Source of the DNA: Bacteroidota bacterium
GTDB lineage: Bacteria > Bacteroidota > Bacteroidia > Chitinophagales > Chitinophagaceae
Direction of reading: 5' to 3'
Assembly (NCBI GenBank): GCA_947448725.1
Contig: CANFOM010000004.1
Location: forward strand, 1-64,000
DNA: 64,000 nt
Of the stretch, positions 1 to 64,000 are shown piece after piece. The position numbers and the translations under genes are program-made. The notes below the pieces were generated by a model, which was not told the DNA's origin, ran no database searches, and saw only the letters and a list, made by a program, of their open reading frames with translations. The first letter of the stretch is position 1, and every line of letters starts with the position of its first letter.

Positions 1-2667
1 ATCTAAATCTAATCTATTCGGAATACCATCATTATCGGTATCCATATCAACCACTCCACACAATACTCTAGCCTCTCCTAAAAACATATTATACGCAGCA
101 TTAACCGTTAAGCCATCCGTACTAACTTGATTAAGACTATTGCCATTAATGTCATACCAGCCATTTAAAATATTTAATTTAACCTTAGTAGCATTTTTAA
201 ATGTTTTAGGGAAATTAAACACCTGCGCTCCAGGATTATCTCCACTTCCGTTAGGTTGCGCAGTAGAATAAACACCTGTTGTGAAAACCTGTCCATTATT
301 ATAAGTAATTTCTACCGTAAAATCTTTTGGTGGCCCATCTCCTCCACCATAATTATAAGCATCTGGCGCCCATAATACCACCCCGCCAATATTAGAACTT
401 ACGGGTAATGTATATTCAATAAAACCAGCCGTTAAAGGTTCTTTCAATAACCAAGCGTCATTTAATGTAGCAGGTGCCGTGGCTAACGCAGCCAGTCCTG
501 TTCCTGTAAAACCGGTTCCATCAATAGTACGATCTGCATTAGCACCACCATAAAAAGGACTTGAGGTTGCAGCACTTGGGGTTATAAGTACGGAGGAATT
601 ACAATTCGTCATTTCGATGGCATCTAAAATTCCATCATTATCATCATCTAAGTCGGCAAAATCAGGAACTGCATCGCCATCTGTATCAGTACAAGTAAAT
701 GTTTTTGAACTGATATTATTGGTATAACTACATTCATTGATTCCTGTGTTAGAAGTCCAAGTACTTAAATTAAATGGTCTTGCCGTTGTGCCTTTATCAT
801 TCACCACAGCAAATACATTAGAAGAAAGCGCTACTAAATTTGCAGTCATTGTTACGTTCATTGATCCTCCAGCTGCAATAGTAGCAGTTGTTTGATAAGT
901 ACCCACAATATTAGCAGCACCCGAAGTTGGATTCGCATCATAAAGTGTAACATAGGTTCCAGCTGGTAATAAAAGGGAACCTGTATTACTTATGGTTGCT
1001 GAAACAGTCATGGTAGGACAGGTTCCAACAATTGAATTGACAGTTATACTTGCATCGGGCACATTAGAGTATCCACTAGGCACACCAACACCTACTGCAT
1101 CAGATAATTGTAATTGAGCTTCGTTGTTATTATAAGCAACAGAACTAGCCGCATTAATTTCAGTAGCAGGTACAGTTAAATCAGAATTAATATTTACAAT
1201 ACGATAGTTACGTTGATTCCAATAATTGGGTGCAGCTCTCCATGGCGAAGTAGTTGGATCACTTGCAAATACTTGTAATGTATTGTTACCAGTAACTGCA
1301 ATTTCTGCTTGACCATCATTGTTTAAATCGGCCACAATAGGATATTCTCCCCAAGTGGAAGATGCAACAGCAGCAGTTGCATAGTTGACTGGTGTAGTTA
1401 AATTACCATTAATTATTCTTAAGGTAGATTGATCTCGATATACTATTTCTCTTATACCATTTCCATCAAAGTCAAAAGCCGTAATACCTGTACAACCCGA
1501 CATATCATTGGTAGCAATAGACCATATAAATTGCGTCGCAGTTCCAGATGTTGTATTATAGTTTAAATTATAAGCGGTTACTATACCAGCAGAACCACTT
1601 ACAGAATTGATTATTATAGCTTCTGGTAAATCGGTTAATTTACCACCTGTTGTTTTATCGTTGTAAACGTTCGCAATTAAAGGCAAGCCTCTGGTACCAT
1701 AGTTGAATGAGGGCGGTACCCTTTTAAATAATAAAGTATTTGCTAAAGTAGTTCCATTCGGATCCCACATTACTACAAATGTTGAACCATTGTAAACGAT
1801 ATCTAATTTGCCATCCCCATTCATATCACCCACTGCAGTTGGTCCATTGTCATTCGCTGCAATACCTGATAAAGGAACTGTACTTAAATCTTTAAGAACA
1901 GTCATGGTACCTGCCGTCAAATTAATTCCATAAACTTTTGAACCATATATTAATTCCTTACCTGAATTAGTTGAAATAATATCAGCTACAATCACATCAA
2001 TAGGTGTCCCTGTACTACCCGAAGTCTGCCCAATATAACCTAATGCAGGTCCTGCAACACGCTTCACCAATGCACCATTTACAATTCCAAAAACATCACT
2101 GCCTAAAACAATTTCTGAATTACCATCTCCATCAATATCTACTAAATATGGTGTACTTGTTGTTGTATATTGAGAAGCAGTTGTTGATTTATATAAATAA
2201 TTAGTTTCTGTACCACCTGTACTTGCAAAAATGTAAACATAGCCACTTGCATTTACTGCAATGACTTCTGGTCCAGCCGAAGTTGAAATAATATTAGCAA
2301 TAGCAGGTTGACTTGAATAGGCACTTTGTATTGAAATCTGGAAATCTAGTGTACCTGTTGTTGCATTAGAACCATCTCCCTTATAAACAAAGTACCCTGA
2401 ATTATCGCTAGCAGGTACTAGAATTTCAGAAATACCATCTCCATTTAAATCTGCAGCAGTAGGTGTTCCTCCATTCCAAATACCTGTACTAGTTTGAAAT
2501 TTTTGAACCATACCCCAGGTTGATGCAGGAGTTGGATTATAAGGAGCGACACAAGGTGTTTGTGCATTGACAATAGAATTTAATCCAATGAATATACCTA
2601 AAATACATACCCTGATAAAAGAATGAATAAAAATGTTCTTCTTTTTAGTATAGAGATGATAAAGCAT
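1..2667 (-). CDS. Large secreted FG-GAP/VCBS and thrombospondin type-3 repeat surface protein (3' end off window)
   Basis: The frame is open from ATG 2667 to the left edge (889 codons) with no stop, so the C-terminus is missing. Residues about 10-32 form a hydrophobic signal peptide ending in NAQ. From about residue 55 to 430 there are repeated FG-GAP-like calcium loops: DLNGDGISEILV, DIDGDGNSEIVL, DMNGDGKLDIVY, DFDGNGIREIVY and DLNNDGQAEIAV. These typically build a beta-propeller. A CARDB-like beta-sandwich follows, then Asp-rich thrombospondin type-3 loops (DTDGDAVPD, DLDDDNDGILD) at about 659-681, and another set at the window edge (DTDNDGIPN). Such architecture is usual for Bacteroidota proteins exported by the type IX system and carrying a C-terminal sorting domain, which would lie outside the window. 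Probable role is adhesion or surface matrix; the ligand is unknown. The upstream DNA carries a multi-site operator-like array. Confidence 0.85.
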   Translation of the reverse strand, partial: MLYHLYTKKKNIFIHSFIRVCILGIFIGLNSIVNAQTPCVAPYNPTPASTWGMVQKFQTSTGIWNGGTPTAADLNGDGISEILVPASDNSGYFVYKGDGSNATTGTLDFQISIQSAYSSQPAIANIISTSAGPEVIAVNASGYVYIFASTGGTETNYLYKSTTASQYTTTSTPYLVDIDGDGNSEIVLGSDVFGIVNGALVKRVAGPALGYIGQTSGSTGTPIDVIVADIISTNSGKELIYGSKVYGINLTAGTMTVLKDLSTVPLSGIAANDNGPTAVGDMNGDGKLDIVYNGSTFVVMWDPNGTTLANTLLFKRVPPSFNYGTRGLPLIANVYNDKTTGGKLTDLPEAIIINSVSGSAGIVTAYNLNYNTTSGTATQFIWSIATNDMSGCTGITAFDFDGNGIREIVYRDQSTLRIINGNLTTPVNYATAAVASSTWGEYPIVADLNNDGQAEIAVTGNNTLQVFASDPTTSPWRAAPNYWNQRNYRIVNINSDLTVPATEINAASSVAYNNNEAQLQLSDAVGVGVPSGYSNVPDASITVNSIVGTCPTMTVSATISNTGSLLLPAGTYVTLYDANPTSGAANIVGTYQTTATIAAGGSMNVTMTANLVALSSNVFAVVNDKGTTARPFNLSTWTSNTGINECSYTNNISSKTFTCTDTDGDAVPDFADLDDDNDGILDAIEMTNCNSSVLITPSAATSSPFYGGANADRTIDGTGFTGTGLAALATAPATLNDAWLLKEPLTAGFIEYTLPVSSNIGGVVLWAPDAYNYGGGDGPPKDFTVEITYNNGQVFTTGVYSTAQPNGSGDNPGAQVFNFPKTFKNATKVKLNILNGWYDINGNSLNQVSTDGLTVNAAYNMFLGEARVLCGVVDMDTDNDGIPNRLDLD

Positions 2668-2743
2668 TGTAAATCTATCGATTGACATTCAGATACGGAT
2701 ATTGAGTATCTGCAAAAATTATATAAAAAGATGACAGTAGTCA

Positions 2744-2898
2744 TAGAATGAATTCTACAATTTATAGAATATTTAAAAAACTTTTCAACATGAATAGATT
2801 TAAATCTATTCTATTAGAATCAATGGATTTAATTCTATTTTCTAGTATTTGTATATTCAGTAGAGATAATTCTATTAGTAAATATTAAAATAATTCTA
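2744..2898. promoter_or_regulatory. Operator-like array of TAGAAT/ATTCTA half-sites
   Basis: The hexamer TAGAAT or its complement ATTCTA occurs eight times in this 155-bp stretch: TAGAAT at 2744, 2765 and 2815; ATTCTA at 2752, 2808, 2832, 2869 and 2893. The clearest dyads are ATAGAAT-GA-ATTCTA (2743-2757) and ATAGATT-TA-AATCTAT (2794-2809, inside a perfect 20-bp palindrome at 2792-2811). Weaker copies at 2824-2837 and 2861-2874 keep the right arm and the TA spacer. The same dyad sits upstream of the LuxR-type regulator gene (6858-6875). The 7-2-7 geometry is that of NarL-type regulators. Binding is inferred; the repeats are directly visible. Confidence 0.6.
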
Positions 2899-2911
2899 AA
2901 TTGCATTAACA

Positions 2912-3157
2912 ATGATTCCCCAAGCAATGTTAAGAATAACTGAAATAGTAAAAGATGATATATTAGAAATAATATTTTCTGATAAACAACTTAATACTAA
3001 AAGCTATAGCATTTTGTGTGAAAGAGGGAATGAAATTATGAAAGGAAAAATTGCTGGTTTTACTCAGCGTACTTGTTTATATATTGGCGAATTGAAAAAA
3101 GGTATTTATCAATTTCAAATAGACGAACAAAACCCTAAAACTTTTGAAGTACTTTAG
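2912..3157 (+). CDS. Small beta-rich protein resembling a type IX secretion C-terminal domain
   Basis: An 81-residue protein without signal peptide or membrane segment. The second half (YSILCERGNEIMKGKI, then LYIGELKKGIYQFQI) has the spacing of Bacteroidota type IX sorting domains: a YxIxxxxGxxVxxG strand pair, then a short strand, LxxGxYxxxI and a final strand. No cargo precedes it, so it is either a free-standing CTD-like fold, a remnant of a longer gene, or an unrelated small beta protein. It starts 14 bp after the operator-like array, divergent from the surface-protein gene, and its end overlaps the convergent kinase gene by 4 bp. An internal ATG at codon 6 is a possible alternative start. 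I assign no function. Confidence 0.55.
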   Translation: MIPQAMLRITEIVKDDILEIIFSDKQLNTKSYSILCERGNEIMKGKIAGFTQRTCLYIGELKKGIYQFQIDEQNPKTFEVL

Positions 3158-6100
3158 TTTTCAAAGACTATACTTACCGTAGTACCCTCATTCTCTTTAC
3201 TATCAATCATTAATTTAGATTTCATTAATTTAATTATATTTCTTATAATTTGATAGCCAACCCCATTGCCCTTTTTATACTTAGGCAAATTCTCTACTTC
3301 ATCTTTACTTTTTCCCGTAATTAAATACTTTGCCATAGAAGCACTCATGCCCACACCGGTATCTTGCACTATAATTATATATCCAGATTTGCTTTCTTCT
3401 AAGGAAATATGTATATTCCCTTTCTCAGTGGATTTAATAGCGTTCATTAAAATATTATACATTAATACCCTTAGCGCCTCAGGCCAATTTTTAATTTTTG
3501 TATCAATAGGAATTTTATTTTCTAAAGCAATGTCTTTACTTCCTACAAAAGGAGTAATGAACTCTATTAAGTCAAAAATTAATTTATGAATATCTACTTC
3601 TTGACTGTTTAATAATTTATTGGTGTTATCGAATTTAACCCAATTTAACATATTCCTAGTTAAATACTCCAATTCCTTACTGGTGCTAGCTATTTGTTGA
3701 ATTGACTTTTTTAAATCAGCATCTACAATTTTTTCATTGATACTATTGGCGGTCATATGCAAATATTTAAGAGGTGTTAATACATCATGATTCATAATGG
3801 CAAGCACTTGTTCTTTGGCTTGATTTCTTGCAGTTAAATATTTATTTATGCTTGTTAAGGACTTAGTTTTCAAATTCACTTCAGATTCTAATTCTTTCTG
3901 TCTTTTATGATAGATGGCCGTTTTAATTCTAACATATAAATAAATGAGCAAAATGATAATCAAAAAATACACTAATATCATTAAAGGATGAACTGCATTA
4001 GGATAATTAACATAAAAAGGATAATCTATCGAACCAAAATCAGCACTAGCAGTATTTCTCCATCTCAAATAAAGATCATTTTGCCCAAAGGATGTTTTGT
4101 CTAAATGAATATTAGGGTTCTTAATAGTAATTCTTTTCCAGTTTTCATTTAAACCAAATTTATATTCTACAATTACGTTTTCTTCCGATAACATCCCTGA
4201 AATACCTAATTGAAAATCGATACTTTTTGTTTTACGAGAAAGCGCTTTATTAAAATCTTCAAAACTTGTAATTTTATTATCGATAATAATCTTATCTAGA
4301 TAAACATTTGGCTTTATATTGAGATAATTTAGTTTGTTCAAATTATCAGGATTAAATTGAATTAGTCCATCTATTCCTGGTATTGAAAAATCTCCATTAG
4401 GTAATTTGATAGCACAGGGGCTGCAGCCACCATTCATCTCCAAAACATCAATACCATCTATTTTTCCAAAATATCTGAAAGCTATTTTGCCTGGTCCAAA
4501 ATTCCAAAAATCTTTTAAAGATTGTTTAGGTGATCTAAAAAGACCCTTATTGGTACTAGCCCATATATTATGCTCATCATCTTCTATAAAGCAATGTACA
4601 TATTTCAAATAACCATTAGGGTCGAAGGGCATTTTTTTTATGGTATCCTGCTTATACATGTATACTCCTCCGCCATAAGTTCCTAATAAAAAATAATCAT
4701 CCATTTTATAAATACTCCTAAAATTGGCTTTTGTCTTATCCCTATAGAACAATTTGAAAGTATTTTTTTCTAAATTGTATTTATATATACCATCTGTAGT
4801 AGCTACTATTAGCTCCTTAGCATTCACCCTATTTATATCATACACAATAAAATTTAAAGGAGACCATTTAAATTTTAAAATACTCACCCATTCATTATTA
4901 CTAGTCTTCTTAATAATTCCTCTATCATTTATAGAATAGACAACACCTTCCACTTCTATAAAAGCATTCCTATTAGCGTATTCAGATTTAGTTTTTTTAA
5001 CAATCTTGCTTTTGGTCAAGTCATACTCAACAATCCCATCTGAATTGGTAAAATAGAGAATATTTTTACTTGAAGTAAAAGTAACTGTGAAAGATTTTTT
5101 ATCGAAAATTGAAGGACTGATTGTTTTGGATGAGCCAAATATTGGCCCATCATTTACTTGAATATTCCCATTTTTCAATAGTACCTGTGCATAAGCACTC
5201 GTACTAGTATTTAACAATGTATTATTGGGTAAGATTCTATTAAAGAATTTTGGCCTACAAACAATCACCCCTCTATTATCTGTAGCTAAATATATGGTTT
5301 GTGTTGCTTTATCAAATTGTAGAAATTTATAATATTCATTAAATGGTAAATTATTAATTAAAATTTCAAAATTAAAACCATTTTCATCATAATGAATTCT
5401 ATATACTTTATTACCAATAATTATGAAAGTATCATCATATGACAAGTCTTGAAAAACTTTTACTAGTTCCCCCTTTGTAAAATATTTCTCACAATGGTAC
5501 ACCTTTTTAACAGTAACTGTAGTAACATTTTTAATGGGATCATTAATTATTTTAATTTCAGATAATATATTATTTTCATCTATTACAAACAGCCTATCCC
5601 CCATTTGAAAACCTTGTGCATTTTTATCAAAGAAAAATAAAGAATCAATTTTATTTTTCTTAAATCGAATTAGATATCCCTCATTGATGGATACTATCTC
5701 ATTTTGTATTTTAAAAGTTTTAAAAAGATTACTAAGTATAATAGGACTTGACTTACTTAATTTAAATTGATATTTATCCTCTATAAATTCATTAAGTATA
5801 TTATTCTTTAACGAAGTTTTTCCTACAACAACATCATTTTGCTTTATACTAAAACTAGAAGCATCTAAAAATTTTCCAAATAAACTGCCATTCTCCGCTT
5901 TGGAAAAATAAACGACTCTATTGTTTAATATGGATTTTTCTTCTTGATCTCCAAAACTTTGAATGTTATGCCCATTGTATCGTATAATACCCGACTCTGT
6001 CGCTATCCATAAAAAACGATGCTTTTCATCAAACTGTAACCCCTTGATAGTATTTGTGGGTAATCCTGATTCCGTATTAAGCCTTTCAAACGTATAAGGC

Positions 6101-6180
6101 AATTGTGAAAAAGAGGAAGCCCCTATTAGTAGGAGCAAAAATGTAAAGAATAATTTTCTAATAACTAATTTGATGCGCAT
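3154..6180 (-). CDS. Membrane sensor histidine kinase with periplasmic beta-propeller
   Basis: 1008 residues. A signal peptide (about 1-25) is followed by a large periplasmic region with two-component-regulator propeller repeats (for example LWIATESGIIRYNG and IWASTNKGLFRS), then a YYY-like beta-sandwich, a single transmembrane helix at about 733-751, a coiled linker and a kinase core. The H-box is HDVLTPLKY with phospho-acceptor His798. The N-box Asn is about 913, G1 is DTGVGM (about 940) and G2 is GNGVGY (about 971). No receiver or AraC domain follows, so this is not a fused hybrid. The propeller probably senses a periplasmic ligand and passes phosphate to the regulator encoded just upstream, whose gene overlaps this one by 23 bp, which suggests translational coupling. 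The ligand cannot be told from sequence. Confidence 0.9.
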   Translation of the reverse strand: MRIKLVIRKLFFTFLLLLIGASSFSQLPYTFERLNTESGLPTNTIKGLQFDEKHRFLWIATESGIIRYNGHNIQSFGDQEEKSILNNRVVYFSKAENGSLFGKFLDASSFSIKQNDVVVGKTSLKNNILNEFIEDKYQFKLSKSSPIILSNLFKTFKIQNEIVSINEGYLIRFKKNKIDSLFFFDKNAQGFQMGDRLFVIDENNILSEIKIINDPIKNVTTVTVKKVYHCEKYFTKGELVKVFQDLSYDDTFIIIGNKVYRIHYDENGFNFEILINNLPFNEYYKFLQFDKATQTIYLATDNRGVIVCRPKFFNRILPNNTLLNTSTSAYAQVLLKNGNIQVNDGPIFGSSKTISPSIFDKKSFTVTFTSSKNILYFTNSDGIVEYDLTKSKIVKKTKSEYANRNAFIEVEGVVYSINDRGIIKKTSNNEWVSILKFKWSPLNFIVYDINRVNAKELIVATTDGIYKYNLEKNTFKLFYRDKTKANFRSIYKMDDYFLLGTYGGGVYMYKQDTIKKMPFDPNGYLKYVHCFIEDDEHNIWASTNKGLFRSPKQSLKDFWNFGPGKIAFRYFGKIDGIDVLEMNGGCSPCAIKLPNGDFSIPGIDGLIQFNPDNLNKLNYLNIKPNVYLDKIIIDNKITSFEDFNKALSRKTKSIDFQLGISGMLSEENVIVEYKFGLNENWKRITIKNPNIHLDKTSFGQNDLYLRWRNTASADFGSIDYPFYVNYPNAVHPLMILVYFLIIILLIYLYVRIKTAIYHKRQKELESEVNLKTKSLTSINKYLTARNQAKEQVLAIMNHDVLTPLKYLHMTANSINEKIVDADLKKSIQQIASTSKELEYLTRNMLNWVKFDNTNKLLNSQEVDIHKLIFDLIEFITPFVGSKDIALENKIPIDTKIKNWPEALRVLMYNILMNAIKSTEKGNIHISLEESKSGYIIIVQDTGVGMSASMAKYLITGKSKDEVENLPKYKKGNGVGYQIIRNIIKLMKSKLMIDSKENEGTTVSIVFEN

Positions 6181-6763
6181 GTGCCAATTGTAAAAGATGC
6201 GTAAATGATTCCGCCTTTACCTTATCAAATATAACCGATTTAATAGTAGAAATGGTGTTCATTTTAAGCCCTAAAAGGGTACTTATTTCCTTGGTTCTAT
6301 AACCATTCAACAAATAATGTAAAACTTCTAATTCCCTCACTGCTAAACTGGCAAATGGGTTTACTTCATTGTCCACCACTTTTGACATGGCTAATGGAAC
6401 CGACTTAATAAATGATTCTATATGATATTTTATTTCATTTTCTGAAACCCCCTTGTATAAATAAGAATGTATTTGGTATTTCTTTAAAATTTTACCATAC
6501 ACTTCGATAGGCTGCATGGAATGGATTAAAATAGATAATTTAGGATACAAATTATTAATATTCTCAATTATCTCCAGAGTATTTCCGTCTGGTAAAATAA
6601 TGTCAAGCACTAAATGTGAGTAAGTATCGTTTTTAAGTGCCTGCATTAATTCATTACAAGTTCCCACTTCGTCCACAACTTGCACATTAAATTGCTTGAT
6701 CAAGGAGCTTAACCCCATTCTCACAATACTGTGATCATCTGCTATTATTACTTTGATTTCCAT
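6158..6763 (-). CDS. LuxR/NarL-family response regulator
   Basis: 201 residues. The receiver domain (1-120) has the acidic pair at 9-10, phospho-acceptor Asp54 in LVLDIILPDG, Ser82 as the switch hydroxyl and Lys104. A LuxR-type helix-turn-helix occupies about 135-195 (LAVRELEVLHYLLNGYRTKE, then LGLKMNTISTIKS). It is transcribed first, and its 3' end overlaps the propeller kinase gene by 23 bp, so the two form a cognate pair in one operon. Upstream lies an ATAGAAT-TA-ATTCTAT dyad that recurs near the surface-protein gene. LuxR-type regulators of the NarL class bind such inverted heptamers, so autoregulation and control of the surface protein are reasonable inferences. Confidence 0.92.
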   Translation of the reverse strand: MEIKVIIADDHSIVRMGLSSLIKQFNVQVVDEVGTCNELMQALKNDTYSHLVLDIILPDGNTLEIIENINNLYPKLSILIHSMQPIEVYGKILKKYQIHSYLYKGVSENEIKYHIESFIKSVPLAMSKVVDNEVNPFASLAVRELEVLHYLLNGYRTKEISTLLGLKMNTISTIKSVIFDKVKAESFTHLLQLAHAHQISY

Positions 6764-6857
6764 GGGGATATTAACTAATTGAAATAGTAACTTCTTTTGT
6801 TTAAAATTCTTGCTAAAATTAAGGAACTTATAGCTTATTATCCTTTATTCTAGACCT

Positions 6858-6875
6858 AATAGAATTAATTCTATT
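6858..6875. promoter_or_regulatory. Perfect 18-bp palindrome upstream of response regulator
   Basis: AATAGAATTAATTCTATT is a perfect palindrome about 95 bp upstream of the regulator ATG, just after the stop of the thioredoxin-like gene. Its core TAGAAT-TA-ATTCTA matches the best dyads of the array at 2744-2898. It is a candidate autoregulatory operator. Confidence 0.55.
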
Positions 6876-6883
6876 TACTATGT

Positions 6884-8266
6884 TTATTTTATATAATTAG
6901 CCAAAATCATATTTCTAACCGTTTGCGGACTAACTTTCTTCCCCATTAAAATGCCTTTATTATCGATGAGGTAAAAAATTGGATTGGTAAAAGCATCATA
7001 ACTTTTACGCAAAGGTAAGTTGGCGCCTAAATTAACATGCACATAGTTGGTCGAAAGTTTGTAAGTTTTGATAAAATCTTGCCAAACTGGTAAGGGCATA
7101 TTAGGTTCATTACAAACCGCATACCTGCCTATTTTTATATTGTACTTTGCAAGTAGAAAATTTAGCACACTGTCCATTTTAGGAACTTCCACTTTGCAAT
7201 GTTCACAAGTGGGATCATAAAACATTATTACGGTAAAATTATTTTGTTTGGCAAACTCATGTAAATTTTGATCCTTGTTTCCCGTATCTTTTAAAATCAT
7301 ATTCACACAGGTGTCCTGTAAATTTAATAAACTTAAATTGGCTATCTCTTCTTTATAAGTAGTTAATTGTTTTGCATCCAATACCTTGCACTTTTCATTC
7401 AATAAATAGGTCTCCACAAATTTCTTATAGCCTTCTGTATTATTAACAATTTCTCTATTCTTTAATAGTTTCGTTAAATAATCCACCACATACTTACCCA
7501 TATTACTTTTACAATCCAACCCACTCATGAGTGAGTCTACCCCTTTACTTATAGAATCTGCGTTTAAGGGATAGTAAGAAAAATATTCTGTCAGCACCAT
7601 TCTAATATTAGGCGTAAACAAAAGCTTTGGCGAATTAAAATTGAAATTATTTAAAAAATTATGCCTGGCTTCGATATTTTTTCTACTAGGTACCGACTCA
7701 TCTAATAAGTTCAATGTATTAAAATGCAAATAAAGTGCATCGGTTAGTTTTAGATTAGCTAAGTGTTCTGTTCTAAAATAATCCAGTTGATTGGTTTTTA
7801 ATTGAAAAAAAGCTGCTTTTTGAGCGAGGTTGAATTTTTTGCCTTTGGCAATTTCCGCAGCATAAGCAGTATCATAAGAGGACAATTTCCGCTCTAACTG
7901 CTGGTATTCAATAAATTTTTGATTGTTGGTATTGCTAAACTTTATAAAGTCCAAATATTTAGCGCCACTTATTTCTACCTTTAAACTGTCTTTATTTTCT
8001 AAGGTAAAATAGATCTTATCCTTTGTTTTAGGAAAATAGAAATAATAGATACCCCCTACAATTGATTTTTTTGAATTAATCGTATAGGCACCTTTGGATA
8101 AATTAATAGTATCTTTTGGTAAAAAGTTTTTTTCATCAAAAACAGTAGCTCTAAAATAAATTACCGTATCATGTGTATTAATGGCTTTTATCTTAATTTG
8201 ATATTGCGCATTAGTAGCCTGCGAAGCAGCTATGATTAAAAATATAATTAAAAATATTCTTTTCAT
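6884..8266 (-). CDS. Exported TlpA-like thioredoxin-fold protein
   Basis: 460 residues from ATG 8266. A TTG two codons upstream would also be in frame but is less likely. A signal peptide ends near NAQ (about residue 21). The N-terminal beta domain (about 22-105) resembles the DUF4369 module often fused to such proteins. The central part is helical, and the last 130 residues are a thioredoxin fold with active site TCEHCK (Cys354 and Cys357 from this start). In Bacteroidota these proteins act as periplasmic thiol-disulfide reductases; the substrate is unknown. The gene begins 9 bp after the O-antigen ligase-like gene and appears to be the last of a leftward run starting at mutS2. Confidence 0.85.
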   Translation of the reverse strand: MKRIFLIIFLIIAASQATNAQYQIKIKAINTHDTVIYFRATVFDEKNFLPKDTINLSKGAYTINSKKSIVGGIYYFYFPKTKDKIYFTLENKDSLKVEISGAKYLDFIKFSNTNNQKFIEYQQLERKLSSYDTAYAAEIAKGKKFNLAQKAAFFQLKTNQLDYFRTEHLANLKLTDALYLHFNTLNLLDESVPSRKNIEARHNFLNNFNFNSPKLLFTPNIRMVLTEYFSYYPLNADSISKGVDSLMSGLDCKSNMGKYVVDYLTKLLKNREIVNNTEGYKKFVETYLLNEKCKVLDAKQLTTYKEEIANLSLLNLQDTCVNMILKDTGNKDQNLHEFAKQNNFTVIMFYDPTCEHCKVEVPKMDSVLNFLLAKYNIKIGRYAVCNEPNMPLPVWQDFIKTYKLSTNYVHVNLGANLPLRKSYDAFTNPIFYLIDNKGILMGKKVSPQTVRNMILANYIK

Positions 8267-8275
8267 TATCAATCT

Positions 8276-10633
8276 TTATTTACAATACATCGCAATATAC
8301 TTATCTATATCTGGATAATTCTTTTTCTTAGCTGCTTGTAATGGCGTACAAGCGATATTGTTTTTCCCCATGGCTACTAAAGCCATGGCTTTAAAAAACT
8401 CCGACTTGCCTGTACTATTTTGTGCAAATTCAATAGACTTGTCAAAATAACCAATACTCTTTTCGTAATTTTTATTGGAATAATAACAAACTGCAATGTT
8501 TTCAAAATGAGTATAGTTATTAGGTTCTGCCACACTCGCTTTGATGTATAATTTTGCTGCACCAATATAATCTCCCTTTGTAAATAATTTACCTGCATCA
8601 GCTGCATACACATTAACAAGACTAGTATTTTGACTATTATTGGCATTGTTTGCCACCCCTCTATACAATAAATTTTTAGCGCCTCTTAAAATTACCGAAT
8701 CTGCAGGAAAATGAATGATGGCCGAATCTAAAATGTTTAACATGTATTTATCTGCCCCACCTTTTACTTCATACATGGCCATTAAATACTGATTCACGGC
8801 TTCCCCGCCATCTCGATACTTTTTATATAAATTATAAGCTTTGGTAATTTCCAGGGTGTCTCTCTTTTTGGCAGCTCCAAACAATACATTTTTGTAATAG
8901 CTAGTAGCTCTTGGCCAATTGTAAAAAGCGCGCTTTGAATAAAAAGAAACACTATCAAAATTTTGTTGCGCAGCAAAGATGGCTGTTTTTATAAAATCAT
9001 TATAATGCAACGCAGGATTCACCGATTCACTTTCTCTTAATAACCTCAGGGACTCCTCATATTGTTTATCCCTAAAATAATACCTCGCCACTAAAGCCTT
9101 AATAGGCAATGTGGAAGTAGATAAATTAGGGAACATAGGGAAAGCAGTTTTAACATCCTCTAAGGGCATTTTAGGATCACTATCAATTTCCCCCATCACA
9201 AATTTTTGTACTTTCAAGGATTCGTACACTTGATTGTTGATGAAAATACTTGGCAGCAAAGTTAAAAGGCTAATGAGTATAAAAAACGCACCAGCTATTT
9301 TAACACTAAACAATTTAAATTTAGGAACCGCCAACCAATGTTCATTCATTATATACCCTGGCGCCATCACCAAAGCAAATACAATCGCTAATATGGTTTG
9401 CATAATGGTTCGCTCCGTTGGGAAGTTAAAAAACGCATCAATAAAATAACAAGCCAATGCCATAGCCGATATAGTTGCTATTAAATGATATTGTTTGGCA
9501 TTTTTATTTTGCCAAATACGGATTGTAAGTATTCCTAATAAAATAAATAATAACGCATAACAAATAAATCCCAACACTCCTAAATCGGCTCCATTTTCAA
9601 TAAAATCATTGTGTGAATGATAGGGTACAAATAAATCGTTGGTAAATTCTTTTTCATAAGGGATTGAAGCCAGTTTCCAATTACCATACCCATCCCCTAA
9701 AATGGGATGCTTTTTAAAATAATCTAAAGCAGCCCTCCATAAATGAATCCTTGACCCTTCTTCACTCGCAACAGTAATATCTCCAATTCTTTTGGTTACA
9801 GAACCATATCCTCCTTGATTTTCTTGCATTTTTACGGCATTATCTAATACCATATTAGCAGAAAAAAATGCAAGGGCTACCGGTACAATAAAAAGAAGTA
9901 TTTGCAGTATTGCTTTCTTTCTGTTCTTATATAAAAAGAATATTGTACTTATAGCAAAAAATAACAAAATTAATAAGAGTGCTACATAAGTTGACCTAGT
10001 ATTCATAATAAAGACAGCAAAAACACCTAAGAACAAGGTAATAAACCCAATAATGCGTTGTAAGACCTTACCAGAAACTAATAAGTACAATGCAAAAGGA
10101 ACTTTAATAAGTAAGCTGGCTGCCATTACGTTCTTATTCCCATTATTGCCAGTTAAACTTACAATATTAGCATCCAAACCCAAGGTATCTAAATTATTAT
10201 TGAACCCTTTAATCACATACAAAGCATCATAGATCAATATAAAGCTCATCATCAAACACAAATAAGTATAAAAAGAAGTCAACTCTTTTTTATAGAGTAA
10301 AACAGAAATATTTATAAACAATAAAAATGTACTAGTTAACCTCGATAAACATACCATGGCTTCATTGGCATTCATGGCATAGGAAATGGAAATAATGGCC
10401 CAAATAAAATAGACTAAATAAATGAGTGTAAACCTGCTATTAAATACGACACCAATGGCTTCTTGGTATTTAGTGCTGTTAAAAAATATATATCCAAAAA
10501 CCAATAAATTCACCAAGCTCGTATACAACCACTGCGCGCCCATTACATCGGCGCCCCCTAAATCGGGAATAAAATGAACCATCAAATAAAGTGCAGTGAA
10601 AAATAAAAGTATATAATCAGGTCCCTTTTTCAT
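8276..10633 (-). CDS. O-antigen ligase-family membrane protein with C-terminal TPR repeats
   Basis: 785 residues. About 12 hydrophobic segments fill residues 1-460. The Wzy_C/O-antigen-ligase signature lies in the large periplasmic loop: RIHLWRAALDYFKKHPILGDG, then YHSHNDFIENGADLGVLGF. The C-terminal 300 residues are tetratricopeptide-like helices (for example KLYIKASVAEPN and YEKSIGYFDKSIEFAQ). The family polymerises or ligates undecaprenyl-linked glycans, or glycosylates proteins in the inner membrane. TPR-fused forms are common in Bacteroidota. Whether this one is a polymerase or a ligase cannot be decided from sequence, and no other polysaccharide genes are adjacent. Confidence 0.85.
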   Translation of the reverse strand: MKKGPDYILLFFTALYLMVHFIPDLGGADVMGAQWLYTSLVNLLVFGYIFFNSTKYQEAIGVVFNSRFTLIYLVYFIWAIISISYAMNANEAMVCLSRLTSTFLLFINISVLLYKKELTSFYTYLCLMMSFILIYDALYVIKGFNNNLDTLGLDANIVSLTGNNGNKNVMAASLLIKVPFALYLLVSGKVLQRIIGFITLFLGVFAVFIMNTRSTYVALLLILLFFAISTIFFLYKNRKKAILQILLFIVPVALAFFSANMVLDNAVKMQENQGGYGSVTKRIGDITVASEEGSRIHLWRAALDYFKKHPILGDGYGNWKLASIPYEKEFTNDLFVPYHSHNDFIENGADLGVLGFICYALLFILLGILTIRIWQNKNAKQYHLIATISAMALACYFIDAFFNFPTERTIMQTILAIVFALVMAPGYIMNEHWLAVPKFKLFSVKIAGAFFILISLLTLLPSIFINNQVYESLKVQKFVMGEIDSDPKMPLEDVKTAFPMFPNLSTSTLPIKALVARYYFRDKQYEESLRLLRESESVNPALHYNDFIKTAIFAAQQNFDSVSFYSKRAFYNWPRATSYYKNVLFGAAKKRDTLEITKAYNLYKKYRDGGEAVNQYLMAMYEVKGGADKYMLNILDSAIIHFPADSVILRGAKNLLYRGVANNANNSQNTSLVNVYAADAGKLFTKGDYIGAAKLYIKASVAEPNNYTHFENIAVCYYSNKNYEKSIGYFDKSIEFAQNSTGKSEFFKAMALVAMGKNNIACTPLQAAKKKNYPDIDKYIAMYCK

Positions 10634-10660
10634 ATTATAAATCTACTATATTTAATTCAT

Positions 10661-11116
10661 TTATAATACCCTAACCTTCATGACCACTTTCTTAATGGCG
10701 CCTTCCCCAATCATGGGTGCATGCACATCTGTAGGAAAATAAATGCTAAACATACCAGCCTGTAATTCAAAAAACATTGTGGGTGCATCGGCATAAAACA
10801 AAACTTCTTTTTCTTCACTATATTCCCCTTTGGGTTGAGTACAATTGGTTCTTGCTCTCCACCCAACATTCTCCTTCCCTTGCAATACAATTTGAATATC
10901 AATATAAGTATTGTGGCATTCGAAACCTTCTAATGATTCTTTAGCAGTAACACAATGGCCTTCCATTACAATGGCTTTGATATTTTCACCATCCACTAAA
11001 ACAGTCCCTGGCTCCAAACTTATTAAATTGGTGGTTATGATATAATCCATTGCCTTTTCAAAACGAGGATGCAAGTGTGCATATTTAGTGAGTTCGCTTA
11101 ATTTATCTATAACCAT
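10661..11116 (-). CDS. YhcH/YjgK/YiaL (DUF386) family protein
   Basis: 151 residues, the full usual length. It has the family pattern: an N-terminal helix, a cupin-like beta barrel with CHNTYIDIQ (about 88-96) and the C-terminal FPTDVHAPMIGEG metal-site segment followed by KKVVMKVRV. Relatives (YhcH, EbgC) are linked to processing of sialic acid or other exogenous sugars, but the reaction is not firmly known for most members. It lies 15 bp after mutS2 and 27 bp before the ligase-like gene in a leftward run, a context that does not point to a particular sugar. Confidence 0.88.
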   Translation of the reverse strand: MVIDKLSELTKYAHLHPRFEKAMDYIITTNLISLEPGTVLVDGENIKAIVMEGHCVTAKESLEGFECHNTYIDIQIVLQGKENVGWRARTNCTQPKGEYSEEKEVLFYADAPTMFFELQAGMFSIYFPTDVHAPMIGEGAIKKVVMKVRVL

Positions 11117-11131
11117 TTTGTGTATTTTAAA

Positions 11132-13243
11132 TTATTTCTTTGTGGGCTCTTCAATTTTTTCCACGACCATTAAATCTTCCACATCAATATTCATAGGTAA
11201 TTGGCCCACTTTTACAATGGCTCTTTTCCCTTTAAACCCAATCACTTCCCCCACTTGATAATTCTTTTTCAATTTCACCATCGATCCTAATACAATGGGT
11301 ACTGCCAATTCTTTATAATTTTTATCTACTTTTTTAGCCAATTTATTAATCACAATCTTGTCATTGGTCTTAAATAATAAATTGTATAAATTCTTCATCA
11401 CTTCTTCCTTCTTGTCCGATTTTTTCCAATCTAAAGCAATTTGCTTTATTTTTCTTTCCATGTCCTTTAAGTAGGCAAACTTTTCTTCGGCTACCCTATT
11501 CTGCTCTTTTAACAATTCAATTTGCTGCACATGCTTCTCTTTGTCTAAAGTTTTTTTAAGTTCGGACTGAAGTACTTCGTTCTCTTTTTGTTTTTTATGC
11601 AAATCTCGTCGCTCCTGTTGCACTAATTGCAAATCCTGCTCGGTTCTATTTAATAGTTTATCTAATTCAAAATGATGGCTGTCCACCAACTTTCTGGCAC
11701 GATTGATTAAATTTTTTGGCAACCCAATTCTTTCGGCAATCGCAAATGTATAAGAACTACCAGGCTTGCCTATGACCAATTGATACAAGGGTTCTAGTTT
11801 TACTTCATCAAATTGCATGGCGCCATTGATGATGCCTTTATTGTGATTGGCCATTACTTTTAAATTCAAATAATGCGTGGTCACAATGCCTTGCGCATGC
11901 CGATGCGATAATTCTTCCAATATTACTTCGGCAAAAGCGCCTCCTAAATGCGGATCACTTCCACTTCCCAACTCATCAATAAAAAACAAAGTTTTCCCAT
12001 TGGCATTTTCTATAAAATGCTTCATATGTAACAAGTGACTCGAATAAGTACTTAATTCAAAGGCTAAATTTTGCGTATCGCCCAATTGAATAAACAATTG
12101 CTTGTAAATACCCATTTGCGAAGTAGCACTCATTGGAACCAATAAACCACTTTGCAACATCACTTGGTTCAAACCCAAGGTTTTCATCGAAACCGTTTTA
12201 CCACCTGCATTGGGTCCACTTATAATTAATATCCTGGCTTCATCATCCAATTCTAAATTAACAGGTATGGTTTTTTTTCCCGAGGTCTTATTATAGATAT
12301 ATAAAAGTGGATGATACGCATCAATCAAATGCGTGGTGGCTTTATTATGTACCATGGGTCTGTTCCCATTCATATCTATAGCGAGTAATGCCTTTGCTCT
12401 GATAAAATCAAAATTACCCACTATTTGCGCATAACTTAAAAGCAAAGCAGAATAAGGCGCCAACTGTGCGGTCAATGCTCTTAGAATTTTTTGTACTTCT
12501 TTTAACTCATCCTGCTCTAAGCCATACAATTCATTATTCAATTCAATAGTTTCCTCTGGTTCAATAAATGCCGTTTTACGACTATCACTTTCTCCATGTA
12601 AAAATCCTTTCACCTGTCTTTTGTATTCCGAAAAAACAGCTACTACTCTTCGTCCATTGCTAAAACTTTCATCAATGTCGGCAGTATATCCCGACTTAGC
12701 CAAACGGTGCACCACTTTTTCAAAAATGCGTCTTAGCTCCTGTCTCTTCTTAAATAATTGGTGTCTTATTTTTGCTAAATCCTCAGAAGCATTGTCTTTT
12801 ACATTACCGCGATCATCAATAATTAAATCAATGCATTCAACAATGGCTTTTTCGTAATAGGACTCTTTCACCACTTCATATAAATTGGAATAAGCCATTT
12901 GTCTTTCGGCATCAAACCATTTAAACACTTGGTGAAGATGATCCGACAAGCGTCTCACCAATAACCATTGCTCACCGGTTAACTGCGCACCGGGTATGCC
13001 CAATAATTTTAAATCCTTTCTAATATCTAACACAAAATCATTGGGAAAATATTGATTGGCTAATTTAATGTACTTGTACTCCTCTGTTTGTCTAAGTGCT
13101 TCCTCTATATATTTTTGATGAGTATGAATGCGCATCTCATTCACTTGCTCCACCCCCATATTGGTTTGGCAATAGTTTAATAAAATTGCTGTGATTTTAT
13201 CAAATTCTAATTGAGTAAGGGCATTTTCGGGATATACGCGCAT
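11132..13243 (-). CDS. mutS2: MutS2-family ATPase lacking the Smr nuclease domain
   Basis: 703 residues from ATG 13243. An in-frame GTG at 13261 would add six residues, but MutS2 proteins normally begin near the ALTQLEFDKI segment, so the ATG is preferred. The core/lever domain is followed by a MutS ATPase with Walker A GPNAGGKT (about 345) and Walker B FFIDELGSGSDP (about 424). A long coiled coil (about 510-610) and a KOW-like beta segment (GEVIGFKGKRAIVKVG) come next, and the protein then stops. Canonical MutS2 is about 780-800 residues with a C-terminal Smr endonuclease, which is absent here with no sign of a frameshift. MutS2 acts on branched DNA or collided ribosomes. First gene of a four-gene leftward run. 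Confidence 0.9.
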   Translation of the reverse strand: MRVYPENALTQLEFDKITAILLNYCQTNMGVEQVNEMRIHTHQKYIEEALRQTEEYKYIKLANQYFPNDFVLDIRKDLKLLGIPGAQLTGEQWLLVRRLSDHLHQVFKWFDAERQMAYSNLYEVVKESYYEKAIVECIDLIIDDRGNVKDNASEDLAKIRHQLFKKRQELRRIFEKVVHRLAKSGYTADIDESFSNGRRVVAVFSEYKRQVKGFLHGESDSRKTAFIEPEETIELNNELYGLEQDELKEVQKILRALTAQLAPYSALLLSYAQIVGNFDFIRAKALLAIDMNGNRPMVHNKATTHLIDAYHPLLYIYNKTSGKKTIPVNLELDDEARILIISGPNAGGKTVSMKTLGLNQVMLQSGLLVPMSATSQMGIYKQLFIQLGDTQNLAFELSTYSSHLLHMKHFIENANGKTLFFIDELGSGSDPHLGGAFAEVILEELSHRHAQGIVTTHYLNLKVMANHNKGIINGAMQFDEVKLEPLYQLVIGKPGSSYTFAIAERIGLPKNLINRARKLVDSHHFELDKLLNRTEQDLQLVQQERRDLHKKQKENEVLQSELKKTLDKEKHVQQIELLKEQNRVAEEKFAYLKDMERKIKQIALDWKKSDKKEEVMKNLYNLLFKTNDKIVINKLAKKVDKNYKELAVPIVLGSMVKLKKNYQVGEVIGFKGKRAIVKVGQLPMNIDVEDLMVVEKIEEPTKK

Positions 13244-13306
13244 AGGGTCTAAATAGAGCACGAATTTACTTAAATAAACATTAACTAAATGAGAACAAAT
13301 GGAAGC

Positions 13307-13314
13307 TAAATTTG
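13307..13314 (+). promoter_or_regulatory. Candidate -7 element (TAAATTTG) for msrA
   Basis: TAAATTTG matches the Bacteroidota -7 consensus TAnnTTTG and lies 62 bp before the msrA ATG in the divergent mutS2/msrA gap. No clear -33 TTG is seen. Confidence 0.35.
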
Positions 13315-13376
13315 TTATAATTTAGAGCGTATTTAATACGACTCTTAACCCTCTGAATAAGAACAAGCCAATACTT

Positions 13377-14024
13377 ATGAAAATATTCAACAAAGCCTCT
13401 TTGCTACTACTTTCCTTAGTTTACTTATCGGCTTGCGCACAACCAGCCAAACAAAAAACTAGTAAAAATTTAAACATGACTAATACGGAAACCATTACAT
13501 TGGGATCGGGTTGCTTTTGGTGCACCGAAGCCATTTACCAAAGATTAGAGGGCGTAGTAAAAGTAACCAGTGGTTACAGCGGAGGCTTTGTAGACAACCC
13601 TACTTACGAGCAGGTTTGCGATAAAAAAACAGGTCATGCCGAAGTTTGTCAAATTGCTTTTGATACCACTAAAATTAGCTTAGCAGATATTTTAGCCGTG
13701 TTTTGGAAAACACATGACCCTACCACCCTCAATCAACAAGGGAATGATGTGGGCCCACAATACCGAAGTGTTATTTTTTACCAAAACGAACATCAAAAAG
13801 TGGAAGCCGAAAAATACAAACAAGAATTAACCAATGCCAAAGCCTGGGACAAGCCCATCGTAACCACCATAGAAGCTTTTAAAAACTTTTATGCCGCCGA
13901 AAACTACCATCAAAATTTTTACAACAACAATACAAGTCAAGGGTACTGCAGGTATGTAATTGGCCCTAAACTTGAAAAATTTGAAAAAGTATTTAAAAGC
14001 AAACTAAAAAAAGAGGAGAATTAA
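13377..14024 (+). CDS. msrA: Peptide-methionine (S)-S-oxide reductase, lipoprotein form
   Basis: 215 residues. MsrA repairs oxidised methionine (S epimer) in proteins. The GCFWC active site has catalytic Cys46, the core contains TSGYSGG and HDPTTLNQQGNDVGPQYRS, and the NNTSQGYCRY tail carries the likely resolving Cys. The N-terminus is a lipoprotein signal with lipobox LSAC (Cys20), so the enzyme should be anchored outside the cytoplasm, unlike E. coli MsrA. A second Met at about residue 34 (MTNTETITLG) could give a cytosolic form. No MsrB domain is fused or adjacent. It stands alone between mutS2 (divergent) and the M1 peptidase. Confidence 0.95.
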   Translation: MKIFNKASLLLLSLVYLSACAQPAKQKTSKNLNMTNTETITLGSGCFWCTEAIYQRLEGVVKVTSGYSGGFVDNPTYEQVCDKKTGHAEVCQIAFDTTKISLADILAVFWKTHDPTTLNQQGNDVGPQYRSVIFYQNEHQKVEAEKYKQELTNAKAWDKPIVTTIEAFKNFYAAENYHQNFYNNNTSQGYCRYVIGPKLEKFEKVFKSKLKKEEN

Positions 14025-14063
14025 AAAATTGTAGCCCCACTTTAGCTGAACAAATTTCATCTT

Positions 14064-15740
14064 ATGAAAAAAACAATTCTTGTCATTTTACTTTTTTGTA
14101 TTGCGGGCATTACCAATGCACAAGCCATTTTCACCAAAGCCGATACCCTTAGAGGAAGTTTAAATGATCAACGTGATTGGTTCGATATTTTGAAATATGA
14201 TATTACGGTGCAACCTTTTTTTGAAACTAAAAGCATCATTGGGCGTGTAACCTGGACAGCTAAAGTAATTAAAGTAAGTAATGACATTCAAATAGATTTA
14301 CAACCGCCTTTAATTATTGATAGCATTATTTATAGTGCTATGAACTCCCCTCAAAAAAATAGTACCCTTAGTTTTACGAGAGACAATAATATAGCCATTG
14401 CCAACTTAACAGATCATCCAGCCATCAATAGTTCTTTTCAATTAACCATTTATTATCATGGCATTCCTCGTGAAGCGATAAGACCCCCATGGGATGGTGG
14501 TTGGATTTGGAAAAAAGATGCCAACGGCAAACCCTGGATGAGTGTGGCTTGTCAAAATATTGGTGCATCGGTTTGGTATCCATGTAAAGACATTCAATTG
14601 GACGAACCTGATAATGGCGCTAGCTTAACCATGATTGTTCCTGATACTTTATTGGCTATTGGTAATGGAAGATTAAAAAAGGAAAGTAAAAATAAAGGTT
14701 GGGCTACTTATACTTGGGAAGTAACTAGCCCAATTAATAATTATACCATCATCCCCTATATAGGCGACTATGTGGGTTGGAATGAAAAATATGCAGGATT
14801 AAAAGGCAATTTGGATGTTCACTATTGGGTACTTAGAGAAAGTGAAGCCAAAGCAAAATTACAATTTGTACAAGTGCCTCAAATGCTAAAAGCTTTTGAA
14901 TATTGGATGGGGCCTTATCCTTTTTATGAAGATGGTTATCAATTAATTCAAAGTCCACATTTAGGAATGGAACATCAATCGGCCGTTGGATATGGGAATA
15001 AATTTGCCGATGGCTATTTAGGAAGAGATTTATCAGGTACTGGCTGGGGCTTAAAGTGGGATTATATCATTGTACATGAAAGTGGCCACGAATGGTTTGC
15101 GAATAATATTACCACCAAGGACATTGCTGATATGTGGGTGCATGAAGGCATTACCAGTTATACCGAAACCTTATATACCGAATATTATTACGGAAAAGAA
15201 GCGGGGAATGAATATACTTTTGGCATGAGAAAAAGAATTGGAAACGATCGTCCTGTTATTGGGCATTATGGAGTAAATGAAGAAGGCAGTGGCGATATGT
15301 ATCCAAAGGGAGCTGTTATGTTGCATAGCATTCGTCAAGCCATCAACAACGACAGTTTATTTAGAAATATTTTAATTGGATTGAATAAAGATTTTTATCA
15401 TCAAACAGTAACAACACAACAAATAGAAAATTACATTTCCAATAAAGCTAATTTCAATTTCACCAAAACTTTTGATCAATATTTAAGAACAACGCAAATA
15501 CCTATTTTTAACTACTATTACGATAGCACGCAAAAAATATTCACCTATCAATATAAAAACTGTGTTGTGGGATTTAATTTGCCCATTAATGTTGTTTATA
15601 AGAACAATGCCATCTCTCTTTTACCCATGGATTATGAATCCAAAAAGCGTTTATTTAAAATAGACAACTTTAATGTAAAGGAATTTGTAAAATTGATTCT
15701 AGATAAATATTATGTAAAACTGGAAGAAAGTAAATTTTAG
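14064..15740 (+). CDS. Exported M1-family zinc metallopeptidase
   Basis: 558 residues with a signal peptide (about 1-19, ending NAQA). The zinc site is HESGHEWF (His338, His342) with the third ligand in VHEGITSYTE (Glu361). The substrate-anchoring motif appears as GMEHQSAVGYG in place of GAMEN. The N-terminal beta saddle (20-230) precedes the thermolysin-like domain. It lacks the long C-terminal helical domain of aminopeptidase N, as is usual for the shorter Bacteroidota members. It probably trims peptides in the periplasm or at the surface. Its stop overlaps the end of the convergent C40 gene by 4 bp. Confidence 0.92.
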   Translation: MKKTILVILLFCIAGITNAQAIFTKADTLRGSLNDQRDWFDILKYDITVQPFFETKSIIGRVTWTAKVIKVSNDIQIDLQPPLIIDSIIYSAMNSPQKNSTLSFTRDNNIAIANLTDHPAINSSFQLTIYYHGIPREAIRPPWDGGWIWKKDANGKPWMSVACQNIGASVWYPCKDIQLDEPDNGASLTMIVPDTLLAIGNGRLKKESKNKGWATYTWEVTSPINNYTIIPYIGDYVGWNEKYAGLKGNLDVHYWVLRESEAKAKLQFVQVPQMLKAFEYWMGPYPFYEDGYQLIQSPHLGMEHQSAVGYGNKFADGYLGRDLSGTGWGLKWDYIIVHESGHEWFANNITTKDIADMWVHEGITSYTETLYTEYYYGKEAGNEYTFGMRKRIGNDRPVIGHYGVNEEGSGDMYPKGAVMLHSIRQAINNDSLFRNILIGLNKDFYHQTVTTQQIENYISNKANFNFTKTFDQYLRTTQIPIFNYYYDSTQKIFTYQYKNCVVGFNLPINVVYKNNAISLLPMDYESKKRLFKIDNFNVKEFVKLILDKYYVKLEESKF

Positions 15741-16483
15741 TTTTGCACCGCTACCCTTCCTAAACTGTATAATCTTCTTTGCCAATAAGGATCGGCTAAA
15801 TCACTAATGGTTACCCCTTGACTAGTAGAAGCATGTGCAAATTTATTATTGGTCAAATAAATACCTACATGTGAAATATTCCTGCGCCCTTCGGCTTTAA
15901 AAAATATCAAGTCTCCCTCTTTTAAATTATTCCATTCAATTTTTGCACTTTGTTCATATTGTTCTGCGGCGGTTCTTTTTAAATTTACTTTATATACCTC
16001 TTTCATTACATCAAAAGTAAAATAAGAACAATCCACCCCATTTTTAGTACTACCCCCTAAACTATAAGGCGTTCCCCACCATTCATCAATTTTTTCTAGT
16101 AGGGGAATATTTTTTATGGATTCCACTGCAACATCCATTCGTAAAGAATATTTTAATTGCAGCCAATTAAGTTTCTCCCCTTCGGATAAATTAGAAGGCA
16201 TGGCGTCATACTTCGTAGCCATATCATTTTTCTTTTCGGCAATCATCCTACCAGCACCATTTTTAATAAAACTATTGCCTGGAGTTACCGAAATGTTTTC
16301 TAAAAAGTCAATGGAGTTGGTGTCTGTTATTGAACTTTGGCTGTAATCGTTTTGCTGAGCCGCCAAGCCTTTACTAAAACTTGATTTAATATTGGAGGAT
16401 ACATTTTTCAAGGTTGAGCAACTAGCCAAGGTAAGCACCCCTATGATTAGGTATAAAAAATTAATTTGTTGCTTTTTTATCAT
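15737..16483 (-). CDS. NlpC/P60 (C40) peptidoglycan hydrolase lipoprotein
   Basis: 248 residues from ATG 16483; an upstream in-frame TTG at 16492 is rejected. The lipoprotein signal has lipobox LASC (about Cys22). A linker of about 100 residues precedes the C-terminal NlpC/P60 domain, whose catalytic Cys is in NGVDCSYFTFDV, His in ISHVGIYL and third polar residue in FAHAST. Such enzymes cut the D-Glu to diamino-acid bond in cell-wall peptides. WWGTPYSLGGSTKNG is the typical start of the domain. Divergent from dnaE. Confidence 0.93.
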   Translation of the reverse strand: MIKKQQINFLYLIIGVLTLASCSTLKNVSSNIKSSFSKGLAAQQNDYSQSSITDTNSIDFLENISVTPGNSFIKNGAGRMIAEKKNDMATKYDAMPSNLSEGEKLNWLQLKYSLRMDVAVESIKNIPLLEKIDEWWGTPYSLGGSTKNGVDCSYFTFDVMKEVYKVNLKRTAAEQYEQSAKIEWNNLKEGDLIFFKAEGRRNISHVGIYLTNNKFAHASTSQGVTISDLADPYWQRRLYSLGRVAVQN

Positions 16484-16612
16484 CGGAGGCAAGTTAAGTC
16501 AAGTACTTCAAAAATTTTAGAAAATTGCCCTTTAAACCTAATTTTTGTGGAAAATTAAGCCCATTGAAGCTCCTGTTTTTAACGATATTTGTATCCATAG
16601 TCCCAAAGCCCA

Positions 16613-19600
16613 ATGCCTACTTTTTCCCATTTACACGTACATACCCAATATTCACTTTTAGATGGTGCCGCCTCCATTGAAGGCTTATACGATAAAGCGA
16701 TTGGCGATAATATGCCAGCGCTAGCCATCACCGATCATGGCAATATGTTTGGCGCCTTTAAATTTGTGAGCCAGGCATGGAAAAAAACTAAAGTTATAGG
16801 TAAAGACAAGGAAGGCAAAGATATTTTAGCCCCTATTGTTAAGCCCATTGTGGGTTGTGAATTTTATGTGGTGAAAGATAGGCATGTAAAACAATTTACA
16901 AAGGAAGTTAAAGATCAGCGTTTTCACCAAGTGCTATTGGCTAAAAATGCAATAGGCTATCAAAATTTAATTAAACTTACTTCCCTCGGTTATATCGAAG
17001 GGATGTACAGCAAGTACCCTCGTATTGACAAAGAATTAATTCTTAAATACCATGAAGGTTTAATTGCAACAACTTGTTGTATTGGCGCCTATGTGCCACA
17101 AACAATTTTAAAGCAGGACGAAGCCGCCGCTGAAAAAGAATTTAAATGGTGGTTGGATATTTTTGGTGAAGATTATTATATCGAAATTCAAAGACATCAA
17201 ATTCCAGAACAAGAAATTATCAATGCTCAACTATTAAAATTTGCTAAGAAGTATAAAGTAAATGTGATTGCTACCAACGATAGCCATTATATCAACGAAG
17301 ATGATGCAAATGCACACGATATATTATTATGTATCAATACAGGAGAAAAACAAGCAACTCCTGGTTTTGACGATTTTGTGAACGATGAAATTCAAATAAA
17401 AAACAGAAGATTCAAATTTCCCAATAACGAATTCTATTTTAAGACACAGGAACAAATGACCGCTTTATTTAGCGATTTGCCTGAGTCTATTGATAACACC
17501 AATGCGATTGTTGATAAGATAGATGTATTAAATTTAAAAAAAGACATTCTACTTCCTGCCTTCCCTATTCCTAAGGAATTTCAAATTCATAAGGAAGCCA
17601 ATATGAACCAATGGGAATTATTAAAGCATTTAACCTGGGAAGGTACGAATAAAAGATATCCCGAAATTACCACTGAATTACAAGAACGAATCGATTTTGA
17701 ATTATTTACCATTCGTACCATGGGTTTTGCGGGTTACTTTTTAATTGTGAGTGACTTTATTCAAGCAGGACGTAACATGGGCGTGTTTGTGGGGCCAGGT
17801 AGAGGATCAGCAGCAGGCAGTGTGGTCGCATTTTGTATTGGCATTACCAATATCGATCCTATTAAATATCAATTGCTGTTTGAACGTTTCTTAAATCCAG
17901 ATCGTAAGAGCATGCCCGATATTGATACGGACTTTGACGACGAAGGCCGTCAAAAAGTTATTGATTATGTGGTAGAAAAATATGGTAAAGAACAGGTAGC
18001 ACAAATTGTTACCTATGGCACCATGGCTGCAAAAAGTAGTATCAAAGATGTAGCACGTGTAATGGATTTACCATTGTCTGAAAGTAACTTATTAGCCAAA
18101 TTAGTTCCCGATAAACCAGGCACGGAATTAAATAGATGTTTACATGCGCCCCTCACGGTGAAAGAAGGTGAAAAATCTTTAGCAGAGCGAGAAGGCTATC
18201 AACCAGAAGATATTGACAACGTAAAAAAATTACGTGAAATATACAAGGGCAATGATTTACGCGCCGCTGTTTTACATGAAGCAGAACGTTTAGAAGGTTC
18301 CATTAGAAATACGGGCATACATGCGGCAGGTATCATTATTGCACCAAGCGATTTAACCGAAATTATGCCGGTGGCTACCGCTAAAGATTCTACTTTATGG
18401 GTAACGCAAATTGAAGGAAGTGTAATTGAAGAAGCCGGTGTACTTAAAATGGACTTCTTGGGATTAAAAACGCTTTCTATTTTAAAAACGGCTTTAGAAT
18501 TAATCAAACAAAATCATAATGTGATTATTGATTTAGATTTGATTCCATTAGACGATGCAAAAACTTTTACTTTATACCAACGCGGCGAAACCAATGCTAC
18601 TTTCCAATTTGAAAGTGTGGGTATGCAAAAACATTTACGCGATTTAAAACCAGATAAGTTTGCCGATTTAATTGCGATGAACGCCTTGTACCGACCAGGC
18701 CCTATGGCGTATATACCTAATTTCATTGAGCGTAAACATGGTCGTGAAGTAATTAAATATGACTTGCCGGTGATGGAAGAAATTTTGTCCGACACCTATG
18801 GTATTACGGTGTATCAAGAACAGGTAATGTTGCTCAGTCAAAAAATTGCTGGATTTACAAAGGGCGATGCCGATGTATTAAGAAAAGCCATGGGTAAAAA
18901 GCAGAAGTCTGTTTTGGATAAAATGAAAGCGCAGTTTGTATCGGGCGCTGTAAAAAATGGTCATCCCGAAAATGTGTTAGAAAAAGTGTGGACCGATTGG
19001 GAAGCCTTTGCGCAATATGCCTTTAATAAATCACACTCTACTTGTTATGCCTACTTGGCATATCAAACTGCTTATTTAAAAGCGCACTACCCTGGCGAAT
19101 ACATGTCAGCTGTTTTAAACCATGCAGGTAGTATCGATAAGATTACATTTTTCATGGAAGAATGTAAAAGAATGACCATTAAAGTACTGGGTCCTGATGT
19201 GAATGAATCGCTCAATGGTTTTTCAGTGAATAATAAAGGAGAAATTAGATTTGGTTTGGGTGGCTTAAAAGGTGTAGGCGAAGCAGCCATTGATACTATT
19301 ATTACTGAAAGAACCAAAGCAGGCGCTTTTATAGACATGGTGGACTTTATGAAAAGAGTGCTTTCAAGATCTGTCAATAAAAAATCATTGGAGAGTTTGG
19401 CTTATTCAGGCTCCTTTGATTGTTTCCCCGAATACCACCGAGCTCAATACTTTAATGTTGCAGATGGTGATAGAACCAATGGATTGGAAAAATTAATAAA
19501 CTATGCCCAGGCATTGCAGTCCATCAATGTTGGAAGCACCAATACTTTATTTGGCGATTTACCTTCGGCCATGCAAGTGCCGGTGCCTAAAATGGCCCTT

Positions 19601-20290
19601 TGTGAAGAATGGACTTTGACCGAAAAACTAGACCACGAAAAGGACATTACGGGCATGTTTATGAGTGGTCATCCGCTGGATCATTTTGGCTTTGAAATGC
19701 GACATTATCAATTTACTCCTATTAATTCTTTTAATGAGGTAAGGGATAGTTTGAGTATGTATCCCAATCAGTTAGGTAGGCAATTTAAATTGGCAGGCCT
19801 GATAACCGACGTACAGCATAGAGTTACTAAAACAGGTAAGAACTTTGGTTCTTTTGTGATAGAGGACTTCACCGGCAAAACCGACTTTTTACTTTGGAGT
19901 GAGGATTATGTAAAATTTCAGAATTACCTCGAAGTAGGACAAAAGATATTCATCAATGGCTCTTTTAGAACCAGGTACAATCAATCCAATCAATTCGAAT
20001 TTAAGATTGTTCAGATGTCCTTATTAGAAACAGTTAAGCAGGTGCAAACCAGGTCTATTGAAATTAGCTTACACCCTGCCAACCTCAATGCGGGAATGAT
20101 TCAGTTTTTTGAAAAGAACTTAAAACAAAACCCAGGTAAGTCATCCTTTAAAATGACTTTCGTTGAACCCATTGAGCAATTGGCTTTTAGTTTACTCACT
20201 TTTGAAAAAGGCTTTTTAATGAACGATGATTTGGTTCAGTTCTTAGATAGCAACCCCGAGTTAAACGTTCAAGTGAATCTTGTGACTTAG
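16613..20290 (+). CDS. dnaE: DNA polymerase III subunit alpha
   Basis: 1225 residues, the replicative polymerase. The N-terminal PHP domain begins with HLHVHTQYSLLDGAA. The palm carries GPGRGSAAGS and the catalytic acids in PDIDTDFDDEG (about residues 434-444). FNKSHSTCYAYLAYQTAYLK belongs to the finger/thumb region. The C-terminal part has helix-hairpin-helix and OB-fold segments (FKLAGLITDVQHRVTKTGK). No exonuclease domain is inserted, so it is DnaE rather than PolC. The gene is monocistronic here, 128 bp from the divergent C40 gene. Confidence 0.98.
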   Translation: MPTFSHLHVHTQYSLLDGAASIEGLYDKAIGDNMPALAITDHGNMFGAFKFVSQAWKKTKVIGKDKEGKDILAPIVKPIVGCEFYVVKDRHVKQFTKEVKDQRFHQVLLAKNAIGYQNLIKLTSLGYIEGMYSKYPRIDKELILKYHEGLIATTCCIGAYVPQTILKQDEAAAEKEFKWWLDIFGEDYYIEIQRHQIPEQEIINAQLLKFAKKYKVNVIATNDSHYINEDDANAHDILLCINTGEKQATPGFDDFVNDEIQIKNRRFKFPNNEFYFKTQEQMTALFSDLPESIDNTNAIVDKIDVLNLKKDILLPAFPIPKEFQIHKEANMNQWELLKHLTWEGTNKRYPEITTELQERIDFELFTIRTMGFAGYFLIVSDFIQAGRNMGVFVGPGRGSAAGSVVAFCIGITNIDPIKYQLLFERFLNPDRKSMPDIDTDFDDEGRQKVIDYVVEKYGKEQVAQIVTYGTMAAKSSIKDVARVMDLPLSESNLLAKLVPDKPGTELNRCLHAPLTVKEGEKSLAEREGYQPEDIDNVKKLREIYKGNDLRAAVLHEAERLEGSIRNTGIHAAGIIIAPSDLTEIMPVATAKDSTLWVTQIEGSVIEEAGVLKMDFLGLKTLSILKTALELIKQNHNVIIDLDLIPLDDAKTFTLYQRGETNATFQFESVGMQKHLRDLKPDKFADLIAMNALYRPGPMAYIPNFIERKHGREVIKYDLPVMEEILSDTYGITVYQEQVMLLSQKIAGFTKGDADVLRKAMGKKQKSVLDKMKAQFVSGAVKNGHPENVLEKVWTDWEAFAQYAFNKSHSTCYAYLAYQTAYLKAHYPGEYMSAVLNHAGSIDKITFFMEECKRMTIKVLGPDVNESLNGFSVNNKGEIRFGLGGLKGVGEAAIDTIITERTKAGAFIDMVDFMKRVLSRSVNKKSLESLAYSGSFDCFPEYHRAQYFNVADGDRTNGLEKLINYAQALQSINVGSTNTLFGDLPSAMQVPVPKMALCEEWTLTEKLDHEKDITGMFMSGHPLDHFGFEMRHYQFTPINSFNEVRDSLSMYPNQLGRQFKLAGLITDVQHRVTKTGKNFGSFVIEDFTGKTDFLLWSEDYVKFQNYLEVGQKIFINGSFRTRYNQSNQFEFKIVQMSLLETVKQVQTRSIEISLHPANLNAGMIQFFEKNLKQNPGKSSFKMTFVEPIEQLAFSLLTFEKGFLMNDDLVQFLDSNPELNVQVNLVT

Positions 20291-20422
20291 CCCCCTCATC
20301 AGCCCATTACTTCATCCCAAGCTTTATCCGACGCAAAGTCCGACGGTCTGCCATAGTAATTGTCCCCAAAGACTATTTCATAAAGTGGAAAAGTCAAATA
20401 GGCAGGTATCAGGGTTTGGAAC

Positions 20423-20430
20423 TATTTTTG
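20423..20430 (+). promoter_or_regulatory. Candidate -7 element (TATTTTTG) for trxA
   Basis: TATTTTTG fits TAnnTTTG and ends 50 bp before the trxA start. The rest of the 190-bp gap after dnaE shows no other structure I can name. Confidence 0.35.
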
Positions 20431-20480
20431 ATCTAGTTATAACACAGACCTTAATAACAAACAAAATTAAAATATAATAT

Positions 20481-20798
20481 ATGAGTTTAGAATTCACAGA
20501 TGCCAATTTCCAAACCACCGTAATGGAAAGCGATAAATTAACAGTGATTGATTTTTGGGCAGAATGGTGTGGACCTTGCAGAGCCATCGGACCAGTTATT
20601 GAAGAATTAGCTACACAGTATGAAGGCAAAGTAAATATTGGTAAAGTAAATGTAGATGTGAATCCTACCTTAAGTATGAACTTTGGAATTACTTCTATCC
20701 CAGCAATATTATTTGTAAAAGGTGGTCAAGTAGTTGACAAACAAATTGGAGCAGTGCCTAAAGCAGTGCTTGATAAAAAGATACAGGCTCATTTGTAG
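20481..20798 (+). CDS. trxA: Thioredoxin
   Basis: 105 residues, standard thioredoxin length. The active site is WCGPC (Cys30, Cys33) and the cis-proline loop is ITSIPAILF. No signal peptide, so cytosolic disulfide reductant. It stands alone between dnaE and the nucleoside transporter and is followed by a clear intrinsic terminator. Confidence 0.97.
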   Translation: MSLEFTDANFQTTVMESDKLTVIDFWAEWCGPCRAIGPVIEELATQYEGKVNIGKVNVDVNPTLSMNFGITSIPAILFVKGGQVVDKQIGAVPKAVLDKKIQAHL

Positions 20799-20854
20799 AA
20801 AGAATAGGCTTTTTATAAAATTTAATAAGCTTACCTCTTCTTTTATGATTTATT

Positions 20855-20884
20855 AAAATAGGCAAACTTTGCCTATTTTTTTTT
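20855..20884 (+). terminator. Intrinsic terminator after trxA
   Basis: AAAATAGGCAAA and TTTGCCTATTTT form a perfect inverted repeat with a one-base centre, followed by a T run. Confidence 0.8.
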
Positions 20885-20908
20885 ATCTTTCTATTTCAAA
20901 TCAACCCT

Positions 20909-22171
20909 ATGGAAAGATTTCAAGGCCTTATTGGTATCGTTGTTATTTTGATGATTGCTTTCTTGTTCTCCAATAACAAAAAACGCATTAACTACCGATT
21001 GGTGGCGAGTGGTTTATTACTTCAATTAACCATTGGTGTCTTAATTTTAAAAATTCCTATTATTACTCATTTCTTTCAAATTATTGGAAGAGGTATGGGT
21101 AAGATTGAACAATTTGCGCGCGCGGGTGCGGCATTTGTATATAGTGGTGTGGCTGCTACTACCCCAAGCGGTGTTGCCGATTTTGCAAACGGAGGTTTTG
21201 TATTTGCCTTTAATGTAACAGCCACTATTATATTGGTTTGTGTACTGGTAGCTTTATTTTATCATTTTGGCATCATGCAAAAAATAGTGGCAGTAGTAGC
21301 CAAAGCCATGAATTTTATTATGCGTGTTAGCGGTGCCGAAGCATTAAGTAATGTAGCCAGTGCCTTTGTAGGCCAAGTAGAAGCACAAATTATGATTCGC
21401 CCTTATTTAGCTACTATGACCAAAAGTGAAATATTAGCCAGCATGAGTGGTAGCTTGGCTTGTATAGCAGGAGGTATATTAATTGTATATGCCAATATGG
21501 GTGCACAAGCAGGCATCGATTTAGCGCCTAAATTAATTACTGCCAGTTTAATGGCAGCGCCTGGCGCATTAGTGATTGCTAAAATTATATTCCCTGAAAC
21601 AGAAGTTTCCCAAACCATGGGAAAAGTTACGCTACAAGTAAAAAGTCAATACAGCAATACCATTGACGCCATCACGCATGGTGCAGGTGATGGTTTTAAA
21701 TTAGCCATGAATGTAATTGCTATGTTGATAGGATTTATTGCATTAATTGCAATGATTGATTGGTGTATGCTTACTGTTGGACATTTATTTAATCCCAATT
21801 TAAACTTGAGTTTAAATTTTTTATTTGGTAAATTATTTTATCCAATGGCTTGGGCCATGGGTATTCCTACGGCTGATATTCAAAATGCAGCCACACTATT
21901 AGGACAAAAATTAACCATCAATGAATTTGTTGCTTTTAAAAGTTTAACCAGCAAAGTGGTTCCCATCATCACTGAAAAAGGATTGCTTATCGTAAGTATT
22001 GCCATTTGTGGCTTTGCCAATTTTAGCAGTGTGGGCATGCTCATTGGCGGTATAAGTGAACTAGCACCAAATCGTCGTAAAGATTTAGCTGAGCTAGGAT
22101 TGAAAGCACTTTTATGTGGCACCCTAGCCTCCTATTTATCGGCTAGTATAGCGGGTATTTTAATAGGATAA
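20909..22171 (+). CDS. NupC-type concentrative nucleoside transporter (CNT family)
   Basis: 420 residues with about 10 membrane segments. It shows the CNT order: an N-terminal domain, a gate region (GMGKIEQFARAGAAFVY, then FAFNVTATII) and the C-terminal nucleoside-binding domain (GAEALSNVASAFVGQVEAQ, MSGSLACIAGGILIVYANMG and GFANFSSVGMLIGG). It imports nucleosides by sodium or proton symport across the inner membrane. It follows trxA across a terminator. The mqnE gene downstream has its own candidate promoter and is probably separately controlled. Confidence 0.93.
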   Translation: MERFQGLIGIVVILMIAFLFSNNKKRINYRLVASGLLLQLTIGVLILKIPIITHFFQIIGRGMGKIEQFARAGAAFVYSGVAATTPSGVADFANGGFVFAFNVTATIILVCVLVALFYHFGIMQKIVAVVAKAMNFIMRVSGAEALSNVASAFVGQVEAQIMIRPYLATMTKSEILASMSGSLACIAGGILIVYANMGAQAGIDLAPKLITASLMAAPGALVIAKIIFPETEVSQTMGKVTLQVKSQYSNTIDAITHGAGDGFKLAMNVIAMLIGFIALIAMIDWCMLTVGHLFNPNLNLSLNFLFGKLFYPMAWAMGIPTADIQNAATLLGQKLTINEFVAFKSLTSKVVPIITEKGLLIVSIAICGFANFSSVGMLIGGISELAPNRRKDLAELGLKALLCGTLASYLSASIAGILIG

Positions 22172-22198
22172 GCAGCAAGAAAATATGATATTTATTAG

Positions 22199-22240
22199 CC
22201 GATTTTAACACTATAAATATTAAGATAATCGGTAACTTTG
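22199..22240 (+). promoter_or_regulatory. mqnE promoter -7 box with flanking inverted repeat
   Basis: TAACTTTG (22233-22240) fits TAnnTTTG and lies 20 bp before the mqnE ATG. A CCGATT (22199-22204) / AATCGG (22227-22232) inverted repeat ends flush against it and could be a regulator site. Confidence 0.4.
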
Positions 22241-22260
22241 TGCTCTAAATTAAGTGGACT

Positions 22261-23406
22261 ATGGGTACGGGGAATATTGAAATAATAATTGCTGCCGAAA
22301 AAGACAATCTCTTACAACAAATAGGAACTAAAGTAATTAATAATCAACGCATCAGTTTTGACGAAGGTGTTTATTTATTTGATAAAGCATCGCTTCCTTA
22401 TGTAGGTGCTTTGGCCAATTGGAAAAGAGAATCCTTACACGGTGACACTACCTACTTTAATAAAAACTTTCATATAGAACCCACCAATGTTTGCGTTTTC
22501 TCCTGCAAGTTTTGTTCTTACTCAAAATTGTATGCACACAAAGAAGAAGGTTGGGAATTGACCATTGATCAAATGATGGACATTGTTAAATCTTATGATG
22601 GCAAACCAGTTACCGAAGTGCATATTGTAGGCGGCGTTCATCCTAAATTAACTTTAGAATTTTTCATTACTTTATTAAAAGCAATTAAAGCTCATCGACC
22701 CGATTTACATATCAAAGGTTTTACCCCTGTAGAATTGGATTATATGTTCCGCAAAGCAAAACTAAGCACTGAAGAAGGAATGAAATTAGCACACGAAGCC
22801 GGATTAGATTCTTTACCAGGTGGAGGCGCCGAAATATTTCATCCAGAAATTAGAACTATTATTTGTGCCGATAAAGCTACTGGAGACGAGTGGTTGCACA
22901 TTCATAAAACCGCACATAACTTAGGCATGCATAGCAATGCTACTTTATTGTATGGTCATATCGAAAAAGCAAAACACCGTATTGATCATATGGAAAGATT
23001 AAGGCAGTTGCAAGATGAAACCAAAGGATTCAACACTTTCATTCCATTGAAATTTAGAAATAAGGACAATGACATGCATGATGTTCCGGAATCTATCATG
23101 ACCAATGATTTAAAAATGTATGCTATCTCTCGCTTGTACTTAGACAATTTCCCACATGTAAAAGCTTATTGGCCAATGTTAGGCCGCGAATTGGCGCAAC
23201 TTACTTTAAGCTATGGGGTAAATGATATTGATGGCACCATCGACGATACTACTAAAATATATTCCATGGCAGGCAGCGAAGAGCAAACTCCAGTCATGAG
23301 TACCGAAGAACTAGTTCGTTTAATTAAACAAGCTCACCGCAAGCCAGTGGAAAGAGGCACCCTGTATAATGTCATCCAAGACTATTCATTGGTAGAGATG
23401 GATTAA
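22261..23406 (+). CDS. mqnE: Aminofutalosine synthase (radical SAM)
   Basis: 381 residues. The radical-SAM cluster motif is CVFSCKFC (Cys78, Cys82, Cys85), followed by the family signatures HIVGGVHPK and LPGGGAEIF. MqnE condenses a chorismate-derived enolpyruvyl benzoate with SAM to give aminofutalosine, in the futalosine route to menaquinone. The closely related MqnC is the main alternative; the LPGGGAEIF segment and overall length favour MqnE, though I cannot run the comparison. No other mqn gene is in the window. Confidence 0.88.
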   Translation: MGTGNIEIIIAAEKDNLLQQIGTKVINNQRISFDEGVYLFDKASLPYVGALANWKRESLHGDTTYFNKNFHIEPTNVCVFSCKFCSYSKLYAHKEEGWELTIDQMMDIVKSYDGKPVTEVHIVGGVHPKLTLEFFITLLKAIKAHRPDLHIKGFTPVELDYMFRKAKLSTEEGMKLAHEAGLDSLPGGGAEIFHPEIRTIICADKATGDEWLHIHKTAHNLGMHSNATLLYGHIEKAKHRIDHMERLRQLQDETKGFNTFIPLKFRNKDNDMHDVPESIMTNDLKMYAISRLYLDNFPHVKAYWPMLGRELAQLTLSYGVNDIDGTIDDTTKIYSMAGSEEQTPVMSTEELVRLIKQAHRKPVERGTLYNVIQDYSLVEMD

Positions 23407-23433
23407 TATAAGCGAGTTTTAATACATTTGAGT

Positions 23434-24675
23434 ATGAAACATGGCGTCTTATTTTTATGCCTCAGCGTTTTTGCTTTAACTACTCAAGCACAAACTGGCA
23501 ATAATTTATTGCAAGAATTAATGCAACAAAAGCCTGCACAGTTTGGATCTATTTTAGCGCATCCCAATGATTACCGACTTCAAATTATTTACACTCAAAT
23601 TAATCGAGATAAAAATAATATCCCCCATTTTAAGGAATATACTTACCGACTAAATCCTAAAGAATATTTTTATCCAGCCAGTACCGTTAAAATGCCTTTG
23701 GCTTTTTTAGCTTTAGAAAAAATTAATAACTTAAAAGTTAAAGGGCTTTCAAAATCTACTTTAATGACTTATGACAGTGTAACTGCAAGGCAAGAAACCA
23801 TTTACAATAACCCCTATGCTATTAATGGAACACAAAATATTGAAGAAGCCATTAAAGAAGTATTTTTAATAAGCGACAACAATGCTGCCAATAGATTATT
23901 TGAATTTATAACGCCACATACGGTTCATGAAAAATTAGCTGAAAAAGGTTATAAAGATGTATACATTAGAAATAGATTAGAATTAGGACGCACTAAACTA
24001 GAAAACAGAAATACCCAAGCCATCAATTTTTACAACCCCCAAGGAAAAATAATTTATCAGCAACCCGCACAAATTAATAAAGACAGCCTGCCTTATTACA
24101 ATGCATTTATTGGCAATGCTTATTACAATAACCAAGACAGTTTAATAAAAGGCCCCCTTAATTTTTCAGAAAAAAATAGAATTTATTTAAGCGACTTAAC
24201 CCATATACTTAGGTCTGTTGTATTTTTTGATCAAACTCCAAAACAACAGCGATTTAATTTAACCATGGAGGATAGAAAGTTTTTACTGCACTGGATGCAT
24301 ACTTTACCTAACGAATCCAAGTACCCTACTTACGACACGGCCAATTATTGGCCATCCTTTTGTAAATTTTTATACACAGGTTCGGCCAAAAGCCCCTTTC
24401 CTAGCAATATTAAAATATTTAATAAAGTGGGTGACGCCTATGGCTTTTTATTAGACATCGCTTATATAATGGATCCTGAAAAGAAAGTTGAGTTTATGAT
24501 AAGTGCTGTTATTTATTGTAATAGCGATGGGATACAAAACAAAAACCAATACGATTATGACACCATTGGTTACCCTTTTTATAAAAATTTAGGTCAGTTG
24601 ATTTACGACTATGAATTAAAGCGTAAAAAAGAATTTTTACCCCATTTTGACCCTATTCTTGGAGTTGAAAATTAG
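23434..24675 (+). CDS. Exported class A beta-lactamase-like serine hydrolase
   Basis: 413 residues from ATG 23434; the in-frame TTG two codons upstream is rejected. A signal peptide ends around TQAQ (about residue 20). The penicilloyl-serine transferase motifs are present: STVK (nucleophile Ser about 83, Lys 86), SDN (about 147) and KVG in place of KTG. It is longer than true class A beta-lactamases (about 290 residues) because of an insert of about 100 residues between the SDN and KVG motifs. It may act on cell-wall peptides rather than antibiotics. Located between mqnE and the aminotransferase gene, 27 bp after mqnE. Confidence 0.85.
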   Translation: MKHGVLFLCLSVFALTTQAQTGNNLLQELMQQKPAQFGSILAHPNDYRLQIIYTQINRDKNNIPHFKEYTYRLNPKEYFYPASTVKMPLAFLALEKINNLKVKGLSKSTLMTYDSVTARQETIYNNPYAINGTQNIEEAIKEVFLISDNNAANRLFEFITPHTVHEKLAEKGYKDVYIRNRLELGRTKLENRNTQAINFYNPQGKIIYQQPAQINKDSLPYYNAFIGNAYYNNQDSLIKGPLNFSEKNRIYLSDLTHILRSVVFFDQTPKQQRFNLTMEDRKFLLHWMHTLPNESKYPTYDTANYWPSFCKFLYTGSAKSPFPSNIKIFNKVGDAYGFLLDIAYIMDPEKKVEFMISAVIYCNSDGIQNKNQYDYDTIGYPFYKNLGQLIYDYELKRKKEFLPHFDPILGVEN

Positions 24676-24772
24676 ATATTAACAAATAGGGAATAATTTA
24701 AAGCATATCTCCCCTTAAAACTTACGTCTGTTTGCGAATTATTTGCGAAATTTGTAACTCAAATAAGCAACC

Positions 24773-25963
24773 ATGATTTTATCCTCTTTATTAAACAGAT
24801 TCAGTGAGCCAGAAACTTTAAAAATGGCCAAATTAGGCCGCGAATTAAGAGCACAAGGCAAAGACGTAATTGACTTAAGTTTGGGCGAGCCCGACTTTGA
24901 TACCCCTCAACATATTAAAGATGCAGCTATCAAAGCCATCAACGACAACTGGAGTCACTATACCCCGGTAGCAGGTTTTGCCGATTTAAGAGAAGCGGTT
25001 TGCAGTAAATTAAAACGTGATAATAATTTAGATTACAAACCCGAAAACATTGTTACCTCTACCGGAGCCAAACAAAGTTTAGCCAATGCTATTTTAGCAT
25101 TAGTAGACGATGGTGATGAAGTAATCATTCCTACACCTTATTGGGTTACTTATTCAGAGCTCGTAAAAATTGCGCGTGGTAAAGTAGTTGAAATTAGAAG
25201 TACTGTAGAAGATGGTTTTAAAGTAAGTCCTGCACAAGTGGAAGCAGCCATTACTTCTAAAACTAAAGTGTTCATGTTCTCTTCTCCATGCAATCCATCA
25301 GGTGCTGTGTATAGTAAAGAGGAATTAGAAGCATTAGCCAACTTGTTTAAAAAATATCCTGGCATTACTATTTTGTCTGATGAAATTTACGAATACATTA
25401 ATTTTATAGGTAAGCACGAAAGCATTGCTCAATTTGCTGATATCAAAGATCAAGTGATTGTAATTAATGGTTTAAGCAAAGGTTTTGCCATGACCGGTTG
25501 GCGCTTAGGCTACACTGCCTCTAATGTAGAAGTAGCGAAAGCCATGGAAAAATTACAAGGTCAGTTTACTTCTGGAACTTGTAGTATTACACAAAAAGCT
25601 GCAGTCACTGCATTAATTGGTGATTTAAAACCTTCTATTGAAATGACAGAAGAATTTACGCGTCGTCGTGAAAAAACATTGGCCTTGGTCAATGACCTTC
25701 CTGGTTTTAAATGCTTTGCCCCTCAAGGTGCATTTTATGTATTCCCTGATGTGAGTGCTTACTATGGCAAATCTGATGGAACAACCACCATTACCAATGC
25801 ACCCGATTTTAGCATGTATATTTTAAACGAAGCCAATGTATCTTCTGTAATGGGCGATGCTTTTGGTGAACCCAATTGTGTTCGTTTCTCCTTTGCCAAT
25901 AACATGGCCAATATTGAAAAAGCATGGGCTAGAATTAAAGTAGCTTTGGTTAAATTAAAATAA
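24773..25963 (+). CDS. Class I PLP-dependent aminotransferase (aspartate aminotransferase-like)
   Basis: 396 residues. Fold-type I enzyme with the PLP lysine in NGLSKGFAMTGWRLGY (Lys236), the substrate-carboxylate Arg near the C-terminus (NCVRFSFA), SLGEPDFDTP at the N-terminus and SSPCNPSG. These are typical of the aspartate/prephenate aminotransferase subgroup (I-gamma). It probably transfers the amino group between aspartate or an aromatic precursor and 2-oxoglutarate in the cytosol. Exact substrate not settled. Followed by a strong terminator. Confidence 0.9.
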   Translation: MILSSLLNRFSEPETLKMAKLGRELRAQGKDVIDLSLGEPDFDTPQHIKDAAIKAINDNWSHYTPVAGFADLREAVCSKLKRDNNLDYKPENIVTSTGAKQSLANAILALVDDGDEVIIPTPYWVTYSELVKIARGKVVEIRSTVEDGFKVSPAQVEAAITSKTKVFMFSSPCNPSGAVYSKEELEALANLFKKYPGITILSDEIYEYINFIGKHESIAQFADIKDQVIVINGLSKGFAMTGWRLGYTASNVEVAKAMEKLQGQFTSGTCSITQKAAVTALIGDLKPSIEMTEEFTRRREKTLALVNDLPGFKCFAPQGAFYVFPDVSAYYGKSDGTTTITNAPDFSMYILNEANVSSVMGDAFGEPNCVRFSFANNMANIEKAWARIKVALVKLK

Positions 25964-25991
25964 ACTCATTTAGGTTAAATAAATTAATTTT

Positions 25992-26023
25992 AGAAGCGTT
26001 ATTTAGGTAACGCTTCTTTTTTT
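25992..26023 (+). terminator. Intrinsic terminator after aminotransferase
   Basis: AGAAGCGTTA-TTTAGG-TAACGCTTCT: a perfect 10-bp stem followed by a T tract. Confidence 0.88.
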
Positions 26024-26039
26024 ATAGCAGCTACCCCAT

Positions 26040-26993
26040 ATGACACCTGAGAAATTACAAATGTTTGAAAATCGATTGCTGAAGAATTACAAGCATCGAA
26101 TAAAACAAGCCAAGCGACAAAATATAAGTTGTTGGCGTTTGTATGATCATGATTTGCCCGAATACCCCATCTGCATTGAAATTTACGAGGACTATATTTA
26201 TATTGCCGAATACAACCGACGTCATGCATTAACCGACGAGGAACATGCCATTTGGTTGGCAGATACCAAAACAATCATTACCGCCATTACAGGTATTGCT
26301 ATTGATCATATGCATTTACGTGTGCGCAAAAGGATGGACCATAAGGAAGAGCAATATGAAAAAGACGAAGCCGTTCCCGAATCTAAAATTATTACCGTTC
26401 AAGAAAATGGATTAAAGTTTTTGGTGAATCTCACCGACTATCTAGACAGCGGTTTATTTTTGGACCACCGATTAACGCGTCAAATGGTACAGGCCGAAGC
26501 CAAGGATACCGAATTTTTAAATTTATTTTCTTACACCAGTTCCTTTTCGGTGTATGCTGCTGCTGCGGGTGCTAAAACAGTGACCTCGGTGGATTTATCA
26601 AAAACTTATTTAAGTTGGAGCGAAGAAAATTTTGCGCTCAATCAATTAAAAAATATAGTCGCTTTTCAATTTGTGCACGCCGATGTAAAACAATATTTAA
26701 AAACTTTACCCAGCAACAAATACGATTTAGTGGTAATGGATCCGCCCACTTTTAGCAATAGTAAAAGAATGAAATCTGTTTTAGACATTCAATTAGACCA
26801 TGTCGAACTCATTAATGATGTTCTCCGCGCCATGAAAACTGGAGGCATTTTATATTTTAGCACCAACTTTTCTAAATTTATTTTAGAAACAGATAAAATA
26901 CATTCAACGCAAATCAAGGATATTACCAAAGCCACTACCCCATTTGATTTTGAAGGAAGATTAAAACGTTGGTGTTACAAAATAATTAAGTAA
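26040..26993 (+). CDS. Stand-alone RlmK-like 23S rRNA methyltransferase
   Basis: 317 residues. A class I SAM-dependent methyltransferase whose core reads LNLFSYTSSFSVYAAAAGAK (SAM loop), SVDLSKTYLSWSEEN and VVMDPPTFSNSKRM. The last motif matches the RlmK half of E. coli RlmKL (m7G2069 of 23S rRNA) rather than RlmI. In E. coli RlmK is fused behind RlmL; here it is a separate protein that begins directly with the RlmK pre-domain. The N-terminal about 110 residues (YPICIEIYEDYIYIAEYNR) match the start of that half. The gene lies 17 bp past the preceding terminator, convergent with coaE. Confidence 0.85.
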   Translation: MTPEKLQMFENRLLKNYKHRIKQAKRQNISCWRLYDHDLPEYPICIEIYEDYIYIAEYNRRHALTDEEHAIWLADTKTIITAITGIAIDHMHLRVRKRMDHKEEQYEKDEAVPESKIITVQENGLKFLVNLTDYLDSGLFLDHRLTRQMVQAEAKDTEFLNLFSYTSSFSVYAAAAGAKTVTSVDLSKTYLSWSEENFALNQLKNIVAFQFVHADVKQYLKTLPSNKYDLVVMDPPTFSNSKRMKSVLDIQLDHVELINDVLRAMKTGGILYFSTNFSKFILETDKIHSTQIKDITKATTPFDFEGRLKRWCYKIIK

Positions 26994-27029
26994 TAGGTAA
27001 GTAGGAATTATTAAAAGACCGTTGATTTC

Positions 27030-27635
27030 CTACCCCTTAGAAGTTGCGAGTTTAGCTAAAATAGCTTTCTGAATTTTTAGTACCTGCGGAATGATTAAAT
27101 CTTGATCATTGTTCTCAATCACCCAATCACATAATTTTAATTTAATAGTATCGCTTATCTGATGGCGCATTCTTTGTTCCACTTCTATTTTAGTACAAGC
27201 ATCCCTTTGCATCACTCTTTGAATGCGTAAATTGGCTGGAGCTGAAACGCCAATCACTCCAGTTAAGCCTTCTGCTGCGGCCGATTCAAAAATTAATGCT
27301 GCTTCCTTAATCACATAAGGCGTAGTTTGTTTTGCCGCCCAATCCTTGGCTGCCTGAATAGTTACCGGATGCACTATGGCATTTAACAATTCTAATTGAT
27401 AAGCATCTTTAAAAACAATGCCCGCTAAATAAGTTTTATCTAATTCACCAGTAGCCGTGTAAACTTTCTCTCCAAATGTTGTAAGGAGTTGTTCTTTTAT
27501 TACCGAACTGGTTTGCATTAAATCTTTCGCTACTTCATCGGCATTAAACACAGGGATACCCAATGTTTTAAACACCTGCGCAACGGTTGTTTTTCCCGCC
27601 CCAATACCTCCTGTTAATCCGATAATTGCTGCCAT
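27030..27635 (-). CDS. coaE: Dephospho-CoA kinase
   Basis: 201 residues, usual length. P-loop GGIGAGKTT (9-17), NADEVAKDL (substrate Asp region), HP in NAIVHPV and the lid QRDACTKIEVEQRM. It phosphorylates the 3'-hydroxyl of dephospho-CoA, the last step of CoA synthesis. It lies downstream of yajC on the same strand, but a hairpin with T-run separates them. Confidence 0.96.
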   Translation of the reverse strand: MAAIIGLTGGIGAGKTTVAQVFKTLGIPVFNADEVAKDLMQTSSVIKEQLLTTFGEKVYTATGELDKTYLAGIVFKDAYQLELLNAIVHPVTIQAAKDWAAKQTTPYVIKEAALIFESAAAEGLTGVIGVSAPANLRIQRVMQRDACTKIEVEQRMRHQISDTIKLKLCDWVIENNDQDLIIPQVLKIQKAILAKLATSKG

Positions 27636-27641
27636 AGTGAA

Positions 27642-27678
27642 ATAAAAAATCCGAAATGAGTTACCTCAATTTCGGATT
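27642..27678 (-). terminator. Intrinsic terminator between yajC and coaE
   Basis: AATCCGAAATTGAG and CTCATTTCGGATT (minus strand) pair around GTAA with one bulge, and a T tract follows, pointing leftward away from yajC. Confidence 0.75.
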
Positions 27679-27701
27679 CTAATTTTATTTAAACAAATGT
27701 T

Positions 27702-28007
27702 TTATTTGTTGATAGCCTGAGACCACTCTAAACTAATAGAAGATCTTTCAATTTTCAAGTAGCTTCCTGGGCTTACTTCCAATTGAATGGTATTGTCTTC
27801 GTTTACTTTATTAATCACTCCATGGATACCTGCAATGGTAACCACTTTGTCGCCTTTTTGCATGGTGTCAATGAACTTCTTTTGCTCTTTTGCTTTTTTA
27901 GCTTGTGGACGAATCATGAAAAACCAGAATACCACGATGATACCACCTAACATTACCAATTGGAAAGTACCACCACCTTGAGGAGCTTGTAATAAAATTT
28001 GTGTCAT
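27702..28007 (-). CDS. yajC: Sec translocon accessory protein YajC
   Basis: 101 residues. One membrane helix (about 16-33, FQLVMLGGIIVVFWFFMIRP) is followed by QAKKAKEQKKF and the cytosolic beta domain MQKGDKVVTIAGIHGVI, the family signature. It associates with SecDF-YidC; secDF is in this window at 33106. A TATATTTG -7 element on this strand (28117-28124) about 110 bp upstream may be its promoter. Confidence 0.95.
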   Translation of the reverse strand: MTQILLQAPQGGGTFQLVMLGGIIVVFWFFMIRPQAKKAKEQKKFIDTMQKGDKVVTIAGIHGVINKVNEDNTIQLEVSPGSYLKIERSSISLEWSQAINK

Positions 28008-28116
28008 TTTAAATTTATTTATTTGATTTTTTATTTTAATTTTTTCTTGAATCCTTACTAATAATTTTCGTTAATCATTTTCGGCTTTTATAAATTAGTT
28101 CATTCCAACCGATGAC

Positions 28117-28124
28117 GCAAATAT
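28117..28124 (-). promoter_or_regulatory. Candidate -7 element (TATATTTG) for yajC
   Basis: TATATTTG on the minus strand, in the 167-bp gap between nusB and yajC. No -33 TTG at the expected distance is seen. Confidence 0.3.
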
Positions 28125-28174
28125 AATACTAAACCATTTAACAGTTGCCTCATTTTAAAGGACTACTATTTAAT

Positions 28175-29089
28175 TTATTTTGCCTTGTGACTTATTTTTT
28201 GAATTTTACCCGCGCCTATTAACTCTTTGTGGATATTATCTAAGATTCCATTTACAAAATGCCCGCTTTGTTCGGTACTGTATTCCTTGGCTAAATCAAT
28301 GTATTCGTTAATGGTTACTTTAGTAGGGATGGTATCAAAATACAATAATTCACAAACGCCCAAACGCAATAATATCATATCTATCACGGCAATACGTTCC
28401 ATATCCCAATTGTTCAACTTTGGTTTGATGACCTCTTCGGTATACCCTTTCTTATCAATGGCAGTTTGTAATAAATCGTTGGCAAATTTCATTTTTTCAG
28501 TACCCACTAAATCCATAAAATCAATGGAGCCTGGTTTTTGTAAATAATTCAATATAAAGCCAATCATCATATCCCCCTCATCTTCCCAATTGCTAAAATG
28601 CTCATCAATAAATTCAAGGGTACTTTCTGATTCAATAATGATCGTGCCAAAAATGTATTTGAGTATTTCCTTTTCTTTTGCTTTGTCTCTGCTTTCTTCT
28701 AAAATATAAGTTTTATAAAGGGCCGATTCGGATAGGTTTCTAAAAAGCGTTTTAACCAAATCCCCCTCCAGCCATTGCTGAGGTTTTGCCAATGCTACTG
28801 CCTTTTTAAAGGATTCAGATTCAAGGGTTTGCCAAACAATACTATTGCCGGCTACTTTGATATTCACCGACAAATCGGCTTGATCGGGTAAATTTTTGGA
28901 AGATCTTTGTTGAGATTCTACTTCTGCATACAAGGCTACCTGGTGTAGCAAATGAACCAGGAAAACAAACAAATTACGTGTTTTGTCAAATTCCTTTTGG
29001 AGTAAAGCATTAGGACTGCCTTGATTTTGGGTTTCCACCATGTACAAGACCTGCATTACTTTAATTCTAATATTTCTTCGGTTCATCAT
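28175..29089 (-). CDS. nusB: Transcription antitermination factor NusB (long Bacteroidota form)
   Basis: 304 residues against about 140 in E. coli. The N-terminus NRRNIRIKVMQVLYMVE is the NusB start, and the C-terminal all-helical NusB domain (about 160-295) holds NNWDMERIAVIDMILLRLGV, TKVTINEYIDLAKEYS and FVNGILDNI. The middle about 100 residues are an insertion usual in this phylum. It binds the boxA RNA with S10 during rRNA transcription. Single gene, divergent from groES. Confidence 0.93.
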   Translation of the reverse strand: MMNRRNIRIKVMQVLYMVETQNQGSPNALLQKEFDKTRNLFVFLVHLLHQVALYAEVESQQRSSKNLPDQADLSVNIKVAGNSIVWQTLESESFKKAVALAKPQQWLEGDLVKTLFRNLSESALYKTYILEESRDKAKEKEILKYIFGTIIIESESTLEFIDEHFSNWEDEGDMMIGFILNYLQKPGSIDFMDLVGTEKMKFANDLLQTAIDKKGYTEEVIKPKLNNWDMERIAVIDMILLRLGVCELLYFDTIPTKVTINEYIDLAKEYSTEQSGHFVNGILDNIHKELIGAGKIQKISHKAK

Positions 29090-29160
29090 ATGTATAAGAG
29101 CTAAGCGGCTGCAAATCTATCTAAATAATTGGTAAAAACTGCCATTTTTTACCATAAACC

Positions 29161-29193
29161 TTTGCAAATCATGCAATTTTAGGCATAGATTTG
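29161..29193 (+). promoter_or_regulatory. groES-groEL promoter
   Basis: TTTG (29161-29164), a 21-bp spacer and TAGATTTG (29186-29193) match the Bacteroidota TTTG-N19-21-TAnnTTTG promoter. It lies about 125 bp upstream of groES. No CIRCE inverted repeat is present in the gap. Confidence 0.6.
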
Positions 29194-29319
29194 CTTCCCT
29201 TGCGCTGAAAAAACCAGAAAACTGAAAATTTGACCTATTGAAGGTGTAAAAATTTCAGTGGCACGGTTATCGATGTAATGGAAGTATAATATTTATTAAT
29301 AAACAAAAAACGATAAAGT

Positions 29320-29601
29320 ATGGCTAAGAAATTAAACATTACTCCTCTGCATGACAGAGTAATTGTTAAGCCTGCCGCTGCAGAAGAAAAAACAGCTGGT
29401 GGAATCATCATCCCTGATACCGCTAAAGAAAAACCACAACGTGGCGTAGTAGTAGCAGCTGGAACAGGTAAGAAAGACGAACCTGTAACTGTAAAAGTAG
29501 GTGACACCGTTTTATACGGCAAATACGCTGGAACTGAAATTCAATTAGATGGTCAAGATTTATTGATCATGCGCGAAAGCGATATTTTAGCAATTGTATA
29601 A
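29320..29601 (+). CDS. groES: Co-chaperonin GroES
   Basis: 93 residues. [20 protein letters not shown], the mobile loop [19 protein letters not shown] and [14 protein letters not shown] are diagnostic. It caps the GroEL ring. First gene of the groES-groEL operon; groEL starts 46 bp later. Confidence 0.98.
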
Positions 29602-29647
29602 TTGTTAAAATCTGATTTATTAAATAACGAAATAAAAATAAGTTTAT

Positions 29648-31285
29648 ATGTCTAAAATGATTTTTTTCGACTTAGAAGCGAGAAATAAAATGAAAAAAGG
29701 GGTTGACACTTTAGCCAACGCCGTAAAAGTTACTTTAGGACCAAAAGGTCGTAACGTAGTTATTGAAAAGAAATTTGGTTCCCCATCTATTACTAAAGAT
29801 GGTGTTACTGTTGCAAAAGAAATTGACTTAGAAGATCCTATCGAAAACATAGGTGCTCAAATGGTTAAAGAAGTTGCTTCAAAAACTGCCGACTTAGCTG
29901 GTGACGGAACAACCACTGCCACTGTATTAGCACAAGCAATCATTGGTGAAGGTTTAAGAAACGTTACTGCAGGTGCTAATCCAATGGACTTGAAACGCGG
30001 TATTGACAAAGCAGTAGAGAAAGTAGTAGCTAGTTTAAAAGCACAATCTCAAGCGGTTGGCAACGACACTAAAAAGATTGAGCAAGTAGCTTCTATTTCT
30101 GCGAACAATGACAATGAAATTGGAAAGTTAATTGCACTAGCCATGAGTAAAGTGGGTAAAGAAGGTGTGATTACTGTTGAAGAAGCAAAAGGTACTGATA
30201 CTACAGTAGATGTAGTAGAAGGGATGCAATTTGATCGTGGATATACTTCTCCTTATTTCGTTACCAATAGCGAAAAGATGGAAGCAGAAATGCAAAATCC
30301 TTATATCTTAATTTATGACAAGAAAATTTCAGCAATGAAAGACATCTTACATATTTTAGAGAAAGTAGCTCAAACAAGTCGTCCATTAGTTATCATCGCT
30401 GAAGATTTAGAAGGTGAAGCAATGGCCACTTTGGTTGTAAATAAATTACGTGGCACTATTAAAGTTGCTGCTGTAAAAGCACCAGGTTTTGGTGATCGCA
30501 GAAAAGAAATGTTGAATGACATTGCTATATTAACTGCAGGAACTGTAATCAGCGAAGAGCAAGGATTTAAATTAGAGAATGCCGACTTATCTTATTTAGG
30601 TCAAGCAAGCTCTATTACTATTGACAAAGACAATACCGTTATTGTTGGTGGTAAAGGTAAAAAAGCAGATATTACTGCGCGTGTAAATCAAATTAAAGCG
30701 CAAATTGAAAATACTACTTCCGATTACGATCGTGAAAAATTACAAGAGCGTTTAGCTAAATTAAGTGGTGGGGTTGCTGTATTGTATGTAGGTGCAACTA
30801 CCGAAACTGAAATGAAAGAAAAGAAGGATCGTGTTGACGATGCTTTACACGCAACTCGTGCTGCAGTAGAAGAAGGAATCGTACCAGGTGGTGGGGTTGC
30901 TTACATTCGCGCAGTAGCAAGTTTAGAAAAATTAAAAGGTGCTAACGAAGATGAAAATACAGGTATTCAAATCGTACGTCGTGCGATTGAAGAACCGCTT
31001 CGTCAAATTGTTAAGAATAGCGGAATCGAAGGTTCGATTGTTGTACAAAGAATCAAAGAAGGAAAAGACGACTTTGGTTTTAATGCAAGAACAGAAGTTT
31101 TCGAGAACTTATTCAAAGCGGGTGTTATCGATCCTACTAAAGTAACAAGAGTTGCTTTAGAGAACGCTGCCTCTATTGCCTCTATGTTGTTAACAACAGA
31201 GTGTGTGATTGCCGACAGACCTGCTCCTGCAGCTGCTCCACAAGGTGGTGGACATGCTCCTGATATGGGTGGTATGGGTTACTAA
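29648..31285 (+). CDS. groEL: Chaperonin GroEL
   Basis: 545 residues. Standard features include [23 protein letters not shown]-binding [13 protein letters not shown], the apical domain and the GGM-type tail (PDMGGMGY). Co-transcribed with groES. A bidirectional terminator follows. Confidence 0.99.
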
Positions 31286-31316
31286 TATTGACCGCGATTG
31301 TATCGCATCAAAAAAT

Positions 31317-31354
31317 AAAAAAAACCTCCTAGAAAATTCTGGGAGGTTTTTTTA
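31317..31354 (+). terminator. Intrinsic terminator after groEL
   Basis: AAAACCTCCTAGAA-AA-TTCTGGGAGGTTTT, a 14-bp stem with one T-G pair, flanked by A and T runs so that it can serve both convergent genes. Confidence 0.88.
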
Positions 31355-31381
31355 TGCAATGTACTTGCCTACCCTATTTAT

Positions 31382-32101
31382 TTATACGGCTGCTTTTGAT
31401 GCGTTAGCAAAATACAATTGAAATCCTTTCACTAATAATAATTGTGCAATGCCATAAGTTAGCATTGTTACCAATCCAATATGTTGAAGATGTGGCCCTG
31501 TTTTTTCCCAACTAAATTTATTAAAAGCTAATACGGTATCTGAAGTAATAAAAAACAACATGCCTGGTGTCCAAAATAAATTAGCAATTATTTTACTGCT
31601 TGGTTTATTAGAAACATGAATGGCCATTAAAGCCGCTGTACTAATTAAAGCCATGTACACCAATACAGGATAAATTAATACCCCCATGGCTACGCGCAAT
31701 TGAAAATAAATAAACACGCAAAAACAAACTAAAATAAATTTTGACACATATAGTTTGATGGATCTTGGTTGTAAAGGGCCATAAATTTTACTAAAAAAAA
31801 TAATATTAAAAATATGGGTGGTCATAAAAGCCACCATACCTGGAATAAAATAATTATCGGCCAATAAAAATACATCCCCTGCTACAGAACCTACTAATCC
31901 AACCAATACCAACCATTTACCTTTAGGGGTATGTTCATTGGTAGCTTGCATGGCTAAAAACAAAATTAAAATAGGTAACAACAATACTTTAGTAACTATT
32001 TGCACCATTTTATATGGCTCTCCAAGTACTTGTGCATATAAATGAACCGACAGCACTAAAATATAAATGGTGATACCCCATTTTTGAATTAAGGTTTTCA
32101 T
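31382..32101 (-). CDS. Lysoplasmalogenase (YhhN family) membrane protein
   Basis: 239 residues with about 8 membrane segments. The family pattern is recognisable: VTKVLLLPILILFLAMQ, VGSVAGDVFLLAD, FIPGMVAFMTTHIFNIIFF and WTPGMLFFITSDTVLAFNKF. Characterised members hydrolyse the vinyl-ether bond of lysoplasmalogens. Whether this organism makes plasmalogens is not shown here. Single gene, convergent with groEL. Confidence 0.85.
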   Translation of the reverse strand: MKTLIQKWGITIYILVLSVHLYAQVLGEPYKMVQIVTKVLLLPILILFLAMQATNEHTPKGKWLVLVGLVGSVAGDVFLLADNYFIPGMVAFMTTHIFNIIFFSKIYGPLQPRSIKLYVSKFILVCFCVFIYFQLRVAMGVLIYPVLVYMALISTAALMAIHVSNKPSSKIIANLFWTPGMLFFITSDTVLAFNKFSWEKTGPHLQHIGLVTMLTYGIAQLLLVKGFQLYFANASKAAV

Positions 32102-32181
32102 AAGCTTTGAATGATTAGTTTTAAATTAATGGATTCTAAATTAAAAGTAAGCATTGAATGCCTAAATTAGCTTGCAATGCA

Positions 32182-32189
32182 TAAATTTG
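32182..32189 (+). promoter_or_regulatory. Candidate -7 element (TAAATTTG) four bases before a start codon
   Basis: TAAATTTG ends 4 bp before ATG 32194. A GCATTG (32151-32156) / CAATGC (32175-32180) inverted repeat lies just upstream. If used, the transcript would be leaderless or nearly so. Confidence 0.4.
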
Positions 32190-32193
32190 TAAA

Positions 32194-32505
32194 ATGATAG
32201 CTGCTGAAGAAGAGAAATTTTACCAGCAATGGGCCAAAGACAGATTAGTTCCCCATTATAAACGAAAACCTTTTTTAAAGGGGTTAAGTATTAGTTTACT
32301 GTTTGGAATGCTCATTCTGGTCATTTCCGAACTGGGCTGGTATGAAAGAGCCAATATGATTGCCAATATGAGTGGCAATGGAATATGGATGGTAATTGCC
32401 CTTGTCATCATCTCCCTTGGTTTTGCCTGGATCTATCAACAATTTACCTTTGAAATGAATGAACAAAGGTTCAATGAAATCAAACACTTAAAAAACAAAA
32501 AATGA
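32194..32505 (+). CDS. Small two-helix membrane protein of unknown function
   Basis: 103 residues that I do not recognise. A basic, charged N-terminus (about 1-28) leads into two hydrophobic helices (about 29-46, GLSISLLFGMLILVISEL; and about 62-81, IWMVIALVIISLGFAWIY), then a charged tail rich in Asn, Glu and Lys. Both termini are probably cytosolic. Its stop overlaps the start of the FKBP lipoprotein gene by 4 bp (ATGA), suggesting co-translation. Confidence 0.7.
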   Translation: MIAAEEEKFYQQWAKDRLVPHYKRKPFLKGLSISLLFGMLILVISELGWYERANMIANMSGNGIWMVIALVIISLGFAWIYQQFTFEMNEQRFNEIKHLKNKK

Positions 32506-33026
32506 CCCATTTTACCTCAAAAATCACTAAAAAAGCCTCTTTTTTGGCAATAATTGCCCTTATTTGCACCTTTTTTGCCATTTTTTCAATTAGCGCTTGT
32601 AACATGAAGGGTTCGGATAGTTACTCTTTAACTTGTACTACAAAGGCAAACTTCACTAAAGATGTCAATGCAGCACAAAGAACGGCAATGATTGCTTTTT
32701 GTACTGCAAATAGTATCAATTATACAGTAGATTCTAGCGGTGTATTGTATCAAATTATTACTCCAGGGGCAAGTACTAAAGTGAATCTATGTGAAACATT
32801 ATCAATTACTTATACAGGTAAATTGCTAAATGGCACTCAATTTGATGCAGGAACCATTGCCTATGATTTAAGTAGCTTAATAGTAGGATGGCAAATTGTT
32901 GTTCCTTATATTGGTAAAGGAGGGCATATTAAAATTCTAATCCCCTCTTCCTTAGGTTATGGATCGGTAGCACAAACTAAAATTCCAGCCAATTCTCCGC
33001 TATATTTTGATATCATTTTGAACTAG
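32502..33026 (+). CDS. FKBP-type peptidyl-prolyl isomerase lipoprotein
   Basis: 174 residues. A long basic and hydrophobic signal ends in lipobox ISAC (about Cys33). The C-terminal FKBP domain (about 95-174) has LSITYTGKLLNGTQFDAG, the VGWQIVVPYIGKGGHIKILI active-site strand and SSLGYGS...IPANSPLYFDI. It should catalyse prolyl isomerisation in the periplasm or outer membrane. It is translated after the small membrane protein through a 4-bp overlap. Confidence 0.88.
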   Translation: MTHFTSKITKKASFLAIIALICTFFAIFSISACNMKGSDSYSLTCTTKANFTKDVNAAQRTAMIAFCTANSINYTVDSSGVLYQIITPGASTKVNLCETLSITYTGKLLNGTQFDAGTIAYDLSSLIVGWQIVVPYIGKGGHIKILIPSSLGYGSVAQTKIPANSPLYFDIILN

Positions 33027-33068
33027 GAAAATAATGGCTTTTTAGCCTTAATTTTGGCCTCTTTCCAT

Positions 33069-33076
33069 TATATTTG
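33069..33076 (+). promoter_or_regulatory. Candidate -7 element (TATATTTG) for secDF
   Basis: TATATTTG lies 29 bp upstream of the secDF start and fits TAnnTTTG. A short GGCT-TTTT-AGCC hairpin at 33035-33046, just after the FKBP stop, may weakly terminate upstream transcription. Confidence 0.4.
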
Positions 33077-33105
33077 CCGACTAAAAATCAGTTAACCAAA
33101 CTATT

Positions 33106-36084
33106 ATGCAACTCAAAGGATTAGTGCGCTTTTTTACATTTGCGCTTATTTTAATTTGTCTTTACCAATTGTCATTTACATTGTTTGTAAGAAACCATGA
33201 AAAGGCAATGGAAGCCAAAGCCAGTTCTTGGATAAAAAAGTTCCCAAAAGCGGAGCAGGTTTACCCTTCTAACAAAGAGGAACAATTATTATATAACGAT
33301 AGCTTAAGTGATATCCAAAAAGTATATTATAAGAGATTATTAGATAGCACCAAAGACACCAAATTAGCATTTGGATTGGTTACTTATGGTACTGCCAAAG
33401 AAAGAGAATTAATGCTAGGCCTTGATTTACAAGGTGGTATGAGCGTTACCATGGAAGTGGGTTTGGATGGTTTAATCAAATCATTAGCCAACTACACCAA
33501 AGATCCTTCCTTTAATACAGCATTGAAAAATGCAGTGGCTAAAAAAGCCAATAGCAAAGCAGACCTTATCTCTATTTTTAGAGATGAATACAGCAGCATC
33601 AATCCTACAGGCAAATTAGCTCCTTTATTTGCAACAAGAAGTAACGGTAAATTAAAATTTGATGCTTCTGATGATGTGGTGACTACTTATTTAAAAGAAC
33701 AAGCAACTCAAGCCTTTAACAATACCTACCGAATTTTAAGAACTCGTATTGATGGTTTTGGTTTAGCTTCTCCTAATATTAATCCAGATGCTACTAAAGG
33801 CATTATCAATATTGAATTGGCTGGCGTGACCGACAAAGAGCGTGTACGTTCTTATTTACAGTCTACCGCTAACCTGCAATTTTTTGAAGTGTATACTTTT
33901 GAAAATAAAGATTTTCAAAATGGTATTGTTGCTGCTGATAAAGCCATTGAAGCTAGTTTAAATGGAATTAAAGATTCAAATTCAACGGCCAAAGCAGATA
34001 CTTCAAGATTAAATCCAAACAAAAATCCATTATTAAGAACGGTACAGTTTACGCAACCCTACCAAGGAAAAAATGGTCAAAATATATTCCCTGCTGAAAT
34101 TGGCTATATCTTGAAAAAAGATACTGGAAAATTAAATAGCTATTTAGCGATGGCAGAAGTGAAATCAAAATTCCCTTCTAATTTAGTTTTCATGTATGGT
34201 AAAATGGAATCAGATGATGCCAAAACTAAAGATGTAGTTCCTATCTACGCTATTAAAACATTGGAAAATGGTCAAGCTGAATTAGAAGGAGACCATGTTG
34301 CCAATGCTGCACAAGATTTTGATGAAAGAGGTCGTGTAGCCATTAAAATGAATATGGATAAAATGGGTACCAATATTTGGGCAAAAATGACTTCAAAAAA
34401 TATTGGCAAACCACTTGCTATTGTTTTAGATAACATTGTATACTCAGCACCTAATGTAAACGATGCCATCACTACTGGTAACTCACAAATATCTGGAAGC
34501 TACTCCTTAAAAACAGCTCAAGATTTAGCTGAAATTTTAGAGAGTGGTAAATTACCTGCTCCTGCTAAAATTGTTCAAGAACAACAAGTAGGTCCAACTT
34601 TAGGTAAGGCCTCTATTCAAGGTGGTGCAATGGCATTTGGTATTGCATTCTTGGTAATCTTTTCTTTGATGCTACTATACTTTAACACAGGTGGTTGGGT
34701 AGCGAACATCGCATTAATTTTAAACTTACTTTTTACTATAGGTATTTTAAGTGCGCTTGGATTTACTTTAACTGCTCCTGGTATTGCCGGTTTGGTATTG
34801 ACCATTGGTATGGCAGTAGATACTAACGTAATTATATTTGAGCGTATCAAAGAGGAATTAACCAAAGGCAAAAGTTATCAATTGGCCGTTACAGATGGTT
34901 ACAAACGTTCTATGTCTCCAGTATTGGATGCTCACGTTACTACCCTTTTAACCGCTTGTATCTTAGCTTATTTTGGATTAGGTCCTGTATTAGGTTTCGC
35001 AACCACACAAATCATTGGTATCTTATTGTCTTTGTTCTGTGGAATTTTAGTATCTCGTTTAATTACAGATATCTACACCAGCAAAAACAGACACTTCGAA
35101 TATTTCACTGGAGTTTCTAGAAAAATTTTCCAACACGCTTCTTTCAAATTTATCGAATTCAGAAAGTACGCTTACATGTTATCTGCAGTAGTATTGGTAA
35201 TGGGTATTGCTAGTTTCTTTAACGGATTTGATCAAGGAGTTGAATTTGCAGGAGGAAGAAGTTATACTGTTAAATTTAATAAAGCAGTTAACATTGAATC
35301 TGTAAGAGACGATTTGAAAATAGTATTTGGTGAAGCCCCAATTATTAAAACAATTGATACAAAAAATCAAATCAACATTACTACTTCTTATAAAATTAAA
35401 GAACAAGGAAATAATATCGATCAAGAAGTAGAAGGTTTATTGTTTAAAGGATTAAGCAAACAAATACCAGCAGGTACTACCTTCAAAGAATTTGAAACAA
35501 CTTACAAACAAGGTTCTCAAACAGTATTGCCTACTATTTCCGAAGACTTAAAAGCAGGTGCAACCAAAGCCACTATTTTTGCTTTAATTGCTATTTGTTT
35601 ATACATCTTTATTCGTTTCCGTGATTGGAGATACTCTTTAGGTACAATCTTCTCTTTGTTACACGATGTATTTGTAACATTGATTGTATTTAGCTTCTTA
35701 AGAAAAGTAGTTCCTTTCCCATTAGAAATTGATCAGCACTTTATTGCAGCCGTATTAACGGTGATAGGTTTCTCGATGAACGATACCGTAATTGTTTATG
35801 ACCGTATTCGTGAGGACAGCCAATTAATGAAAGGTGCAGACAATGCAACTATCATCAATAAAGCAATTAACCAAACCTTGAGTCGTACTATCATGACTTC
35901 CTTAACGGTATTCTTAACCATCTTAATCTTATTCATCTTTGGTGGAGAAGTAACAAGAGGTTTTGCATTTGCTATGTTAATTGGGGTAATCACTGGTACC
36001 TACTCTTCTATATTTGTAGCAGCTCCAGTATTGGTTGACTTCTCAAGAAGCAAACCTTTGGGCCGCACCGAAAAGAAAAAATAA
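33106..36084 (+). CDS. secDF: Fused protein translocase SecDF
   Basis: 992 residues. The SecD half has LGLDLQGGMSVTMEV, the large P1 periplasmic domain with RIDGFGLASPNINPD, and about six membrane helices including GLVLTIGMAVDTNVIIFERI. The SecF half begins near FDQGVEFAGGRSYTVKFN and repeats the helix set (VIGFSMNDTVIVYDRIRED). SecDF uses the proton-motive force to pull exported proteins through SecYEG. Fused SecDF is common in Bacteroidota. Own promoter and terminator. Confidence 0.97.
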   Translation: MQLKGLVRFFTFALILICLYQLSFTLFVRNHEKAMEAKASSWIKKFPKAEQVYPSNKEEQLLYNDSLSDIQKVYYKRLLDSTKDTKLAFGLVTYGTAKERELMLGLDLQGGMSVTMEVGLDGLIKSLANYTKDPSFNTALKNAVAKKANSKADLISIFRDEYSSINPTGKLAPLFATRSNGKLKFDASDDVVTTYLKEQATQAFNNTYRILRTRIDGFGLASPNINPDATKGIINIELAGVTDKERVRSYLQSTANLQFFEVYTFENKDFQNGIVAADKAIEASLNGIKDSNSTAKADTSRLNPNKNPLLRTVQFTQPYQGKNGQNIFPAEIGYILKKDTGKLNSYLAMAEVKSKFPSNLVFMYGKMESDDAKTKDVVPIYAIKTLENGQAELEGDHVANAAQDFDERGRVAIKMNMDKMGTNIWAKMTSKNIGKPLAIVLDNIVYSAPNVNDAITTGNSQISGSYSLKTAQDLAEILESGKLPAPAKIVQEQQVGPTLGKASIQGGAMAFGIAFLVIFSLMLLYFNTGGWVANIALILNLLFTIGILSALGFTLTAPGIAGLVLTIGMAVDTNVIIFERIKEELTKGKSYQLAVTDGYKRSMSPVLDAHVTTLLTACILAYFGLGPVLGFATTQIIGILLSLFCGILVSRLITDIYTSKNRHFEYFTGVSRKIFQHASFKFIEFRKYAYMLSAVVLVMGIASFFNGFDQGVEFAGGRSYTVKFNKAVNIESVRDDLKIVFGEAPIIKTIDTKNQINITTSYKIKEQGNNIDQEVEGLLFKGLSKQIPAGTTFKEFETTYKQGSQTVLPTISEDLKAGATKATIFALIAICLYIFIRFRDWRYSLGTIFSLLHDVFVTLIVFSFLRKVVPFPLEIDQHFIAAVLTVIGFSMNDTVIVYDRIREDSQLMKGADNATIINKAINQTLSRTIMTSLTVFLTILILFIFGGEVTRGFAFAMLIGVITGTYSSIFVAAPVLVDFSRSKPLGRTEKKK

Positions 36085-36102
36085 TCTTAACTGATTTATA
36101 AT

Positions 36103-36135
36103 AAAAAAGCCTCCCTATTTTCGGGAGGCTTTTTT
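36103..36135 (+). terminator. Intrinsic terminator after secDF
   Basis: AAAAAAGCCTCCC-TATTTTC-GGGAGGCTTTTTT, a perfect 13-bp stem. Confidence 0.92.
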
Positions 36136-36143
36136 AATGCAAA

Positions 36144-36293
36144 TCCTTAAATGCAATCTGAAATTTGTTTAAAATTAGATTTGAGTAATTTGATTTTTTA
36201 AGAAAGAAATGCTGTTCTGAGCGAGCATTTGAGCGAAGCGATTGCGAGACGAGGAATAGACATTTTTTCAAAAAAATCTAACTAAACTGGCTA
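36144..36293. repeat. Tandem repeat, copy 1
   Basis: 150-bp unit beginning TCCTTAAATGC and ending AAACTGGCTA. Its first about 34 bp and last about 102 bp are identical to copy 2, with a divergent middle of about 15-20 bp. The core (about 36209-36262) is much richer in G and C than the surroundings, with GAGCG/GCGAG words resembling dispersed Bacteroidota intergenic repeats. Confidence 0.85.
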
Positions 36294-36294
36294 T

Positions 36295-36449
36295 TCCTTA
36301 AATGCAATCTGAAATTTGTTTAAAATTAAATTTAAATAAATTGTGTTGATTTTTTAAGAAAGAAATGCTGTTCTGAGCGAGCATTTGAGCGAAGCGATTG
36401 CGAGACGAGGAATAGACATTTTTTCAAAAAAATCTAACTAAACTGGCTA
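36295..36449. repeat. Tandem repeat, copy 2
   Basis: 155-bp second copy that ends 4 bp before the stop codon of the IscA/ErpA gene. It differs from copy 1 mainly by substitutions and a 5-bp length change near 36328-36347. The conserved part contains ATTTTTTCAAAAAAAT and the G/C-richer GAGCG/GCGAG core. Confidence 0.85.
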
Positions 36450-36452
36450 ATT

Positions 36453-36815
36453 TTAAACCGCAAATGAAGTACCGCATCCACAGGTACTAGAAGCATTGGG
36501 ATTGTTGAAAGTAAATCCACGGCTATTGAGCCCACCCTGCCAATCTATTTGCATCGCATAAAGATAAATTTGATGTGCTGTTTCTATGCAGCAAGGAACC
36601 CCTTCAAATGTAAAAAGTTCATCATCGGCTTTAGGTAATTCAAAACCTAAAATGTAGGTCATTCCACTGCAGCCACCTCCTTTTACACCCACTTTCAATC
36701 TTTGTTGTTGATCAAAGTTGGGTTCGGCCATTAAACGGTTAATTTCTGTTATTGCACCAGCTGTAAATGAAACAGGGGTACTTAGCATAGTATTAGAAGC
36801 GGTATTGGTAGACAT
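36453..36815 (-). CDS. Iron-sulfur cluster assembly protein, IscA/ErpA (HesB) family
   Basis: 120 residues. The three cluster-binding cysteines are in VKGGGCSGMTY (Cys49) and the C-terminal STCGCGTSF (Cys112, Cys114). It acts as an A-type carrier that passes Fe-S clusters to apoproteins. The N-terminal about 15 residues are an extension poor in conserved positions. No other isc or suf gene is adjacent, and the tandem repeat abuts its 3' end. Confidence 0.95.
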   Translation of the reverse strand: MSTNTASNTMLSTPVSFTAGAITEINRLMAEPNFDQQQRLKVGVKGGGCSGMTYILGFELPKADDELFTFEGVPCCIETAHQIYLYAMQIDWQGGLNSRGFTFNNPNASSTCGCGTSFAV

Positions 36816-36930
36816 AACTGAATTTTAATAGTACAAAAATACAAATTATAGCTGATGATAGGCATCAAAGCCTATTTCGAAAATAGAAATAATTGAAGCC
36901 CTTCTGTTTTAATTTTTCGTAAATTTATGG

Positions 36931-38499
36931 ATGCAAAAAGGGGATAAAAAGACAGATAGTGGGATAGACATTCATAAGGTATACACCAGCAAAGATTTAC
37001 CGCCGCATTTAAATGGGAACTTGCAGCCAGGTGAATTTCCTTATACGCGTGGCGTCCAATCCGATATGTATCGGGGTAAATTATGGACGATGCGCCAGTA
37101 CGCTGGCTTCTCCACTGCAGAAGAAAGCAATAAACGTTATCATTTTTTATTAGGGCAAGGCGTTATGGGATTAAGTGTTGCTTTTGATTTGCCCACACAA
37201 ATTGGATACGATGCAGATGATGCTTTAGCCGATGGTGAAGTAGGAAAAGTAGGGGTATCCATTTGTTCCTTAGAAGACATGGAAATTTTATTCAAAGACA
37301 TTCCATTGGATAAGATTAGCACTTCTATGACCATCAATTCTACAGCCTTTATATTATTGGCATTGTATGTAGCCATGGCTAAAAAAAGAGGCATTGCGCT
37401 GGATCAATTAGCGGGTACCATACAAAATGATATTTTAAAAGAATACGCAGCAAGAGGTACTTATATCTATCCACCCAAACCATCCATGCGTATCATTACT
37501 GATATTTTTGAATGGTGTGGATTGCACTTACCAAAATGGAATAGTATTTCAATATCAGGCTATCATATCAGAGAAGCAGGAAGTACGGCCGTACAAGAAA
37601 TTGCATTCACACTAAGTAATGGAAAAGCTTATGTGCAAGCAGCCAAAGAAAAAGGATTAGATATTAATGTATTTGGGAAAAGACTTTCTTTTTTCTTTAA
37701 TGCACATAATAATTTATTTGAAGAAGTAGCCAAATTTAGAGCCGCCAGAAAAATGTGGGCTCAAATTATGAGGGACTTAGGGGCTACCGACGAAAAAGCA
37801 TTGATGCTTCGTTTTCATACACAAACCGGAGGCGCTACTTTAACTGCACAACAACCACTGAATAATGTGAGCAGAGTAACCATACAAACCATTGCAGCAG
37901 TATTGGGAGGCACCCAAAGCCTTCATACCAATAGTTATGATGAAGCATTGGGCTTACCTACCGAAAATGCCGCCAGCATAGCACTTCGTACACAACAAAT
38001 TGTTGCGTTTGAAAGCGGTATAGCAGATAGTGCCGACCCATTGGCAGGAAGTTATTTCGTAGAAAATTTAACTAGCGAAATAGAACAAAAAGCATTGGCT
38101 TTAATGAAACAAGTGGATGACCTTGGCGGAAGTGTAAGTGCCATTGAAAATGGGTTCATGCAAAATAAAATTGCAGAAAGTGCTTATGCCTATCAAAAAG
38201 AAATTGAGTCCAAAGAAAAAATAATAGTGGGTGTGAATGAATTTAAATCCGACACTGCCGAAAAAATTCCAATTTTAAGAATTGACGAACAAATAAGAAC
38301 CACCCAAATTGAAAAATTAAATATCCTAAAATCAAAACGCGATCAAAGTAAAGTAACTACCTGCTTAAAAAATATTAAGGACGCGGCTCAATCCACAACC
38401 AATTTAATGCCTTCCGTTATAGAAGCTGTTGAAGCACATTGTACTTTAGGAGAAATAGCCAATGTGTTAAGATCGGTTTTTGGCGAATATCAATCATAA
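36931..38499 (+). CDS. Methylmalonyl-CoA mutase-family catalytic subunit without B12 domain
   Basis: 522 residues, the length of the catalytic TIM-barrel chain alone; the C-terminal cobalamin domain is absent and would have to come from a separate subunit not in this window. Conserved blocks include [62 protein letters not shown] and [19 protein letters not shown]. The active-site His (in SGYH) and the Arg (in ARGTY) that grips the substrate carboxylate in methylmalonyl-CoA mutase are kept. At the position of the classical substrate-packing Tyr there is Gln (TRGVQ). Substrate is probably a branched acyl-CoA such as methylmalonyl-CoA, but this is unproven. Confidence 0.9.
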
Positions 38500-38535
38500 A
38501 AATTCTATTAATTACATTCATCAATAAAATCACCC

Positions 38536-39834
38536 ATGAGAAAAATTAGTTTAATCGTTTTTAGTTTAGTACTAATAAGTATAAATAGTTGGGCACAAGA
38601 ATTGCCAAAAAACTATAGCCAGCTTGTAAAAGAAGTGGAGCCTCAGTTAATTAGTTGGAGACAACATTTTCATGAAAATCCAGAACTATCCAACCGTGAA
38701 TATAATACGGGAAAATTCATTGCAGACTATTTAAAAACATTAGGTCTGGAAGTTCAATATCCTGTTGCGAAAACAGGCGTGGTGGCAATTTTAAAAGGAG
38801 GCAAGCCAGGTCCTGTTGTTGCATTAAGAGCTGATATTGATGCTTTACCTGTAACCGAAAGAACCCCTATCCATTTTGCTTCTAAAGTAACTGCCGATTT
38901 TGCTGGACAAAAAGTGGGCGTAAGTCATGCCTGTGGACATGATTCACATATTTCAATTTTAATGGCAACTGCAAAAGTTCTAACTGCTATGCAAAAAGAA
39001 GTTCCTGGAACAGTGGTATTCTTATTTCAACCAGCCGAGGAAGGCCCTCCAGGTACTGAAGAAGGCGGTGCTCCATTAATGATTAAAGAAGGTGCATTAG
39101 ATCATCCAAAAGTGGATGCGGTATTTGGTCTTCATATTGAAGCACAAATTCCTGTAGGAACTATTGCTTATAAGTCTGGAGCTTTTATGGCTTCATCTGA
39201 CTGGTTCACGATTAAAGTAAATGGCAAAGGAAGTCATGGTTCACAACCTTGGGGAGGAGTTGACCCGATTGCTGCATCGGCTCAAATTATTGAAGGATTG
39301 CAACATATTGTGAGTCGCCAAATGGATTTAACCAAAGCACCACTAGTAATCACTGTAGGAACCATCAACAGTGGAGTACGTTCCAATATTATTCCTGAAA
39401 CAGCAGTAATGACCGGTACCATCAGAACATTGGATGGTGGTATGCAAAAAGAAGTTCATGAAAGAATTAAAAATACAGTAAAAGCTATAGCAGCAAGTTC
39501 TGGTGCTACTGCAGATGTAACCATTGATACAAAAACATTGGTCACTTACAATGACCCTGCATTGGTTAAAAAAACTGCCTCTTCTTTACTAAAAGCTGCA
39601 GGTGGTGAAAATAATATTATGGAAACTACTTGGCAAACTGGTGCCGAAGACTTTTCCTATTTTGCAGAAAAAGCCCCTAGTTTCTTTTTTTACTTAGGAG
39701 GTTTGCCTAAAGGCAAAAATGCAAATGACGCTGCTTCACATCATACCCCAGATTTTTACATTGATGAATCTGGATTTATTGTGGGTGTTAAAGCTTTTTG
39801 TCAATTGGTTTTTGATTATGGAAAAACAAAATAG
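38536..39834 (+). CDS. Exported M20-family amidohydrolase
   Basis: 432 residues with a signal peptide (1-21, ending SWAQ). Metal-binding segments are SHACGHDSHISILM, FQPAEEGPPGT and the C-terminal HHTPDFYIDE. The dimerisation domain is in the middle (about 210-330). Relatives hydrolyse hippurate, N-acetyl amino acids or carboxypeptidase substrates; this one should act in the periplasm. It begins 36 bp after the mutase gene and is followed by a bidirectional terminator. Confidence 0.92.
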   Translation: MRKISLIVFSLVLISINSWAQELPKNYSQLVKEVEPQLISWRQHFHENPELSNREYNTGKFIADYLKTLGLEVQYPVAKTGVVAILKGGKPGPVVALRADIDALPVTERTPIHFASKVTADFAGQKVGVSHACGHDSHISILMATAKVLTAMQKEVPGTVVFLFQPAEEGPPGTEEGGAPLMIKEGALDHPKVDAVFGLHIEAQIPVGTIAYKSGAFMASSDWFTIKVNGKGSHGSQPWGGVDPIAASAQIIEGLQHIVSRQMDLTKAPLVITVGTINSGVRSNIIPETAVMTGTIRTLDGGMQKEVHERIKNTVKAIAASSGATADVTIDTKTLVTYNDPALVKKTASSLLKAAGGENNIMETTWQTGAEDFSYFAEKAPSFFFYLGGLPKGKNANDAASHHTPDFYIDESGFIVGVKAFCQLVFDYGKTK

Positions 39835-39851
39835 ATTAAAATAGTTCCAAT

Positions 39852-39888
39852 AAAAAAGCTGCCCTTATACATAGGGGCAGCTTTTTTT
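39852..39888 (+). terminator. Bidirectional terminator between amidohydrolase and YggS genes
   Basis: AAAAAAGCTGCCC and GGGCAGCTTTTTT form a 13-bp stem with A and T runs on both sides, serving convergent genes. Confidence 0.9.
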
Positions 39889-39903
39889 ATAATTTTTTTT
39901 CAA

Positions 39904-40578
39904 TTATACAACTAAATTTCTAGCTCCAAAAAGCAAGCTTCCAATTCTAACCATCGTACTACCTTCTTTAATGGCGAGTACATAGTCGCCACTCATACCC
40001 ATACTTAAGGTATCAAAATGCACATTATTCAATTTAGTTTTTACTTGATTAAAGGTGGTCGCCAACCCATCAAATTCTTTTTTAAGAATTGTTTGATCCT
40101 CTGTAAAACTTGCCATACCCATTAATCCTTTAATAACCACATTGGGGTACTTTTCCAATCGGCCGCTTTCTATTAACTCCATTAAACTTGCCCAATCAAA
40201 TCCAAACTTAGTTTCTTCACTGGCAATATGCACTTGTAATAAGCAACTAATAATTCGATGATTTTTGATGGCTTGCTTATTAATTTCTTTCAACAATTTC
40301 TCTCCATCTACGCCATGTATCAAATGTACAAATGGAGCAATCTGTTTTGCTTTATTAGATTGTAAATGTCCTATAAAATGCCATTGAATGTCTTTAGGGA
40401 GTGTTGCTTCTTTATCCACTAATTCTTGCACATAGTTTTCGCCAAATGCACGATGACCCAATTCGTACAAAGCTTGAATGTCTTCGTTGGGCTTGGTTTT
40501 ACTAACTGCTACTAAAGTAACATTTGCCGCATCTACGATGGCCTTTATTGTTTGATAGGCTTCTTTATGAACAGACAT
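39904..40578 (-). CDS. YggS/PLPBP family pyridoxal phosphate homeostasis protein
   Basis: 224 residues. PLP lysine in VAVSKTKP (Lys27), HRAFGENYVQEL, HFIGHLQSNKAK and GLMGMASF are family marks. It binds PLP without known catalysis and buffers vitamin B6 pools. It follows the acyl-CoA dehydrogenase gene by 5 bp, so the two are probably one transcript. Confidence 0.96.
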   Translation of the reverse strand: MSVHKEAYQTIKAIVDAANVTLVAVSKTKPNEDIQALYELGHRAFGENYVQELVDKEATLPKDIQWHFIGHLQSNKAKQIAPFVHLIHGVDGEKLLKEINKQAIKNHRIISCLLQVHIASEETKFGFDWASLMELIESGRLEKYPNVVIKGLMGMASFTEDQTILKKEFDGLATTFNQVKTKLNNVHFDTLSMGMSGDYVLAIKEGSTMVRIGSLLFGARNLVV

Positions 40579-40583
40579 CTATT

Positions 40584-41738
40584 TTATTTAGTTATATTTC
40601 TTCCAATGACCATTTTTTGAATTTCGCTTGTCCCTTCATAGATCTGCGTAATTTTTGCATCCCGCATTAATCTTTCTACATGGTATTCTTTTACAAAACC
40701 ATATCCCCCATGCACCTGAACCGCTTCCGTGGCCACCCACATGGCTGTATCACTTGCATGCAATTTAGCCATTGCTGCCGATATAGTATAATCTAATCCT
40801 TGATCTTTTTCCCAAGCTGCATGATAACAAAGCAATCTGGCTGATTGAATTTTTGTTGCCATTTCGGCCAATTTAAATTGAATGGCTTGATGTTCATGTA
40901 TGGGCTTGCCAAAGGATTGTCTTTGTTTGCTATAGGCCAAAGCTAATTCATAGGCGCCACTTGCTATGCCCAATGCTTGCGCTGCAATACCAATTCTTCC
41001 GCCATTTAAAGTTTTCATCGCAAAAGTAAAACCAAAACCATCTGCTCCAATTCTATTTTCCTTTGACACTTTCACATCTGTAAATGATACCGAATGTGTA
41101 TCACTACCTCTAATACCTAATTTATTTTCTTTTGCTCCTACTAAAATACCTGGTGTATTTTTTTCAACAATAAAAGCATTAATCCCTTTGGATCCTTTTG
41201 AAGCATCTGTTTGTGCCATCACCAAATACACCGATGCAGTTGATCCATTGGTAATCCAATTTTTTACTCCATTTATTAGGTAATGATCTCCTTGATCAAT
41301 GGCCGATGTATGTTGATGGGTTGCATCACTGCCCGCTTCTGGTTCGCTTAATAAAAATGCTCCAATATATAATGCACCGTCTTTTTTACCATGCGCTAAG
41401 GGAGTTAAATATTTTTTCTTTTGTTCCTCTGTTGCATAATGTTCTAAGCCCCAGCATACCAAACTATTATTTACACTCATCACCACACTTACACTTGCAT
41501 CTACTTTACTAATTTCTTCCATAGCAATTACATAACTAATCGTGTCCATACCTGCTCCCCCAAATTCAGGAGAAGCCATCATGCCTAAAAAACCTAAGTC
41601 GGCTAATTGTTCTAATGGTTCTATGGGAAATTTTTGATGTTCATCTCGTTCAATCACTCCGGGTAAACATTGTTGTTGCGCAAAAGCACGAGCTGCTTTT
41701 TGAATCATTAACTGCTCCTCTGTTAACTTGAAATCCAT
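40584..41738 (-). CDS. Acyl-CoA dehydrogenase
   Basis: 384 residues, standard length. Flavin-binding segments (YIGAFLLSEPEAGSD, NGVKNWITNGS) and the catalytic glutamate in YEGTSEIQKMVIGR (Glu368) are in place, as in short-chain or butyryl-CoA dehydrogenases. It oxidises acyl-CoA to enoyl-CoA in the cytosol, passing electrons to ETF. Its promoter region shows an 18-bp palindrome flush against a -7 box, a layout expected for repression. Confidence 0.96.
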   Translation of the reverse strand: MDFKLTEEQLMIQKAARAFAQQQCLPGVIERDEHQKFPIEPLEQLADLGFLGMMASPEFGGAGMDTISYVIAMEEISKVDASVSVVMSVNNSLVCWGLEHYATEEQKKKYLTPLAHGKKDGALYIGAFLLSEPEAGSDATHQHTSAIDQGDHYLINGVKNWITNGSTASVYLVMAQTDASKGSKGINAFIVEKNTPGILVGAKENKLGIRGSDTHSVSFTDVKVSKENRIGADGFGFTFAMKTLNGGRIGIAAQALGIASGAYELALAYSKQRQSFGKPIHEHQAIQFKLAEMATKIQSARLLCYHAAWEKDQGLDYTISAAMAKLHASDTAMWVATEAVQVHGGYGFVKEYHVERLMRDAKITQIYEGTSEIQKMVIGRNITK

Positions 41739-41754
41739 ACCTCAATAATTTCTA

Positions 41755-41780
41755 CAAATTTACACTAACATATGTTAGTG
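41755..41780 (-). promoter_or_regulatory. Acyl-CoA dehydrogenase promoter with 18-bp palindromic operator
   Basis: On the minus strand the perfect palindrome CACTAACATATGTTAGTG (41763-41780) is followed directly by the -7 box TAAATTTG (41755-41762), 16 bp before the ATG. The palindrome takes the place of the -33 region and overlaps the stop codon of the amidase gene. Confidence 0.6.
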
Positions 41781-42635
41781 CGATAATTTATTTTTTATTA
41801 ATTGAGCTAAAACAGATTTATCGCGCTCTTCCATGGTTGCAGTACTGTCTTGTCTAAAATGACGTTTGAAAGCAAGAATGGCTGTATTGGTATCTTTAAT
41901 GTCATACCCCACCATGGATAAAGCCAGTGGAATAGATAGTCCTGTTGGTAAAGAATCGGTCAATGTAGGTTCAAACCAAACACCAAAGCCGTTGATAGCC
42001 AATTGTGCCCATGGAAATTGAATATTTGGATCTACTTTTCTTACAGGTGCAATATCCCCATGCCCAATAAAATTATTAGTGGGTATTTTATAGGTCTCTT
42101 TTAATTTAGCCAATAATAAAAGTAAACTGTTTATTTGCGCGCTATCAAAAGGCTCAAATCCATTGTTGTCTAATTCAATGCCTATGGAACTTGAATTGAT
42201 GTCGGTATTATTTCCCCATTTGGCAAGGCCCCCATGCCATGCCCTTAAATAGTCATTCAACATATGATGTATGGTTCCATCTTTACAAATTACATAATGC
42301 GCACTCACTTTGGTTCTTTCTAATGTGAAGGTTCTTAATGTTTGTTCACATGAATTTTGAGCCGTATGATGAATGATAACAAAATTAGGTTTACGTAAAT
42401 CAAAATTGGTGGTCCCTACCCATGCTGTTGCTTTTGGCAATTGATCGATGATTTGAATGCCTGGATTTTCTTTAAGTTGTTTTACTAAAATGGATCTTTG
42501 ATGTTGGTAAATGCGATTGGTTTTAGCATAGGGAAAATGATTACAGGCAATAAGTGTAAGGAGTAATAAAGCGCCCAGTAAGGATACAGCTTTTTTATGA
42601 AATTGCATTGTATAAGTATTTTTTTGGCCCCTCAT
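41775..42635 (-). CDS. N-acetylmuramoyl-L-alanine amidase (amidase_2) lipoprotein
   Basis: 286 residues from ATG 42635; ATG 42608 would give an equally good signal. Lipobox LIAC marks it as a lipoprotein. Zinc ligands are in FVIIHHTAQ, FIGHGDIAPVRKVDP and the matching His/Asp; SIGIELDNNG is the conserved strand. It cuts the amide between muramic acid and the stem peptide, for wall turnover or recycling. Located after aguA on the same strand, 15 bp away. Confidence 0.92.
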   Translation of the reverse strand: MRGQKNTYTMQFHKKAVSLLGALLLLTLIACNHFPYAKTNRIYQHQRSILVKQLKENPGIQIIDQLPKATAWVGTTNFDLRKPNFVIIHHTAQNSCEQTLRTFTLERTKVSAHYVICKDGTIHHMLNDYLRAWHGGLAKWGNNTDINSSSIGIELDNNGFEPFDSAQINSLLLLLAKLKETYKIPTNNFIGHGDIAPVRKVDPNIQFPWAQLAINGFGVWFEPTLTDSLPTGLSIPLALSMVGYDIKDTNTAILAFKRHFRQDSTATMEERDKSVLAQLIKNKLSH

Positions 42636-42650
42636 TATTAAATTTTACAA

Positions 42651-43700
42651 TTAGATGCAAGTTGGCTCCTGTTGGCTCAAACAATGAAAACTACCCAATC
42701 CCCAAATAATATCTGTTGAATCGATACCCACCACTTGTCTTGTTGGAAAACAAGATTGAATAATTTGCATGGCCTTATCATCTATTGAACAATTAAAAGT
42801 AGGCACCACCACATGGCCATTACTAATATAAAAATTAGCATAGGAAGCCGGCAATAACTGCCCTTCATAAATTACATCCGCAGGCATTGGTAATTCCACA
42901 ATATTCAATTGCTTGCCATTGAGCAAACGCATTTGTTTTAACTCTTTTAAATTTTGTTGTAAAATATCATGATTGGCCGATAGCACATTATCTTCCACCA
43001 CCGTAATCACGGTATCTTCATTTACAAACCTTACAGTATCATCAATATGCCCATCAGTATCATCCCCTACAATACCATCACTCACCCACAATACTTGATC
43101 AATCCCATAATAATCACTCAAATATTTTTCAATTTGTGTTTGATTTAAATGTGGATTGCGATTTTTATTCAACAAACATGATTTAGAAGTCATTACTGTT
43201 CCTGCTCCATTAAAATCCACCGAGCCTCCTTCCATAATAATACCTGGATTAAATACGGGCAAGCCCAATGCACCAGCAATACTGGTAGGTATTACATCAT
43301 CTAAATCATAAGGAGGATATTTACCACCCCATGCATTAATATTCCAATCTATAATGGCTTTAGGATCTATAGGATTATTTCTCAATAAAAAAGCTGGGCC
43401 ATGATCTCGGCACCAAGCATCATTGGTTGGATGTAAATAAAATTGTATGCGCTCTAAATTAACACCTGCTAATTGCAACATTTTTTGAGCCGAGTTACGC
43501 ATTTTTTCATCCACTACATTAATGCATACTTTTTCTGTTAAGGAAACTATTTTTACAAATTCAGTATAAGATGGATAAATGCTGGCTATTTTACCTGGCC
43601 AACTTTCTTCTTTATGTGGCCAACTTAACCAAATGGCATCATGTGGTGCAAATTCTGCAGGAAAATAATAGCCTAAGGATTTGGGTGTAGCGTTAGTCAT
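42651..43700 (-). CDS. aguA: Agmatine deiminase
   Basis: 349 residues. The guanidine-modifying fold has its nucleophile in GSFHCLSQQEP (Cys340), with NDAWCRDHGPAF, IMEGGSVDFNG and DGHIDD around the active site. It converts agmatine to N-carbamoylputrescine. The peptidylarginine deiminase-like annotation is the alternative, but the adjacent aguB and the nearby arginine decarboxylase support agmatine. Confidence 0.93.
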   Translation of the reverse strand: MTNATPKSLGYYFPAEFAPHDAIWLSWPHKEESWPGKIASIYPSYTEFVKIVSLTEKVCINVVDEKMRNSAQKMLQLAGVNLERIQFYLHPTNDAWCRDHGPAFLLRNNPIDPKAIIDWNINAWGGKYPPYDLDDVIPTSIAGALGLPVFNPGIIMEGGSVDFNGAGTVMTSKSCLLNKNRNPHLNQTQIEKYLSDYYGIDQVLWVSDGIVGDDTDGHIDDTVRFVNEDTVITVVEDNVLSANHDILQQNLKELKQMRLLNGKQLNIVELPMPADVIYEGQLLPASYANFYISNGHVVVPTFNCSIDDKAMQIIQSCFPTRQVVGIDSTDIIWGLGSFHCLSQQEPTCI

Positions 43701-43758
43701 ATTTGTAAATGTATTGCTCCTTTATAAAACTTTATAAAAAATAATTGTAGGCCATCTA

Positions 43759-44640
43759 TTATTCGGCTGTATCGTCAAGATATCTTTTTGTAATGGGTGC
43801 ATAAGAATCAATTCTACGATCACGTAAAAATGGCCAATGCGTTCTATAACTATCCGACTTTTCGGTATCTATATCAATCACGGCTACTTCTTCTTTATCA
43901 TGGGTTGCTTCATACAATAAGGTTCCAAAAGGATTGCTTACAAAACTTCCTCCCCAAAATTTCATCAGGCCATTTTGTTCTAAACCCACTCTATTTACAC
44001 TAATCACCGGCACCCCATTGGCCACTGCATGAGAGCGTTGTATGGTTTGCCAAGCGTTGTATTGTTCTTTATTAGTGGCCTCGTCCTGTGCAGTAGCCCA
44101 ACCAATGGCAGTTGGATAAAATAACATTTCAGCACCCATCAAAGTAGTAATTCTTGCCGCTTCGGGATACCATTGATCCCAACATATTAAAACACCAATA
44201 GTGGCGAATTTTGTTTTGAAAACTTTATAACCTAAATCACCTGGAGTAAAATAAAATTTTTCATAATAAGCAGGATCATCAGGTATGTGCATTTTACGGT
44301 ACTTGCCTAAATAAGTACCATCTGCATCCAATACCGCAGTGGTATTATGGTATAAGCCTTCTGCTCTTTTTTCAAACAAAGAAGCAATAATCACTACGCC
44401 TAATTCTTTGGCGAGTGCGGCTAAAGTATTACTGGTCTCGCCAGGAATGGATTCGGCCAATTTAAAATTATCGTAAGCTTCCACATCACAAAAATAAAGG
44501 GAAGTAAAAAGTTCCTGCAAGCAAATAATATTAGCTCCTTTTTTTGCAGCTTCTTTTATTTTTTCAATAGCTTTTGAAGTGTTGGCAGCTTTAGATGCCT
44601 CACATGTCATTTGAACTAATCCTACTTTAACAATGGCCAT
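43759..44640 (-). CDS. aguB: N-carbamoylputrescine amidase
   Basis: 293 residues. A nitrilase-superfamily enzyme with the triad Glu43 (LQELFTSLYF), Lys116 (LGKYRKMHIPDD) and Cys153 (GVLICWDQWYPE). The product is putrescine. It lies upstream of aguA on the same strand, 58 bp apart, so both are probably expressed together. Confidence 0.95.
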   Translation of the reverse strand: MAIVKVGLVQMTCEASKAANTSKAIEKIKEAAKKGANIICLQELFTSLYFCDVEAYDNFKLAESIPGETSNTLAALAKELGVVIIASLFEKRAEGLYHNTTAVLDADGTYLGKYRKMHIPDDPAYYEKFYFTPGDLGYKVFKTKFATIGVLICWDQWYPEAARITTLMGAEMLFYPTAIGWATAQDEATNKEQYNAWQTIQRSHAVANGVPVISVNRVGLEQNGLMKFWGGSFVSNPFGTLLYEATHDKEEVAVIDIDTEKSDSYRTHWPFLRDRRIDSYAPITKRYLDDTAE

Positions 44641-44714
44641 AATTATAAATTAAAAACTATTACAATATTAATCTATTACGCTATCATTTTGTTATCCATA
44701 GCTAATTTGTTTAG

Positions 44715-45446
44715 CTAGGTTGTTTTTTGAATGATGGCATCAAAACTACGAATACCTAATAACTTTTGAGTGATAAACCCTTCGGCATACTCCACACCAA
44801 TTTGATGACCTAACTCTTTGGCTCTTCCTTTCACAAAATCTAAAAAAGCATTGCCAGAAATAAATGTGTCTGGCTCGGTGGAAGTAGGATCGTAAAATTG
44901 AGAACTATGCGCTAAGATCGCTTCCATTTTTTTATCCATGAAAGCACTTATGTCCACTACAAAATTGGGTGTTAAATTTCTAGATTGTATGTAATGAAAA
45001 ACTTGTGTAGGTCTCCATGGGGCTTGCGCTACCCCATTATGGGTAGTTTGAATTTTAACCAATCCTGATAAAAAAGCAGCATCTACAATTAATTGAGCTG
45101 CGCGTCCATGATCTGGATGTCGGTCTTCGGGGGCATTACAAAATATTATAGCTGGTTGATACTTTCGAATCGTTTCAATAATTGCAAATTGATTTTCTTT
45201 ATTGTTCTCAAAAAAACCATCGGCCATCCCTAAATTTTCTCTTACACCAATGCCCATTACTTCTGAAGCCAATTGCGCTTCTTTTAATCTTTGTGAAGTG
45301 GTTCCTCTGGTTCCTAATTCACCTTTGGTTAAATCTACAATGCCCACTTTCTTCCCTTCCGCTAAAGCTATCAACAAAGCACCGGCACAACCCAATTCCA
45401 CATCGTCAGGATGTGCACCAAAAGCAAGTATATCTAGTGTTTGCAT
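44715..45446 (-). CDS. bshB1: Bacillithiol biosynthesis deacetylase BshB1
   Basis: 243 residues. A PIG-L deacetylase with AHPDDVELGCAGAL (His12, Asp14, Asp15), DLTKGELGTRGT and EDRHPDHGRAA. BshB1 removes acetyl from GlcNAc-malate. The GTRGT and LGMADGFFEN segments and 243-residue length are typical of BshB1. A bacilliredoxin gene lies 2.3 kb away. The other PIG-L domain in the window (59863) is fused to NagB and is different. Confidence 0.92.
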   Translation of the reverse strand: MQTLDILAFGAHPDDVELGCAGALLIALAEGKKVGIVDLTKGELGTRGTTSQRLKEAQLASEVMGIGVRENLGMADGFFENNKENQFAIIETIRKYQPAIIFCNAPEDRHPDHGRAAQLIVDAAFLSGLVKIQTTHNGVAQAPWRPTQVFHYIQSRNLTPNFVVDISAFMDKKMEAILAHSSQFYDPTSTEPDTFISGNAFLDFVKGRAKELGHQIGVEYAEGFITQKLLGIRSFDAIIQKTT

Positions 45447-45496
45447 ATTTTATTTTTTAACCCTTACAAAGGTAAGTACTCAAAAGTGTTTCTTGA

Positions 45497-45532
45497 CAAA
45501 AAACCCTCTCTTACTTGCGTAAGAAAGGGTTT
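45497..45532 (-). terminator. Intrinsic terminator after L31 gene
   Basis: On the minus strand AAACCCTTTCTTAC-GCAA-GTAAGAGAGGGTTT followed by a T run: a 14-bp stem with one mismatch, serving the L31 gene. Confidence 0.85.
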
Positions 45533-45572
45533 GAATAAGTATAAAAAGAAATGTTTTTTAATTGTCTCTCTT

Positions 45573-45824
45573 TTATTTTTTCTTGGCGTAACGCTTGTTG
45601 AATTTATCAATACGACCAGCTGTGTCAACCAACATGTTTTTACCTGTGTAAAAAGGATGTGAAGTGTTAGAAATCTCCAATTTAATAATTGGATACTCTT
45701 TACCGTCTTCAAACAAAACTGTTTCTTTGGTTTGTGCAGTTGATTTGCCTAAGAATTGAATACCGTTACTCATGTCTTTGAACACTACGAAACGATACGC
45801 TTCTGGATGGATACCTTCTCTCAT
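45573..45824 (-). CDS. rpmE2: Ribosomal protein bL31, type B
   Basis: 83 residues from ATG 45824; the upstream TTG extension (13 residues) is rejected because L31 type B begins M(K/R)xGIHPE. The protein reads [28 protein letters not shown] and [10 protein letters not shown]. It lacks the zinc-binding cysteines, as type B forms do. A GTACGG-CAAAAC-CCGTAC hairpin lies 20 bp upstream of the ATG. Confidence 0.96.
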
Positions 45825-45843
45825 ATGTATGATTTTTAAGGAT

Positions 45844-45861
45844 GTACGGGTTTTGCCGTAC
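45844..45861 (-). promoter_or_regulatory. Hairpin in L31 leader
   Basis: GTACGG-CAAAAC-CCGTAC on the minus strand is a 6-bp G/C-rich stem in the 5' leader of the L31 gene. Bacteroidota L31 genes are known to carry autoregulatory leaders; whether this is such a leader is inference. Confidence 0.35.
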
Positions 45862-45942
45862 AATTTATTTAATAGGACGCAAATTTAGCCTAAACTTAGG
45901 TTTTAGCCAAATTTTAAAGGCGCTAATAAGGAATTAGCCCAA

Positions 45943-46431
45943 TTACTTCATATTGATGTACTGAAGGGGCAAACCGAGATTCCCTGCCCTACAAGCCGCT
46001 ATAACGTCTTGTAAATCATCAATTTTCTTGCCTGTAACACGTACAATATCGTCCATAATGGCCGCTTGTACCTTTAGGCCGCTCTCTTTAATGAGTTTGA
46101 CCACCTTTTTGGCATCTTCCTGCTTTAAGCCATTTTTCACGGAAACATCCTTTTTAAAGATTTTTCCACTGGGAAAGGCTTCTTTGGAAAAGTCAAAGGC
46201 CGAGGCATCAATCCCCTGCTTCATCGATCTACTTAACAATACATCCACTATTTGCTGAATTTTCATTTCAGAATCAGACTCTAATTTAAGTAGGTATTCT
46301 TTTTTATTTAAGTCAATCACCACATGATTGCCTTTAAAATCAAATCGATTGGTGATTTCTTTTTTTACAATATTAACTGCATTATCCAATGTTTGAATAT
46401 CTACAGAGCTGGCAATATCAAAGGATGGCAT
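45943..46431 (-). CDS. YajQ-family nucleotide-binding protein
   Basis: 162 residues, full length. MPSFDIASSVD, VKKEITNRFDFKG and the tail DLQDVIAACRAGNLGLPLQY are diagnostic. YajQ-family proteins bind cyclic di-GMP in some bacteria and RNA or nucleotides in others; the role here is unknown. It follows lgt by 10 bp. Confidence 0.95.
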   Translation of the reverse strand: MPSFDIASSVDIQTLDNAVNIVKKEITNRFDFKGNHVVIDLNKKEYLLKLESDSEMKIQQIVDVLLSRSMKQGIDASAFDFSKEAFPSGKIFKKDVSVKNGLKQEDAKKVVKLIKESGLKVQAAIMDDIVRVTGKKIDDLQDVIAACRAGNLGLPLQYINMK

Positions 46432-46441
46432 AGTTTTAAAT

Positions 46442-47602
46442 TTAAGATTTTACAATATTTTTCGGGAACCATTTTTTAGACATTAATAAGAAAATGAAAC
46501 CTAATATAATTAATAATACGGAGATTAATTCGGCTTGCGTAGGATGAAAAGGCAAGGAAGCTATTTTATTATTGACCCTTATTTTTTCTATAAAGAAACG
46601 CTCCCCACCTGCAAACAGAAAATAGATGCCTGTTAAAATACCAGGCTGGGTAATTTTTTTACGAAAGCTCCACATGATAAAGAACAATAAGAACATGATT
46701 ACAATTTCAAAAAAAGTGCTCGGATATACGGGTAAAGGAAGTTGATTGCAATAACTTCCAACACAACCCGGAATGGCCACCCCTTCATTAACCACATTGT
46801 GCGGATACGTATACGCCCACATCCAATCGGGCAACCAAGCAAATGGTTTAGGAGACAAATTTGGAATACCCCAATCACCATCTCCACTGATATGACAACC
46901 TATACGACCCGCTGCATATGCAAATATCATAGTGGGTGCCATGGCATCTGCAAAATGAATCACCCTGATTTTATATTTTCTAATATAAACAATGACGGCT
47001 ATGGTTGCTAAAATAAGTCCCCCATAAAAAGTAAGTCCGCTAAATGATATCAATGAACCAATTGGATCTTTAACTAATTCATCAAAATTTTCAAGATTAT
47101 GAAAAATTTTAGCACCAATAAATCCCCACAAAGCTGCAGTTAAAACCACATCTCCTACGCGGTCATGCGTCCACACCAATACAGTCCTGGCTTCGGGTTT
47201 AGCCAATTTAGCTTTGTCTTTTTCTCTCCATTTTAAAAATAAAAGCAAGAGCCCCACCACAAAGCCTGCCGAAAAATTACCTTGCAAGGACAAAATAAAA
47301 GCTTGTGTATTATTTAAAGCATTTTCGATGGTAAACGCTCCAACTATCTTATAACCAAAGAAAAAGCCAAAGAAAAAATTAGTAACTAATTCTGAAATAG
47401 AGGCAGGCGCACCCACCACCATCTTTTCTTCCACATAGCCAAATTCACCCAAAGCTTCTTTTCTTTTAATTTCTGAAAACAATACATATCCGGAAGCTAT
47501 AAAGGCAATTGCTACAAAAAATCCAAATGAATTAACCAGTTTTAAAGCAGTTAATTTAATGCCAAACAAATCTTCGACTAAGTAATATAAATTAGGATAC
47601 AT
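46442..47602 (-). CDS. lgt: Prolipoprotein diacylglyceryl transferase
   Basis: 386 residues from ATG 47602; the GTG extension upstream is rejected because MYPNLYYL starts the first domain well. The signature YAAGRIGCHISGDGDWG corresponds to the family GRxGNF motif. There are about eight membrane helices and a C-terminal VYPSTFFEIVIMF. It is about 100 residues longer than E. coli Lgt, with extra loops. It transfers diacylglycerol from phosphatidylglycerol to the lipobox Cys, serving the lipoproteins encoded in this window. Confidence 0.92.
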   Translation of the reverse strand: MYPNLYYLVEDLFGIKLTALKLVNSFGFFVAIAFIASGYVLFSEIKRKEALGEFGYVEEKMVVGAPASISELVTNFFFGFFFGYKIVGAFTIENALNNTQAFILSLQGNFSAGFVVGLLLLFLKWREKDKAKLAKPEARTVLVWTHDRVGDVVLTAALWGFIGAKIFHNLENFDELVKDPIGSLISFSGLTFYGGLILATIAVIVYIRKYKIRVIHFADAMAPTMIFAYAAGRIGCHISGDGDWGIPNLSPKPFAWLPDWMWAYTYPHNVVNEGVAIPGCVGSYCNQLPLPVYPSTFFEIVIMFLLFFIMWSFRKKITQPGILTGIYFLFAGGERFFIEKIRVNNKIASLPFHPTQAELISVLLIILGFIFLLMSKKWFPKNIVKS

Positions 47603-47633
47603 ATTGTGGTATAAATAAGTAATGCAATGTACG

Positions 47634-47664
47634 AAAAAAAAAGGCCACACTAGAAAGTGCGGCC
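47634..47664 (-). terminator. Intrinsic terminator between bacilliredoxin gene and lgt
   Basis: GGCCGCACT-TTCT-AGTGTGGCC and a T tract on the minus strand: a 9-bp G/C-rich stem with one G-T pair. It should stop transcripts from the bacilliredoxin gene before lgt. Confidence 0.88.
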
Positions 47665-47713
47665 GTGTTTACTAACCCATCTAAAAACAAAAACTGTTGA
47701 TAAATATCTTTAA

Positions 47714-48130
47714 CTAATTACAATGTTCTTGGAATACTGTAATCAAGTGTTGTGCAATCAATTGAGCCGGTCTACCTTCAATTTGATGTCTTTCCACCAT
47801 ATTGACTAATTGACCATCTTTAAATAATAAAATTGCTGGAGAAGAAGGAGGATAAGGCAATTGTAATTCTCTTACTTTATTAACCGCTTCAATATCAAAT
47901 CCTGCAAAACTGGTAGTGATATAATCTGGTTTTATAGTTGCATTGGCAATAGCCATTAAAACACCTGGTCTACATGCACCAGCAGCGCAACCACAAACAG
48001 AATTAATCACTAACAATGTTGTACCATCTTTTTTCACTGCGTTCTCCACTTCAGTGGCTGTTGTTAAATCTTCAAATCCATTATCAACTAACTCAGCCTT
48101 CATTGGTAAAACTATCTCTTCAGGGTACAT
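47714..48130 (-). CDS. BrxA/BrxB-family bacilliredoxin
   Basis: 138 residues from ATG 48130; the ORF extends 22 codons further upstream, but the family starts MYPEE, here MYPEEIVLPMKAELVDNGF. The active site is VCGCAAGACRPG (Cys46, Cys48, Cys53). Bacilliredoxins reduce protein mixed disulfides with bacillithiol, consistent with bshB1 in this window. A cytosolic thioredoxin-like protein. Confidence 0.94.
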   Translation of the reverse strand: MYPEEIVLPMKAELVDNGFEDLTTATEVENAVKKDGTTLLVINSVCGCAAGACRPGVLMAIANATIKPDYITTSFAGFDIEAVNKVRELQLPYPPSSPAILLFKDGQLVNMVERHQIEGRPAQLIAQHLITVFQEHCN

Positions 48131-48251
48131 AACATCTACTATTTGTACCAAAATTAGGGATTTTAAAAATCCCCTACAAATTTGTTTTAAAGCCATATAG
48201 GCGGTTAACAGAATGATAATATGTCATTTTGTCTTACTATTAGAACAAAAT

Positions 48252-49688
48252 CTACCTTAAATAGCCCAATATCTTAAGCATTGATTGCGCGGTTTGTTCT
48301 TTAGCATACACCCAATCTACTAATTTCCCTGTCTTAGCATCTTTTTCTACAATTACATGCTTAGGGGATGGAATTAAGCAATGTTTGATTCCACCATAGC
48401 CGCTAATTTGATCTTGATAGGCACCTGTATGAAAAAATCCAACATACAAGGACTCATTATTCTCTTCTGCTTTTTCTTCTAATAAATCATTTTTAAGCTT
48501 TGGCAAGAACACTTCGTTAATGTGCTCCTCCGAATCGTAATAATCATGACTATCACAAGTAAGCCCTCCTAACACTACACGCTGATAATCATTTTCCCAT
48601 TTATTTACTGGGAGCATTAAAAATTTCTCTCCAATACCCCAGGTATCTGGTAGAGTAGTTATGAAAGAAGAATCAATCATATACCAACACTCTCTATCAT
48701 TTTGTTTCTTTTCGGCAAGCACCTTGTAAATATGTGCCATACTTTCTCCTACTGTAAAACTTCCAAACTCCGTATAAATATTAGGCATGGGCACTCTCGC
48801 CTTTTTACAGGCCTTCTTAATATTAGATACAATTTCATTGATCATGAATTGATAATCGTATTCAAAGCCTAAAGAATGCTTTATAGGGAACCCTCCGCCA
48901 ATATTAATGGAATCTAATTCAGGACATATTTTTTTAAGTTGGCAATACAAGTTGATGATCTTATTTAATTCGGACCAATAATAAATATCATCCTTGATGC
49001 CTTTGTTTAAAAAGATATGTAACATTTTTAATTGAAACTTATCCTCATACCCTTCTATCTCATCTACATAAAATTCTAAAATATCTTTGGCTCGTATGCC
49101 TAATCTTGAGGTATAGAAAGGGAAACTAGGTTCTTCTTCAGAAGCCACACGAATCCCAAGCTTAAAAGGCTCTTTGGTATTGCGTTTATAAAATTGTAGC
49201 TCTTCTTTATTGTCTAAAACTGGGATAACATTTTTAAAACCAGTATTGATTAATTTGGAAATTCTGCTCATGTACAATTTTTGCTTGTACCCATTACAAA
49301 TGATAAAAATTTCTTTGTTAATTTTTCTACGTTTGTACAATTGATTAATGATGTCGATATCGTAAGCAAAGGAAGTTTCTAAATGCACATTGTGCGACAA
49401 AGCCTCTTCAACAATGAATGAAAAGTGAGAACTCTTGGTACAATAACAATAGAAATATTCACCTTCGTATTTATGCTTTTTAAAAGCTGCTGCAAACATT
49501 TGCTTTGCTTTTTTTATTTGCATCCCTATCTTAGGCAGGTATGTTAACTTTAAAGGGGTGCCATGTTTTTCAATGATGGCTTTTAAATCAAGCCCATTAA
49601 ATTGTAAATAACCATTGTCATCCACTTCAAAACCTTCTTGTGGAAAATGAAAGGTTTGATTAACCAACGAGGTGTAGGTATTGTTCAT
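48252..49688 (-). CDS. speA: Arginine decarboxylase (fold type III, PLP)
   Basis: 478 residues. Alanine-racemase-type PLP barrel with the PLP Lys in YFYCYCTKSSHFS (Lys85), the phosphate loop NIGGGFPIKHS, IYTEFGSFTVGES and the C-terminal GGLTCDSHDYYD, where the Cys and Asp act on the substrate. It is much shorter than E. coli SpeA (658 residues), as in Bacteroidota relatives. It makes agmatine, the substrate of AguA encoded nearby. Diaminopimelate decarboxylase is the main alternative; the CTKSSH and CDSHD motifs favour arginine. Confidence 0.85.
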   Translation of the reverse strand: MNNTYTSLVNQTFHFPQEGFEVDDNGYLQFNGLDLKAIIEKHGTPLKLTYLPKIGMQIKKAKQMFAAAFKKHKYEGEYFYCYCTKSSHFSFIVEEALSHNVHLETSFAYDIDIINQLYKRRKINKEIFIICNGYKQKLYMSRISKLINTGFKNVIPVLDNKEELQFYKRNTKEPFKLGIRVASEEEPSFPFYTSRLGIRAKDILEFYVDEIEGYEDKFQLKMLHIFLNKGIKDDIYYWSELNKIINLYCQLKKICPELDSINIGGGFPIKHSLGFEYDYQFMINEIVSNIKKACKKARVPMPNIYTEFGSFTVGESMAHIYKVLAEKKQNDRECWYMIDSSFITTLPDTWGIGEKFLMLPVNKWENDYQRVVLGGLTCDSHDYYDSEEHINEVFLPKLKNDLLEEKAEENNESLYVGFFHTGAYQDQISGYGGIKHCLIPSPKHVIVEKDAKTGKLVDWVYAKEQTAQSMLKILGYLR

Positions 49689-49776
49689 TTGTAAACAGGG
49701 TTGTTAGCTTGTTATTTTTAGAGCACAAAAATAGTTCTTTGAACGGATATTGGAGACGGAAATTTCGGGAGGAATT

Positions 49777-49887
49777 CGAGAGGGGCTTTAAAAATCATAA
49801 GAGAAGAATTTTCGTGCCTTTATATTTTATAAAAGGCGAGAAAACCAAAGCCCCTCTCGAGTTATCGGGAGGGGCTTTAAAAATCAT
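49777..49887. repeat. Nested inverted and direct repeats between arginine decarboxylase and L20 genes
   Basis: GAGGGGCTTTAAAAATCAT occurs twice in direct orientation (49780-49798 and 49869-49887). CGAGAGGGGCTTT (49777-49789) is inverted as AAAGCCCCTCTCG (49847-49859), which can also pair with the second direct copy. Between them GCCTTT/AAAAGGC (about 49816-49838) makes another hairpin. The stretch is non-coding. Confidence 0.75.
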
Positions 49888-49893
49888 TGGAGG

Positions 49894-49934
49894 TTTTTTG
49901 TAGGTTTTATATTTTTATAAAAACCTACAAAAAA
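49894..49934 (-). terminator. Terminator after rplT
   Basis: TTTTTTGTAGGTTTT and AAAACCTACAAAAAA form a stem of about 18 bp with one bulge, directly after the rplT stop on the minus strand and symmetric enough to work both ways. Confidence 0.85.
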
Positions 49935-49938
49935 CAAC

Positions 49939-50283
49939 TTACTTAACCGATTGAACCAATGCCTTGAAACTTGCTGGCTCGTTCATGGCTAAATCTGCTA
50001 ATACCTTACGGTTTAAATCAGATCCTTTCTTTGCTAAAAGGTTAATGAATTGGCTGTAAGTAAGACCTTCCTCACGCACTGCCGCATTAATACGGGCAAT
50101 CCATAAAGTACGGTACTCACGCTTTTTCAACTTACGACCTACATAACTGTAAGTCAACCCTTTCTCTAATACGTTTTTGGCAACGGTATAAACGTTTTTA
50201 CGTTTACCATAGAAACCTTTCGCTTGTTCGAAAATTTTCTTTCTTCTTGCTCTAGATGCGACGGCATTTTTTGAACGTGGCAT
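49939..50283 (-). CDS. rplT: Ribosomal protein bL20
   Basis: 114 residues, standard. [30 protein letters not shown] and the C-terminal [18 protein letters not shown] are diagnostic. L20 is needed for large-subunit assembly and in several bacteria represses its own operon by binding the mRNA leader. Last gene of the thrS-infC-rpmI-rplT cluster. Confidence 0.98.
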
Positions 50284-50381
50284 AATTAATATTTTTTTGA
50301 ATCCTGTTGATCTTAAAGATTACTTGCTGGACTCGGTGAATTAAATTTTGTTAAAAACCTTTACTGTGGTTAAGTGTTTGA

Positions 50382-50582
50382 CTATCCTTTTAATCTTAAT
50401 AAACGAAGAACGAAGTCTTTGTTAGTTGACCCAACAAGTCCTTTTTTTCTCATCGCTCTTTTGCGCTTAGTTGATTTCTTGGTAAGAATGTGTCTTTTGA
50501 AGGCTTTTTGGAAGGTGATTTCACCGGTTCCAGTAACTTTAAAACGCTTTTTCGCGCTCGAGTTAGTTTTTACTTTTGGCAT
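50382..50582 (-). CDS. rpmI: Ribosomal protein bL35
   Basis: 66 residues from ATG 50582 ([20 protein letters not shown]); the 14-residue upstream extension is rejected. [15 protein letters not shown] is the conserved core. It sits between infC and rplT as in most bacteria, but a strong terminator separates it from infC. Confidence 0.97.
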
Positions 50583-50690
50583 TATTATAATCTTAACGAT
50601 TACTCCCTGCTGGCGGTTCTGCACGGGCGGAACACTTTTTGGGCCATGTGGGAAATGGACGGCGAAGGTACGTTGGAATAACGAGATTAC
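50583..50690 (-). promoter_or_regulatory. G/C-rich leader of rpmI-rplT
   Basis: Between the infC terminator and the rpmI start is about 108 bp that is clearly richer in G and C than its surroundings. It holds a GTTC/GAAC hairpin (50616-50633) and TAATC/GATTA near the start codon. This placement suits an L20- or L35-responsive leader; no match to a known leader is claimed. Confidence 0.35.
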
Positions 50691-50728
50691 AAAAAAAAGG
50701 AGCCCTTCATCGAATTAGAAGGGCTCCT
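50691..50728 (-). terminator. Intrinsic terminator between infC and rpmI
   Basis: AGGAGCCCTTC and GAAGGGCTCCT: a perfect 11-bp G/C-rich stem, 9-base loop and an 8-T tract on the minus strand, inside the classical IF3-L35-L20 operon. Confidence 0.9.
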
Positions 50729-50758
50729 GTCAAAATATATTGAAAATCAGTTACTTAG

Positions 50759-51340
50759 TTAATTAGAAGCCTTCTTTTTACCACCTGCTTTAGGCTGAAA
50801 AATGGCAAACATCCTTTTTCCTTCCAACTTAGGCATACTTTCTAAAGTACCTGCTTCCGCTAAACGCTCAGCGAACTTCAATAAAAGCAATTGTCCTCTA
50901 TCTTGGAACATAATAGCACGGCCTTTAAATTGAACATAGGCTTTTACCTTATTTCCATCTTGTAAAAACTTCTCAGCATGTTTTGCTTTAAAATCAAAAT
51001 CATGATCGTCTGTACCTGGTGTGAAACGAATCTCTTTAATTTCCGATTGCTTGGAATTCGCTTTCATTTCCTTTTCCTTACGCTTTTTCTCGTAAAGGAA
51101 TTTTTTATAATCGATCACTTTACAAACTGGGGGATCGGCTGTTGGAGAAATCTCTACTAAGTCCAAACCTTGGTCTGCAGCTATTTTCAGCGCTTCTTGA
51201 GTATTGTAAACACCCACTGTAATGTTGTCTCCAACCAATCTGATTTGTGGAACTCGAATGCGATCATTAATGCGATGCTCTGGTTCTTGTTGTCTTTGAA
51301 ACCTTGGGTTAAATCTGGGTCCTCTGTTCGGTAATGCCAT
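50759..51340 (-). CDS. infC: Translation initiation factor IF-3
   Basis: 193 residues. HRINDRIRVPQIRLVGDN begins the N-domain, ADPPVCKVIDYKKF ends it, and the C-domain has IKEIRFTPGTDDHDF and AYVQFKGRAIMF. It starts at ATG, not the rare AUU used in E. coli, so start-codon autocontrol of that kind is unlikely. The basic tail GGKKKASN is usual. It lies 62 bp after thrS. Confidence 0.98.
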   Translation of the reverse strand: MALPNRGPRFNPRFQRQQEPEHRINDRIRVPQIRLVGDNITVGVYNTQEALKIAADQGLDLVEISPTADPPVCKVIDYKKFLYEKKRKEKEMKANSKQSEIKEIRFTPGTDDHDFDFKAKHAEKFLQDGNKVKAYVQFKGRAIMFQDRGQLLLLKFAERLAEAGTLESMPKLEGKRMFAIFQPKAGGKKKASN

Positions 51341-51402
51341 TAAGTAATTAAACGTTTATTTAAGTTTTGTAAAGATAGTCATTGTTATGATATAGTGCTT
51401 CA

Positions 51403-53343
51403 TTATTCCGCAGGGGCCCTTCTTTCTTCAATTTCTTCCACCACCTGTGCCAAGAAAGCAGCTTTATCCAACATGCCCATATCTCCTTTACCCTGGCGAC
51501 GAACTGATAATTTATTTTCGGCCACTTCTTTTTCTCCAATCACCAACATATACGGGACTTTCATAATTTCAGTATCTCTAATCTTCTTTCCAATTTTTTC
51601 ATTTCGGTCATCTATCTCTACACGAACCCCCGCTTTCTTTAATTCTGCGAAAACGATTTCTGCATAAGGCATAAACTTATCACTGATCGGTAAAATTTTA
51701 ACTTGCATTGGCGCCAACCACACAGGAAACTTACCTGCATAATGTTCTAATAAAAATCCAATAAAACGTTCATGGGTTCCTAATGGAGCGCGATGAATGA
51801 TCAATGGTGTTTCTGGTTCGTTGTCCTTATTGGTAAAACTTAAATTAAAACGTTTGCCTTGCGCAAAATCTACTTGATTGGTTGCCAAAGTAAATTCACG
51901 TCCTATAATACTCCAAATTTGTACATCAATTTTAGGACCATAAAAAGCACCTTCATCCTGCACTTCTACAAAAGGCGTTCCTGTTTCAATTAAAACAGCA
52001 CGTACCATGGCTTCGGTCTCTAACCAAAGCTCAGGTTCATTAATATATTTTTGTCCTAATTTTTTGGGGTCATGTAAACTTAATCGCATTACATATTTAT
52101 CAATGCCAAAAATTTTAAAGTACTTCAAGTACATTTCATTCACCGCTCTAAATTCTTGCGCAAATTGTTCTTTGGTACAATAAATATGTGCGTCATTCAT
52201 ATGCAAACAACGTACACGCATCAATCCAAACAATTCACCACTTTGCTCATAACGGTAACAAGTACCATACTCTGCAAGTCGCAGTGGCATGTCTTTGTAG
52301 CTTTTGGGTTCTGCTTCAAAAATTTTATGATGATGCGGACAATTCATTGCTTTTAAATAATATTTTGTCCCATCTAATTCCATCGGCGGAAACATGCTAT
52401 CTTGGTAGTAAGGCAAGTGTCCACTTTTAATGTACATGCTTTCTTTAGCAATATGTGGTGTCACAACGCGCTTGTACCCTGCGGCTTCTTCGGTTTGCTT
52501 GGCTAAATTTTCTAACTGCTCAATAATGATAGTGCCATTGGGCATCCACAAAGGAAGTCCTGGTCCAACATCATCGTCCATGGTATAAATACCTAATTCT
52601 TTTCCTAATTTTCTATGGTCTCTTTTTTTCGCTTCTTCTAAAAGCAATAAATATTCATCCAATTCTTTTTGATTGGGAAAAGTAATACCATACACCCTGG
52701 TCAACATTTTATTTTTCTCATCCCCTTTCCAAAATGCTCCTGCAATATTGGTAATCTTGATGGCTTTTATAAAACCAGTATTGGGAATATGTGGCCCTCG
52801 ACACAAATCGGTGAAAGCACCTTGGGTATAAAAAGTAATGGTTCCATCTTCTAATCCCGATAATAAATCTAATTTATATTCATCCTTTTTTTCAGTAAAA
52901 TAAGCAATGGCCTCCGCTTTAGACATTTCCTTACGGATATAGGCATTGGCTTGTTTAGCCAATTCATTCATCTTTTTTTCTAGTGCAATAACATCTTCTT
53001 CTTTAATAGTTTTATCGCCTAAATCAATATCATAATAAAACCCTTTTTCTAAGGCTGGTCCCACCCAAAATTTTGCCCCTGGAAATTGCATTTCAACTGC
53101 TTCTGCTAATAAGTGAGCAGATGAATGCCAGAATGTATTTTTACCATCTGCATCGTCCCAGGTTAATAATTTTAATGCGGCATCCTCATTAATAGCCCGC
53201 GTGGCATCATACACTTCTCCATTTACCGAAGCCGCCAATACTTTTTTTGCCAAACCTTCACTAATCGATTTTGCAATGCCGAAAGCAGTAATCCCTTTTT
53301 CGTAGGAACGAACCGCGCCGTCTGGAAATTGAATTTGAACCAT
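51403..53343 (-). CDS. thrS: Threonine-tRNA ligase
   Basis: 646 residues. TGS domain (1-62), editing domain with HSSAHLLAEAVE and CRGPHIPNT, class II catalytic core with motif 2 and zinc-site MNCPHHHKIF, DAHIYC and APLGTHERF, and the anticodon domain. It charges tRNA-Thr. First gene of the cluster, with a TAccTTTG -7 box upstream (53369-53376, minus strand). Confidence 0.98.
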   Translation of the reverse strand: MVQIQFPDGAVRSYEKGITAFGIAKSISEGLAKKVLAASVNGEVYDATRAINEDAALKLLTWDDADGKNTFWHSSAHLLAEAVEMQFPGAKFWVGPALEKGFYYDIDLGDKTIKEEDVIALEKKMNELAKQANAYIRKEMSKAEAIAYFTEKKDEYKLDLLSGLEDGTITFYTQGAFTDLCRGPHIPNTGFIKAIKITNIAGAFWKGDEKNKMLTRVYGITFPNQKELDEYLLLLEEAKKRDHRKLGKELGIYTMDDDVGPGLPLWMPNGTIIIEQLENLAKQTEEAAGYKRVVTPHIAKESMYIKSGHLPYYQDSMFPPMELDGTKYYLKAMNCPHHHKIFEAEPKSYKDMPLRLAEYGTCYRYEQSGELFGLMRVRCLHMNDAHIYCTKEQFAQEFRAVNEMYLKYFKIFGIDKYVMRLSLHDPKKLGQKYINEPELWLETEAMVRAVLIETGTPFVEVQDEGAFYGPKIDVQIWSIIGREFTLATNQVDFAQGKRFNLSFTNKDNEPETPLIIHRAPLGTHERFIGFLLEHYAGKFPVWLAPMQVKILPISDKFMPYAEIVFAELKKAGVRVEIDDRNEKIGKKIRDTEIMKVPYMLVIGEKEVAENKLSVRRQGKGDMGMLDKAAFLAQVVEEIEERRAPAE

Positions 53344-53368
53344 GATTTTTCTCTATAATATATGTCCG

Positions 53369-53376
53369 CAAAGGTA
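53369..53376 (-). promoter_or_regulatory. Candidate -7 element (TACCTTTG) for thrS
   Basis: TACCTTTG on the minus strand lies 25 bp before the thrS ATG. A divergent TAGCTTTG (53402-53409) for the next gene is 25 bp away. Confidence 0.4.
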
Positions 53377-53401
53377 ATAAAAGCGGTTCATATTTTATAC
53401 A

Positions 53402-53409
53402 TAGCTTTG
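53402..53409 (+). promoter_or_regulatory. Candidate -7 element (TAGCTTTG) four bases before a start codon
   Basis: TAGCTTTG ends 4 bp before ATG 53414. If functional, the message would be leaderless. Confidence 0.35.
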
Positions 53410-53413
53410 CAAT

Positions 53414-54502
53414 ATGCACCGCATTGTTTTGCTTCTGCTCTCTATTTGGTTACCCACCCTGCTTTTAGGCCAAGACCTAAGCGGAAAGTGGAAAGGTAGT
53501 TTTACTCCTAACCAAGACCAAGATGGTAAAGTTTTTTCTTATGAATTAGAAATTAAGGAATTCCCCAATCATAGTTTATCTGTTATCACTTACACCAAAA
53601 TTTCAAATAACTTTTCTGCCAAAGCCATTGCTAATGGAATGCATTCTGAAAGCACACAATTAGTAAGTGTTATTGAAACCAAATTCGAAAACATGCATTT
53701 ATTAGGCAATTTTCAAGCTTGCTTAATGACCAATTACCTTACTTACAATACCATCAGAGGTCGTGAAACTTTAGAGGGTACTTATATTTCTAGCAATTCA
53801 AAATTGGGCAAAGACTGTGGAAGTGGTATTGTTTATTTAGAAAAAGAAATTCCCTTTGTAAAACTGATACCTAAAAATATAGCAGTACAAAATAATAAAT
53901 CAATTGCTACTACTAAAAAAACAGTTACCACAGCCAATTCAACCTCCGTCCAAAATTCAAAAACGAATCAAGACAAGTTCCCTAAAGCAGATAAAGAAGC
54001 TCCCTCGCCTATTCCTAAAGTGAGCAACCCGCCTGTTGCTATTATTATAGAACAACCCATTACAGAAGTTAAAGCAGACAATACCATTCCCTCCAATAGC
54101 ATTGACAATTCGAAATCTACCAATCGAACACAAATTTTGCCTTATGTATTAGTAGGTAGAGAAAATAAATTGGTGAGTAAGATTACTGTAAATAGCCCCC
54201 ATATTAGCTTTGACTTATATGACAATGGCACAATAGATAATGATAGCATCATGGTATACGATAATAAAAATCGCATTTTAAACAACCAAAGACTAAGTTA
54301 TAAAGCCATACATTTCGAACTTGATTTTAGCAAAGAAGTCCTCGAACATGAAATAATTATAGTAGCACAAAATTTAGGAACGGTCCCTCCCAATACCGCA
54401 TTAATGATTTTAAAAGATGGAAGTGCTAGAAAAGAATACTTTATTACATCCACACTTCAAACCAATGCGATGCTAATTATTAATTATAAAGCACCTAACT
54501 AA
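53414..54502 (+). CDS. Exported protein of unknown function with C-terminal beta module
   Basis: 362 residues that I do not assign to a family. Signal peptide about 1-19 (LLLLSIWLPTLLLGQ). An N-terminal barrel-like segment begins DLSGKWKGSFTPNQD and continues to about residue 150. Residues about 160-240 are a low-complexity linker rich in Ser, Thr, Asn, Lys and Pro. The C-terminal 110 residues contain FDLYDNGTIDNDSIMVYDN and SYKAIHFELDFSKE, a beta module I have the impression recurs in other Bacteroidota exported proteins. It ends overlapping a convergent lipoprotein gene by 4 bp. Location is periplasmic or surface; function unknown. Confidence 0.75.
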   Translation: MHRIVLLLLSIWLPTLLLGQDLSGKWKGSFTPNQDQDGKVFSYELEIKEFPNHSLSVITYTKISNNFSAKAIANGMHSESTQLVSVIETKFENMHLLGNFQACLMTNYLTYNTIRGRETLEGTYISSNSKLGKDCGSGIVYLEKEIPFVKLIPKNIAVQNNKSIATTKKTVTTANSTSVQNSKTNQDKFPKADKEAPSPIPKVSNPPVAIIIEQPITEVKADNTIPSNSIDNSKSTNRTQILPYVLVGRENKLVSKITVNSPHISFDLYDNGTIDNDSIMVYDNKNRILNNQRLSYKAIHFELDFSKEVLEHEIIIVAQNLGTVPPNTALMILKDGSARKEYFITSTLQTNAMLIINYKAPN

Positions 54503-55062
54503 TTCTCTTGCAAAACTTCTTGCGCTACCACCAACTCTTTATGGTTGGGATGATAAGGATCTCTGGAAGATTTTGTTAAACCCAACCATTGAAATCCATC
54601 TTCTTGCAAATCGGAACTTGTATTAAATATGTAAACGGTATGTAGTTGATAGCCTGCATTACCCAAAAGATGAATCAATTGTAAGGAAATCATATTGGAT
54701 GCTTTATATATTTCAGGCCAGGAATTTTCCAAAAGCAGTCCATCTATTTCTGCATGTATGTTCACTAGTCCCTGTTGTAATTGATTACTTACAAGCGAAT
54801 CTTTTGAAATAGCTACCGTAGGAAAGGAATCAATTAAAGTGGCTAAATTCTTTGCCGAATTAAATAAATAGGCCGTATCCATTCCAGCTACCCCTTTTAG
54901 AAAATCCTGATAATTGACCAATAAGGGTTGGCAGGCTTGGTCAAAAGCTGTTTGATGATTTTGGGAACTAAATTCCCATAAGGAATTGTTTAAATCAGCC
55001 TTTTCTGAATCCTTGCAACCCACTATCAGCATCACTATAAAAGCCATCAATACCCTGTTCAT
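54499..55062 (-). CDS. Lipoprotein of unknown function
   Basis: 187 residues that I do not recognise. Lipobox LIVGC (Cys about 16). The mature part is mostly alpha-helical (for example QACQPLLVNYQDFLKG and NSAKNLATLIDSFP) and lacks cysteines and recognisable catalytic motifs. It may be a small periplasmic or outer-membrane anchored protein. It is convergent with the unknown exported protein and divergent from the ABC-F gene. Confidence 0.75.
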   Translation of the reverse strand: MNRVLMAFIVMLIVGCKDSEKADLNNSLWEFSSQNHQTAFDQACQPLLVNYQDFLKGVAGMDTAYLFNSAKNLATLIDSFPTVAISKDSLVSNQLQQGLVNIHAEIDGLLLENSWPEIYKASNMISLQLIHLLGNAGYQLHTVYIFNTSSDLQEDGFQWLGLTKSSRDPYHPNHKELVVAQEVLQEN

Positions 55063-55107
55063 AAAATATTTTTACAAATTTATGCATAATTAGATACTCC
55101 AACTAGC

Positions 55108-55115
55108 TAACTTTG
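55108..55115 (+). promoter_or_regulatory. Candidate -7 element (TAACTTTG) for the ABC-F gene
   Basis: TAACTTTG fits TAnnTTTG and ends 20 bp before ATG 55136, giving a short leader. Confidence 0.4.
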
Positions 55116-55135
55116 CGGTCTGAATTTAAAGAAAT

Positions 55136-57097
55136 ATGCTAATAGGATTACAAAATGTGACATTTGAGTTTGGTGCTAGAGTGATTGTGAGTGAGGCCAA
55201 TTGGTCCATCCAACCAGGCGAACGCATTGGTCTAATTGGCTACAACGGTACTGGGAAATCTACTTTATTAAAAATATTGGTGGGTCAATTAAATCCAAGC
55301 AAGGGCAGTGTTGAAAAAGGAAGAGATACCACTCTTGGTTATTTACATCAAGACTTATTAAGTTTCGACACCAATGAATCCATTACCGAAGTGGCTTTAG
55401 GCGCTTTTGAAAGAGTTCGTGAGCTTGAAAAAGAAGTAGAAAAATTAGGCAAGGAATTAGAAGCCAATTCGGAAGACAATGATTTATTAATTAAATATAC
55501 CGATGCCTTACACGAAATTGATTTATTGGATGGGTACAATATCAATCATAAAGCAGAAGAAGTATTGCATGGTTTAGGATTTGCCATTAAAGATTTAGCC
55601 CGCCCTTATAAAGAATTTAGTGGAGGTTGGAGAATGCGTGTTTTATTAGCAAAAATGATTTTACAACAACCTGACGTGTTGTTATTGGATGAGCCTACCA
55701 ACCACTTAGACTTACCCAGTATTGAGTGGTTAGAAAAATATTTATTGCATTATAAAGGAAGCGTTGTTATCGTAAGTCACGATAAATACTTTTTAAATAA
55801 AATGGTGAATAAAATTGTTGAAGTATACCAACAACAATTACATTTTTACACAGGCGATTATGAACATTATGAGATTGAAAAAGAACAAAGAGTAGAAATA
55901 CAACAACGCGCTTTTGAAAATCAGCAGGATTATATTAAGCAACAAGAAAAATTTATTGAAAGATTTAAAGCGAAAGCTTCTAAAGCAGCCCAAGCGCAAT
56001 CTGTTCAAAAAAGATTGGATAAATTAGATGTGATCGAAGACGTTAAAATAGAAAGGCCCAATATTAGAATCAATTTTGCGGTAGATAAAACTCCAGGCAA
56101 AGTACTAGTAGATTTAAAAGGAGTGGGCAAAAGCTATCCCAATGTTTCCATTTTAGACAATGCATTTGCCGAAATTGAAAGAGGTGATAAAATTGCACTC
56201 ATTGGTGCTAATGGTAAAGGAAAGTCAACCCTACTAAGGATTGTAGCCGGTATGGAAAAATTTGAAGGCGAAAGAGTTTGGGGACATAATGTAGAAGAAA
56301 GTTTTTACGCACAGCACCAATTAGAATCCTTAAACTTAAATAATACCATCTTAAAAGAAGTGCAAGAATGTGGTACTAAAAATACAGAATTAGAATTGCG
56401 TGCCTTATTAGGTTGTTTCTTATTTGGTGGAGACGAAATTGATAAAAAAATTAAAGTATTAAGTGGAGGTGAAAAAGCAAGAGTCGCACTTACTAAAACT
56501 ATTATTAGTAAAGCGAATTTTTTAATGCTGGATGAACCTACCAACCACTTAGACATGGTCACGGTCGAATTACTAGCAGAAGCCTTAACCAAATATGATG
56601 GTACCATTATTTTAGTAAGTCACGACCGTTATTTTATTTCTAAAACGGCCAATAAAATTTGGGAAATTGAAGACGAAAAAATTATTGAATTTAAAGGGGA
56701 TTACAAAGAATGGCTAGCCTGGAAAGAAAGAATGGCTAAACAAAAAGCTCAATTGGCCGAGCCTGCAAAAGTGACCAATAATAAAGACAACAGAAAACAA
56801 AGCAAACAAGAAGTAGTTGCTCCCATAGAAGTAAAACCCCAAGCCATCGACAAAGATTTGCAAAAGCAAATTCAAAAATTACAAAAAGCAATCGCTCAAA
56901 TCGAACATAATATAGAGACCTTACATAAAGAAAAAGCAGACATTGAATTACAAATGGCCGACCCTACTGTTTATTCTGACACCCATAAATTTCATATTGT
57001 CGAAAAAAGCTATCAGGATAAGAATGCCTTAATCAGATCCATGAATAAGGAATATGAAATTGCATTTAACGATTTGGTAATATTAGAAAGCAAATAA
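55136..57097 (+). CDS. ABC-F family ATP-binding protein
   Basis: 653 residues with two ABC domains and no membrane part. Walker A sites are GYNGTGKST and GANGKGKST, signatures FSGGWRMRV and LSGGEKARV, and Walker B segments LLLDEPTNHLDL and LMLDEPTNHLDM. Between the domains is the long charged linker (FENQQDYIKQQEKFIERFKA). The C-terminal about 100 residues are coiled coil (LQKLQKAIAQIEHNIETL), as in Uup. ABC-F proteins act on the ribosome, either in translation control or antibiotic protection; the closest role is likely Uup-like. Confidence 0.94.
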   Translation: MLIGLQNVTFEFGARVIVSEANWSIQPGERIGLIGYNGTGKSTLLKILVGQLNPSKGSVEKGRDTTLGYLHQDLLSFDTNESITEVALGAFERVRELEKEVEKLGKELEANSEDNDLLIKYTDALHEIDLLDGYNINHKAEEVLHGLGFAIKDLARPYKEFSGGWRMRVLLAKMILQQPDVLLLDEPTNHLDLPSIEWLEKYLLHYKGSVVIVSHDKYFLNKMVNKIVEVYQQQLHFYTGDYEHYEIEKEQRVEIQQRAFENQQDYIKQQEKFIERFKAKASKAAQAQSVQKRLDKLDVIEDVKIERPNIRINFAVDKTPGKVLVDLKGVGKSYPNVSILDNAFAEIERGDKIALIGANGKGKSTLLRIVAGMEKFEGERVWGHNVEESFYAQHQLESLNLNNTILKEVQECGTKNTELELRALLGCFLFGGDEIDKKIKVLSGGEKARVALTKTIISKANFLMLDEPTNHLDMVTVELLAEALTKYDGTIILVSHDRYFISKTANKIWEIEDEKIIEFKGDYKEWLAWKERMAKQKAQLAEPAKVTNNKDNRKQSKQEVVAPIEVKPQAIDKDLQKQIQKLQKAIAQIEHNIETLHKEKADIELQMADPTVYSDTHKFHIVEKSYQDKNALIRSMNKEYEIAFNDLVILESK

Positions 57098-57249
57098 GCC
57101 TAATTCATAGGCAGCGCCAGCAATTTTTCAATCAATCTTAGCATCGCTAATTTGTTGTATTATTATAAGTTATACTTGTTATATTAAATAACACACGTTA
57201 GTATTTGAAAAGTGTTTATAATTTGAATGGAAAATTGGGCTCAATTGAT

Positions 57250-57257
57250 TAAATTTG
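57250..57257 (+). promoter_or_regulatory. Candidate -7 element (TAAATTTG) for pfkA
   Basis: TAAATTTG lies 72 bp before the pfkA ATG. A TTTG at 57222-57225 is 24 bp upstream, slightly further than the usual spacing. Confidence 0.4.
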
Positions 57258-57270
57258 TAGCTCGGTTAAT

Positions 57271-57299
57271 TTTACAACAAATTGATTTGTTATTGTAAA
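57271..57299. promoter_or_regulatory. Interrupted palindrome in the pfkA leader
   Basis: TTTACA-ACAAAT-TG-ATTTGT-TAT-TGTAAA: nested inverted repeats just downstream of the candidate pfkA -7 box. It may be an operator or a 5' hairpin. Confidence 0.45.
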
Positions 57300-57329
57300 T
57301 CAATAGATTAATACACAATTGAAAATACT

Positions 57330-58316
57330 ATGTCTGCTAAAAAAGTAACTAAAATCGCTGTTCTAACTTCAGGTGGAGATGCGCCAGGCATGAATGCGGC
57401 TATCAGGGCTGTTGTTAGAACCAGCGTTCACTATGGAATAGAAGTATTTGGTGTTGCAAGAGGTTACAATGGGATGATTGATGATGACATTTTCCCAATG
57501 GACTCCAAATCGGTGGGCAATATTATTCAACGAGGAGGCACCATTTTAAAAACAGCAAGAAGCGCTGCATTTTTTGAGCCAGAAGGAAGAAAAATTGCTT
57601 ACGAAAATTTAAAGAAAAGAGGCATTAATGGAATTGTAGTAATTGGAGGTGATGGTAGTTTTAAAGGTGCACAAAAATTTAGCAACGAATTTGATATTCC
57701 TTGTATTGGTATTCCTGGCACAATAGATAAAGACATTGCTGGAAGTGATTTTACCATAGGATTTGATACAGCAGTAAATACAGCAGTGGAAGCCATTGAT
57801 AAAATTAGAGACACTGCAGATGCCCATGATAGATTGTTTGTCGTAGAAGTTATGGGAAGAGATGCTGGTTATATTGCCTTACACAGTGGAATTGCCACAG
57901 GTGCTGAAAATATATTAATCCCGGAATCTAAAACGGATATGGAAGGGATGATTGCATCCTTAACTGAAAAAGAAAAAAGAAAAAAATTAGTAAACCTTAT
58001 AGTAGTTGCAGAAGGCGAAGAATTTGGCGGAGGAACGCAAGTAGGAAATTTTTTAAAAGAGAAATTACCTAACGCCGATATTCGTGTTTGCATATTAGGT
58101 CATATACAAAGAGGTGGTTCACCAAGCTGTTTAGATCGTTTAATTGCTAGCCGTATGGGTTATCATGCAGTTGAATGTTTATTAAGTGGCACCCACAATG
58201 TTATGGTGGGCATCGTTGATAATAAAATAAAGTATACCCCTCTTGACAAAGCCATTAAGGCCAAACAAAAAATTTCTGACGAATGGTTGAAAATTGTAAA
58301 AATTTTAGCCAGCTAA
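57330..58316 (+). CDS. pfkA: ATP-dependent 6-phosphofructokinase
   Basis: 328 residues, the length of bacterial PfkA. GGDAPGMNAAIRAV (ATP site), IGGDGSFKGA, catalytic IPGTIDKDI and MGRDAGYIAL are conserved. The Gly in GGDGS (rather than the Asp-containing PPi-dependent form) points to ATP as donor. It commits fructose-6-phosphate to glycolysis. Followed after 23 bp by pyk, so the two glycolytic control enzymes appear co-transcribed. Confidence 0.97.
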   Translation: MSAKKVTKIAVLTSGGDAPGMNAAIRAVVRTSVHYGIEVFGVARGYNGMIDDDIFPMDSKSVGNIIQRGGTILKTARSAAFFEPEGRKIAYENLKKRGINGIVVIGGDGSFKGAQKFSNEFDIPCIGIPGTIDKDIAGSDFTIGFDTAVNTAVEAIDKIRDTADAHDRLFVVEVMGRDAGYIALHSGIATGAENILIPESKTDMEGMIASLTEKEKRKKLVNLIVVAEGEEFGGGTQVGNFLKEKLPNADIRVCILGHIQRGGSPSCLDRLIASRMGYHAVECLLSGTHNVMVGIVDNKIKYTPLDKAIKAKQKISDEWLKIVKILAS

Positions 58317-58339
58317 ACAAAATAACCCATCAATAAAAA

Positions 58340-59794
58340 ATGAGCTCAAATCCAGTATTTAAACAACCCCATCACAAAACCAAAATAGTGGCTACCGTAG
58401 GTCCCGCTTGCGAAACTTACGACCAATTAAAAAACTTAGTCATTGCAGGCGTGAATGTTTTTCGATTAAACTTTTCGCATGGTACCCACGAAGATAAAAA
58501 AGCCATTATCGATAACATCAGAGGCATCAACAAAGAGCTAGGATGTAATGTGGCAATTTTGGGTGATTTACAAGGTCCAAAATTAAGAGTGGGCGAAATT
58601 GAGAACAACCGATTGGAAGTGAAAGAAGGTGACGTATTAACCTTTACCAATACCAAATGTATTGGTACTTTAGAAAAAATTTATGTCTCCTACCCTAACT
58701 TGGCTGGAGATGTGGTGGTTGGAAATATTATCATGATTGACGATGGTAAAATTGAAGTAAAAGTAAGTAGTGTTGAAACCAATGGTGACGTAAAAGTAAA
58801 AGTAACCTTAGGCGGAATCATCTCCTCTAAGAAAGGGGTTAATTTACCTGATACAAAAATATCTTTACCCGCCTTAACAGAAAAAGATTTAGAAGATGCC
58901 CAATTTATCATTAAAGAAGAATTAGACTGGGTGGCATTAAGCTTTGTAAAAAGAGTAGCAGATATAGAAATGCTCAGAGACTTATTAAATAAAAGCAAGA
59001 GCAAGTCAAAAATTATTGCGAAAATTGAAATGCCCGAAGCTTTAATTAATATTCGTGATATTATTATTGCCAGCGATGGTATAATGATTGCTAGAGGAGA
59101 CTTAGGCGTTGAATTGCCGGTTGAAAAAATTCCACTGATACAAAAAGAATTAATTAAAAAATGTATACATCGAGCGAAGCCTGTAATTGTGGCAACGCAA
59201 ATGATGGAATCGATGATTGATCGTGTAAAACCCAATCGTAGTGAAATCACAGATGTGGCCAATGCCGTAATTGAAGGCGCAGACGCTGTGATGTTAAGTG
59301 GCGAAACTGCTACTGGTCAATTTCCAGTATTGGTTATTGAAACTATGCGTAAAATTATTTCAGAAGTGGAAGAGCACGGATACAAATACAATCGTTCCGA
59401 AGATTTAAAACCACAACCACACTCTCCTTCTTTCTTAAGTGATGCTTTGTGTTACAACGGTTGTAAATTATCGGAAGATACCAATGCGCAAGCCTTGGTG
59501 GGTATGACACAAAGTGGTTATACGGCCTTTATGTTAAGTAGTTTCCGTCCAAAATCGCCTTTGTTTATTTTCACGAAAGAGAAAAGCTTAGTGAATCAAT
59601 TAAGTTTAAGTTGGGGGGTGAGAGCCATCTATTATAATAAAGAAGAAAGTTTGGACAGTATCATTACTGACCAAATTCAAATTTTGAAGAAAAAAGGATT
59701 TGTCAATACGGGTGATATAGTAGTGAATACGGGTAGCACACCTATTCAGTTGCACTTACCAACCAATATGATTAAAGTAACTAAAGTCGATTAA
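58340..59794 (+). CDS. pyk: Pyruvate kinase
   Basis: 484 residues. VFRLNFSHGTHED, the KIEMPEAL lysine/glutamate site, GIMIARGDLGVELP, ATQMMESMI and the C-terminal domain are standard. It converts phosphoenolpyruvate and ADP to pyruvate and ATP. It has no extra phosphohistidine domain. A terminator follows. Confidence 0.98.
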   Translation: MSSNPVFKQPHHKTKIVATVGPACETYDQLKNLVIAGVNVFRLNFSHGTHEDKKAIIDNIRGINKELGCNVAILGDLQGPKLRVGEIENNRLEVKEGDVLTFTNTKCIGTLEKIYVSYPNLAGDVVVGNIIMIDDGKIEVKVSSVETNGDVKVKVTLGGIISSKKGVNLPDTKISLPALTEKDLEDAQFIIKEELDWVALSFVKRVADIEMLRDLLNKSKSKSKIIAKIEMPEALINIRDIIIASDGIMIARGDLGVELPVEKIPLIQKELIKKCIHRAKPVIVATQMMESMIDRVKPNRSEITDVANAVIEGADAVMLSGETATGQFPVLVIETMRKIISEVEEHGYKYNRSEDLKPQPHSPSFLSDALCYNGCKLSEDTNAQALVGMTQSGYTAFMLSSFRPKSPLFIFTKEKSLVNQLSLSWGVRAIYYNKEESLDSIITDQIQILKKKGFVNTGDIVVNTGSTPIQLHLPTNMIKVTKVD

Positions 59795-59798
59795 AAAT

Positions 59799-59831
59799 AA
59801 AAAAAGCTCTGATAAAAATGGAGCTTTTTTT
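59799..59831 (+). terminator. Intrinsic terminator after pyk
   Basis: AAAAAAGCTC and GAGCTTTTTT form a 10-bp stem, with a T run on the plus strand. Confidence 0.82.
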
Positions 59832-59862
59832 ATACATTTAAAATACCATTGAAACTCATTTT

Positions 59863-61761
59863 ATGTTAGAATCATTTGAAAAAATTCCTGTAACTATTTA
59901 TAAAAATACTACGGAAGGCTCTAATGCAGTGGCTGCACAAATGGCAGCACTCATCAAAGAAAAACAAGCAAAAAAATTACCTTGTGTTTTAGGAATGGCT
60001 ACAGGTACTACGCCTATTTTATTGTATAAGGAATTGGTGCGCATGCACAAAGAAGAAGGTTTGAGTTTTAAAAATGTAATCACCATCAATTTAGACGAAT
60101 ACTACCCTATTGAAAAAACTGCCTACCAAAGTTATTGGAGTTTTATGCATCGCCATTTATTTAACTTAGTAGACATTGACCCAAAAAATATTTATTTACC
60201 CAATGGCGAATGGACTTCAGATAATTTAAAAGAGAATTGTGTAGCCTATGAACAAATTATTGAAAAAATTGGCGGCATTGATTTGCAAATTTTAGGCATT
60301 GGCAAAAATGGACATATTGGATTTAATGAACCAGGCTCTAGCTTTCATTCTAAAACAAGGGTCATTCATTTAGATCAACAAACCAGAATTGCCAACACTT
60401 ATGAATTTCATGATTTAAATAAAGTACCTAAATTGGCTATCACCGTGGGTATTAGCAGTATCATGAAAGCCAAGAAAATTGTATTACTAGCTTGGGGAGA
60501 TAAAGCCTCCATCGTAGCCAAAGCTATTGAAGGAGATGTTACAGAACAAATACCTGCCAGTGTATTACAAAATCATGACGATTGCACTTTTGTGATTGAT
60601 GAATTGGCTTCCTTAGAATTAACCAGAAATAAAGCGCCCTGGCTTACCGGTGCCAATGATTGGACCCCTACTATTATTAAAAAAGCGGTCATTGCTTTAG
60701 CATTAAAACTAGATAAAACTGTTTTAAGTTTAACCGCGAATGATTATAAAGAAAATAGTTTATCCGACTTATTGGTTTTAAAAGATTCTGTTTACGATAT
60801 TAATTTACAAGTGTTTTATATGTTAAGGGATACCATTACTGGATGGCCAGGAGGCAAACCCAATGCAGTAATACCAGCACATCCCGAACGTAGTTCACCA
60901 AATCCAAAAAAAGTATTGGTATTTTCTCCTCATCCCGATGATGATATTATAAGCATGGGTGGAACTTTTATGCGTTTACAAGAACAAGGACATGATGTGC
61001 ATGTAGCTTATCAAACCAGTGGTAATATTGCAGTCACCGACGAATTTGTAACGCGCTTCTTAGACTTTGCAGTTGGTTTTGAAGAACTTTTTGGCATTGA
61101 TAATAAAAAAAGTGAAGCCATCCTAACCGCTGCCAGAACTTTTTTAGCCAGTAAAAAATCAGACCACTTAGACACTGCCGAAATCAGAGCCATCAAGGGT
61201 CTCATCAGAAGATGCGAAGCTAAAGCTACCTGTAGATATGTGGGCATCAAAGAAGATAATTATCATTTCATGGATCTTCCTTTTTACGAAACGGGTGCCA
61301 TCGAAAAAAAACCAATGAGTGAATTGGACATTCGCATTACGATGGATTTATTAAAACAAATTCAACCTCATCAAATATATTGCGCAGGCGATTTAGCCGA
61401 CCCACATGGTACCCATAAAGTTTGTTTGGATATAATTTTTGAAAGTTTACGTAGATTAAAAGCAGATGGAGAAGTTTGGATTAAAGATTGTTGGGTTTGG
61501 TTGTATAAAGGCGCTTGGCAAGAATGGGATATTTCAGAAATTGAAATGGCTGTTCCAATGAGCCCAGATCAAGTAATGAAAAAGCGATTTGGTATTTTTA
61601 TTCATCAATCCCAAAAAGACAGTGTCCCTTTTCAAGGCACTGATGCTAGAGAATTTTGGCAAAGAGCAGAAATTAGAAATGCCAATACTGCAGAATTGTA
61701 TGCACGCCTTGGCTTAACTAAATACGCTGCCATTGAGGCCTTTGTACGTTGGCATTATTAG
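59863..61761 (+). CDS. nagB: Glucosamine-6-phosphate deaminase fused to a PIG-L deacetylase domain
   Basis: 632 residues. The first about 260 are a NagB domain: MATGTTPILLYKELV, catalytic Asp78 in NLDEYYPI, and GIGKNGHIGFNEP. The C-terminal part (about 340-632) is a LmbE/PIG-L deacetylase with SPHPDDDIISMGGT, a loop carrying GDLADPHGTHK and QIYCAG. The fusion is known in Bacteroidota, where the second domain's substrate is not settled (N-acetylglucosamine or its phosphate is a natural guess). It links amino-sugar use to glycolysis, next to pfkA and pyk. Confidence 0.95.
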   Translation: MLESFEKIPVTIYKNTTEGSNAVAAQMAALIKEKQAKKLPCVLGMATGTTPILLYKELVRMHKEEGLSFKNVITINLDEYYPIEKTAYQSYWSFMHRHLFNLVDIDPKNIYLPNGEWTSDNLKENCVAYEQIIEKIGGIDLQILGIGKNGHIGFNEPGSSFHSKTRVIHLDQQTRIANTYEFHDLNKVPKLAITVGISSIMKAKKIVLLAWGDKASIVAKAIEGDVTEQIPASVLQNHDDCTFVIDELASLELTRNKAPWLTGANDWTPTIIKKAVIALALKLDKTVLSLTANDYKENSLSDLLVLKDSVYDINLQVFYMLRDTITGWPGGKPNAVIPAHPERSSPNPKKVLVFSPHPDDDIISMGGTFMRLQEQGHDVHVAYQTSGNIAVTDEFVTRFLDFAVGFEELFGIDNKKSEAILTAARTFLASKKSDHLDTAEIRAIKGLIRRCEAKATCRYVGIKEDNYHFMDLPFYETGAIEKKPMSELDIRITMDLLKQIQPHQIYCAGDLADPHGTHKVCLDIIFESLRRLKADGEVWIKDCWVWLYKGAWQEWDISEIEMAVPMSPDQVMKKRFGIFIHQSQKDSVPFQGTDAREFWQRAEIRNANTAELYARLGLTKYAAIEAFVRWHY

Positions 61762-61789
61762 TCAGTTGCTGAATATTTAAAGTTTTTAC

Positions 61790-61820
61790 TTGGGTAAAAT
61801 AGGATTTTAAGGTATATTTG
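61790..61820 (+). promoter_or_regulatory. tRNA-Arg promoter
   Basis: TTG (61790-61792), 20 bp, then TATATTTG (61813-61820): a near-ideal Bacteroidota promoter, 23 bp before the tRNA. Confidence 0.65.
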
Positions 61821-61842
61821 CTGCCCCTATAAATAGGGAAAT

Positions 61843-61916
61843 GGCTGCGTAGCTCAACTGAATAGAGTACCTCACTACGGATGAGGGGGTTTTAGGTTTG
61901 AATCCTAACGCGGTCA
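61843..61916 (+). tRNA. tRNA-Arg (anticodon ACG)
   Basis: 74 nt. Acceptor GGCTGCG/CGCGGTC, D-arm GCTC/GAGT, anticodon stem CCTCA/TGAGG with loop CTACGGA (anticodon ACG), variable GGGTT, T-arm TTAGG-TTTGAAT-CCTAA, discriminator A. CCA is not encoded. A34 is expected to be edited to inosine by TadA. Confidence 0.95.
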
Positions 61917-61927
61917 CTGAAACACTT

Positions 61928-61965
61928 AAGTCGCTGTAAATTAATAATTTATAGCGACTTTTTTT
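61928..61965 (+). terminator. Intrinsic terminator after tRNA-Arg
   Basis: AAGTCGCT-G-TAAATT and AATTTA-TAGCGACTT with one bulge and a T tract. Confidence 0.8.
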
Positions 61966-62148
61966 ATTTTAGGACTAATTTTGAGGTTTTTATCTATACA
62001 TTATAATTATTTATTATTTATAATACACTGTAATACAATATTAAAAAAATAATAATAATTCGGTAATATATCATTTATGCTAACAAATAATAGCCTATTT
62101 TTGGTCTTAACATTTAGATAACACATTATTAAATTAAAAACAACTCGA
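61966..62148. other. AT-rich gap before the SusC-like gene
   Basis: No gene or RNA is seen. TATTTTTG at 62096-62103 fits the -7 consensus and could be the promoter of the receptor gene, 45 bp upstream of its ATG. Confidence 0.35.
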
Positions 62149-64000
62149 ATGAGAAAATTTCTATTTTATGTTTGTATGGTACTATTTGCTACACAAGCAA
62201 ATGCACAAGTTACAACCACATCGGGAAAAATTACTGATGACAAAGGCACTCCAATTGTTGGAGCATCTATCTTAGAAAAAGGAACCAAAAACGGTACTCT
62301 TTCTAATAATGATGGAACCTTTACTTTAAAGACAAAAGCTAAAGCTAATTTAGTTATTACATCATTAGGATATAAATCCTTACAAGTAGTTGCAGGCAAC
62401 GGACTAGTTGTAACACTTCAGAATGACGTTAATGCACTTAGTGAAGTAGTAGTAACCGCCTTAGGTATCTCAAGAGAGAAAAAGGCAATCAGTTACTCTG
62501 CTCAATCAGTAAGTGCTGCAGACATTGCTTCTGGTGGTAAATCAAACTTAATTGATGATTTACAAGGTAAAGTATCTGGTGTGGAAATTACTAGCACCGG
62601 CGGACAAGCTGGAGGTGGTACCACTATTGTTATTAGAGGTTACAACTCTTTAACAGGAAATAACCAACCTTTATACGTTGTGGATGGTGTACCCATTGAT
62701 AACACTTCTGAGGGAGGACAAACTGGCCAATATGGTTTCCCTTCTCCTAACAGAGCCATTGATATTAACCCTGATGACGTGGATAACGTTACTGTATTAA
62801 AGGGTGGAGCTGCAACAGCATTGTATGGTATACAAGCTGCAAATGGTGCCATCATTATTAATACTAAAAAAGGTAAAGCTGGTAAAGCTGCAATTGATTT
62901 TAGTTATAGCAATTCTGCTGCAACTCCTAATAAGTTCCCTGCTTTTCAAAAGCAATGGCATAGAGGTGCTGGTGGAATTTATACCAACGCAACAAGTAAT
63001 GCTTGGGGCCCTAATGCAAATTCTAACCCAGTATTTCCAAAAGGAATTAAAATGGACTTAGTAGGTGATGGAGAAGTAAAAGATTTAACTGGACTTCCTA
63101 TTCCTTTTTACCCTGACAATATGGAGAACTTTTACAATACAGGTTCTGGAATGACTAATAAATTAAATTTATCTGTTTCAGGTGCTTCTGATAAAACCAA
63201 TTATTTTACTTCATTGTCAAGAATGGAGCAAGAAGGTCTTATTAAAAATAACACTTATCAAAAAACCAATTTCATGGCCAACTTGTCAAGTCAAGTTACG
63301 GACAGATTTAAGATTGGTGTAAAAATGAACTATATCAATACTGGTGGTCATCGTTTTAACCAAGGTAATTTTTCCAACAATATGGATTATTACATAAGCA
63401 CTTTTGATATCATCAATCATCATACTAAAAATTTAATCACAGGAAATGAAAGTTACTGGAATCCAGGACAATCTTCTTCTATGTGGATGATTCAAAACAA
63501 TGGTGAGAATTACGATGTAAATCGTTTAATTGCTAACCTTGATTTGAGTTACAAAATATCAAGAGATTTTAGATTAGATTACAAAGCTGGTATGGATCAA
63601 TACACAGAAACTCGTGAAAATCATGATATTACAGGAACCTGGGGTTATGGCAGCAACGATTATACTGGATCAATTAATGAAGGCAGAGTTGGTAGCATGC
63701 AATTAAACTCAGAGTTAATTTTGCATTATGATCACAAATTTGGACAAGATTTCCAATTACGTTCATTCGTGGGTCAAAACGTATTTTATAAAGAATATGA
63801 TTACTTAAACAATTATGGTAACTCTTTTGTTTTACCTAACTTATACGAAATTACCAATACACAAACTCAAACTATTAGTCACTACTCTTTTACTAAACAA
63901 ACAGTAGGTGCTTATGGTGATGTTCAATTGGATTATAAGAATTTCTTATTTGTTGAAGGAACTTTGCGTAGAGACTGGTCTTCTACCTTGCCAAGAGACA
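62149..64000 (+). CDS. SusC/RagA-family TonB-dependent outer-membrane receptor (3' end off window)
   Basis: The frame is open from ATG 62149 to the right edge (617 codons). Signal peptide about 1-19 (ending ANA). Then a carboxypeptidase-D-like beta domain (about 23-95, GKITDDKGTPIVGASILEKG), the SusC-type segment LSEVVVTALGI, and the plug domain with DLQGKVSGVEI, TIVIRGYNSL and PLYVVDGVPID. The beta-barrel begins about residue 240 and continues past the edge. It should import a polymer or glycan fragment with a SusD partner, expected downstream outside the window. Substrate unknown. Confidence 0.95.
   Translation, partial: MRKFLFYVCMVLFATQANAQVTTTSGKITDDKGTPIVGASILEKGTKNGTLSNNDGTFTLKTKAKANLVITSLGYKSLQVVAGNGLVVTLQNDVNALSEVVVTALGISREKKAISYSAQSVSAADIASGGKSNLIDDLQGKVSGVEITSTGGQAGGGTTIVIRGYNSLTGNNQPLYVVDGVPIDNTSEGGQTGQYGFPSPNRAIDINPDDVDNVTVLKGGAATALYGIQAANGAIIINTKKGKAGKAAIDFSYSNSAATPNKFPAFQKQWHRGAGGIYTNATSNAWGPNANSNPVFPKGIKMDLVGDGEVKDLTGLPIPFYPDNMENFYNTGSGMTNKLNLSVSGASDKTNYFTSLSRMEQEGLIKNNTYQKTNFMANLSSQVTDRFKIGVKMNYINTGGHRFNQGNFSNNMDYYISTFDIINHHTKNLITGNESYWNPGQSSSMWMIQNNGENYDVNRLIANLDLSYKISRDFRLDYKAGMDQYTETRENHDITGTWGYGSNDYTGSINEGRVGSMQLNSELILHYDHKFGQDFQLRSFVGQNVFYKEYDYLNNYGNSFVLPNLYEITNTQTQTISHYSFTKQTVGAYGDVQLDYKNFLFVEGTLRRDWSSTLPRD

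Follow-up and report, generated by a model that had tools for sequence, protein, structure and literature searches.

Comparison of the window, by which we mean the whole stretch of DNA analysed (64,000 nucleotides), with related genomes suggests that the cluster of TAGAAT/ATTCTA words at 2744-2898 very probably serves as operator region for a two-component system of the NarL/FixJ type encoded next to it, which likely activates the gene of a giant, SprB-like type IX secretion system (T9SS) type B adhesin. The repeated unit is a 16-bp palindrome, NTAGAATTAATTCTAN, which in this freshwater bacterium and its relatives stands at a fixed distance ahead of the giant surface-protein gene and ahead of the neighbouring regulator gene and is most likely the site through which the response regulator (RR) controls the surface protein. 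The site, its targets, its fixed spacing and its link to the regulator all emerge from comparative sequence, and together they form what we regard as a well-supported operator set, marked by a new motif, by a T9SS adhesin as its dedicated target and by an unusually rigid promoter geometry.

The array separates a surface-protein gene, of which the window holds the 5' part, from a small divergent gene, and the kinase and RR genes that follow overlap one another and share the orientation of the surface-protein gene (Table 1). The traits that we call SprB-like, namely a type B sorting domain and an SprF-family neighbour, were scored in relatives; the window gene ends before its C-terminus. By its coordinates, the counterpart gene in genome G009 encodes 8431 aa with a T9SS type B sorting domain, and the TIGR04131 model (cut-off 35) gives 36.8 bits in the G009 counterpart and 39.9 bits in that of G155. 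The genes after the adhesin in G009 and G115 are PorP/SprF-family and OmpA/PorE-like, with T9SS_PorP_fam scores of 261.8 bits (G009) and 263 (G115).

Table 1. Features of the locus and of related short reading frames, with coordinates in the window unless a locus is named.
Feature	Position	Strand	Details
Surface-protein gene, 5' part	1..2688	-	FG-GAP repeats; truncated by contig start
Presumed -7 box, surface-protein promoter	2713..2721	-	TA-N3-TTTG; TTTG end 30 nt past proximal operator
Proximal operator, surface-protein promoter	2743..2758		7-2-7 palindrome ATAGAATGAATTCTAC; exact core TAGAATNNATTCTA
Lone half-site	2764..2770		ATAGAAT
Second operator	2794..2809		ATAGATTTAAATCTAT; 51 bp from proximal operator
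Third operator	2823..2838		ATGGATTTAATTCTAT; 2 mismatches
Operator proximal for divergent small gene	2860..2875		GTAGAGATAATTCTAT; 29 nt to end of small gene's -7-like box
Lone half-site	2893..2898		ATTCTA; overlaps -7-like box of small gene
Presumed -7-like box, small-gene promoter	2897..2904	+	TAAATTGC
Small gene, 81 aa	2912..3157	+	single DUF3244/T9SS-CTD-like beta-sandwich domain
Sensor histidine kinase gene, 1008 aa	3154..6180	-	with Reg_prop repeat
LuxR/NarL-type RR gene, 201 aa	6158..6763	-	presumed operator-binding protein
Presumed -7 box, RR promoter	6814..6821	-	TAATTTTA; end 45 nt past operator
Lone half-site, RR promoter	6847..6852		ATTCTA
Operator of RR-kinase operon	6859..6874		ATAGAATTAATTCTAT; perfect; core kept in 28/28 RR promoters
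Tlp462, 462 aa	6884..8272	-	thioredoxin/AhpC-like; both Pfam matches below cut-off
Solo LuxR-type HTH proteins, 73-75 aa	L065:2986-3213; L066:5296-5517		window's genome

Both domains expected of such a regulator exceed their cut-offs in the RR (Response_reg, PF00072, 1e-14; GerE, PF00196, 6.1e-11), and its relatives in the PDB are VraR, EvgA, DesR and RcsB. Residues D10, D54, S82 and K104 are invariant across 12 aligned relatives, and we take these to include the phospho-acceptor Asp and the conserved Lys of the receiver. In the kinase, HATPase_c and Reg_prop match above the Pfam cut-offs and HisKA below. Within positions 1-13261 the adhesin, kinase, regulator and thioredoxin-like genes adjoin a MutS-like and DUF386 neighbourhood, and in genomes G001, G081 and G082 (loci L154, L156 and L157) this neighbourhood (MutS-like and DUF386-like, both by eye) is found with the small gene and without the block; the block of adhesin, kinase, RR and Tlp462 therefore looks as though it has been gained or lost as a unit.

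The preliminary description had counted eight copies of TAGAAT/ATTCTA in 155 bp, and an exact count confirms it (word starts 2744, 2752, 2765, 2808, 2815, 2832, 2869 and 2893). The full 64 kb holds 57 such words, and the next-largest cluster beyond the array comprises three, at 6847-6873. In 200 dinucleotide-preserving shuffles of the window the densest 155-bp cluster was four words, reached once, and in 5000 shuffles of the 223-bp intergenic region the largest cluster was five. Both dyads named previously, at the proximal and second operators, are present, and two more with the same 7-2-7 arrangement accompany them. The proposal that the dyads are spaced by a few helical turns holds loosely at best, as their starts lie 51, 29 and 37 bp apart, which at 10.5 bp is 4.9, 2.8 and 3.5 turns and hence not whole turns; the 51-bp spacing between the proximal and second operators is found again in several relatives.

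We sought RR orthologs in 147 genomes of the genus Sediminibacterium and found 31 genomes with an RR of at least 60% identity, partial ones included. Each of the 28 usable RR promoters, which come from 27 genomes, two copies being in G138, contains the core TAGAATNNATTCTA with no more than one mismatch; G159, G143 and G060 are counted instead under the promoter of a leading Tlp462, and G077, whose contig ends inside Tlp462, was dropped. In the three genomes where Tlp462 directly precedes the RR, the core lies in the Tlp462 promoter, once with at most one mismatch and in all three with at most two. The core is likewise found with at most one mismatch in 16/16 promoters of the gene after the kinase. 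That gene was picked by position: 11 of the 16, the window's own included, have a BLAST match to the window surface protein, and those of G015, G148, G115, G158 and G138b have none. This set excludes G002, where the gene is Tlp462, and G013, G061 and G149, which have another order or no such gene. Promoters were scanned over 200 nt, extended to as much as 520 nt for G155 and G138b, whose ORF calls start late.

The 7-2-7 geometry suggested earlier is borne out by these promoters. A spacing of two between half-sites occurs in 79 of 91 promoters, a total that includes nine Tlp462 promoters found largely through the motif (70/82 without them), counts some divergent regions from both sides and draws on related genomes; spacings of 0, 1, 3, 4, 5, 6 and 8 occur in 0-3 promoters each, and a spacing of 7 in 13. 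Fifty-nine permuted palindromes reached at most 5/91 promoters, with a mean of 0.36. Over 57 sites, positions 2, 4, 5 and 12-15 of the operator are invariant, and the outermost base is weakly conserved (position 1: A 25, C 13, G 13, T 6). In the RR promoters the site columns, taken at the chosen best match, are 93% conserved, versus 48-57% in the adjoining columns, and the flanks have a median ungapped identity of 37%; the site is thus not explained by ancestry alone. The preliminary description had also linked the array to the LuxR/NarL-type regulator and had named the surface-protein and CTD-like promoters as its targets, and both proposals gain support.

The proximal operator keeps a nearly constant distance from the presumed promoter. 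Among 19 regions after the kinase, a set that adds G045 (lacking a called surface-protein ORF in the 700 nt next to the kinase) and G070 (interrupted by a contig end), the end of a TTTG lies 29-30 nt past the proximal site in 18, and the single miss is G002, at 34 nt, where the region precedes Tlp462 instead. In G148, G159 and G143 the proximal site has two core mismatches, and a better match lies farther upstream. The -7 box consensus is TAnnTTTG and spans -12 to -5 in F. psychrophilum according to the passages available from PMC9723704; the surface-protein box in the window deviates from this consensus by one spacer position (TA-N3-TTTG). Assuming the box position of F. psychrophilum, the proximal site would cover approximately -50 to -35, with its centre near -42.5. 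Class II activator sites are centred near -41.5. A scan for sigma-70-type promoters returned one site versus 4.6 expected; its consensus does not cover that of Bacteroidota. Further elements lie around the proximal operator: an inverted repeat, CAGATAC...GTATCTG (2689-2711), separates the presumed -7 box from the surface-protein start, and many relatives carry a different dyad, of the type GGGA..TTTTGTACG..TCCC, around the -7 box and start, either of which is possibly a 5'-UTR hairpin. An element reading TGTT.A.AA (2782-2790), between the second and proximal operators, is conserved in 18 aligned surface-protein promoter regions, an alignment set chosen for its TTTG spacing.

The best copy of the palindrome, a perfect one outside the span of the preliminary description, lies upstream of the RR. 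The distance from operator to box at RR promoters is 44-46 nt in 26/28 cases with a relaxed box, and of the 16 RR promoters with a strict TAnnTTTG box, 13 have it at 45 nt. This places the site at about -57.5, half a turn out of register with -42.5.

These distances also bear on the sign of regulation. The RR may bind the array and repress the surface-protein and small-gene promoters, with release upon a change of signal, a reading that we consider unlikely. Repressors commonly have multiple operators across divergent regions, as found here, and the half-turn shift of the RR-promoter site could reflect regulation of opposite sign at the two promoters. Repression is disfavoured by the placement of the proximal site, which precedes the -7 box, ends near -35 without covering the box or the start, and is fixed there in 18/19 regions, a rigidity that fits an activator contacting polymerase. 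NarL offers a precedent for repression at frdA, aided by a 7-2-7 site, but that site lies at -4/+6, whereas E. coli NarL activates napF and yeaR from 7-2-7 sites at -40 to -49 and -38 to -47 (both in the sections available from PMC4549865).

The small gene provides a separate test of the operator. Because it often shares its intergenic region with a divergent neighbour (RR, Tlp462 or surface protein), to which a strong site there may belong, we counted only sites with at most three mismatches that are followed, at 29-31 nt, by the end of a relaxed -7 box on the small gene's own side. Such a site is present in 15 of 24 small-gene promoters, including all four (4/4) that face an unrelated divergent gene of about 700 aa, versus 43/4800 shuffled promoters and 0/6 promoters in genomes without the RR. 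A plain match to the core is found at one mismatch or fewer in 14/24 and at two or fewer in 19/24, compared with 0/6 and 1/6 without the RR, and sites of only two to three mismatches are all that 10/24 promoters have. The set without the RR comprises six genomes, 58-98% complete, and excludes a seventh, G063, with a weak small-gene match. Across the 147 genomes the small gene co-occurs with the RR in 26 of its 33 genomes (Fisher p ~1e-17, uncorrected for relatedness).

The small protein is matched in 33/147 genus genomes and has a conserved stretch of the QRTCLYVGDL type. By eye, no signal peptide is seen. Its predicted structure is all-beta, with seven strands and a mean pLDDT of 77.5, and its top fold match is a DUF3244 structure (E 4.5e-3). 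The window protein, at 15.5 bits, does not reach the Por_Secre_tail cut-off of 27; at E up to 1, 7/15 members of the family match Por_Secre_tail (best 8.8e-4), and 7/15 match DUF3244 (best 1.4e-6). Searching PDB sequences with a profile of the small protein returned nothing.

Tlp462 is a regulon member in some relatives, and in the window it is without an operator of its own. It co-occurs with the RR in 26/30 genomes (147 genomes; Fisher p ~7e-20, uncorrected for relatedness). The scan covered 27 of 31 Tlp462 places, the G077 row having matched the kinase. In RR genomes 22 places were scanned: 14 carry a site of no more than two mismatches, located 55-61 nt before the start codon in 11 of them, and eight have none; most of these eight lie closely behind another gene, G153, an apparent head of its own operon, being an exception. 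In genomes without a close RR the site is found at 0/4 Tlp462 genes, of which only G005 and G061 are a fair test, because those of G057 and G020 closely follow another gene.

The arrangement extends beyond the genus. We found 51 distant loci, of which 21 were mapped and 11 have a full start of the large gene; the ten mapped loci left out are contig-end cuts, repeats of G013 or G061, L223 (no RR ORF) and L186 (a close relative). These distant RR relatives, 46-51% identical and from other Chitinophagales including Ferruginibacter, lie one or two genes after a large gene. The 16-mer GTAGAATTAATTCTAC or a close form, with the core within one mismatch, precedes the large gene in 11/11 of the loci with its start, although at L230 the site was apparent in the promoter scans only and not at mapping. 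A T9SS type B sorting domain is present in all four proteins tested, from three distant loci. A TTG or TTAG occurs at an offset of 28-31 in 10/11 of these promoters, the word being short and the evidence accordingly weak. No site was found beside the RR in G013 (RR 47% identical) or G061 (RR 52%). In G061 a site does precede, on another contig, the start of a secreted protein that resembles the G009 adhesin and is cut by the contig end, and in G013 one precedes a gene about 3 kb downstream. The concern raised previously, that orthologous regions might lack the motif, is thus contradicted for RR orthologs above 55% identity, which keep the site with at most one core mismatch in 28/28 promoters, and stands for the RR-adjacent regions of G013 and G061.

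Raw frequency shows no enrichment of the motif across the window's genome: the 12-letter core occurs 19 times with at most one mismatch, versus 24 times for a reversed control. The preliminary description had held that equal frequency elsewhere would count against it, and raw frequency indeed lends no support, while position does. A wide regulon is not borne out either, as among the 16 of these 19 matches that were viewed (those on C18, C19 and C23 fall outside), only the ones at this locus precede a recognised surface or T9SS gene. Ten of the 16 lie inside ORFs and six are intergenic: two in this locus, one before a presumably FtsZ-like gene and three on C4 and C11. Across the genus the difference is modest, the 16-mer with at most one mismatch occurring 97 times versus 36 for the control in 31 genomes with the RR and 65 versus 37 in 45 without. 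Twenty motif loci were viewed in other genomes, six lying just before Tlp462 and one (G061) before the adhesin-like start; the remaining 13 recurrent loci, before other genes or inside ORFs, were set aside. A near-consensus site also lies between two genes, which we take to resemble ftsA and ftsZ, in two relatives (L248:1999-2014, G000 C11; L236:2063-2078, G132).

A DNA-binding protein other than the RR could in principle be the ligand of the array, for instance one of the solo LuxR-type HTH proteins, two of which (short GerE proteins on C9 and C36) occur in the window's genome and are 45-46% identical to the DNA-binding part of the RR. We regard this as quite improbable, because the sites track the RR in both the RR promoters (28/28) and the small-gene promoters without it (0/6), and because similar short frames occur in G012 and G020, both without an RR match at E 1e-22, with the partial Tlp462 of G020 siteless, though it lies behind another gene. 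Very improbable, too, is an RNA-level element in which the palindromes form transcript hairpins: folding of the minus-strand RNA is somewhat better than that of shuffled sequences (z -2.19), but arms only 2 nt apart are poorly suited to an RNA hairpin, no terminator-like site was found in 2600-3000, and the position of the sites upstream of the presumed promoters and their -7 boxes led us to set this reading aside. That an AT-rich word clusters here by chance, or that the sites reflect shared ancestry and no function, has a negligible probability, as despite a very AT-rich region and the absence of genome-wide enrichment, the shuffles and the permuted palindromes reject the former and the contrast between site columns and flanks speaks against the latter.

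Taking the array as an operator region of the adjacent two-component system, we infer the following mechanism. The kinase would sense an envelope or surface signal and phosphorylate the RR, which would then dimerise on NTAGAATTAATTCTAN. At the proximal operator the RR would adjoin RNA polymerase in the manner of a class II activator, so that binding most likely activates, rather than represses, transcription of the adhesin gene. From the operator nearest the small gene, at a nearly equal distance from the divergent promoter, the RR would likewise activate the CTD-like gene. The array thus seems to act on a promoter at either end, with the inner sites common to both, where they may cooperate. 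The perfect site at about -57.5 of the RR's own promoter would provide autoregulation, whether positive or negative. A more elaborate scheme, to which we give rather little credence, is a closed secretion-coupled circuit in which the kinase would monitor, at the cell surface, how the T9SS or its giant cargo is faring, the RR would switch both the cargo and the lone CTD-like protein through a single divergent class II array, and the leaderless protein, as an intracellular CTD mimic, would exert feedback on export or on the kinase.

For Bacteroidota, these results single out a concrete, testable operator and regulator of a giant SprB-like T9SS adhesin, together with a target list, a motif and a promoter spacing. 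The conserved, apparently leaderless T9SS-CTD-like protein tied to the RR may provide a handle on how the production of very large secreted proteins is coordinated. Among the open papers searched, none contains the 16-mer or combines Chitinophagaceae, response regulator, binding site and type IX secretion; one, PMC9258536, combines Sediminibacterium, type IX secretion and response regulator, the last two mentioned once each.

Several known systems share parts of this arrangement. Giant gliding adhesins of the SprB-SprF type are known from Flavobacterium johnsoniae, and the order seen in G009, a giant T9SS type B cargo gene followed by a PorP/SprF-family gene, resembles theirs; in the titles and abstract openings of the literature on sprB and gliding regulators or promoters in F. 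johnsoniae, a comparable operator is not named. PorX, a T9SS-linked regulator, is reportedly no direct regulator of T9SS genes (title of PMC5005315), whereas here a cargo gene bears the sites. The PorX/PorA system does resemble the present one in being a two-component system tied to the T9SS with a CTD-type protein in the circuit (as the accessible part of PMC7712824 describes it), and PorA has a signal sequence and an N-terminal domain, unlike the single-domain small protein, in which no signal peptide is seen. A further likeness is to E. coli NarX-NarL, which shares the Response_reg and GerE class, inverted half-sites two bases apart over 16 bp and sites near -40 at activated promoters; the half-site here is TAGAAT, in contrast to the TACCCCT heptamer of the engineered narG site (PMC4549865, in the sections available). 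The present system further differs from NarL in its weakly conserved outermost base, in its Reg_prop sensor kinase and in its likely target, which is a T9SS adhesin rather than respiration.
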